32,553 bases of DNA from Chloracidobacterium sp. CP2_5A (GTDB lineage: Bacteria > Acidobacteriota > Blastocatellia > Chloracidobacteriales > Chloracidobacteriaceae). The position numbers were made by a program, and so were the translations under genes. Location of the stretch: contig NKPT01000040.1 in assembly GCA_002254845.1 (NCBI GenBank), positions 1 through 32,553 of the forward strand, written 5' to 3'. Positions 1 to 32,553 of this stretch are shown piece by piece. Within the stretch, counting starts at the first letter, position 1. Every line of letters begins with the position of its first letter. The notes beneath the pieces were generated by a model. That model saw only the letters and a program-made list of their open reading frames with translations, was not told where the DNA came from and did not search any database.

Positions 1-1
1 C

Positions 2-169
2 CTGGCGCCATGCCTGGGGTTTGCCAATGGAAGCCTGGGAGATGCGCCAGGGGACGGCGGCTAAGCCGCTGCTCAACGGCGTCACCTTGCTGCCAGGACA
101 AACGGCCAGGACCTTGAAGCCACGCTCAAGAATATTTTCACCCACCCGAACACTGGCCCTTTCATTGGA
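2..169 (-). pseudogene. Possible degraded C-terminus of an IS200/IS605 TnpB-like transposase
   Basis: Read on the minus strand from about 169 down to the window edge, one frame stays open. It contains an ERASVRVGENILERGFKVLA-like stretch, reminiscent of the end of TnpB/OrfB proteins (typically DRDxNAAxNILxRG, followed by a variable polar tail). The frame is closed by a stop just upstream (209-211), and no CxxC zinc-finger pair is visible in the neighbouring frames, so any gene would be broken or a remnant. The key Asp of the DRD motif is replaced (ERA). The resemblance is short, and an unrelated non-coding explanation is quite possible. Confidence 0.27.
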
Positions 170-289
170 GGCTCTGTGACGGGAGGGCGACCTCGCCCGC
201 CTTGTTCTTCAGGACATAAGCCAAATAAAGGCTACAACGCGCGCGGCGCGCGGTTGCGGCCCGGCGGTTGCGCCTCGGCTGGCAAGCGC

Positions 290-324
290 AAAAAAGCCCG
301 CCGACCAAGCTTGGCCGACGGGCT
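290..324 (-). terminator. Rho-independent terminator downstream of the Oar-like receptor
   Basis: On the minus strand, 23 nt after the receptor stop codon, there is a long hairpin. Its outer arms are AGCCCG/CGGGCT (295-300 and 319-324) and its inner core is the self-complementary CCAAGCTTGG, with two mismatches. It is followed immediately by a run of six U (A290-A295 on the plus strand). Strength and placement fit an intrinsic terminator. Confidence 0.8.
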
Positions 325-346
325 CGCTGTTTGAGCGGCGCTCGCG

Positions 347-3300
347 TCAGAAGATGATCTTGAACGCCACCTGAACGTTGCGCGGCCCGTTGAACGTGCT
401 CGTGACGCGCCCGAAGTTTGTCGCGTTGACGTTCTGGTCGCCGATGTTAAAGATCGGGGAATTGAACGCGTTGAAGAACTCGAAGCGCAGCTCCGTGTTG
501 ACGCGCTCGTTGATGGGCGTGCGCTTGACGATGTTGAGGTCCAGGTTGTAACGGCGCGGCCCATTGAGGATGAATCGCTGCAACGAGCCAGCCCGACCAG
601 GCGGAGGGTTGAAAAACACCTGCCCGTTGAACGGCGCTTGCCCGTCCGGCTGGACAGCCCGGCCGTCAAAGTTGATGACGCGCGGGTCAATGAAGAACAG
701 TCCCTGCGGCGTGCGATAGATGCCCACCAGTCTCTGGAGTTCCCGCCGCGAGAGGGTGGTATCCACCGTATTGAGGTCGCCACGCGTGCCGCCCGTGACG
801 CGGTTGATTGTGCCGCGCCGCGAATAGATGCCAAAGGGCGGCCCGCTGCCCACTTCAAGGAAGAAGCCAGCCTGGAAGCCGCCCACGAGGCGGCGCAGGA
901 AGCCGTTGCCGGGATCGAGCGTCTTGCCCTGGCCAAAAGGCAGCTCGTAGATGCCGTTGATCTTGAAGATATGCGGAATGTCAAACGGCGCCCGCGAGTT
1001 TTCAAGGGACGGCTGAGCGTTGTCGAGTAGCGCCTCGAAGCGGGTCTGCCCAGTCCCAGCCGTGTTGGTCAGGGTTTTGCTGTAAGTGTAATTCGCTTGG
1101 ACGAGGAAATCGCCCGCGATGCTTCTGGAGAAGCGCCGCCGGAACTCGACCTGGAGCCCATGATAGTTAGAAAACCCGGAGTTGTTGAGGATATTGGCGG
1201 CCAAGGCGTTCGGGTTCGGCTGAAACACAACCGTGCCGGTCAGGCGGTTCGTGATGTAAAGCCCGGCCAGCGTGCCGGCCTCGCCCGTTTGAATGGCGTT
1301 GCGAATCGTTTGGTTGGTCAGCAGGCCCCCGCCGACCAAGTTGGGGAAGACCGTGAGCTGCTGGCTGCCGGGGATGTTGGGGTTGAAGGCCGGGTTGAAG
1401 ACGCCCGTTGCCGCCAGCGCGAGAAAGCCATTGCTCCGCGCGCGCGCGACGTCAGCCGCGAAGCCGTTGTTGATGACATCTAGCTGGTTGAGGTCCACGG
1501 CGCGAATCAGGTTCGTGCTGCGGTTGCCGACATAGCGTACCGTCACGACCGTATCCCGCAGGACCTCGCGCTCAAGCGAGACGTTCCACTGCTGGTAAAA
1601 CGGCGTCTGCAAGTTCCGGTCGGGGCTGCCGAAAGCTGTGTTGGTCGTCACGGCGAACTGACTGGCGTAGCTGTAGGGGACATTGAACGGCGGCGGCGTC
1701 AGCAGCGTGTTGATGAGCCCCGCCGCATTGCTCAACCGCGGGCCGGCCGCTTGAATCTGACCCAAGGTTGGGGCAAGGGTCGTGCTGAGGCCAGGGTTGG
1801 TCAGGATGGAGTTGTCCGCGGCGCGAATCGCCTCGTCGTTGACGTAGGCAAGCGAATAGCCGCCGCGCAGCACGGTGGGTTGACCGAGTCCCTTGATGTC
1901 CCACGCCACGCTGACGTTGGGCGCGAAGTTATTGCGGTCGGGCCGCCAGAAGCGGCCGGCAAAGTTAACGATGCCGCCAGGGTTGAGCAGGGTTTGAGCC
2001 GTTGTCTGACCGGCGCCGAGCACCGGCAGCAGGGCGAAGGCGTTTGCCTCGGACAGTGGCGTGACATAGTCATAGCGCAGTCCGATATTGACGGTGACGT
2101 TGGGGTGAATCCGCCACTGGTCGTTGATGTACGCGCCCAACTGATTGAGGCGCAGATCGCGGGTCTGCGTGGCGGTCGGGTCAAACCCGGCCGCGGGGCG
2201 CGCGGCGTTGACGTTGAACGTCCGCGACAGCCCGCCAATCGCTCCGCTGTAGAGCGTCAAAAAGCTGTTGGCGGTTTGGAGCTGAGTGGCGTTGATGCCG
2301 CCTGGAAACAGCGTCGCGGTGAGCGCCGCTGGGTTGCCGCCCGAGCCAAGCGCCTGCTGGCTAAGGCTGAGCGTCGGCACGATGCCGGCATCGTTCACGG
2401 GGCGCACCTTCAGCCAATCGAACTGCGCCCCGAAGCGGAGGCTATGGTTGCCAAGCTGAAGCGAAGCGTTGTCAATAATGGTGATGATTTGCGTGTCCCG
2501 TCCCTGGGGCAGGAACGTCACGTCGGGGTTGGTGAAGGGAAGCCCGCCCAGGAAGAAAGGCGGATTCTCCGGCCGGTTCACGTTGAAAAACGGCGCCGTG
2601 AAGTTCGCCCCAAAGCGGATCTCATTGCTGAAGCGGGGCGAGACATTCCATACCCAGGCCGCCGCCCCAAAGTCGGTTGGCCCGATGTTGTTGACAATGA
2701 CTGGGTTGTTGAATGTTGTGTCGATGTCGGTGCGCCCGATGGTCTCGCCCGCGCGGCGGTAGATGAACTCAAGGTGATGCTTCTCCGTCGGGTTGTAGTC
2801 CACGCGATACGCCGAGGTGTCGCGGTCAAATGGGGCGGAGCGGACGACCTGGAGACCTGTCGTGTTGAGACCGTCGCCCACCGTCGTGAGGTTTGACCGA
2901 TTGGGCACGCGCGCGATAAACGAGGCGATCGTTGGGTCTATCGAGATGTTGCGCAGGGCGAGCAGGTTGATCGAGCGACGAACGCCAGCGTTATCAATAT
3001 AGGTGAAAATGCCCTGACGCGCGTCCGGCGTAAGCACCGTCGTCGTCAAGCTGGCTTGCTGGCGCTGCCGAATGCCCTCGAAGGTTGCAAAGAAGAAGAG
3101 GTTCTTGATCCGCGGCCCGCCAGGAATGCCGACCGGCCCGCCCAACTGAAAGCCAAACTGGTTGCGAATAAACGCCGGCCGAGCGATGCCGGCGGCGTTG
3201 TTGAAGAAGCTGTTGGCGTTGAGCGCCTTGTTGCGGTGAAACCAGAAAACTTCGCCGTGAAATTCTTCCGTGCCGGCCGGCGTCACAAAGCGCACCGCCG

Positions 3301-4015
3301 ATGAGCCAGCGACATCCGCCGCCGCGTTGGACGTGATAATGGTCGCCTCTCCAACGCCCGCCACAGTCGGGTTGTTGGGCGAGAAGTCAATGGCGTTGGC
3401 GCGAATGAAATTATCCTGAATGTTGATGCCGTCCTGGGTGACGACTGTGGTGGAGGCGCGCTGCCCATTAATGACCGTGTTGGTATTGGCCAGTCGACCG
3501 TTCACGCCGGCCTGGAGCTGAACCAGCGCCAGCGGGCTCCGGGTGATAAGCGGTAACTCCTGCGTTTGTCGCGCGTTGACCGTGTTACGGACCTCGGCGT
3601 TGGTCGTCTGAAGCAGCGCCTCCCCGCCGGAAACAGTGATGACATCGCTCGCGCCGCCGGCCTGGAGCGTCGTCGTGACGCCGTATTCCTGTCCCACATT
3701 GAGGTTGAGGTTTTCAATCACTTTTTTGGCGAAACCGTCGGCCTCGACGACAATGCTGTAGCTGCCAACCGGAAGCAGCGAGGTGGTGAAGGTGCCGCTG
3801 TCGGTCGTCGCGCCGGTAATCGTTTGCTTCGTGCCTTCGTTGGTAACCGAAACAGTTGCGCCGGCGATAACCGCGCCGCTTTGATCTGTAACCGTGATCA
3901 CAAAGCGGCCGTTGGTGGTTTGCCCGAAGGCGTCAAGCGGAGCGACGAGCAGACTCAAAAGCAAAGCGACGCTCGCCGCCCAGAGCTGTGGGCGCGCCCG
4001 CCGAGATATGAGCAT
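347..4015 (-). CDS. Oar-like TonB-dependent outer-membrane receptor with carboxypeptidase-regulatory domain
   Basis: A 1222-residue predicted outer-membrane beta-barrel protein. Residues 1-31 form a signal peptide (RR near the start, hydrophobic core LWAASVALLLSLLVA, cleavage near AFG-QT). Residues 36-115 read as a carboxypeptidase-regulatory-like Ig-type domain (VTDQSGAVIAGATVSV, then an LPVGSYSIVVEADGF motif). A plug domain follows at about 125-245, and the rest is barrel sequence ending in ...VAFKIIF, a terminal Phe typical of barrel proteins. The start at 4015 is set by AGGAGG (4025-4030) placed 9 nt upstream. The frame stays open to 4450, but that extension has no signal peptide or domain. 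The family is abundant in Acidobacteriota and is usually tied to uptake of large substrates such as saccharides or peptides. The substrate cannot be told here. It appears monocistronic, with an intrinsic terminator downstream. Confidence 0.92.
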   Translation of the reverse strand: MLISRRARPQLWAASVALLLSLLVAPLDAFGQTTNGRFVITVTDQSGAVIAGATVSVTNEGTKQTITGATTDSGTFTTSLLPVGSYSIVVEADGFAKKVIENLNLNVGQEYGVTTTLQAGGASDVITVSGGEALLQTTNAEVRNTVNARQTQELPLITRSPLALVQLQAGVNGRLANTNTVINGQRASTTVVTQDGINIQDNFIRANAIDFSPNNPTVAGVGEATIITSNAAADVAGSSAVRFVTPAGTEEFHGEVFWFHRNKALNANSFFNNAAGIARPAFIRNQFGFQLGGPVGIPGGPRIKNLFFFATFEGIRQRQQASLTTTVLTPDARQGIFTYIDNAGVRRSINLLALRNISIDPTIASFIARVPNRSNLTTVGDGLNTTGLQVVRSAPFDRDTSAYRVDYNPTEKHHLEFIYRRAGETIGRTDIDTTFNNPVIVNNIGPTDFGAAAWVWNVSPRFSNEIRFGANFTAPFFNVNRPENPPFFLGGLPFTNPDVTFLPQGRDTQIITIIDNASLQLGNHSLRFGAQFDWLKVRPVNDAGIVPTLSLSQQALGSGGNPAALTATLFPGGINATQLQTANSFLTLYSGAIGGLSRTFNVNAARPAAGFDPTATQTRDLRLNQLGAYINDQWRIHPNVTVNIGLRYDYVTPLSEANAFALLPVLGAGQTTAQTLLNPGGIVNFAGRFWRPDRNNFAPNVSVAWDIKGLGQPTVLRGGYSLAYVNDEAIRAADNSILTNPGLSTTLAPTLGQIQAAGPRLSNAAGLINTLLTPPPFNVPYSYASQFAVTTNTAFGSPDRNLQTPFYQQWNVSLEREVLRDTVVTVRYVGNRSTNLIRAVDLNQLDVINNGFAADVARARSNGFLALAATGVFNPAFNPNIPGSQQLTVFPNLVGGGLLTNQTIRNAIQTGEAGTLAGLYITNRLTGTVVFQPNPNALAANILNNSGFSNYHGLQVEFRRRFSRSIAGDFLVQANYTYSKTLTNTAGTGQTRFEALLDNAQPSLENSRAPFDIPHIFKINGIYELPFGQGKTLDPGNGFLRRLVGGFQAGFFLEVGSGPPFGIYSRRGTINRVTGGTRGDLNTVDTTLSRRELQRLVGIYRTPQGLFFIDPRVINFDGRAVQPDGQAPFNGQVFFNPPPGRAGSLQRFILNGPRRYNLDLNIVKRTPINERVNTELRFEFFNAFNSPIFNIGDQNVNATNFGRVTSTFNGPRNVQVAFKIIF

Positions 4016-4673
4016 GGGGCAGTTCCTCCTAAGTGTTTTGCTGTAGCAAGCGTTTTGCTGTAGCAAGCGCGTGGCGCTAGGTTTTGACGTTTTGACGCCA
4101 AATAAAGCAAGTTTTATGCCGCAAAGCCTGCGCCGCTCCGCGGCGGGGGAAATCGCGGCGGAGTTATTTAAAGTCAACCGACGGGCCAAGCGCGCGCCGC
4201 CGCTTTTGGCGCAGGCTGTCGGCGGTAAGCGCCCAGGTCCAGATTTTTGGATAAAGCTCTGGAAATCTGGTTTCGCTTGCCGTGGCGACTGGCGAGCCAA
4301 TGAGGCGAAGCGTCTTCCGTTTTTTGACTTGGCCGCGGCGGAAAGCCGCCGATGACCTCCGCCCAAGCCCTTTGTCCTCCAGCTGGCAGACGCAGCTTGC
4401 ATAAGCCGACGGCCCGGCTGCGGCGGCGAGCCGGCGCGCAAGATTGGCAAATCTAGTCCGGTCTTGCTCGCCCGCGCTCCAGCAGGTCTTGACGTCGCGC
4501 CCTCAGCCCGTAAGGTGCCAATGTCATCCGTTAGCGCGCAACGCGCCGACCCCCGCGGAACATTCCGCCGTTTTCGGCGTTACGTAGTCGCGGCGCGTTC
4601 CGCGCCCGGCGTCTCATAAAAATCTTTGCGCGGGCTCGCATCGTGCCAAGAAAGATGGAAAGGAGCTGGCTTC
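4016..4673. other. Divergent intergenic region between the Oar-like receptor and the putative lipoprotein gene
   Basis: 658 bases with no convincing gene. The open frames here (for example 4071-4355 plus and the upstream extension of the receptor frame) are rich in Arg/Ala/Pro and lack recognisable domains. The part next to the receptor holds short tandem repeats (described separately). An 8-bp inverted repeat CCAGATTT/AAATCTGG lies at 4239-4246 and 4263-4270, and a CGGCGG-aaag-CCGCCG hairpin occurs near 4335-4352. Promoters for both divergent genes must lie here, but no strong -35/-10 pair stood out. Confidence 0.5.
4035..4068. repeat. Two perfect tandem 17-bp copies containing a TTGCT-gt-AGCAA palindrome
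   Basis: The unit gttttgctgtagcaagc occurs at 4035-4051 and again directly at 4052-4068 without a mismatch. Each copy holds the inverted repeat TTGCT(gt)AGCAA. With a 2-nt centre it is unlikely to form an RNA hairpin and looks more like a paired protein-binding site. The block starts 20 nt upstream of the receptor start codon, just outside its ribosome-binding site. A further dyad AGCGC-gtg-GCGCT (4066-4078) and a direct repeat gttttgac x2 (4081-4096) follow. An operator role is inference. Confidence 0.6.
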
Positions 4674-5651
4674 ATGACCTTGCCGACGATTTTCCCGTCT
4701 GGCTTTTGGACGCGCAGCGTCGCGCTGAGCTTAGCGGCGCTTTTGACCAGCGGGTGTTTCGCCTGCTCTTCCTCGCGCCCGTATCAGCCGCAGCCGGTGA
4801 GCGCCCCGCCAGCCAAGCCCTCGACGGTCACGGCGACCACCAATGTCCCGGGGCAAGGGCTTGATCTGCAGGCTCTTATCGGGCTGACCAAGCAGGCGAA
4901 AAGCGCCGAGGAGCTGGAGCGCCTGCTCAACCAGCCCGGCTCCATCAATAACCTTGACCTCGACGAAGATGGGAACGTGGATTACATCCGCGTTCAGGAG
5001 TACGGCGGCGGCGCCACGAAGAATTTTTCCTTTGTGGCGCTGCTGAAGGATGGCCAGGAGCAAGAAGTCGCCGACCTCCGCATCGAGCAAACGCCGGGCC
5101 AGCAAGAGGCCGTCGTGCAGGTGCAGGGCCACCCGACGGTTTACGGCCCGAATGTCTATTACTCCGCCGCGCTGCCGATGGCGACGGCGCTTTTCCTTGC
5201 GTGGGCGCTTGCGCCGCGCCCGGCGTTCTATGTTTCGCCCTACGGGTTTGGCGCGTTTCCAGCCTACTACCGTCCTTATGCCCCTGTGCCGGTGGCTACC
5301 TACCGGACGACCGTGACGAACTACACGCGCGATGTTCCGGTTCGGCGGGCGGCGCAGCCGCTGATTCGCTCGACGGCTGTCTCGCCAAACGCCGGCAAGG
5401 TCGCGTCAAGCGTCCGTCAGCCGCTCGCGCAGCCGACGCAGACGCAGCGCCAGTTCCAGCAGCGCGACGGCAACCGTCCGGTCGCTTCGGGCGGCTTTGG
5501 GCAGGGTCCGGCCGCGCAGCGCAGCGCCCTGCCGCCGACGGCCACGCCGCGTCCCGCGCCCCCGCCAGCGGCCCGTCCAACGCCGCCGCCAGCCGCTAGC
5601 CGCCCGTCGCCGCCGCTGCGTAACTTCAACAGCCGCGGGCGGCGCAACTAG
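4674..5651 (+). CDS. Putative lipoprotein with DxDxDG-type motif and Pro/Tyr-rich C-terminus
   Basis: A 325-residue exported protein of unknown function. The start at 4674 has a GGAG about 10 nt upstream. A more upstream in-frame start (4626) would place charged residues before the signal sequence. Residues 11-28 form a hydrophobic signal ending LLTSGC, with cysteines at 28 and 31. Neither is a textbook lipobox (Leu lies at -4 of C28), so lipidation is likely but not certain. Residues 62-150 form a compact domain with a calcium-loop-like motif D95-L-D97-E-D99-G-N-V-D103, followed by YIRV. A hydrophobic stretch lies at about 164-181, then a Tyr/Pro/Phe-rich segment (residues 182-210), then a low-complexity Pro/Ala/Arg/Gln tail. 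The following gene also ends in a Tyr/Pro-rich segment, which hints at a shared partner. I do not recognise a named family. Confidence 0.75.
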   Translation: MTLPTIFPSGFWTRSVALSLAALLTSGCFACSSSRPYQPQPVSAPPAKPSTVTATTNVPGQGLDLQALIGLTKQAKSAEELERLLNQPGSINNLDLDEDGNVDYIRVQEYGGGATKNFSFVALLKDGQEQEVADLRIEQTPGQQEAVVQVQGHPTVYGPNVYYSAALPMATALFLAWALAPRPAFYVSPYGFGAFPAYYRPYAPVPVATYRTTVTNYTRDVPVRRAAQPLIRSTAVSPNAGKVASSVRQPLAQPTQTQRQFQQRDGNRPVASGGFGQGPAAQRSALPPTATPRPAPPPAARPTPPPAASRPSPPLRNFNSRGRRN

Positions 5652-5742
5652 CGCTTTTCGCGCGGCGCGCCCGGGCGCTTTGGGGTTGTCAAGGGCGACG
5701 ACCCCTTTCCCCAAAAAAAGCGCGCTGACTGGGCGGGATGGT

Positions 5743-5761
5743 CTTGCGGCTGTCCCGCAAG
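5743..5761 (+). other. Perfect 7-bp hairpin between the lipoprotein and downstream gene
   Basis: CTTGCGG (5743-5749), loop CTGTC, CCGCAAG (5755-5761). There is no U-tract, so this is not a standard intrinsic terminator. It sits 39 nt upstream of the next start codon, and an mRNA-processing or translation-control role is only a guess. Confidence 0.35.
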
Positions 5762-5800
5762 GGCTGCGGCGACAGAGTCCCTACAAGGAAGGAAAAAGCG

Positions 5801-6658
5801 ATGGAAAAGCAGGTCTACACGCTGACCGACGCCCAGCGCATCGGCTTCGCCAGCATCTTTGTACTCGACAAGATGGCGCGCAAAGGACGGAAGTTCGCCG
5901 TCGCGCCGACCGATCCGGACGAAATGGCGCTCAGGGATGTGATCCAGACGCTTTTCAACGAGCGTCTCATCGAGATTCAGGGCGCGTACTACGCTCTCAC
6001 TGAAGCCGGCAAGGAGCGCGTCCGTCGGTTCCGCCAGCGCTACGAGGAATACCTCGCCGTCTATGACATCTACTGCGCCGTGGACTTGGCCGCCGGCGAG
6101 TTCGCCTTCGAACGGTATTACGACTTCGACGACGATGCCTGGCGGCTCTATCTCCAGCAAGAGCGATGGGAAGACTTGCGCGTAGCCGTCGCCATTCACA
6201 AAAAGCTTGACCCGGTTGAAATCGTCTTTATGTCGTTTGTGATGGAAGGGCGGTTTGACGACTACGCCGACGGCAAGTGGGAGCTGGGTATCCTATCGGG
6301 CGAGCTGTGGAACGAGATTCTCGCCATTGTGAATTCCAATCTGCACCCCTGCGAGCTGGGCTACGCGACAACCGATCCCAACGACCCCAGCCGGACGCTT
6401 GAAGTCACGCCGGACGACGTGATGGGCGACATCCTCGCGCGCGGCGGGCAAATTACGCTGGAGCTAGTGCGGCGCGGAAAGGAAATCGAAGCCGAGCAGC
6501 AGGCGCTCCAACCGGCGGCGACCACGACGGAGACCGTCTATGACTACGACTTTGTGATTGCCGATCCGTATGTGTACTATACGCCCTACCTGAGTCCGTA
6601 CTACGTCAGTCCCGTCTGGACGGCTCCGCTCTATCCAACCGTTGTGGTCAGGGTCTGA
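5801..6658 (+). CDS. Uncharacterised protein with winged-helix-like N-terminus and Tyr-rich C-terminal tail
   Basis: A 285-residue protein with no family that I can name. The start at 5801 is chosen because AAGGAAGGA (5786-5794) lies just upstream. An earlier in-frame ATG at 5738 has no ribosome-binding site. Residues 8-75 read like a winged-helix fold: an alpha-helical start, then ALRDVIQTLF-NERLIEIQGAYYALTEAGKERV, where LIE..GAYYALTEAGKE resembles a wing plus following helix. Residues 80-240 are mixed alpha/beta and rich in acidic and aromatic residues. The last 40 residues are strongly enriched in Tyr and Pro (DPYVYYTPYLSPYYVSP). No signal peptide is visible, so it is probably cytoplasmic. 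It lies between the putative lipoprotein and bioB and is probably co-transcribed with at least one of them. Its function is unknown. Confidence 0.75.
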   Translation: MEKQVYTLTDAQRIGFASIFVLDKMARKGRKFAVAPTDPDEMALRDVIQTLFNERLIEIQGAYYALTEAGKERVRRFRQRYEEYLAVYDIYCAVDLAAGEFAFERYYDFDDDAWRLYLQQERWEDLRVAVAIHKKLDPVEIVFMSFVMEGRFDDYADGKWELGILSGELWNEILAIVNSNLHPCELGYATTDPNDPSRTLEVTPDDVMGDILARGGQITLELVRRGKEIEAEQQALQPAATTTETVYDYDFVIADPYVYYTPYLSPYYVSPVWTAPLYPTVVVRV

Positions 6659-6700
6659 GCTATTTTTGAGTTATGTTCACGTTTGGTCAGCGTTTTGCCC

Positions 6701-7726
6701 ATGTCTGCATCGTCTCTTCGTTACGACTGGACGCGCGAGGAAATTCGCGCCATCCACGACGCGTCCGCGCTGGAGTTGGTCTATCGCGCGGCGACCATTC
6801 ACCGCGCGCATCATGACCCGCGGGAAGTGCAAGTCTGCCGGCTCATTTCCATCAAAACCGGCGGCTGCCCAGAAGATTGTGGCTACTGTTCGCAGTCGGC
6901 GCGCTATGCAACTGGCGTCGCCGCGCAGCCGCTGATGGACAAAGCGGAAGTCATCGCGATTGCCGAGCGCGCCAAGTCCAACGGCGTTAGTCGCGTCTGC
7001 ATGGGCGCGGCGTGGCGCAGCGTCCGCGACGACGCCCAGTTCGAGGCGGTGCTCGACCTGGTGCGCAGCGTCAACGCCCTGGGCGTCGAGGTCTGCTGCA
7101 CGCTCGGCATGCTGACCGAAGCGCAGGCGCGACGATTGGAAGAAGCCGGGCTGTACGCTTACAACCACAATCTCGACACCTCGCGCGAGTATTACCGTCA
7201 AGTCACGACAACGCGCTCGTACGACGACCGGCTGGAAACGCTAGCGAATGTCCGTAAAACCGGCGTCACGCTGTGCGCCGGCGGCATTCTCGGCCTTGGG
7301 GAAAGCGTGGACGACCGGATTGGGCTGCTGCATACGCTGGCGACGATGCAACCACACCCGGAGTCCGTCCCGGTCAACATCCTGACCCGCGTGCCGGGAA
7401 CGCCGCTGGCGAGCCAGGCGGACGTTTCCCTGTGGGAGACGCTGCGCGTCATCGCTACGGCGCGAATTATCATGCCGCGTTCGGTCATTCGGCTTTCGGC
7501 CGGCCGGACGCAGCTTTCCGAGGAAGCGCAGGCGTTGTGCTTCTTGGCCGGCGCAAACTCGATTTTTTCGAGCGACGCTAAGATGATGCTCACCAAAGTG
7601 TCACCGACGAATGATTACGACGAGGACGCGCGGCTTCTGGCAATGTTAGGGCTGCATCCGCGCTCGCCGTTCAAGGAAGGTTGCGCAGTCAATGCAGAGC
7701 CGCGCGCAGCCGCGACGCATGCTTGA
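6701..7726 (+). CDS. bioB: Biotin synthase (radical SAM)
   Basis: A 341-residue radical-SAM enzyme that inserts sulfur into dethiobiotin, the last step of biotin synthesis, in the cytoplasm. The [4Fe-4S]/SAM motif is C56-PED-C60-GY-C63 within [16 protein letters not shown]. Candidate [2Fe-2S] ligands are C100, C132 or C133, and C192, plus R264 in VIRLSAGR, matching the Cys/Cys/Cys/Arg set of E. coli BioB. The YNHNLDTS substrate-site motif is present. The ATG at 6701 is favoured although its Shine-Dalgarno is weak. A TTG at 6683 in the same frame is possible. The C-terminal segment [21 protein letters not shown] replaces the more usual short GDKLLTTPNPE form. No other biotin genes are nearby, so bioB stands alone here. 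Confidence 0.96.
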
Positions 7727-7989
7727 CGCTTTTTTTATGCCGAGTTCGCGGGCTTCGGGCGCTCGTCAGGCGGCGACAGGCTTTGATTGAGTTGGGCGTA
7801 TCGTTGGCGGCGACGCTCCTGGGCGCTTGGGCTGCCCGCCTAGAGACAGGGCTCGCGAGGCAGCGTCCGCTACGAGCGGCGACGCTGGCGTCGGTGGCGA
7901 CTGGCGGTTATTTTATTGGCGTTTCAGGCATTGGAGGCCGTCCGCTCAAAGCCCCCGTCAAGCGCTCGCAGACGGTTGAGATTCGCTAA

Positions 7990-9417
7990 ATGCAAGTTCT
8001 GAAATTCGGAGGCACGTCGGTCGGCGATGCCGACCGCATTCGCCAACTGGTTTCGATTGTCAGCGCCGCCCGCGCGCAGGATGAGCGGCTGGTTATCGTC
8101 GTATCCGCCATGGCTGGGGTGACAAATCGGCTGCTTGACGCCATTCGCGCCGCTGTCGGCGGCAATGTCGGCGCCATCGCGGACGCGCAGACTGAGCTGC
8201 GCCGCCGTCACCTTGAAGCGTTAGCGCGGCTGGTCGCGGGCGAGGCTGAAGTCCGGTCTCTGACGGCCGAGCTCGACGCGCTGCTGGATCGCTTCGCCCG
8301 AATTGGCGAAGGCATCGCGCTGGTCGGAGAGCTGCCGCCGCGCGCGCAGGATTTCATCGCCGGGCTGGGCGAGCGGCTGTCGGCGCGGCTCGTGTCCGCC
8401 GCCCTGCGCGAGGCGGGCATTCCTTCCGCAGCCTTTGACGCCGACCGGCTGATTGTCACCGATGACACCTTTGGCGCGGCCGCGCCGGACCTGGCCGCTA
8501 CGGCGCTAGCGACGCGCGCGGCCCTGCTGCCCGCTCTGGAGTCCGGGCAGACGCCGGTCGTGACCGGCTTCATCGGCGCGACGCCAGAGGGCGTCCCGAC
8601 CACGCTGGGGCGTGGCGGCTCGGATTATTCGGCCGGCATTCTGGGCGCGGCGCTCGAAGCCGATGCCGTCGTCATCTGGACAGATGCCGACGGCTTCATG
8701 ACAGCCGACCCGCGCCTTGTGCCAACGGCGCAAGTTCTTTCGGAGATCAGTTACGCCGAGGCCGGCGAGCTGGCCTATTACGGCGCGAAAGTTTTGCATC
8801 CCAAAACATTGCTTCCGCTGATCCCGAAAGGGATACCGCTTTACGTCAAGAACAGCTTTCGCCCGGAGTCGCCGGGAACGCGCGTTTCAGCGACCGCCGG
8901 CGCGTGGCGCGCCGACGTGAAGTCGGTCACATCCATCAAGGGCTTGGCGCTTATCACGGTTGCCGGGCGCGGCATGCTGGGCGTGCCGGGCATTGCCGCC
9001 AAAACTTTCGCCGCCGTCGCCGCGGCCGGCGTCAACGTGCTGCTCATTTCGCAATCGTCATCGGAAAACAACCTGTGCCTGATGATTGAGGCTGCGGACG
9101 CCGAAAAAACGCGCGCGGCGCTTGTCAAGGCGCTGGCGATGGAGTTCCATCTTGCCTGCGTCGAGCGCGTGGATGCGTTTCAGCCGGCGGCGATCGTGGC
9201 GGTAGTCGGCGCGGGGATGCGCGGGCGACCGGGGATTGCCGCCCGAATTTTCTCGGCGGTGGCGACCGCCAATGTCAACGTCATCGCCATCGCCCAAGGC
9301 TCGTCGGAAATCAACGTTTCGTTTGTTGTGGCCGAGGCCGAGGCGGCCACGGCTGTCAAAGCTATCCACGAGCGATTCGAGCTAGGCGCGGCGGCGGGCG
9401 AACGGGCTTTTCTCTGA
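7990..9417 (+). CDS. Aspartate kinase, ThrA-type monofunctional form with tandem ACT domains
   Basis: A 475-residue kinase that phosphorylates L-aspartate, the first committed step toward Lys, Met, Thr and diaminopimelate. The N-terminal motif K5-FGGTSV, the GRGGSDYSA nucleotide/substrate motif (near residue 210) and the EIS-YAEAGELAYYGAKVLHPKT segment define the amino-acid-kinase domain (1 to about 300). Two ACT repeats follow (about 320-395 and 400-470). They show the paired signatures GVNVLLISQSSSENN and NVNVIAIAQGSSEINVS. These match the kinase half of bifunctional ThrA/MetL better than the short LysC alpha/beta type, yet no homoserine dehydrogenase domain follows before the stop. Feedback control by an end-product amino acid is expected from the ACT domains. 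The ATG directly follows a TAA of an upstream small open frame (TAAATG). Confidence 0.94.
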   Translation: MQVLKFGGTSVGDADRIRQLVSIVSAARAQDERLVIVVSAMAGVTNRLLDAIRAAVGGNVGAIADAQTELRRRHLEALARLVAGEAEVRSLTAELDALLDRFARIGEGIALVGELPPRAQDFIAGLGERLSARLVSAALREAGIPSAAFDADRLIVTDDTFGAAAPDLAATALATRAALLPALESGQTPVVTGFIGATPEGVPTTLGRGGSDYSAGILGAALEADAVVIWTDADGFMTADPRLVPTAQVLSEISYAEAGELAYYGAKVLHPKTLLPLIPKGIPLYVKNSFRPESPGTRVSATAGAWRADVKSVTSIKGLALITVAGRGMLGVPGIAAKTFAAVAAAGVNVLLISQSSSENNLCLMIEAADAEKTRAALVKALAMEFHLACVERVDAFQPAAIVAVVGAGMRGRPGIAARIFSAVATANVNVIAIAQGSSEINVSFVVAEAEAATAVKAIHERFELGAAAGERAFL

Positions 9418-9476
9418 GATTGGAGCGGCGGCGTCCGCTTCCGACAGCGATGTGGCGGCTTAGCGATGGAAGCGCC

Positions 9477-9536
9477 GGAGCGACCGCTTGTCGCGCCAGC
9501 GCTTTTCCGCAGGCGATTTTTCTAAGTGGTCGCTCC
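9477..9536. repeat. 9-bp perfect inverted repeat spanning the 3' end of the bactofilin gene
   Basis: GGAGCGACC at 9477-9485 is repeated in inverse orientation as GGTCGCTCC at 9528-9536, with 42 nt between. The right arm is inside the last codons of the bactofilin gene. This is the only structure seen in the 104-bp convergent gap between the aspartate kinase and bactofilin genes. It may act as a bidirectional 3' structure, but there is no clean hairpin plus U-run, so the role is uncertain. Confidence 0.35.
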
Positions 9537-9950
9537 CGTCGCGGCTTCCGGCGCGGGTTGCCCTTTCTTGCCCTTGCCTTCCTTGACCGGGGCTGGCGCC
9601 GGCGGCTCATTGGGGTCAACGCCGACCTCGATGACGCAGTTGCCAAAAATGGCGGTTGGCTGGTCGCCGTTCGAGCCTTTGACCTCGATAGAGCGTCCGG
9701 TGATGGTTGTTTGGTCGCTGATGCGCCCTGACAGCTCGATGGTATCGGCGTCTATCCGCCCGGAAATCTCGCCTTGGGAGTGGAGCTTTTCCACTTTGAC
9801 AGTGCCGTGGACGGCGCCAGTCGCGGCGATCATCAGGGTTGGCGCATGAAGCTCGCCGCTCACTTTGCCGCTGACGGTGACTCCGCACGTTGACTTCAGT
9901 GTGCCGGTCACTTCGCTGCCTTCTTCAACGGTGGTCAGTTTCTCCGCCAT
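9522..9950 (-). CDS. Bactofilin family cytoskeletal protein
   Basis: A 142-residue bactofilin (DUF583/PF04519 type). The family polymerises without nucleotide into filaments that scaffold cell-shape, polarity or envelope proteins. The core (residues 8-110) is a run of short hydrophobic/glycine beta-helix rungs: GSEVTGTL, GVTVSGKVSGEL, GAVHGTVKVEKLHSQGEISGRI, IELSGRISDQTTITGR. A Pro/Lys-rich disordered tail follows (112-142), which is typical of the family. The start at 9950 gives MAEKLTTVEEGSE, the usual short N-terminus before the core, although an earlier in-frame ATG exists at 10013. It lies 59 nt downstream of the pentapeptide-repeat gene and is probably the last gene of a three-gene unit. 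Confidence 0.9.
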   Translation of the reverse strand: MAEKLTTVEEGSEVTGTLKSTCGVTVSGKVSGELHAPTLMIAATGAVHGTVKVEKLHSQGEISGRIDADTIELSGRISDQTTITGRSIEVKGSNGDQPTAIFGNCVIEVGVDPNEPPAPAPVKEGKGKKGQPAPEAATGATT

Positions 9951-10009
9951 GACGTGTCCTCGCGATAAGGGGGTAAGATGCGAAAAGGCAAAAGCCGAGT
10001 CGATTGGGG

Positions 10010-11263
10010 TCACGCCGTTTCGGTTTTGAGCCGCAGCACGCAGCCCGGCTCAAACGCGAAGTGGGTGTGACCGGCCGGTTGCTTGACTGTCGCGCGAACT
10101 GATCCGGTTGAGCCGACAATGATCCGGCGCGCGCCGCTGATCCCCGGCGAGGCGTCGGAGGCGAATCGTCCGTGAACGACCAGGATGCCGCTGCCATGGA
10201 CTTGGCAGCCGTCAAGCAGTCCCTCGCGGCCGATGATAAGCTGGGCGCCCTGTCCGAGGGTAATGTTGCACTTCAGGAAGCGACCGTCCACTTCGACGAT
10301 CGAATCGGCGTCGAATTCGAGCGAGGCGTCGCGCAGCACGTCGCCATGGCCGAAGTAGCGCCGGTTGGTTGGCGCCGGGGCGACCGCCACGGCTTGCGGC
10401 GATGCCGTGCCGCCGTCCGTCTTGCCGTTGAGAAAAGCGGCCAGTCCCGCCGCCGGGATAAGCTGAGAGCCGTCGCCGGCAACGCTAAAATCCACCTCAT
10501 CCACTTCCGCGCCATCCGCCGCCTCGATGGAAAAGTCGCTGCCGTAAAGATGCGTGCGACTGAACTTAGCCCCTTTGAGGCGGGCGCCCTGAAAGGTGGC
10601 GTGGCGACAATCAGCGTCTTGCAGGCTGACTTGCGAGAGGTCGGCGCCCTCCAGGACGGCTCGTTCCAGCTTTGCGCCGGAGAGGTCCGCGCCGGGCAGG
10701 GCCGCGCGGCGCAGCACAGCGTCCCGCAGGTTAGCGCCGGTTAGCAACGCTTCCTCGAAGTTCGCTGATTCAAGGATAGCGTTTTGAAAGTCCACGGCCG
10801 TGAGATTGGCGCCGCCCAGATAGGCGTTGCGCAAATCGGCATTGGCGAAGTTGGCGTTTTCAAGCGTGGCGACGCCCAGCTTGGCATCAACAAGCTGGGC
10901 GGATGGGAGGCGCGCGCCGGTGAGGTCCGCGCCTTCGAGGTTGGCCCCTTCGAGATTCGCCCGCGACAAATCGGCTCCGCGCAAGTTGGCGCCTTCCAGG
11001 TTGGCGCTTTCCAAATCGGCTCCGCGCAAGTTGGCGCCTTCCAGGTTGGCGCGAACCAAAAAGGCATCGCGCAAGCTGACGCTGGCTAGGTTGGCGCGTC
11101 GGAGAGAGGCTTCCTCCAGGTTCGCCCCCTCAAGGTCGGCACGACGCAGGTTGGCGTTGTCTAAGTTAGCTTTTGCCAAGTCGAGCTCGCGCAGGTCCGC
11201 TCGCTCCAGCGATTCGCCGCGCGCCACTCGCTCAATCACTTCTTCAAAGGTGAACTCAGGCAT
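10010..11263 (-). CDS. Pentapeptide-repeat protein with bactofilin-like C-terminal domain
   Basis: A 417-residue protein. Residues 20-245 are nearly continuous pentapeptide repeats of the A(D/N)Lxx type, predicted to form a right-handed quadrilateral beta-helix of about 45 repeats. A linker (250-305) follows, with a Pro/Ala-rich part. Residues 310-413 contain glycine-spaced hydrophobic rungs (EVDGRFLKCNITLGQGAQL, IIGREGLLDGCQVHGSGI, LVVHGRF) that resemble a bactofilin core. The start at 11263 has an AAAGGGG 8-10 nt upstream. Its position directly before a true bactofilin gene supports a related structural role, possibly as a co-polymer or adaptor. Function is inferred from architecture only, and no enzymatic motif is present. 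No signal peptide is visible, so it is probably cytoplasmic. A recent internal DNA duplication is described separately. Confidence 0.85.
   Translation of the reverse strand: MPEFTFEEVIERVARGESLERADLRELDLAKANLDNANLRRADLEGANLEEASLRRANLASVSLRDAFLVRANLEGANLRGADLESANLEGANLRGADLSRANLEGANLEGADLTGARLPSAQLVDAKLGVATLENANFANADLRNAYLGGANLTAVDFQNAILESANFEEALLTGANLRDAVLRRAALPGADLSGAKLERAVLEGADLSQVSLQDADCRHATFQGARLKGAKFSRTHLYGSDFSIEAADGAEVDEVDFSVAGDGSQLIPAAGLAAFLNGKTDGGTASPQAVAVAPAPTNRRYFGHGDVLRDASLEFDADSIVEVDGRFLKCNITLGQGAQLIIGREGLLDGCQVHGSGILVVHGRFASDASPGISGARRIIVGSTGSVRATVKQPAGHTHFAFEPGCVLRLKTETA
10967..11052. repeat. Internal 45-bp-period duplication in the pentapeptide-repeat gene
   Basis: A 41-bp segment at 10967-11007 recurs identically at 11012-11052, giving a 45-bp period. 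That is exactly 15 codons, or three pentapeptides. The perfect identity at DNA level, against the diverged neighbouring repeats, suggests a recent expansion. It keeps the frame and adds turns to the beta-helix (around residues 73-100). Confidence 0.8.
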
Positions 11264-11345
11264 GGAGAAACCCCTTTCGCCGTTTTCTCAAATGTGGTGG
11301 GCCGTGCCGCCCAGTTTTCATGCAGGCGTCGCCGTTGGGCGTTGT

Positions 11346-12851
11346 TCAGGAACGACGCTCATCCGCCACATAGCGGCGCAGTCGCTCAATACGCTTCTCA
11401 AACGACAGTCGCTGAATTTCGTTAGCCAACTCAATCGCGCCCAGCTCCGCCAGAAGGACGTTAATCTGAAGCTGCGTTTCCTGGCGCGCTTGACGGTAAA
11501 AGCGGCGATCCTCGGCAGCCGAGGGATTGCTGGACTCTTCTGTCGTGGCAATCTCATAGGCCTCGTGCGCGTCCTGCAAGTCCCGCGTCAGCTGTTCCAG
11601 TCGCGCCAGCAAGCCGTCCCGCCCGCTCTGCACCGCGCCGCTTTCCAGCTGCTGTTGATAGGACTTAAATTTTTCGACAATTTTTTCAGCTAGCCAGATG
11701 GGCAGCCCGGTAGCCACGGCGAGGTCTTCCTTCGCCCCCACCAGGAAGCTCTCGATGGTGATCAGCCCGGCGCGATAGAGCTTGTCAATGGTTACTTTGC
11801 CGACTTCAGGAATCTGCTTGAGCAAGGAGTTGACGATCATTCCCTCGGACTGAAGCGTGCTGTCGTCAATGACGAAGGTGGCCGGGAGCAACTCCGTCAG
11901 CGTCTGGTAGCTGTGCAAAATGCGCTCCCGCAGCTCTCCGCCAACCAGGCCCTCGCGCGACGCCCGCGCCTCCGACAACAGCCCTTCAAAGTCATGAACG
12001 GCGTCGCTGACATCCTCCATGCTCATCCCCAGGGCTGACTTGCCGAGACTGCTAATGGCCGGCTGGCACATTTCCAGCCACTCCTTGCGGGCGGCCCCGG
12101 CCCGCAACTCGATCATGAAGGCCTTGACCGGACGAATGTAGTTCGCCGCGATTTCAGAGAAAAGCGTCCGAACCTCTGTCTGATCGGTCGCCACCGCCGG
12201 CGCGGCGTCCTCTTCAAAGTCATCGGAATCGCCGCGCGACAGGATGCTCTCAAAGGCGTCGTCAAAGCCTTCCAGATCGTCGTCATCGTCAAGACCGAGC
12301 CGCGTTCCGTCGGTCGCCGCCGCGCCCGTCGCTTCAGGGCGATCGCTCTGAGCCATGGGAATGTCGAAATCGGCCGCATCCAGGTCAGCGCTTGGATCGC
12401 TTACATCCAGTCCGGCTCGTCCGGGCGACGCCTCAAGCCGCGCCCCGACGCCCAGGCCGACTTCCTCGACGAGGCCAGCGGTCGCCGCCTCGCTCGCCAC
12501 ATCCGCCGGCATCCGCGATGATGCGGCCAGGGCGTCCGCCGCGCCCGGCGGCTCAGCCAAGCCGGGCATCAAAAAGTCGGCTTCGTTGGTCAGCGCGCCA
12601 GCGCTCGGCTCAGGCGCATCTTCCTCTGCCTCGTCAACGCTTGGCGTTTCGGGCACCAGCGCGGAGGCGGGCGGCTGCGTTGCAACTGGCGGCGCGATGG
12701 GCGGCGGCTCTGGATCCGACTCTACTGGCGGCGACCAAGGGGCCGGACTCGCCGTCGGCAACGGCGGCGGGTCCGGCGGAACGTAGGCGGGAGCTGATGT
12801 AGGGGGCGGTTCCTCTTTTTTCTTGCCAAAAAAGCGATCGAAAAAACCCAT
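11346..12851 (-). CDS. Pro-rich protein with helix-hairpin-helix domain and C-terminal coiled coil
   Basis: A 501-residue cytoplasmic protein, first in the bactofilin unit. It starts MGFFDRFFGKKKEE, an amphipathic basic start of a kind often seen in membrane-associated proteins, with AAGGG just upstream. Residues 14-205 are low-complexity, rich in Pro, Ala, Asp and Glu, and probably disordered. Residues 215-340 form a conserved-looking helical region (TLFSEIAANYIRPVKAFMIE, then a helix pair containing MEDVSDAVHDFEGLL). Residues 345-397 match a helix-hairpin-helix (HhH_5-like) element (IPEVGKVTIDKLYRAGLITI, DLAVATGLPIWLAEKIV). Residues 405-501 are charged and helical, probably coiled coil. HhH elements often bind DNA non-specifically, so a link between DNA and a bactofilin scaffold is conceivable, but this is inference. 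The exact family is not recognised. Confidence 0.75.
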   Translation of the reverse strand: MGFFDRFFGKKKEEPPPTSAPAYVPPDPPPLPTASPAPWSPPVESDPEPPPIAPPVATQPPASALVPETPSVDEAEEDAPEPSAGALTNEADFLMPGLAEPPGAADALAASSRMPADVASEAATAGLVEEVGLGVGARLEASPGRAGLDVSDPSADLDAADFDIPMAQSDRPEATGAAATDGTRLGLDDDDDLEGFDDAFESILSRGDSDDFEEDAAPAVATDQTEVRTLFSEIAANYIRPVKAFMIELRAGAARKEWLEMCQPAISSLGKSALGMSMEDVSDAVHDFEGLLSEARASREGLVGGELRERILHSYQTLTELLPATFVIDDSTLQSEGMIVNSLLKQIPEVGKVTIDKLYRAGLITIESFLVGAKEDLAVATGLPIWLAEKIVEKFKSYQQQLESGAVQSGRDGLLARLEQLTRDLQDAHEAYEIATTEESSNPSAAEDRRFYRQARQETQLQINVLLAELGAIELANEIQRLSFEKRIERLRRYVADERRS

Positions 12852-13226
12852 AGTCGTACCCTTGGTCTTGCCCTCGACAGTCAGCGCTGAATCGCGGACG
12901 CGCGCGCCAGTCAGCGCCGCGGCTTTCCGACGCCCTCACTGTGAACGCGCAGCGCAGTCGCCATAGAGCGATGGCGTTTGTCTCTAACGACAAAGCGTAT
13001 GGCGCTTAATCAATCATGGCGCTTGTCAATGAAGCCAGTGAACGGGTAGGCCGCTTGTATATCAAGTTGCCAAGCAAAAAACCATAGAAAAAAAAGTGTA
13101 AAGCGCCGCAGCGTTTGGCGAACTATGCCCAACTGGGCTAACCTGTGCCGTGCTATCCCAAACTTTTCCAGGCGAGCGGCGCGCTTGCCTCGCAAAGGCG
13201 ACGCTCGCATCGCTTCCGCGCCAGCC
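12852..13226. other. Divergent intergenic region with twin hairpins and short repeats
   Basis: About 375 bases between the minus-strand HhH gene and the plus-strand uracil-DNA glycosylase gene. Two perfect 6-bp-stem hairpins abut each other: CGCCAT-agagcg-ATGGCG (12959-12976) and TTTGTC-tctaac-GACAAA (12977-12994). The 9-mer ATGGCGCTT then occurs at 12999-13007 and 13016-13024, with a related ATGGCGTTT at 12971-12979. An A-rich tract lies near 13076-13098. Short open frames on both strands here show no domain and appear non-coding. Part of the region (13125-13226) is an in-frame upstream extension of the glycosylase. Confidence 0.5.
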
Positions 13227-14222
13227 ATGGGTCCGAAGAATGCCGCCGAGCTTGAGCTGCGCGTCCTCGTTGAGGATGTCATCCGCCATGTTCGGTTCCT
13301 TGCGGACATAGGACTGACGTCGGTTGGGTCGTCCCGTGACCCGCAGCCGCCAGCGCCAGAAGCCTCGAGTCTGGTTGTCGTTCCTGTCGCTCCCCATGCG
13401 CCGCTGGCATCCGAGCGGTCAGGCGCCGCAGCTGACCACCTAACGGCACCGACGCGCTATCCTGAGGACAAGCCGCCCGCGGGGGCTCCGCGGTTTGAAG
13501 CGACTGCCGGTCAAGCCAACCCGGAGGCTGAAGACGTGACTTTATTCAGAACATCGTCCGACTGCAACCAAGCCGCGCCCGATTTGTCGGCGCCGCGGCA
13601 AAGCTCGCTGTTCAGCGAGTTGGCGGCGGCGCTGACTGAGCCGGCGGCGGACGCCACGCTGGAAGCCATCCGGGATGATTTGGGCGATTGTCAACGCTGC
13701 AAGCTGGCGCGCTATCGCGCGCGCATTGTCTTTGGGGAAGGTTCGCCGCAGGCGCGGCTGGTCTTTGTCGGCGAAGGGCCGGGCGCCGAAGAGGATGCAA
13801 CGGGACGCCCCTTTGTCGGCCGCGCCGGACAGTTGCTTGACAAAATCATCGCCGCGATGAGCCTCGCGCGCGAGGAAGTTTATATCTGCAACGTCGTCAA
13901 ATGTCGGCCGCCGGAAAACCGGGCGCCGGAGCGGGACGAAGTCGCCGCTTGCGTTGGCTTTCTGCACCGTCAGTTGGCCGTCATCCGCCCGCAGGTCATC
14001 GTCGCGCTTGGCGCGTCAGCCGCCGCCGCCTTGCTTGACGACCCTAAGCTGGCGAGCATCTCCAGGATTCGGGGACGCTTCCACGACTACCGGGGCGTTC
14101 CCCTGATGCCGACTTTTCATCCAGCGTACCTGCTGCGGTCGCCTGACAAAAAACGCGAAGTTTGGGAAGATATGAAGCAAGTGATGGCCAAGCTGCGCGA
14201 GAGCGAGGGCGGCGCGCCGTGA
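13227..14222 (+). CDS. Type-4 (4Fe-4S) uracil-DNA glycosylase
   Basis: A 331-residue DNA-repair enzyme that removes uracil from DNA. The family 4 (UdgA-like) Fe-S ligands are seen as C155-QR-C158, C226 (VVKCRPPENR) and C242 (AACVGFL), with spacing that fits the T. thermophilus enzyme. The active-site motif is V182-GEGPGAEED, and the C-terminal motif is H298-PAYLLR. The catalytic domain is about 145-325. Ahead of it lies a helical segment (1-32) and a long Pro/Ala/Ser-rich low-complexity linker (35-140), so the protein is much longer than the 200-240 residues usual for the family. The start at 13227 fits the N-terminal helix seen in long homologues. An ATG at 13125 is also in frame, and neither has a clear ribosome-binding site. 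Confidence 0.92.
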   Translation: MGPKNAAELELRVLVEDVIRHVRFLADIGLTSVGSSRDPQPPAPEASSLVVVPVAPHAPLASERSGAAADHLTAPTRYPEDKPPAGAPRFEATAGQANPEAEDVTLFRTSSDCNQAAPDLSAPRQSSLFSELAAALTEPAADATLEAIRDDLGDCQRCKLARYRARIVFGEGSPQARLVFVGEGPGAEEDATGRPFVGRAGQLLDKIIAAMSLAREEVYICNVVKCRPPENRAPERDEVAACVGFLHRQLAVIRPQVIVALGASAAAALLDDPKLASISRIRGRFHDYRGVPLMPTFHPAYLLRSPDKKREVWEDMKQVMAKLRESEGGAP

Positions 14223-14590
14223 CGTGGCTGACGTTTAGCGGGCGCCTCCTGCTGGCGACGCTCTGGCGCTCGTCGGCGATTGGCGTTCTGGCCGGATCGA
14301 GCCAGCCGCTCGACGCGACAGACGTGGAAACCGCGTGCCGCTTGGAAGCGAGCGCGGGCAGTCTGACGAAGCGCGCATTCGCCCACTGCTCATTCAGGAA
14401 ATCGCCCGCAGCCGGTTCCAGCTGCAATCCGCTCCGCAGCGTGGAGTTACTTCGTTCCAACGCCGTCCGGCTGGAAGACATTACCGCTCGATTGGCTATT
14501 TTGGCTATTGAAGCGGCGGTGACCGCGATTAGTATCCACGCTGGCGGACAACGAATCTGGCCCAACGCTGGCATCGCGACGAGTGAGTAG
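14219..14590 (+). CDS. Doubtful small ORF overlapping the glycosylase stop
   Basis: The 384-base stretch between the glycosylase and corA holds one frame that begins with a GTG sharing GTGA with the preceding stop codon. It would encode 123 residues. The N-terminus (VTWLTFSGRLLLATLWRSS) looks like a short signal or membrane segment. The middle contains several Cys and Ser residues, and the end is helical (RLEDITARLAILAIEAAVTA). No family is recognised, and a competing frame exists on the minus strand (14044-14574). It could be non-coding or a decayed gene. The overlap start and the G/C-rich third positions in its first half are the only arguments in favour. Confidence 0.28.
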   Translation: MTWLTFSGRLLLATLWRSSAIGVLAGSSQPLDATDVETACRLEASAGSLTKRAFAHCSFRKSPAAGSSCNPLRSVELLRSNAVRLEDITARLAILAIEAAVTAISIHAGGQRIWPNAGIATSE

Positions 14591-14606
14591 CGACGAAGGA
14601 TAAAGC

Positions 14607-15710
14607 ATGGCCGAAAACATGACCGAAAAGCCGCTGGCGGGGCGGCTCACGCTCATTGACAGCGCTTCCGTCCAGCTGACGCCATCCCCGCCGGCTGAGA
14701 TTGAGCGGTTCGCCGCCCTGCGCGTCCACAACGGCGTCGGGCTTCGCCCCGTGGACAAGCTATCGGAAGCCGATTTGCGCGAATGCTGGCAGGCGCGGCA
14801 TCAGCGCTCATTCTGGCTCGATCTGACGGCGCCGCCGCCGGCGACGCTTCAGTCCGTGGCAAACACGTTCAGCTTTCACCCGCTCACCGTGGAAGACGCG
14901 CTCAGCCCCGAGCACCGTCCCAAAATAGACGAGCACGAGGAATACCTCTTCATGGTGTTTCAGAGCGTGGCCGGGATTAGCGACGAAACCGTGCTGCCGA
15001 CAGCCGGCGTCGGCCACTGCCGAACTAATCGGCTGGCCGCCTATCTAGGCGTTGGGTTTCTTGTCACCGTCCATGACCGCGGGTTCGCGCCCGTCGAAGA
15101 GGTCGCCGATATTGTGGATGCTCGCGACACCACGATGGATCGGCAACCTGACCTTGTTCTCCACGCCATTGTGGATCGGATGATCGATCAGGTCTTTCCG
15201 GTGCTGGCCGATGTGGAAGACCGAATTCAGGAAATCGAAGCGCGGATTTTCACTGAATCCGACGAGGACGTGCTGCCCACCGTTCTCAAAACCAAGCGCG
15301 AGCTGATGACCCTCCGGCGACTTATGGGCCTTCAGCGCGAAATGCTCCTGCGGCTGAGTCGGCGCGAGGACTTACCCTTCATTGAGCCGAAAACGGCGAT
15401 CTATTTCCGGGATGTCTATGACCATGCCGTGCGGCTGGAGGAAAACTGCGCTATTCTCATCGAGCTGGCGACCAACGTCGCGGAGGCGCACCTGGCTGTC
15501 GCTTCGCGTCGCATCAATGAGGTAATGAAGTTCCTCACGATGTTTTCGACCATCTGGATGCCGCTGACGTTCATTGTCGGCGTCTACGGGATGAACTTTG
15601 ACTACCTGCCGGAAATCAAAATCTGGTGGTTTTATCCCTTCCTCTGGGTCGTTATGGGCAGCGTCGTCATCGTGATGATCCGGTTCTTCCGCCGCAAGAA
15701 GTGGCTCTAG
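14607..15710 (+). CDS. corA: CorA family magnesium/cobalt transporter
   Basis: A 367-residue inner-membrane divalent-cation channel. The large N-terminal cytoplasmic domain (about 1-270) contains the family signature FHPLTVEDAL near residue 92 and a long helical stalk (DRIQEIEARIFTESDED). Two C-terminal transmembrane helices lie at about 305-327 and 340-358. The selectivity-filter motif Y327-G-M-N330 closes the first helix, and the protein ends in a basic tail (RRKKWL), as is usual. An AAGGA about 8 nt upstream supports the ATG at 14607. A second ATG four codons later is possible. It precedes carB by only 21 nt, so the two may be co-transcribed; carbamoyl-phosphate synthase needs Mg-ATP, but this link is speculative. 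Confidence 0.94.
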   Translation: MAENMTEKPLAGRLTLIDSASVQLTPSPPAEIERFAALRVHNGVGLRPVDKLSEADLRECWQARHQRSFWLDLTAPPPATLQSVANTFSFHPLTVEDALSPEHRPKIDEHEEYLFMVFQSVAGISDETVLPTAGVGHCRTNRLAAYLGVGFLVTVHDRGFAPVEEVADIVDARDTTMDRQPDLVLHAIVDRMIDQVFPVLADVEDRIQEIEARIFTESDEDVLPTVLKTKRELMTLRRLMGLQREMLLRLSRREDLPFIEPKTAIYFRDVYDHAVRLEENCAILIELATNVAEAHLAVASRRINEVMKFLTMFSTIWMPLTFIVGVYGMNFDYLPEIKIWWFYPFLWVVMGSVVIVMIRFFRRKKWL

Positions 15711-15731
15711 CCCTTTCCGGCCCTTTGCCCC

Positions 15732-18700
15732 ATGCCCAAGCGCGCCGACCTCCGCAAGATTCTGGTCATCGGTTCCGGCCCTATCGTCATAGGACAGGCG
15801 TGTGAGTTCGATTATTCCGGGACGCAAGCCTGCAAGGCGCTGCGGGCCGAGGGCTACGAAGTGATTCTCATCAACTCCAATCCGGCGACGATTATGACCG
15901 ACCCGGAGCTGGCCGACGGCACCTACATCGAGCCGCTGACCGCGGAAGCGGTCACGGCCGTGCTGGAACGGGAGCGCCCGGACGCGCTCCTGCCGACTGT
16001 TGGCGGCCAGACGGCGCTCAACCTGGCCATGCAGCTTTCGCGAGCCGGCGCGTTGGAGCGGCTGGGCGTCCAACTGATTGGCGCTAACATCGCCGCCATC
16101 GAGCTGGCCGAGTCGCGCAAACAGTTCAAGTCCGCCATGGAAGACATTGGCCTTGAAATGACCAAGGCGGTTTTTGTCACGCCGGAAACCGACCTGGAAG
16201 CGGTCAAGGCCGCGATTGGCTATCCGGCGATTGTGCGACCGAGCTTTACGCTCGGCGGGGCCGGCGGCGGCATCGCCTACAACGACGAGGAGTTCTGCCA
16301 AATTGTCGAGCGGGGGCTAGCGCTGAGCCCGGTTCGTGAAGTCGTCGTCGAGGAATCCGTCCTGGGCTGGAAGGAATACGAGCTTGAGGTCATGCGCGAC
16401 CGCGCCGACAACATCGTGATTGTCTGCTCGATTGAGAACTTCGATCCGATGGGCGTCCACACCGGCGACTCGATTACCGTCGCGCCGGCGCAAACGCTCA
16501 CCGACCGCGAATACCAGGCGCTGCGCGACGCCAGCCTAAAGATCATCCGCCGCATCGGCGTTGAAACCGGCGGCTCAAACATTCAGTTCGCCGTCAATCC
16601 GCGCGACGGGCGGGTGCGGGTCATCGAGATGAATCCGCGGGTGTCGCGCTCGTCGGCGCTGGCGTCAAAAGCCACCGGCTTTCCGATTGCTAAAATCGCG
16701 GCCAAGCTCGCCGTTGGCTACACGCTGGATGAAATCCCCAACGACATCACGCGCAAAACGCCGGCCAGCTTCGAGCCGACGCTGGATTACGTCGTCGTCA
16801 AGATTCCGAAGTGGGCGTTTGAGAAGTTCCAAGCGGCCGAGCCGGTGCTTGGCACGCAGATGAAGTCGGTGGGCGAGGCGATGGCAATTGGCCGCACCTT
16901 CAAGGAAGCCTTCATGAAGGCGCTCCGGTCGCTGGAGGCGAGCGCGGCGAAGTTGCCGACCTACACCACCGACGACGACCTGCGCCGACGCCTCATCACG
17001 CCGAACCCGGAGCGCGTGCGCTATCTGCAAATGGCGCTCGAGCGCGGCTGGACCTGCGCCGAGCTGCACGAGCTGACGGCGATTGACCCGTGGTTTTTGC
17101 ACCAGCTCAAGGAAATCGCCGACGCCCAGAACGCGCTGCGCGGACGCGCCTTGGACGACATCCCCGACGCCGAGCTGCGCCGCGTCAAGCGGATGGGGTT
17201 TTCCGACCGGCGCGTGGCGCGCACCATCGGCTGCACGGAGGCTGAAGTCCGCGCCCGGCGCCTGCGCAGCGGCATTCGCCCGGTCTTCAAGCGCATTGAC
17301 ACCTGCGCCGCGGAGTTTGCGTCCTACACGCCGTATCTGTACTCAACCTACGAGGAGGAATGCGAAGCCGATCCGAGCGACCGGCGCAAAATCGTTATTT
17401 TAGGCAGCGGGCCGAACCGTATCGGGCAGGGCATTGAGTTCGACTACTGCTGCTGTCACGCCAGCTTCGCGCTGCGGGAGGCGGGCTACGAGACCATTAT
17501 GGTCAACTGCAACCCGGAGACGGTCTCGACTGATTACGACACCTCGGATCGGCTGTATTTCGAGCCGGTGACGTTCGAGGATGTCATGCACATCATCGAG
17601 CGCGAGCGGCCCGAGGGCGTCATCGTGCAGTTTGGCGGCCAAACGCCGCTCAATCTGTCCTACGGGCTGCGGCAGGCCGGCGTCCCCATCCTCGGCACGT
17701 CGCCCGAAAGCATTGACCTAGCCGAAGACCGCGAGCGATTTGGCGCGCTGTTGCGCGAGTTGGACATTCCGCAGCCGCCGGCGGGCGTCGCCGCCACCGT
17801 GGAAGAAGCCTGCGCCGTGGCGCGCGCGGTCGGCTATCCGGCGCTGGTGCGGCCGAGCTACGTTTTAGGCGGTCGGGCGATGATGATCGCCTACGATGAG
17901 GCGAGCTTGGCGAGCTACGTGGTCGAAGCGATTGGCGCGTCCTCCGGCCGATCGGTGCTCATTGACCATTTTCTGGAATCCGCCGTCGAGGTGGATGTGG
18001 ACGCCCTGTCCGACGGCGAGGACGTGTGCATCGCCGGCATTCAGGAGCACATCGAGGAGGCAGGCGTTCACTCCGGGGACAGCTCGAGCGTCCTGCCGAC
18101 CTACCTGATCGAGCCGTGGCATCTGGACGTGATGCGGCGTTACACGCGCCAACTCGCCCGCGCCCTGCGGGTGATCGGCTTGATGAACATTCAGTTCGCG
18201 GTCAAGGACGACATTGTGTACGTCTTGGAAGTCAACCCGCGCGCTTCGCGCACCGTGCCGTTCGTGAGCAAGGCGACGGGCGTTCCGATTGCCAAAATCG
18301 CCGCGTGGCTGATGATCGGCCGGCGGCTTGCGGATTTCAATCTGCCGCCAATGCTCCCTGTGGGGCGCTTCTTCATCAAGGCGCCGGTGTTTCCCTTCAT
18401 CAAGTTTCCGGGCGTGGACCCGGTGCTAGGGCCGGAAATGCGCTCGATTGGCGAGGTCATGGGCGTCGCCGACAGCTTTGGGATGGCCTACTGGAAGGCG
18501 CAGCTTGGGGCCGGCACGCCCCTGCCGCGCGCCGGGACGGCCTTTCTGAGCGTCAACAACCGCGACAAGCCGGCGGCGGTGAAGGTCGCGCAACGGCTGC
18601 ACCGGTTGGGTTTTCAACTCGTGGCGACGCGCGGCACGCAGGAAATGCTGGCCGCGGCCGGGCTGCCAGTTGAGATGGTCTTCAAGGTGAACGAAGGACG

Positions 18701-18968
18701 GCCCAACATCGTGGACTTAGTCCGCAGCCGCCGGATTGACTTGATTGTGAACACGCCGCTCGGCAAGGCTTCGCACTTTGACGAGAAAGCGATCCGCGCG
18801 GCGGCCATTCAGTACAACGTCCCCTGCATCACCACCATCACGGGCGCGATTGCCGTGACGAGCGCCATCCAGGCGTTGCAGCATGAACAGTTCGTCGTGG
18901 GGCGGCTACAGGACTATCATGCCGGGAAAGCGGAGCTGGCGCGCCCCTCGCCGGCAGCCTCGGCTTAG
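15732..18968 (+). CDS. carB: Carbamoyl-phosphate synthase large subunit
   Basis: A 1078-residue full-length enzyme that makes carbamoyl phosphate from bicarbonate, glutamine-derived ammonia and two ATP, feeding arginine and pyrimidine synthesis. It shows the two homologous halves expected. The first ATP-grasp half is about 1-402, with [20 protein letters not shown] and later [15 protein letters not shown]. The oligomerisation domain is about 403-550. The second ATP-grasp half is about 551-935, with [19 protein letters not shown] and later [15 protein letters not shown]. The C-terminal MGS-like allosteric domain is about 936-1078, with [19 protein letters not shown] and [10 protein letters not shown]. 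All motifs look intact. The small subunit carA is not in the window, so the two subunits are encoded apart. A 5-bp stem without U-run overlaps the stop (18967-18982). Confidence 0.98.
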
Positions 18969-19029
18969 CGCGCCCAGGCGCTTGCCCTGCGAAAGCTTAT
19001 GATGTCCAAAGACTTGTCAGGCGTGGAGC

Positions 19030-19059
19030 TTGACACCTGTCGGTCCTGCTCCGTAAAAG
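19030..19059 (+). promoter_or_regulatory. Candidate sigma-70-type promoter for the mla-pgsA-purC gene run
   Basis: A perfect TTGACA (19030-19035) is followed after 18 bp by TAAAAG (19054-19059), a 4/6 match to TATAAT. It lies in the 160-bp gap after carB and about 70 nt upstream of mlaE, the right place to drive the following seven genes. It is called from sequence only. Confidence 0.4.
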
Positions 19060-19131
19060 TGCGGCTGTCGGCGGTGTCTCCGCGCAAAAACCGTCGCCAG
19101 CTGACGATTTTTGGTTTGCGTTCCGCCGTTT

Positions 19132-19896
19132 GTGAATTTCTTTCTCGACTTATTAATTGAGCTTCAGGAAAGCGCGCTACTCGTGTGGCGCGCTGTGCGG
19201 CATCCGTTTCGGCGTCCGGTTTATTGGCGCGAGACCGTCACCCAGATGGACTCGATTGGCTTTGGGACATTGCCAATTGTGCTGCTGGCTGGCTTTTTCA
19301 TTGGCGCGGTGCTCGCCCTCCAGACCGCCGGCACGCTCCGGTCATTCGGCGCTCAGAACTACACGGGACGATTGGTGGCCACCTCGCTGCTGCGCGAGCT
19401 AGGTCCGGTGCTGACGTGTATTTTGCTGGCTGGACGCGCCGGATCGGGCATTGCCGCCGAGTTGGGCGCGATGTGCGTCAGCGAGCAGGTGGACGCCATG
19501 CGGGCGCTGGGCACGGACCCTTTCCGCAAGCTGGTGCGCCCGCGCCTGCTGGCCCTCCTGACGATGGCGCCCATTCTCACGGTGTTTGCCAATGTCGTGG
19601 GGATCATCGGCGGGCTGATCGTGTCCATCACGCTGTTGCAAATCCCGTCGTCGGTATATTTGTCGTCGGCGCGCGAAGCCCTAAACTACGATGACATTTG
19701 GGGAACGTTTCTCAAGACGGGCGTGTTTGGGTTGATTGTCGCGGTAGTGGGCTGTCGGTGCGGGCTGCGCACTCGTGGCGGAACGGTGGGCGTCGGGCAT
19801 TCCACGACCACCTCGGTCGTGGTGTCCATCGTGCTGATCCTGGTGTCGGACTTCTTTCTGACTCGGCTGATTCTAACGCTGAGCGGAACAGCCTGA
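19132..19896 (+). CDS. mlaE: MlaE/YrbE-type ABC transporter permease
   Basis: A 254-residue inner-membrane permease of a phospholipid-transport (MCE) ABC system. It has an N-terminal amphipathic helix, then about five hydrophobic segments (for example [16 protein letters not shown] near 46, [17 protein letters not shown] near 92, [20 protein letters not shown] near 142, [12 protein letters not shown] near 198, and [15 protein letters not shown] near 230). The family signature [20 protein letters not shown] and the motif [13 protein letters not shown] (the coupling helix that touches the ATPase) are intact. A GTG at 19132 is taken as start. A TTG at 19111 is also possible and neither has a good ribosome-binding site. 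It sits 34 nt before mlaF, and MlaE, MlaF and MlaD form one complex. Confidence 0.93.
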
Positions 19897-19930
19897 ACAA
19901 TGGCGTCGGTCTCCGCTTTTCGAGGTCACG

Positions 19931-20737
19931 GTGAGCGAATACGCCATCGAGTTTCAGGATGTCCACTTGGCGTTTGGGGCGCAGAAAGTGCTCGACGGCG
20001 TGAGCTTTGGCGTCTATCCGGGGGAAACCAAAATCCTCATGGGCGGGTCGGGAACAGGGAAGTCCACTGTGCTCAAGCTGGTTCTGGGGCTGCTCAAGCC
20101 GGACAGCGGTCGCATCATCGTGGATAACGAGGACATTACCGATTTCAGCGAGTCGCAGTTGATCGCCAGACGCCAGAAGATTGGCATGATCTTTCAGGAA
20201 GGGGCCCTGTTCGACAGTCTGTCGGTGTATGAAAATGTCGGCTACCGGCTTTTTGAGCAAGGGGCGGAGGAGGAGGAAATCGAGGAAGCCGTGCGCCGCA
20301 TGCTGCGTTTCGTCAACCTTGAGGACGCGATCAACAAGATGCCGGCCGAGTTGTCGGGCGGCATGCGCCGGCGGGTCGGGATTGCCCGGGCGCTGGTGGG
20401 GAATCCGAAAATCATTCTTTATGATGAGCCGACCGCCGGGCTTGATCCGCCGACGGCGCGCGCCATCTGCGAGCTGGCAATCAAGCTGCGCGACTTGGAG
20501 GGCGTCAGCTCGCTGTTCGTGACGCACCGGATTCAGGACGCTGTCACGCTGGCTGACTATCATGCGACAATTGGGGACGACGGCGAGGTGGCGATTGTGA
20601 AAAATCCGCGCGGCGGGACGGGAAGCTCGACGAAGTTTGTCATGCTGCGCCACGGCAAGGTCATGCTGGAAGGCGAGGCGGATGTTTTCTGGAATTCGTC
20701 AGACCCCTACATTCGGACGTTTTTAGAGCTGGACTAA
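19931..20737 (+). CDS. mlaF: MlaF-type ABC transporter ATPase
   Basis: A 268-residue ATP-binding subunit of the Mla/MCE lipid transporter, on the cytoplasmic face. Walker A is G38-GSGTGKST46, the Q-loop Gln is Q89 ([10 protein letters not shown]), the ABC signature is L141-SGGM, Walker B is IILYDE161-166, and the switch His is H199 (VTHR). All catalytic residues are present. GTG at 19931 is the start, giving a length close to E. coli MlaF (269). The C-terminal 40 residues (about 225-268) carry a Gly/Ser-rich stretch and the family-typical [17 protein letters not shown] ending. Spacing to mlaD is 17 nt, consistent with one transcript. Confidence 0.95.
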
Positions 20738-20754
20738 GCGCGGGGACGCAACCT

Positions 20755-21873
20755 ATGGCCAAGAAAAAGCTCTCCATTCTCGACTTGCGGGTCGGACTCA
20801 TGACGCTGGTCTCCATTGGCATCCTGATCGCGACGATTCTGACCATCAGCGGCGACCTCAATCCGTTTCGCCGGGAGCTTATTGTCCGAACGCGCCTGGC
20901 GAGCGTGGACGGTCTGCGCCCCGGCGCCGACGTGCGACTGGCCGGCGTCAAGGTGGGCAAGGTGCAGCGGGTCAGCCTGCTGCCAGTGCCAAAAGACCAG
21001 GGAGCCACCCAGACGGTTGAGCTAGAGCTGGCGCTTGATCCCGTCATTGACGGCCGCCCGGCGGGCGAGCGCGTGCGCCAGGACTCACAGGTCATCCTGG
21101 GGTCGGTGGGGCTGCTCGGCGACAAGGTGGTGGACATCACGCCCGGCACGCTGAACGCCGCGCCCGTCAGCAATGGCGACCTTATCGGGGGCGCGTCAGA
21201 AACCACAATTCGCCAGATTATCTCCGGGGCGGACGACATTCTGGCCAACTTCACGACGCTTTCCGACTCGCTCAAGCAAATTGCCGACAAAATCAACCGC
21301 GGCGAGGGCACGGTGGGGCGGCTCGTGTCAGACGCTGAGCTGTATGATAACCTCACCCGCGCCGTGGCCGAAGCGGCGCGGCTCGTTCAGGAGGTGCGCG
21401 CCGGACCAGGCACCGCCGCCAAGCTCATCAATGATCCGCGACTTTACGATGACCTCGACGCCACGGTGCGCCGTGTGGAAAAGCTCGTGGCCGACATCAG
21501 CGACGGGCGGGGGACGCTCGGCAAGCTCGCCATGGACGACCGGGCTTACACCGAGATGGTCGCCGTGCTGGAGCGCCTCGACCGAACTTCGGCGAAGCTG
21601 GAAGACGCCATGACGCGCCTGGAGCGCGGCGAGGGGACGGTCGGTCGCCTGCTGCGCGAGGATAAGCTCTACCGCGACGCCGAGCAAACGCTGGCGAGCC
21701 TCAATAACCTGCTGGCCGGGCTGGAGCGCGGCGACGGCTCGGCCGGCAAGCTCCTGCGCGATCCGCAACTTTACGATAATCTGACGGCGACTTCCGCCCA
21801 GGCCAACCAACTGCTCATTGATTTTCGGCAGGATCCGAAAAAGTATCTGACCATCCGCCTCAAGCTCTTTTGA
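20755..21873 (+). CDS. mlaD: MlaD-type MCE-domain substrate-binding protein with C-terminal repeats
   Basis: A 372-residue periplasm-facing lipid-binding subunit anchored by one N-terminal transmembrane helix (about 11-31). The MCE domain is about 38-130 (V51-DGLRPGADVRLAGVKVGKV is diagnostic). After a helical linker (150-180) there are five repeats of the pattern GxGT(V/A/L)GxLxxDxxLYDNL, at about 183-200, 217-234, 251-268, 292-309 and 326-343, each separated by 16-25 residues of predicted helix. These probably build the elongated channel or stalk seen in larger MCE proteins. The end PKKYLTIRLKLF is a conserved tail. It is longer than E. coli MlaD (183 residues) and nearer to TGD2/Mce-like proteins. 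No MlaA, MlaB or MlaC gene is seen nearby. Confidence 0.93.
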   Translation: MAKKKLSILDLRVGLMTLVSIGILIATILTISGDLNPFRRELIVRTRLASVDGLRPGADVRLAGVKVGKVQRVSLLPVPKDQGATQTVELELALDPVIDGRPAGERVRQDSQVILGSVGLLGDKVVDITPGTLNAAPVSNGDLIGGASETTIRQIISGADDILANFTTLSDSLKQIADKINRGEGTVGRLVSDAELYDNLTRAVAEAARLVQEVRAGPGTAAKLINDPRLYDDLDATVRRVEKLVADISDGRGTLGKLAMDDRAYTEMVAVLERLDRTSAKLEDAMTRLERGEGTVGRLLREDKLYRDAEQTLASLNNLLAGLERGDGSAGKLLRDPQLYDNLTATSAQANQLLIDFRQDPKKYLTIRLKLF

Positions 21874-21960
21874 GCGCTGGCTTGAGCGCGTTCCGTCGTT
21901 GACGCCGCCAAATCTGATTCTTCCGCATTGCCACGCCGCCGCGGCCCGGGTGACGCTACC

Positions 21961-22737
21961 GTGAATCTGCCAAATACATTGACGGTTTCGCGCATTTTCG
22001 TCGTTCCGGTCATGGTGGTCGTGTTGATGACGAGCGTATCGGAGTCGGTCTTTGGGCTGCCGCGCCAGTTGCTGGCCGTGGCGCTTTTCCTGGGCGCGTC
22101 GCTGACGGATTTGCTCGACGGCTATCTGGCGCGGCGGCGCGGCCAGGTCACGACGCTGGGCACGCTGCTCGACCCCATTGCCGATAAGCTGCTGATTTCG
22201 GCGGCGCTGATTTCACTGGTTGAAAATAAGCTGGCACCGGGCTGGGCCGTGGTCATTATCATCGGGCGCGAGTTTGCCGTCTCTGGGTTGCGCGGCATCG
22301 CCGCGCAGCAGGGCGTGGCGATTGCCGCCTCCAAAATGGCCAAGTTCAAGATGCTGTCGCAGGTGGTCGCCATCACCTGCCTGATGCTTGGCAGCCATGA
22401 AGGCAAGCCGCCGCTTCCGGTTGGCACCTCCTCGGCGACGGCCGTGCGACAAGCGCTGGTCGCGCTTTGGCATGGCGCATTCGGCATCGAGTCGTTGCGT
22501 ATTATCGCCTACGGCGCTGGACGGCTGATGCTGTGGATCGTGGTTTTCTCGGCCTTGTGGTCGATGTGGAACTATTTCAAGGATTTTTACGGCGCCGTCC
22601 GCCACCGGATTGAAACGCCGCCGCGCGTGCCGCTACGCGAGCGGTGGCGCGCGCGGTCGCGTCTGCGCTGGCGGCGGCCGCTGTTTACGAAAGCCCGGGG
22701 GCGGAAGCCAGCCCCAAGCGCGCCGGAAGCCCCATGA
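21961..22737 (+). CDS. pgsA: CDP-diacylglycerol-glycerol-3-phosphate 3-phosphatidyltransferase
   Basis: A 258-residue inner-membrane enzyme that makes phosphatidylglycerol phosphate from CDP-diacylglycerol and glycerol-3-phosphate. The CDP-alcohol phosphotransferase motif is complete: D50-x2-D53-G54-x2-A57-R58-x8-G67-x3-D71-x3-D75. The N-terminal NLPNTLTVSRI is typical, so the GTG at 21961 is favoured over an earlier TTG (21928). Several hydrophobic segments follow. After the last membrane segment the protein carries an unusual basic/Pro-rich tail of about 45 residues (RETPPRVPLRERW..., rich in Arg) not seen in most PgsA. The stop overlaps the purC start by ATGA. Being directly after mlaEFD suggests coordinated phospholipid synthesis and transport. 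Confidence 0.93.
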   Translation: MNLPNTLTVSRIFVVPVMVVVLMTSVSESVFGLPRQLLAVALFLGASLTDLLDGYLARRRGQVTTLGTLLDPIADKLLISAALISLVENKLAPGWAVVIIIGREFAVSGLRGIAAQQGVAIAASKMAKFKMLSQVVAITCLMLGSHEGKPPLPVGTSSATAVRQALVALWHGAFGIESLRIIAYGAGRLMLWIVVFSALWSMWNYFKDFYGAVRHRIETPPRVPLRERWRARSRLRWRRPLFTKARGRKPAPSAPEAP

Positions 22738-23630
22738 CGCCGACTGTTTCGCCGCCGCTGGCCCAAGCCGACTTTCTTTCGCTGCCGCGCTTTCGCTCTG
22801 GCAAGGTGCGCGAGGCGTATGACCTGGGCGACGCGCTGCTCGTGGTTGCCACCGACCGCATTTCAGCCTTCGACTGCATCCTGCCGACGCCAATCCCCGA
22901 CAAGGGCCGCGTTCTGACAGCGCTTTCCGCCTTCTGGTTCAACCGGCTTGAGCGCCTTGCGCCGCATCATGTCCTATCCTGCGACGCGGCCGACTTCCCG
23001 CCCGAAGCGCAGCCCTATGCCGACCGACTGGCCGGGCGAACGATGCTTGTCCGCAAGACCGCGCCGCTGCCGGTCGAGTGCGTCGCGCGGGGCTATTTGG
23101 CCGGCTCTGGGTGGAGGGATTACCAGCGGACGGGCCGCGTGTGCGGATTGGCGTTGCCGCCAGGACTGCGCGAAGCTGACCGACTGCCCGAACCTCTGTT
23201 TACGCCCGCCGCGAAAGCTGCAAAGGGCCACGATGAAAACATTTCGCTCGAACAGATGGCCGACCGGATTGGGCGCGAGCTGACCGAGCGGCTGCGCGAT
23301 TTGACGCTGACGCTCTACGCCGCGGCGGCTGAGTACGCTCAGAGTCGCGGCCTGATTCTCTGCGATACGAAGTTCGAGTTCGGGCTCGACGCCGATGGGC
23401 GACTGGTCTGGATTGACGAGGCGCTCACGCCGGATTCATCCCGTTACTGGGACGCCGCCCTTTACGCGCCGGGGCGAAGCCAGGCTTCATTTGACAAGCA
23501 GTTTGTGCGCGACTACCTCGAGACGCTCGACTGGGATAAGCGCCCGCCCGCGCCAGCGCTCCCTGAAGCGATTGTCGAGGAGACGCGCGCGCGTTACTGG
23601 GAAGCCTATCGCCGACTGGCGGAGGCATAA
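22734..23630 (+). CDS. purC: Phosphoribosylaminoimidazole-succinocarboxamide synthase (SAICAR synthetase)
   Basis: A 298-residue enzyme that joins CAIR and aspartate with ATP in purine biosynthesis. The N-terminal signature SGKVREAYDLGDALLVVATD (residues 22-41), RISAFD (42-47), the CVARGYLAGSGWRDY motif (about 118-132), HDENIS (about 165-170) and the LCDTKFEFG and DEALTPDSSRYW motifs are all present. The length fits the approximately 300-residue long-type PurC found in many bacteria and fungi, rather than the 237-residue E. coli type. The start ATG overlaps the pgsA stop (ATGA), which implies translational coupling. No other purine gene is adjacent. Confidence 0.96.
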   Translation: MTPTVSPPLAQADFLSLPRFRSGKVREAYDLGDALLVVATDRISAFDCILPTPIPDKGRVLTALSAFWFNRLERLAPHHVLSCDAADFPPEAQPYADRLAGRTMLVRKTAPLPVECVARGYLAGSGWRDYQRTGRVCGLALPPGLREADRLPEPLFTPAAKAAKGHDENISLEQMADRIGRELTERLRDLTLTLYAAAAEYAQSRGLILCDTKFEFGLDADGRLVWIDEALTPDSSRYWDAALYAPGRSQASFDKQFVRDYLETLDWDKRPPAPALPEAIVEETRARYWEAYRRLAEA

Positions 23631-23650
23631 CCAAGAAAGGTCGCTCGGCT

Positions 23651-24307
23651 ATGTCCGCTCCGCCGCCCAAGCCGGACGTCTCCCGCGCGGAAGCCGCCCG
23701 CGCGGCCTACAGCCAGCTCATTGCCGACATCGAGCGTTTTGGCGAAACGCTGCGCGCGCGCTTTCCGACCGCTATCGCCTGTCGGCTGGGCTGCGCCGGC
23801 TGTTGTCAACAGCATCTGACGATATTGCCCATCGAGGCTGCGCGCCTAGGCGATTACGTCGCCGCGCTGGATGCGCCGACCCAGGCGCGTCTGCGCCAGC
23901 AGGCGCAAGCGACGCGCCGCCGCGAGGACGCCCTGTTTCGGGACGGGCCGCCGCGTCCGACGACCTTCCCGCCGGAGCCAGAGCAGAGCGTTCCCTGTCC
24001 GGCGCTGGTGGATGGCGCGTGCGCCGTCTATCCGGCGCGGCCGGCGCTGTGCCGCACCCATGGCTTTCCGCTGCTCTATGTCGACGATGACGAGGAAAGC
24101 GGGCTGCTTGACGTTTGCCCGCTGAACTTCGCGGACGACGCGGCGACCATTACCCATCGGGACGTGTTTGACATGACGATCGTCAACGCCCGTCTAGTCG
24201 CCGCGAGCTTGGCTTTCGACGCGGAAAGCGAGCGGCGCTCCATCGCGGAGATCATCCTGTCCGCGACGGACGACCTGTCCGCGGCGGACGACGCTTGCGG
24301 TCCATGA
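23651..24307 (+). CDS. YkgJ-like cysteine cluster protein
   Basis: A 218-residue protein of the YkgJ/CxxCxxCC metal-binding family. The N-terminal helical part (1-40) leads into C44-xxx-C48-xx-C51-C52. More cysteines are C116, C124 and C134 (CPALVDGACAVYPARPALCRTHG) and C156 (DVCPLNF), so eight cysteines in the pattern seen across the family, which is predicted to bind Zn or Fe or a cluster. The biochemical role is not established. AAAGG precedes the ATG. It sits 20 nt after purC and 25 nt before the VWA gene, so it is likely part of the same transcript, but no functional link is evident. Confidence 0.88.
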   Translation: MSAPPPKPDVSRAEAARAAYSQLIADIERFGETLRARFPTAIACRLGCAGCCQQHLTILPIEAARLGDYVAALDAPTQARLRQQAQATRRREDALFRDGPPRPTTFPPEPEQSVPCPALVDGACAVYPARPALCRTHGFPLLYVDDDEESGLLDVCPLNFADDAATITHRDVFDMTIVNARLVAASLAFDAESERRSIAEIILSATDDLSAADDACGP

Positions 24308-24332
24308 GGCGCAAGCCAAGGGCTTACAGGCC

Positions 24333-25949
24333 ATGAAACAGGCGCTTCACCTCCTGGCAGGCTTGGGCATCTGGTGTCTCCTCGGCGGCGCTGTCGCGCG
24401 CGCGCAGCAGCCGCCGCCCGCCCCGGCGTTTGAGCCGCGCATGCCCGTAAAGCGCTACTTTGACGACACTCGCGCGCTGCTGCCGCCCAAAAGCACGATT
24501 CGCATTCGGAATCCGCGCGGGAGCATCCGGGTGCGCATTGTCGCCCGACCGGACGTGGTCATCTCGGCGACGCGCCATGCCGCGCCTGGGCCGCCGGTCC
24601 GCGCCGAGGAAGTTATCCTTGAAGAGCTTCCCAATCAGCTCAACCTCGCGACTGATCCGCCGGAAACCGTCACCGGCGTGGACTTAGACGTCGCTGTGCC
24701 GGAAAGCGCGTACCTGCGCTTGTTCAGCGAAGTTGGAACGGTGCGCGTGGAAGGGCTGCCGGCCGGCCTGATCGCCACGGCTTATCAGGGCAACATTGAG
24801 CTGTGCCTGCCGCCCGACGCCGACGCCGACGTCGCTTGGACAAGCGTTCATGGCAGCGTCCGCGCTGAGCTGCCGCTCAAGCGCTTCGGGACGCCAGACG
24901 ACCGCTCGCTCCACGGGCAAGTGGGGCGCGGCGGGGCGATTCTGGTCGCGCAGGCGGATCGGGGCGACATTGTGGCGATGCCGCTCCCGCCGGAGGCTGA
25001 AAGCCGCGCGCGCCCGACATTGCAACGTCCGCCCGGCGCGGCGGCGGACGAGCCGTTTAGCGCGGCGGAAGGCAGCGATGTCGTGCTGGAGTCCACGCTG
25101 GTGATGCTCAACGCGGTGATTACGACGCCGAATGGAACGCCCATCCGCGGCTTGCAGCCCGCCGACTTCGTCGTGCTCGAAGATGGCGAGCCGCAGGAAG
25201 TGACCTATTTCGGGACGCTCGATACGCCGTTCAATCTGGTGCTGCTGCTCGACCTGAGCGGCAGCACGCGCGAAAAGCTCCAGGTGATTCGCCGGGCCGC
25301 GCTGGGCTTTTTGGGCGCGCTCCGCGCCGAAGACCGGATGGCTGTGGTGACATTCTCCGATACGGCCCGCTTGATTTGCCCGCTGACCAATGACCGGCGC
25401 AAGCTGCGGGAGCGCATTGACGACATTCGCCGTCCTGAAGGCGGAACGAATTTCTATGACGCGCTGGCAGGAACGATTAACTCCGTGCTGCGCGATGCGC
25501 GCGGCGAGCGGAACGCCGTGGTCATGGTCACGGATGGCATGGACAACGTCCTGCCGCCGGGCGGTCCCGACTACGGCTCGGTGACGACCTATGAGGAGCT
25601 GCGCGAGTTGGCGCAGGAGTGCGACGCGATGCTGCTGCCGATTTACCTTGACACGGAAGCGGAGGTCGTCGAGCGGCACGGCCCGCGCGCCCGCGCCGGC
25701 TATGCCATAGCGCGCAACCAGTTGCGCGAGTTGGCGACGCTGACCGGCGGACGATTGTTTTACGCCAAGACAGTCGAAGACCTGGAGGATTGCTATGCGG
25801 CGGTGGCGGCGGAGCTGCGCTCGGTCTACAGCCTTGGCTACTACCCGAAGGACGCTCGTCGGGACGGCCGCTTTCGGCGCATTCAGGTCAAGACGCGCCG
25901 CGAAGGGGCGGTGGCGCGGACGCGCCGTGGCTATGTGATGCCGAAGTAA
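24333..25949 (+). CDS. Exported VWA-domain protein (acidobacterial VWFA-related type) with N-terminal beta-rich domain
   Basis: A 538-residue secreted or periplasmic protein. Residues 1-24 are a signal peptide (LLAGLGIWCLLGGAVARAQ, cleavage near ARA-QQ). Residues 50-215 are beta-rich with regular short strands (IRIRNPRGSIRVRI, TVRVEGLPAGLIATAYQGNI, ILVAQADRGDIVAMPL), resembling the DUF4097/adhesin-like fold. Residues 245-300 carry the VMLNAVITTPNGTPIRGLQPADFVVLEDG segment typical of acidobacterial VWFA-related proteins. Residues 300-500 are the VWA domain, with a complete MIDAS: D307-LS309-GS311, T372 and D401 (VTDGMDN). It ends the mla-purC gene run, with a perfect hairpin after its stop. 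The ligand is unknown, and the fusion with the N-terminal beta domain is worth noting. Confidence 0.87.
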   Translation: MKQALHLLAGLGIWCLLGGAVARAQQPPPAPAFEPRMPVKRYFDDTRALLPPKSTIRIRNPRGSIRVRIVARPDVVISATRHAAPGPPVRAEEVILEELPNQLNLATDPPETVTGVDLDVAVPESAYLRLFSEVGTVRVEGLPAGLIATAYQGNIELCLPPDADADVAWTSVHGSVRAELPLKRFGTPDDRSLHGQVGRGGAILVAQADRGDIVAMPLPPEAESRARPTLQRPPGAAADEPFSAAEGSDVVLESTLVMLNAVITTPNGTPIRGLQPADFVVLEDGEPQEVTYFGTLDTPFNLVLLLDLSGSTREKLQVIRRAALGFLGALRAEDRMAVVTFSDTARLICPLTNDRRKLRERIDDIRRPEGGTNFYDALAGTINSVLRDARGERNAVVMVTDGMDNVLPPGGPDYGSVTTYEELRELAQECDAMLLPIYLDTEAEVVERHGPRARAGYAIARNQLRELATLTGGRLFYAKTVEDLEDCYAAVAAELRSVYSLGYYPKDARRDGRFRRIQVKTRREGAVARTRRGYVMPK

Positions 25950-25957
25950 CGCGCCGC

Positions 25958-25982
25958 TTCCTTTCGGTCAGGGATGCCGAAA
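25958..25982. terminator. Hairpin after the VWA gene
   Basis: A perfect 8-bp stem CCTTTCGG/CCGAAAGG (25958-25965 and 25975-25982) with a 9-nt loop lies 8 nt after the VWA stop, in the convergent gap before the minus-strand regulator gene. It has no U-run on either side, so it is either a weak or Rho-assisted terminator or an mRNA 3' stabiliser. Confidence 0.45.
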
Positions 25983-26148
25983 GGCGCCAGGCATTATCGT
26001 CTCTCCTTTCCCTGCTGTTGTCGCTTGATGATGCGCGAGCCGGGTTCGCCCGCTCCCATCGAGTCGTGGCGATAGCGTCGCTTAGATTGGCAGCTTCGCT
26101 AAATTCGCAAGTCGCTGCGCTGACTTGGAAAGCTCGCTAAAGCGCCGC

Positions 26149-27111
26149 CTATCGCGGGCGCATAAGCTCATCCCGACAGTTGGAGCAAATCCCATGGGTG
26201 AATTGATAGCCGCACAGATGCTCGAAATAGGTCTCGAAACGCTTGGTGACGACGCGCCCCTGCGCATCGCGCTCCATGATGTCGCGGCAATAGGCGCAGA
26301 CGCGAATATATTCCGGCAATGCCCCCTGCGGCGTCGGCTGGACGCGGTGCAGCAACACGACCGCGTCAACCGCTGTCTCCTCGGCGGCGCTGGATAAGCT
26401 GGCGCCCGCGAACGGAATGATTTCCACATTCGCGAGAATGCGCGCTCCAGCGCTGGTCTGGCACCAGACCTTCTCAATGCTGACCTCTTGCCCGCAGGCC
26501 ACGCACTGCGCGATCGGGTCAATCGCCTCGCCGGCCTCGGTGATAAAGACCAAAACATTGGCGAGATGGGGCAGGACCTTGACGCCAGGCTCGCAGCCGG
26601 TCAGCGCCATTGCGGATTGGTTGAGAAAGACGAGCCGCTGGTCGGCGTCCACCGCAAAAACGGCGTCTTCAAGCTTAGCCAGCAGGGAGGCGTAATACCG
26701 CTCCTTCCGCCGGTAGGCGCGCTCCGTTGTATCCCTCTGAAGGGCGATGCTAATCGCCGACTGAAACGCCGCGTCGTTGATCGGCTTAGACACGTAACCG
26801 GCAGGCTGGGTGGCTAAGAGGCGCTCCAGGGTTTCCTGGTCAGTTTTGGCAGTCAGATAGACAACGGGCAGGCCAAAGCGCGTCCAAATCTGCTCCCCAG
26901 CCGCGACGCCGTCCAGGTCTCCCGCCAGGCGAACATCCATCAGCACGAGATCGGGGGACATCGCCCCGGCCAGTTCCACCGCTTCTTCGCCGCGCCCCGT
27001 GACGCCGACGACCAGGTAGCCCAGTCGCTCAAGCCGCAGCCGCAGCCCCTCGGCGACAATGACTTCATCCTCAACAATCAGAATGCGCTTCTTGTCTGAG
27101 AACATAGCCAT
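26149..27111 (-). CDS. Response regulator with PAS domain and Cys4 tail
   Basis: A 320-residue cytoplasmic signalling protein. Residues 7-122 are a receiver domain with the acidic pair E14/D15, phospho-acceptor D59 (VLMDVRL), T87 (LTA) and K109 (SKP). Residues 138-257 read as a PAS sensor domain (ASLLAKLEDAVFAVDADQRLVFLN), with extra cysteines at 203, 206 and 217. Residues 265-320 carry C272-AY-C275 and H306-GI-C309-SN-C312, the HGICxxC zinc-binding-like tail that is widespread in PAS/receiver proteins. There is no DNA-binding or enzymatic output domain. It lies 51 nt downstream of the histidine kinase gene, so they form a probable cognate pair. ATG at 27111 is used; a second at 27105 is equally possible. 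Confidence 0.9.
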   Translation of the reverse strand: MAMFSDKKRILIVEDEVIVAEGLRLRLERLGYLVVGVTGRGEEAVELAGAMSPDLVLMDVRLAGDLDGVAAGEQIWTRFGLPVVYLTAKTDQETLERLLATQPAGYVSKPINDAAFQSAISIALQRDTTERAYRRKERYYASLLAKLEDAVFAVDADQRLVFLNQSAMALTGCEPGVKVLPHLANVLVFITEAGEAIDPIAQCVACGQEVSIEKVWCQTSAGARILANVEIIPFAGASLSSAAEETAVDAVVLLHRVQPTPQGALPEYIRVCAYCRDIMERDAQGRVVTKRFETYFEHLCGYQFTHGICSNCRDELMRPR

Positions 27112-27162
27112 CTTGAAACTCGACTTGAAACGCGCCGCGCCGAAAAGCCAAAGCGTCCCGCA

Positions 27163-28560
27163 TCATTGTTTGAACTTCCTGAAGGGAAACGACACGGCCG
27201 CGCGGAAGCGGCCGGGTTGTACGTCAAAACTAATTTCTCCATCAATCTGGCGGGCGAGCAAGCGCGCCAGATTGAGTCCGAGGCGCTTCCTGTTGGCCAG
27301 CCGCATCGCAAGGTCGGGTGGATGGCGAACGCCGTCGTCAATGACTTCCAGGGTGACAACGCCGGCCGATTGATGGAGCTGGACGACCAAGTTTTGCGCG
27401 CCCGCCGCGACGCCGTGCCTGAAGCTATTGGTGATCAACTTATGGGCAATGAGCGCGACCGGTACGGCCTGGTTGAGCGAAATTGTCAAAGGGGCGGTAA
27501 CAAGCCTCACGTTCAGAGGAGCGCCGGCGAAGACAAGCTGGATGGACTCAACCAACAAGCGCGCCAAGCTGTCAAGTGAAACGCGACTGAAATCGCTTTG
27601 CTGACAAAGCTGCTCATGAATGAGCGCTATGGCCAGGATGCGCGCCCGGGCGTCGCCGAGGAGCTCCTCCAACGGATAGTTGTCGCGCCCCGCTGCATGC
27701 AGCTCAAGCAGGCTGATAACCGTTTGCAAGTTGTTCTTGACCCGATGGTGGATTTCTTGCAGAAGGATTTGCCGCTCTTCGAGCGCCCGCCTGAGAGTCG
27801 CCACCAGATTTCTTTCCTTCGTGACATCCCGCTGAATGCCCACCCAATAGCCCGCTTTTCCGGAAGAGTTAGTGATCAGCGAAAGGCTCAGGTCAACGAT
27901 GAGCTCCTGGCCGTCCTTGCGGTAGTTGACCAGCTCAACCCGCGTTGGCTCCCGCCGCTCCAGCGCCACGCGGAGCTTGTCGAGCTGGTCGCGCTGCGCG
28001 CGCGGCCCCTGCAGGATGCGCGGCGTCTGCTCGATGACCTCGCTGCGCGAGTAGCCGGTCGCCCGCTCAAGCATTTCATTAGCGTAGATGATGCGCGGGC
28101 CGGCGGCCGCCGCGTCAATCGGACAGGCTTCCATCACGAGCGCCATGTCGTGCAGTTGGGACAGAATGAGCTCCAGACACTGCAGAAACCCCTGCTCGCG
28201 CTTTTGCGCCGTGATGTTCTGCCCCAAGGCCAGCGTGCCGATCACGCGCCCGTCGGCATCCCAAACGGGTTGGTGGCAAACCTCCCAGATTTCAGCCGTT
28301 TCGCCGAAGCACAGGGTGTAGCGCGCCTTGACCGGCTCTCCGGCGGCGGCGCGCCGCCGGTCTTCGGCGACCTGCGTCCGTAAGTCGGGGTCGTTTAGCG
28401 AGTCGGCGGTCAGCTCGCCGAGCTGCGGGCGACGACCTGCCAGGCGCTCGTATAGCTTGGCGTAAGTCTCGTTGAAAAACCGTAGTCGCAGGTCGGCGGC
28501 GTGATAACACAACGCGCCGGGGACGATTTGCGCGATAGCTGTTAGGAGCGGCTCGATCAT
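27163..28560 (-). CDS. PAS-PAS histidine kinase (HisKA_2 type) with atypical N-box
   Basis: A 465-residue soluble sensor kinase without membrane segments. Residues 1-115 and 140-248 are PAS domains; the second ends in VGIQRDVTKERN. Residues 265-345 are the HisKA_2 dimerisation region, with E-I-H271-H272-RVKNNLQ, where H272 is the probable phosphorylation site. The HATPase domain follows. The G1-like box V-I-D408-D-G410 and G2-like GLNLARLL are intact, but the N-box reads H-K374-LITN378, where the family normally has NE: the catalytic Glu is Lys (codon AAG at 27439-27441). The kinase may be slow, or rely on a different base. It overlaps nothing, and the response regulator follows 51 nt later. 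Confidence 0.92.
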   Translation of the reverse strand: MIEPLLTAIAQIVPGALCYHAADLRLRFFNETYAKLYERLAGRRPQLGELTADSLNDPDLRTQVAEDRRRAAAGEPVKARYTLCFGETAEIWEVCHQPVWDADGRVIGTLALGQNITAQKREQGFLQCLELILSQLHDMALVMEACPIDAAAAGPRIIYANEMLERATGYSRSEVIEQTPRILQGPRAQRDQLDKLRVALERREPTRVELVNYRKDGQELIVDLSLSLITNSSGKAGYWVGIQRDVTKERNLVATLRRALEERQILLQEIHHRVKNNLQTVISLLELHAAGRDNYPLEELLGDARARILAIALIHEQLCQQSDFSRVSLDSLARLLVESIQLVFAGAPLNVRLVTAPLTISLNQAVPVALIAHKLITNSFRHGVAAGAQNLVVQLHQSAGVVTLEVIDDGVRHPPDLAMRLANRKRLGLNLARLLARQIDGEISFDVQPGRFRAAVSFPFRKFKQ

Positions 28561-28650
28561 AGTCGCCCTCTGCGTCGAGGTCGTCGGGAAAGGGCTGGCG
28601 CTCTACATTGCGGATTTCACATATTCGCGCCCGCAAGCTGGGCTGGGAGA

Positions 28651-31155
28651 TCACAAATTACGGATACGGTTGCCAGATGCCTGATCTTGCTGCGCGCCGA
28701 AGGTGCCTAGCCCGCGCAGGGCGAAGCTAAAGGTCAGCCGGCCGGCGCTGGCGACGCCCAAGTTGACGCTCGCATAATTGACCTGCACTGTCGCGCAGCG
28801 AAAAGCGTAACCAAGCGAAAACGAGGTAAAAATTAGCCCCTTTCGTTGGAGTCGGCTGGTGGCTGGATTAGGGGATCGGGAGAAATCATAGGCCACGGCA
28901 GCGCTTCCGAATACCCCCCGCGTTGGGTCGCCCAGCGCCACATTCGTAAATGACTGACTGCCGGTGAATGTCCCCGGCTCGGGCTGCCCGTCAGCCAAGC
29001 GGCGGGGCTGGCTGTAGTACCAGGTCTGACTCAGTTGAAAGCGTCGCCGATAGATTCCCCCGGTAAAGCCAAAGCTCCGCACGCCGCCCAGCGATGGGTC
29101 GAAGTCAATGCGCGCGTCAGCCGCGAATGACTGTTGCGGCGTGAGGCGCAGCTTGACGTTGATGGGCGAGAAGCGCCGCCCAATGCCGCCATAGGCGAAG
29201 CCGCTAAAGGTCAACAAAGGCGCAATCTGATTGCGCTGCCCCGGCGTGAGCGCGCCGCCAAATGTCGGGTCGAAAAAGTATTTCTGACTGATGGTGAGGC
29301 TCAGCGCCTCGCGGGCCTGGCGCGTTTGCCCAGTCTCGTCCCGAACAGGCGTCAGGAGGCGGTTGACGACGGAGTATTCGAGCTCATTTGTGTTGGCGAA
29401 GACATCCAGCGCGTCAAAGCGCAGGATGCGCGGAAAGTCGTCAATGCCGGCGACGCGCCGGTAAATGACGGATGACTCGATAATGTGCTTGAAGCGCGGC
29501 GATCCATCCTTGGCGTGAAAAGCTCGTCCCAGCGCCGGCGGTCTGACTTCGAGCGAGAAGTCCGCAAAGCGCCGGAACAGGGATTCGCCAGCCGTTCCCA
29601 GCCGCGCGCCGATGGGCAAAACGGTTGGCGGCGGCGCAAGGCCAAACGCCAGCGGCGGGCGCGGCGTGAGCGTCGTTTCCGGGTCGAAGGTTGCGCCATA
29701 GTAGGTCGCCCGGAAGCCGAGCATTGGCGTGACGCTCCATCCGCCAAAGTCGCGCAGCCGCGCCGTCAGGCGCGGCGCGGCGTCGAGGCGCTGCACGAAC
29801 TCTGGCGTCGCAAAGGTTTGCTGACTCGCGTCGGCGCGCGTTTCCGTCCGCCGCAGCCCAGCCAGGCTGGCTTCGCCGCCGGCGTACCACGTCGCTCCGG
29901 CAAAGCGCCCCAACCGCGTCGGCAGCCAGTCAAAGTTGAGCGACGGGCTTTTGCGAATGGAGAATTCCACCAGCGTTGAGCCGAGCTCGCCCTGCGGAAT
30001 GTTGACCCGCGTCGTCCGGTTTTCATACAGGGCGCGGAAGTCAAAGGTTGGCGTTTGCTTTGTCAAATGCAGGATGATCTTCGATTCGGGGTTGAAGGCA
30101 TCCTCGATCGTGTTGCCGAAAATGGCTCGAAAGTCGAAGCTGGACGTGTAGTTGATGTCGGCCGCGCCGACAAAGCCATTGGCGAAGCGGTTGATCGCCT
30201 TGGCGAAAAAGAGCGTTCCGCTCTGATTGACGCCTGGCTGGCCGAACAATCGGTCGGCCACGCTGTAGGAGCCGAGCCGGAGGTACGAATCCTCCGCCAG
30301 CGCCACGCGCAGCGTCGCGCCGAAGCCTAGTCCCCGCGCGCTGTAAATGTCGCCCTGCACGGTCAGGTCGGCGCTGTCGCCCAAAGTTTGGTAATACCCG
30401 ACGCCGAGGACTCGCCCCTGCAGCGTGTTGTTGCCGGTGGTTGGCGGCAGGAAGCCGGACTTCCGCTCGCGCCGGTCAAGTGGCAAGGCGATGTAGGGCA
30501 ACGGCACGATGGGCGCGCCCTTGACGCGAAAAGCCGCATTGCGCGCCGAAGCGTAATCGTTGACGCGAATGCGCGCTTGCCGGGCCGTCACCGTCCAGAG
30601 CGGCACGGCGTCCTCGCAACAGGAGGTAAGCTTGGCGTCATAGAGAATGTAGGTGTCGCGCGCGACGCGCTCCACCCGCGCCGCGGCGAATTCCAGTAGT
30701 CCGCCGTCGGCGGTTTGGTCGGTGTAGCCCGTCACGTCGTAAAAAACGCCGGTTTTCCGGCGGATGTCGAGTTCGGCGCGACGGGCCGTCAGGCGCTGGT
30801 TAGGCTGCGGATCATAGATGACGTTGCCTTCGGCGCGGGCTGCGCCGCTTTTTTCATCATAAGCGACGTGGTCAGCCTGGAGGCGCGCGCCGTCATACTC
30901 GATGACCACATAGCCGTCGGCGTAAAGCGTATCCCCCGCTCGCCGCTGTTCATCGGCGTCAATCTGGACGGCAGCGCCAGGACGGGTCTGTCCAGGCGGC
31001 GGCGACTGAGGCGCGGAGGGCGCGCCGGGCGGCCCGACAACAATCGCCGCCGTCCTGGGCGGTGGCGGGAGCGTCGGAATGTTCTGCGCAGTAACCGGAA
31101 TGGCGCAGTTGACCAAGAACAGGCAAGCCCGACCAACAAAGCGAAGAAATGACAT
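28651..31155 (-). CDS. lptD: LPS-assembly protein LptD (OstA)
   Basis: An 834-residue outer-membrane protein that, with LptE, inserts lipopolysaccharide into the outer leaflet. The signal peptide is residues 1-23 (CLFLVNCAIPVTAQ). A Pro-rich stretch (28-60) follows, then the periplasmic OstA beta-jellyroll (66 to about 190), with YADGYVVIEYDGARLQADHV. The barrel entrance has the family motif VKGAPIVPLPYIALPLDRR and KSGFLPP at about 211-238, and barrel sequence continues to the end. Cysteines C179-C180 lie before the barrel and a lone C787 lies near the C-terminus, so the disulfide layout differs from the E. coli one (C31, C173, C724, C725). The start at 31155 is chosen because it gives the signal peptide directly; the frame runs up to 31407 but has only Arg-rich sequence there. 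The histidine kinase gene lies 90 nt downstream. Confidence 0.92.
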   Translation of the reverse strand: MSFLRFVGRACLFLVNCAIPVTAQNIPTLPPPPRTAAIVVGPPGAPSAPQSPPPGQTRPGAAVQIDADEQRRAGDTLYADGYVVIEYDGARLQADHVAYDEKSGAARAEGNVIYDPQPNQRLTARRAELDIRRKTGVFYDVTGYTDQTADGGLLEFAAARVERVARDTYILYDAKLTSCCEDAVPLWTVTARQARIRVNDYASARNAAFRVKGAPIVPLPYIALPLDRRERKSGFLPPTTGNNTLQGRVLGVGYYQTLGDSADLTVQGDIYSARGLGFGATLRVALAEDSYLRLGSYSVADRLFGQPGVNQSGTLFFAKAINRFANGFVGAADINYTSSFDFRAIFGNTIEDAFNPESKIILHLTKQTPTFDFRALYENRTTRVNIPQGELGSTLVEFSIRKSPSLNFDWLPTRLGRFAGATWYAGGEASLAGLRRTETRADASQQTFATPEFVQRLDAAPRLTARLRDFGGWSVTPMLGFRATYYGATFDPETTLTPRPPLAFGLAPPPTVLPIGARLGTAGESLFRRFADFSLEVRPPALGRAFHAKDGSPRFKHIIESSVIYRRVAGIDDFPRILRFDALDVFANTNELEYSVVNRLLTPVRDETGQTRQAREALSLTISQKYFFDPTFGGALTPGQRNQIAPLLTFSGFAYGGIGRRFSPINVKLRLTPQQSFAADARIDFDPSLGGVRSFGFTGGIYRRRFQLSQTWYYSQPRRLADGQPEPGTFTGSQSFTNVALGDPTRGVFGSAAVAYDFSRSPNPATSRLQRKGLIFTSFSLGYAFRCATVQVNYASVNLGVASAGRLTFSFALRGLGTFGAQQDQASGNRIRNL

Positions 31156-31603
31156 GGCGTCGGTCGCACAGACGTCAAGGTGCGGCGACTCTATACCAAA
31201 GCGGCGCGAAGTTTGAAGGGCGAAGCTCGCTTGAGCTGGTTCGCCCCGGGCGCGGCGGCGCGGCGGGCGTCGGCGGGGAAAGCGTCTTGTCAACCTGAAC
31301 TCAATTGCCTGCAGTCGCCGAAGACGGCGGACCTCCCAAGCGAGGCCGCGCGACGCGCTTCCGCGTCTGGCTCGTTCGCCATTTCCGCTTCCAGACTTGC
31401 AATGCATATTTGCAAAATAGACAAGACCATGTTTTAGTGAGGAAGATTACAAAAAAGCCGCTTTCCAAGAGTTGGGCTTCTGCCGCCTGGCGGTCGCTTG
31501 ACCTTCAACAGGGGATACAGCCTTTGCTGGGTTTTTTAGCCTCAACACGCCTGTCCAGAAAAGTTGGAAGGCAGGCTATCTATCCTTCTCCAGGAGTTTC
31601 AGG
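31156..31603. other. Divergent intergenic region between lptD and the S8-type protease gene
   Basis: 448 bases with no convincing gene; the frames on both strands here are Arg/Ala-rich or short. The only AT-rich patch is 31397-31437. It holds two TTGCAA copies, at 31397-31402 and 31410-31415, separated by 7 nt, so forming a 19-bp inverted repeat around TGCATAT. It is a candidate operator or promoter zone for the plus-strand gene, but no clear -10 box was identified. Confidence 0.45.
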
Positions 31604-32553
31604 ATGTTAAAGACGCCTTTGAATCCGCCCGCCTTGCCTCCCGCTCGCCGGCGAGGTCGCCTACCTTGGACGTCCGGACTGATTGCCGTCACGGCGCTGG
31701 CCGGTCTCACGGCGCTGCCTCTTGCGCGGGTCAGCAGCGCCCCCCCAGCTCAAACTGGCGCGGAACAACGCTTCCGTCCTCCAGTTCCCTATGATTTCGC
31801 GGCCGAGGGTCGTAGCCAAAAGCTGATTACCCGCACTGCCGGCGCTCGGATGGAAGTTGAGCGTCTGGGGGCGACGTTGGTCGCTGATTACGGCTCATTT
31901 CAGGTGTATAGCAGCTACCGCAGCGATGCGACGCCCTTTGGAAAGCTGGACGGCGTCGAAATCGCGCACGATTTCAACATCGTCCATCTCAACGTCCCCA
32001 TCGACACCACGTCGCGCGGCGCGCAGGAGCTTTCGCGGCAACGGCTGCGCGGTGGCGGCAAGCATCTTCATGTCGTTCAGTTTGCTGGCCCGACCCGGCG
32101 CGAATGGCTCGATGAGCTGTTGCGCGCGGGCGTCGAGCTTGTCAACTACCTGCCGCACAACGCCTATCTGGTCTATGGCGACGCGGCGAGCATCGAGCGC
32201 GTCACGCGCCTTGGCGAAGGGCAAAGGACGCCGGCGGATACGGTCGGCGGCAGCGGCTTCAAGCAGTGGGATGGCCCTTACCTTGGGGCGTTCAAGCTCG
32301 ACCCGGCGACGGCCAACGCGCCGACCCGCGGGAAGGCGCGCTACGCCGTTCAGCTCGTCGCCGATCCATCGCAAAACGACGCGACCATCAGCTTGGCGGA
32401 AAGCTTGGCCGGCTCGAAAGCCGTTCAGCGTTACCAGATCGCCAACTTTGTCAACTTCATCGTCGAGCTGCCGACTGACGCGCTAACGACGCTGGCCGCG
32501 CAGGAGGACGTGATTTCGGTCATGCCCTACGTCGAGCCAACGCTGCTCGACGA
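31604..32553 (+). CDS. N-terminal part of a probable secreted subtilisin-like (S8) serine protease, truncated by the window end
   Basis: The frame begins with ATG at 31604, preceded by AGGAG at 31592-31596, and is open to the last base (316 codons visible). It runs past the window, so its length is unknown. Residues 1-45 look like a signal peptide (PARRRGRLPW then a hydrophobic GLIAVTALAGLTALPLA core). The visible part is an inhibitor/propeptide-like region. The phrase HLHVVQFAGPTRREWLDELL, then GVELVNYLPHNAYLVYG, is typical of propeptides of bacterial S8/S53-type peptidases, and WDGPYLGAFKLDPA follows as usual. The catalytic Asp, His and Ser lie beyond the window, so the call rests on propeptide similarity alone. 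Confidence 0.65.
   Translation, partial: MLKTPLNPPALPPARRRGRLPWTSGLIAVTALAGLTALPLARVSSAPPAQTGAEQRFRPPVPYDFAAEGRSQKLITRTAGARMEVERLGATLVADYGSFQVYSSYRSDATPFGKLDGVEIAHDFNIVHLNVPIDTTSRGAQELSRQRLRGGGKHLHVVQFAGPTRREWLDELLRAGVELVNYLPHNAYLVYGDAASIERVTRLGEGQRTPADTVGGSGFKQWDGPYLGAFKLDPATANAPTRGKARYAVQLVADPSQNDATISLAESLAGSKAVQRYQIANFVNFIVELPTDALTTLAAQEDVISVMPYVEPTLLD

Follow-up and report, generated by a model that had tools for sequence, protein, structure and literature searches.

Directly ahead of an Oar-like receptor gene in Chloracidobacterium sp. CP2_5A, a palindromic unit is repeated in perfect tandem. What is this repeat for, and how is the receptor gene below it switched on? The first-pass annotation offered two explanations for the repeat, an operator for a dimeric regulator or a slippage-prone, phase-variable leader. 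We looked for an answer in the window (the whole stretch of 32,553 nucleotides that was analysed), in the seven genomes of the genus and in 162 genomes of the class Blastocatellia. The features of the locus are collected in Table 1.

Table 1 Features of the receptor gene and its upstream region in the window.
Feature	Position	Strand	Remarks
Oar-like outer-membrane receptor, 1222 aa	347..4015	-	signal-peptide-like N-terminus, CarboxypepD_reg, OMP_b-brl_4
Receptor start codon ATG	4015-4013	-	
Shine-Dalgarno (SD) AGGAGG	4025..4030	-	
Perfect tandem duplication, period 17	4035..4069	.	dyad TTGCTgtAGCAA in each copy
Dyad TTGCTgtAGCAA, two copies	4038-4049 and 4055-4066		inside the period-17 tandem
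GCGC dyad AGCGC-gtg-GCGCT	4066..4078	.	
GTTTTGAC, twice	4081..4096	.	coincides with the predicted transcription start
Predicted 5' UTR, ~80 nt	4016..4095	-	deduced from the position of the -12
Putative sigma-54 -24/-12 element CGGCATAAAACTTGC	4107..4121	-	one mismatch (C for T in the -24)
Conserved 16-bp dyad TATCCAAAAATCTGGA, proposed activator (enhancer) site	4238..4253	-	

The elements described in the first-pass annotation were all there: two perfect 17-bp copies with the dyad TTGCTgtAGCAA, placed upstream of the SD (4030-4025) of the minus-strand receptor gene, as well as the GCGC dyad and the GTTTTGAC doublet. The tandem lies between the SD and this doublet, and with one mismatch allowed the period-17 array reached 4031. 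No other perfect tandem with a period of 12-40 was present in the window, and none arose in five mononucleotide shuffles of it. On the other hand, the window contains 61 perfect inverted repeats whose arms are 5 bp long and 2 nt apart. The stretch 4035-4069 is beyond chance as a duplication, but not as a palindrome. A scan for tandems across the genus (101 loci, 400,081 bases, with overlapping stretches counted) gave 12 arrays in 11 loci. Two of these, L009 and L136, were the same 17-bp repeat again, and the remainder were ten arrays in nine other loci. With perfect tandems in nine other loci of the 101, tandem duplications are thus an ordinary genome change in this genus.

The name Oar-like receptor proved right, the protein having a carboxypeptidase-regulatory domain (PF13620, 63.3 bits) and an outer-membrane barrel (PF25183, 459.9 bits). 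From the TonB-dependent receptor models, PF00593 stayed just under its cut-off (25.3 vs. 27 bits) and the plug was not matched, so we kept the label as "Oar-like". Orthologues were found in all six other genus genomes, with 75-93% identity, and G002 was the closest by protein identity (93%). Codon 373 of the 1223 in the G005 orthologue (L011, G005:C1:1965385-1969029) was an in-frame stop, due either to a broken gene or to a sequencing error. Oar-like matches covered 37 stretches of the own genome, several per gene. A DNA search of 39 genomes with the upstream region returned the window itself and four short pieces. Elsewhere in the window, 45-bp and 15-bp tandem repeats (10967-11098) were seen within a pentapeptide-repeat gene (10010-11263, minus strand).

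The palindrome was not found at any other receptor gene. In the 3.41-Mb genome (385 contigs, the window being number 97) the exact motif TTGCTRYAGCAA occurred in two places, both at 4035-4069, and the reversed pattern, used as control, had an equal count. In the loci of the six genus orthologues (6.2-6.7 kb each) the motif was absent throughout. The repeat is neither at several promoters nor kept in orthologues, and it lies below the predicted transcription start; a role as an operator that other receptors share through a dimeric regulator is not supported. A palindromic site that is paired in many relatives does exist, about 200 bp farther upstream (4238-4253).

In the alignment of the seven orthologues, one strong conserved block was recognized near the start, consisting of GG-N10-GC with TTGC. 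This -24/-12 element was present in 7/7 genus orthologues and began 82-113 nt before the ATG. Compared with TGGCAY-N5-TTGCH, four of the elements were perfect (among them G001 and G004, which are near-identical here) and three, including the one in the window, had one mismatch. The gene rpoN was detected in all seven genus genomes (PF04552 above cut-off), and a scan for sigma-70 promoters between 3900 and 4700 found none. Sites with at most one mismatch to the sigma-54 pattern numbered 251 on both strands of the genome, compared with 164 for the reversed control. We infer that the element is a sigma-54-dependent promoter in vivo. By the usual sigma-54 geometry the receptor transcript would start near 4095, so that the repeats would be part of the transcribed leader. 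Any effect they have would then be on the transcript, through stability or translation, and not on initiation.

Upstream of this promoter, at a distance of 129-157 bp from the -24, the dyad had zero to one mismatch to YRTCCRAAAATCTGGA in six of the seven genus genomes; in G003 it was kept only with three mismatches. A terminator-like stem at 4239-4270 was rejected as a terminator, since it sits between divergent genes and holds the conserved dyad. Across the 162 Blastocatellia genomes, the pattern RTCCRAAAAYYTGGA gave 67 matches, compared with 15 for the reversed control. The dyad was positioned roughly 110-150 bp above sigma-54 promoters and was often paired about 20 bp apart; outside the genus such pairs were frequent, with a spacing of 19-23 bp. 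A sigma-54 match of at least 9/11 was found 40-190 bp off, on either side, in 29 of 47 distinct readable dyad sites (some of which are pairs within one locus), and 18 had none. In control stretches, where one strand was read, 8 of 354 had such a match. Among 30 automatically chosen dyad loci, 12 had a well-placed match of at least 9/11, five of them in the genus. A further set of 20 dyad stretches was chosen from the 67 matches, favouring genomes with several matches and loci that already looked good; seven of the stretches repeat automatically chosen loci. Nineteen of them had a sigma-54 promoter, a biased rate because the loci were partly hand-picked and orthologous pairs (G041/G028, of one genus) are included, and in 16 of the 19 it was 110-115 bp from the dyad. 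The genes below these 19 promoters encoded an Oar-like receptor in 17 cases and a sensor kinase in two; in L195 the contig stops after the N-terminal domain. One weak dyad/promoter pair (L254) was left out of the count. Conserved and associated with sigma-54 sites, the dyad is a putative upstream activator site. Sequence comparison supports the -24/-12 element, the dyad and the association of both with Oar-like receptors.

Sigma-54 sites were also looked for above further Oar-like genes of the own genome. Of 13 whose start was in the fetched locus (L034 being readable for 86 bp only), three had a sigma-54 site within 300 bp upstream. The binomial chance is 0.0003, given 0.010 sites expected per 300 bp on one strand from the genome count. 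The matches C79, C158, C179 and C256:2919 were outside this survey, and C134 was cut by a contig end. The three sites, in L028 (G000:C50), L042 (G000:C36) and L046 (G000:C25), had no upstream dyad, which within one mismatch is unique in this genome, suggesting other activators. The sigma-54 site of the C50 gene was kept in its orthologues L022, L025 and L031. In L114:1373-1400 (G000:C255) there was a perfect 14-bp tandem, TTTGACATAGCATG twice, about 100-127 bp above the perfect sigma-54 site TGGCACAAGACTTGCT. It is possibly another activator site.

An enhancer-binding protein of the response-regulator type, sitting at the dyad 4238-4253, would switch the receptor promoter on. We detected nine strong sigma-54 activator genes in the window genome. 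A lead toward one of them came from G024, where a REC-AAA+-HTH_8 regulator comes after a kinase with PDZ, PAS, HisKA and HATPase domains. In 5/5 genomes of G024's genus, paired dyads and a promoter matching at 9/11 lay ahead of the kinase, with the regulator adjoining each time. G025, from another family, had the same dyad pair and 9/11 promoter before the kinase, and its best regulator match was on another contig. At L206:2322-5255 and L250-L253, from five of five genomes of one genus, a PDZ/PAS sensor kinase lay beside an AtoC-like regulator and was under a dyad pair and a sigma-54 promoter of its own, which suggests positive autoregulation. In G016, G028 and G041 the kinase adjoined the regulator without the dyad/promoter arrangement.

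The orthologue of this regulator in the window genome was the AtoC/NtrC-like protein G000:C11:8822-10225 (68% identity). Its HTH segment was 70% identical, compared with 41% for the next best activator of the own genome, and a PilS-like kinase was found nearby on the other strand. We consider this protein the likeliest activator of the receptor promoter, at about even odds. The regulator gene was present in 145 of the 162 class genomes, and its co-occurrence with the dyad is therefore uninformative. Counting against it, G139, with seven dyad matches, had no regulator at E <= 1e-130, and the 11 kb around the C11 gene had neither a dyad within two mismatches nor a strong sigma-54 site.

Below the promoter, the leader changes fast. 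The G002 leader had its own tandem at the same place, with a period of 21 and about 18 identical bases per copy, but of different sequence; its unit was weakly alike to that of the window (p 0.03). The two tandems derive either from an ancestral array homogenised separately in each species or from a duplication that happened twice. Among 24 scanned leaders three had tandems, those of the window, G002 and L196, the last one of 12 bp in a stretch without a recognised SD. No leader tandem of at least 85% was found in five of the seven genus orthologues (G001 and G005 by the scan, G003, G004 and G006 by reading the alignment).

Perfect copies, and a tandem of another sequence and period at the same spot in G002, point toward repeated turnover, which would be in line with a contingency tract, in which slippage alters the number of copies and so adjusts how strongly a surface receptor is expressed. 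We judge such phase variation to be quite improbable, as there are two copies only, most genus orthologues and all but three of the scanned leaders have no such tandem, and the modelled accessibility of the SD was about the same with one, two or three copies (0.37, 0.35 and 0.37 at 37 °C; 0.40-0.43 at 50 °C). From the phase-variable leader proposed at first, the turnover of the tract sequence was retained; the tract is non-coding, and its copy number hardly changed SD accessibility in the model. Instead, the leader could have a functional hairpin that is conserved in structure, though not in sequence, and affects mRNA stability or the access of ribosomes; the repeat would be one of its forms. 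In agreement with this, the window leader minus the SD folded somewhat better than its shuffles (z -1.8, p 0.04), negative z-scores (-0.5 to -1.3) were obtained for five of six orthologue leaders, and some stem preceded the SD in, e.g., G001, G005 and G006. However, all orthologue z-scores were non-significant, that of G003 was +0.64, and the alignment of the leaders was highly divergent. Neither did the Rfam search find a family in the leader, its one match being P6 at 4534-4652, with 18.6 bits vs. a cut-off of 50. The fold z-scores were not convincing for a conserved hairpin, and we regard this explanation as unlikely.

Two identical dyads, 17 bp apart and upstream of a start codon, might also be a local operator, at which a dedicated dimeric repressor would block transcription of this one gene just below its start. 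The closest relative does have a tandem, partly dyad-like unit at this spot. On the other side, the repeat sequence was kept in none of the six orthologue loci, the motif was confined to one place in the genome, and dyads of this size are common, as the count for the window shows. Moreover, the promoter predicted here belongs to the activated type, and no repressor-like DNA-binding protein was found among the tested neighbours, although the two divergent genes (4674-6658) had no Pfam match. This makes a local operator very doubtful. In our view the repeat is a lineage-specific duplication, for the most part neutral, which may add a leader hairpin.

Taken together, we think it probable that a local duplication in the 5' UTR lies below an activator-driven sigma-54 promoter of the receptor gene. 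Transcription would start near 4095 from the element at 4107-4121, the C11 protein would be the likeliest enhancer-binding protein acting from the dyad, and the 17-bp repeats would be a lineage-specific tandem duplication in the receptor mRNA rather than an operator of a shared regulon. Counting against this are the mismatch in the -24 of the window, the reversed sigma-54 control, which was also common, the three mismatches in the G003 dyad, and the dyad sites without a sigma-54 match. Of the earlier interpretation, the repeats, the Oar-like receptor and the turnover of the tract were kept, and the operator shared through a dimeric regulator was given up. More tentatively, and with a chance that we put a little short of even, one core two-component system may serve the Blastocatellia. 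In it, a membrane PAS/GAF kinase, which in two families has this dyad upstream of its own gene, and an AtoC-like sigma-54 activator would switch on sets of Oar-like receptors via TCCRAAAAYYTGGA. In the leader of the Chloracidobacterium receptor, below this switch, hairpin-forming tandem units would turn over again and again in two closely related species.

Sigma-54 promoters generally have a GG-N10-GC element, paired activator dyads upstream and enhancer-binding proteins of the NtrC/AtoC family. The arrangement predicted here is similar to these sigma-54 (RpoN)/NtrC-AtoC systems. It combines GG-N10-GC with a sensor kinase, a REC-AAA+-Fis activator and dyad pairs that lie roughly 110-150 bp upstream, about two helical turns apart. 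It differs in its targets, the Oar-like receptors of Acidobacteriota. The dyad TCCRAAAAYYTGGA was matched to no described activator site. In PEP-CTERM systems, the kinase PrsK and the sigma-54 response regulator PrsR control surface proteins. Their NCBIfam models, TIGR02916 and TIGR02915, both matched proteins here, but far under the cut-offs: TIGR02915 gave 355.9 bits for the window orthologue and 379.1 for P0002 (cut-off 502.6), and TIGR02916 gave 105 for the kinase P0003 (cut-off 300). Phase-variable promoters and leaders of surface genes have tandem repeats near the gene start. The perfect tandem units of the window likewise lie close to where a surface-protein gene begins, but here there are two 17-bp copies with no modelled effect on the SD.

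In the part of the literature that was searched, including PMC12316311 and PMC3174227 and with most subscription journals outside its scope, we found no account of acidobacterial Oar-like receptors being under sigma-54 control, nor anything on how these receptors are switched. The repeat itself is of little importance, unless its copy number proves variable. The more useful result is the sigma-54 promoters of Oar-like receptors, with their upstream dyad, across the Blastocatellia. Members of the phylum carry many Oar-like receptors, and a defined promoter, a predicted activator site and a candidate activator make their switching testable in cultured Chloracidobacterium.

Follow-up and report, generated by a model that had tools for sequence, protein, structure and literature searches.

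The window, a stretch of 32,553 nucleotides, carries three minus-strand open reading frames in the order hhh, pent and bac (Table 1). Its host is a photosynthetic hot-spring acidobacterium, Chloracidobacterium-like. An earlier note on this DNA had described a minus-strand unit of a bactofilin, a pentapeptide-bactofilin fusion and a helix-hairpin-helix (HhH) protein, and all three reading frames are present. The spacing of 82 and 59 nt given there is reproduced if bac starts at the ATG at 9950 (MAEKLTT...). This is probably the true start, rather than the GTG at 10013, because orthologues align from there. Promoter and terminator pattern scans gave nothing useful.

Table 1. Genes and predicted domains of the module, in positions of the window.
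Feature	Position	Strand	Evidence
hhh, 501-aa protein, first gene	11346..12851	-	ORF; orthologue first in 14/14 complete loci
hhh N-terminus MGFFDRFFGKKKEEP, hydrophobic and basic, candidate membrane-targeting peptide	12807..12851	-	Conserved pattern in alignment A2 (inferred)
hhh Pro-rich acidic linker, variable length, conserved acidic motif LEGFDDAFESIL (window) near its end	12183..12806	-	Alignment A2
hhh residues 224-324, four-helix bundle resembling CheA P1/Hpt, no phospho-histidine	11880..12182	-	AF2 pLDDT 89; 1tqg; CheA P1 profile
hhh residues ~339-406, RadA/UvrC-type helix-hairpin-helix	11634..11837	-	RadA E 3.3e-7 by profile; VIA Z about 9; HHH_5
hhh residues ~410-501, predicted long helical hairpin	11349..11624	-	AF2 helices 187-215 and 221-246 of modelled domain
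pent, 417-aa pentapeptide-bactofilin fusion, second gene	10010..11263	-	ORF; orthologues 47-96% identical
pent residues ~15-245, pentapeptide beta-solenoid of HetL type, net charge -8	10529..11221	-	PF00805; HetL 3du1 Z 33.5, 1.1 Å over 223 residues
pent residues 259-300, Ala/Pro-rich linker	10364..10489	-	Linker sequences; 283-299 predicted disordered, pLDDT <50
pent residues 301-417, predicted bactofilin-fold beta-helix	10013..10363	-	AF2; 6rib, 2n3d and 6ria alignments
bac, divergent single-domain bactofilin, third gene	9522..9950	-	PF04519 E 1.4e-11; profile matches 6ria E 2.8e-6, 2n3d E 3e-6
Bactofilin core of bac	9681..9935	-	PF04519 match at these coordinates

The linkage of the three genes is conserved. 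Order and strand are kept in all 14 loci whose contig shows the three of them, with intergenic gaps of 8-246 nt, and these loci come from three families of Blastocatellia and from a single MAG belonging to a different class. The earlier note had suggested looking for the gene order across Acidobacteriota, and the three protein families are indeed adjacent far beyond one genome. The genes flanking the module differ between families, none being common across them, and a larger operon was rejected, as a fourth conserved gene was not found beside the loci. Pairwise identities of the three proteins co-vary (r 0.91-0.96). The C-terminal domain of pent is present in 10/396 genomes of the phylum, and hhh and bac adjoin it in every examined locus with visible neighbours. 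Spread of this domain by plasmids was also considered and rejected, no plasmid match being found.

The bac product was correctly called a bactofilin from the outset, scoring 44.9 bits against PF04519 (curated cut-off 27.9). It is the sole PF04519 protein in 6/7 Chloracidobacterium genomes. Module bactofilins begin MAEK, MSD or MPE, and the canonical bactofilins of relatives begin mostly MRFGK, MKFGN or MFGKR. The usual bactofilin membrane-targeting peptide (a hydrophobic/Lys motif) was not found at the N-terminus of the bac orthologues; this peptide is usual, not universal, and its absence is no bar to membership of the family. According to published work the peptide has the consensus MFSKKKK and can be replaced by a client protein (PMC12448750).

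The N-domain of pent is a pentapeptide-repeat domain (PF00805, E 4.5e-62) of A(D/N)LXX repeats forming a predicted right-handed quadrilateral solenoid, with a charge of -7 to -14 across all lineages. For its C-terminus (about residues 310-413) a second bactofilin core had been proposed, and the AlphaFold2 model bears this out with a confident predicted bactofilin fold: residues 301-417 align to the T. thermophilus bactofilin 6rib with Z 15.1 and 2.0 Å over 101/101 residues, to 2n3d with Z 13.9 and 1.9 Å over 101/103, and to 6ria with Z 13.7. A Foldseek search with pent gave solenoids only among the best 50 matches listed, the bactofilin match being seen in the VIA re-alignment. The sequence evidence for homology to bactofilins is weak. 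Matches to PF04519 are sub-threshold (E 0.07-0.12; 13.8 bits against a cut-off of 27.9) and occur at E <=5 in 6/10 orthologues, the best at 0.014, while hhalign probabilities against bactofilins are 7-28%. The profile of the domain found no solved structure by sequence. The fold assignment therefore rests on structure, and we name the domain bactofilin-fold rather than PF04519. It is intact and strongly conserved along its whole length. The polymerisation phenylalanine (F105 in T. thermophilus, F130 in C. crescentus) appears to correspond to Leu410 of pent by an approximate mapping, so entry of pent into a filament is not assured. The earlier picture of a pentapeptide helix grafted onto a bactofilin helix holds as regards the fusion; the helix is not continuous, because a disordered Ala/Pro linker intervenes.

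The hhh protein had been described by its HhH element and a coiled coil. The HhH stands, and the description was incomplete, missing the CheA-P1-like bundle that is the main conserved domain. Residues 224-324 align to 1tqg with Z 12.2 and 2.8 Å over 99 residues, a score that helical bundles may reach by chance; the sequence match to the CheA P1 profile (E 8e-4) is independent of it. The phospho-accepting histidine is missing in 30/31 hhh homologues, with Ser267 at that column in the window protein. HHH_5 lies below its cut-off in the window protein (23.5 vs 27 bits) and above it in the homologues L054, L092 and L094. The N-terminus in the window resembles MGFFDRFFGKKK; its amphipathicity exceeds that of shuffles in 3 of the 6 lineages tested, the window's own not being among them. 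The earlier note had left open whether hhh tethers DNA or membrane. Tethering to the membrane via the N-terminus is the better supported of the two, because the module bactofilin lacks a membrane-targeting peptide of its own.

From these data we infer co-assembly, anchoring and binding among the three proteins, and propose, at roughly even odds (about 0.5), that the conserved cassette encodes a three-part, nucleotide-free bactofilin scaffold made of a bac filament, pent arms and an hhh anchor. Rhodomicrobium vannielii BacC offers a precedent for the hybrid subunit, and PadC with BacNOP one for the linked adaptor. In such a scaffold bac would be the bulk subunit of the filament, which pent would enter through its C-terminal bactofilin domain, the flexible linker holding the acidic solenoid off the filament as a binding or spacer arm. 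The hydrophobic and basic N-terminus of hhh would anchor to the inner membrane, standing in for the peptide that bac lacks, and the long Pro-rich tether would span the gap between membrane and filament. The C-terminal part of hhh (degenerate bundle, HhH and hairpin) may then bind the filament or pent and dock further partners. A more specific version is tentative and, on balance, doubtful: plain and pentapeptide-armed subunits would alternate or mix in one filament, attached to the membrane via a pseudo-Hpt/HhH adaptor that links it to signalling or DNA, as an undescribed class of bactofilin cytoskeleton in this Acidobacteriota branch.

Other readings use the same parts differently. The module could be a chromosome-organising scaffold, the HhH of hhh binding DNA, the solenoid mimicking DNA or binding gyrase in the manner of Qnr/MfpA, and the bactofilin positioning DNA or a topoisomerase. 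The RadA/UvrC type of the HhH, the acidity of the solenoid in all lineages and the precedent of BacNOP-PadC, which positions ParAB (PMC5703909), all fit this idea. We nonetheless consider it unlikely, since the nearest solenoid is HetL, well over Qnr/MfpA (Z about 20), the NCBIfam Qnr-type matches of pent fall far under their cut-offs, HhH domains bind proteins too, and the conserved unit holds no gene for ParA, ParB or a topoisomerase. Somewhat more improbable is that pent caps the bac filament, docking at its end via one bactofilin face and, without the phenylalanine, stopping growth and setting length. The apparent Leu at the phenylalanine position (by the same approximate mapping) would suit a cap, as would a solenoid able to block one filament end; however, the long flexible linker makes steric blocking unlikely, and the bactofilin domain is neither truncated nor eroded.

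The degenerate Hpt-like domain might instead bind receiver domains or a chemotaxis-like array, the bactofilin only localising hhh. Its resemblance to CheA-P1 in both fold and sequence is in keeping with this, as are two hhh paralogues that lie directly upstream of response-regulator genes, but the module has no receiver-domain gene, the lack of the histidine precludes phosphotransfer, and the remaining paralogues have unrelated neighbours, so that we give the idea little credence. That the three genes are inherited side by side while their products form no common complex seems very improbable indeed: the linkage outlives the change of all flanking genes across three families and one distant MAG, and two of the products, pent and bac, share one predicted fold. 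Two cellular roles were rejected. Against chlorosome positioning, CsmA occurs in Chloracidobacterium and G008 and was not found in the module-bearing genomes G007, G009, G010, G011, G017 and G348. Substitution for MreB does not fit a strong MreB in 10/11 module genomes, the eleventh being a fragmented MAG.

Few partners of bactofilins are known although bactofilins are widespread. The scaffold proposed here would add a defined set of three proteins, two with the filament fold and one of them with a rigid arm, in which membrane anchoring has apparently shifted from the bactofilin to a separate adaptor. It opens testable questions on the co-polymerisation of hybrid bactofilins and on the placement of filaments without a membrane peptide of their own. 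Our literature search found no publication combining 'bactofilin' and 'pentapeptide repeat', in agreement with the earlier note, which knew of no described system with these three parts. The module resembles BacC and BacNOP-PadC, but in our search no publication described its parts together.

Individual domains resemble known ones. The bundle of hhh shares the four-helix fold and detectable sequence similarity with CheA P1 (1tqg, 2ld6), but hhh lacks the phospho-accepting histidine and the kinase domains of CheA. HetL (3du1), Qnr and MfpA share the solenoid fold of pent over its residues 3-239, whereas these solved proteins have no bactofilin domain. Similarly, the bactofilins of T. thermophilus and C. 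crescentus (6rib, 6ria, 2n3d) share the fold of the pent C-domain and the sequence family of bac; they have no fused solenoid, and the C-domain of pent has diverged too far to pass the PF04519 cut-off.

Among whole systems, the available portion of the account of Myxococcus xanthus BacNOP-PadC (PMC5703909) describes bactofilin genes that adjoin an adaptor gene, a linkage kept in the group as in the module. As in hhh, the N-terminus of PadC is long and disordered and its C-terminal part is folded, but this folded part is a ParB/ParBC domain binding ParA, in contrast to the Hpt-like bundle, HhH and helical hairpin of hhh. No ParB/ParBC domain was found among the Pfam matches of hhh, which on that count differs from a PadC adaptor, and that portion mentions no pentapeptide fusion. 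Closer to pent is BacC of Rhodomicrobium vannielii, which the accessible part of its description (PMC10259793) presents as a hybrid bactofilin needing a plain partner to assemble. BacC is likewise a second bactofilin with an extra domain; it lacks the polymerisation phenylalanine, as pent may do by the approximate mapping to Leu410, and its filament localisation depends on the plain bactofilin. The same part of that description mentions no HhH/Hpt-like partner such as the module has. The extra domain of BacC is cadherin-like and C-terminal, whereas that of pent is a pentapeptide solenoid, N-terminal and carried on a linker.

The three module genes are linked: the order hhh-pent-bac on a single strand was observed at every locus with all three genes on the contig (n = 14, including the locus of a distant MAG, L054), with gaps of 8-246 nt. 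At a 15th locus the contig stops within pent. The families are thus adjacent well beyond one genome, and the spacings of 82 nt and 59 nt reported for the window in the earlier note were reproduced. Flanking genes are common to close relatives only, and comparing neighbours across loci revealed no fourth gene after the unit. Pairwise identities of hhh, pent and bac are strongly correlated (r 0.91-0.96), in part because of shared ancestry alone.

Genes of the bactofilin module in the window
Gene	Product	Position	Strand	Length	Remark
hhh	HhH protein	11346-12851	minus	501 aa	
pent	pentapeptide-bactofilin fusion	10010-11263	minus	417 aa	
bac	bactofilin	9522-9950	minus		ATG start; orthologues agree with that start

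Full-length pent orthologues were found in Blastocatellia families f1, f2 and f6 by searching 58 relatives. The pent C-domain occurs in 10/396 genomes of a broad sample of the phylum. The distant MAG Bpl_9 (L125/L054, G348) belongs to another class, where 1/41 genomes, this MAG alone, has the domain. Because this MAG is listed at 6% contamination, its module may be a transfer or a contaminant contig. The hhh search of the whole collection, which reaches fairly close relatives only, returned 10 loci: eight full modules, one cut by a contig end and one paralogue.

The domain anatomy of the three proteins is predicted with good confidence. By sequence, the pent C-terminus is a bactofilin match below threshold. 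When the AlphaFold2 prediction (nine orthologues, mean pLDDT 89.6, residues 283-299 disordered) was compared with solved structures by VIA-align, residues 3-239 matched HetL (Z 33.5, 1.1 Å) and residues 301-417 matched the T. thermophilus bactofilin 6rib (Z 15.1, 2.0 Å, 101/101) and C. crescentus BacA 2n3d (Z 13.9). The earlier note was therefore right to suspect a C-terminal bactofilin domain, but the two helices are predicted to be separate bodies with an Ala/Pro linker between them. The polymerisation phenylalanine, F130 in C. crescentus (PMC12448750) and F105 in T. thermophilus (from the title of the F105R mutant entry 6ria, placed by sequence), falls near pent Leu410, a rough mapping that draws on ranges anchored at their ends and on a profile alignment that is weak.

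The conserved portion of hhh comprises residues 224-501 (AlphaFold2 pLDDT 89.4). Residues 224-324 resemble CheA P1 by fold (1tqg, Z 12.2, 2.8 Å, 99 residues) and, independently, by sequence (E 8e-4), which matters because Z near 12 is possible by chance for helical bundles. In 30/31 homologues the phospho-histidine column is occupied by Ser, Lys, Arg or another residue, so this Hpt-like bundle is unlikely to be a phosphotransfer domain; the lone histidine is in the Bpl_9 copy. Beyond this bundle lie a RadA/UvrC-type HhH (RadA E 3.3e-7) and a helical hairpin. At its N-terminus (MGFFDRFFGKKK, MGILDKIFKSLWGK, MSFLSRLFGRKKK and others) hhh is hydrophobic, then usually basic, in all the lineages compared, and a helical-moment test supported amphipathicity in 3/6 lineages.

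Relatives of hhh also occur elsewhere. Two paralogues with a different N-terminal helical part lie directly upstream of a response-regulator gene (L085:6821-8353, own genome C58:42820-44352; regulator L085:8350-9021) and of a gene for a larger receiver-domain protein (L053:7170-8843; L053:8973-10601). A 1229-aa protein (L086:7067-10756, own genome C158), with similar proteins in G004, G010 and G017, ends in the same bundle/HhH/hairpin unit; the ~940 residues before it gave no Pfam match. In another acidobacterial family an hhh relative adjoins FHA- and TPR-like genes, judged from sequence (L092:6334-7836 and L092:7843-12835).

As a bactofilin, the module bac is divergent (E about 1e-11 to 1e-14, versus 1e-20 or better for most others of the class) and the sole match to the bactofilin family PF04519 in 6/7 Chloracidobacterium genomes. 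A canonical bactofilin, outside the module, is encoded at G005:C1:2631111-2631401; it was not found in the other six (G000-G004, G006), suggesting its loss there. Most canonical relatives start with MRFGK, MKFGN or MFGKR, near the membrane-targeting consensus MFSKKKK (PMC12448750); module bactofilins begin MAEK, MSD or MPE, without such a peptide. Since the adjoining hhh has an N-terminus of this kind, the anchor may have shifted from bactofilin to hhh, as these sequences suggest; the BacA membrane peptide is replaceable by a client protein (PMC12448750), a precedent for an anchor on a partner.

We favour, with a probability of about 0.5, a mixed scaffold in which bac would form filaments, pent would be their armed co-subunit and hhh an adaptor anchored in the membrane. 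That the module instead acts on DNA or gyrase is unlikely, and a pent that caps the filament is slightly less probable again. We hold hhh as a signalling dock to be improbable, and a set of mere neighbours very improbable. Two further roles for the module, in positioning chlorosomes and in replacing MreB, were tested and rejected.

The earlier note knew of no system with these three parts, and we likewise found no paper combining 'bactofilin' and 'pentapeptide repeat' in the literature searched, which was largely that available without subscription. Co-assembly into the mixed scaffold is inferred from fold, linkage and two precedents, R. vannielii BacC (PMC10259793) and BacNOP-PadC (PMC5703909); hybrid bactofilins and bactofilin adaptors are kinds already known.
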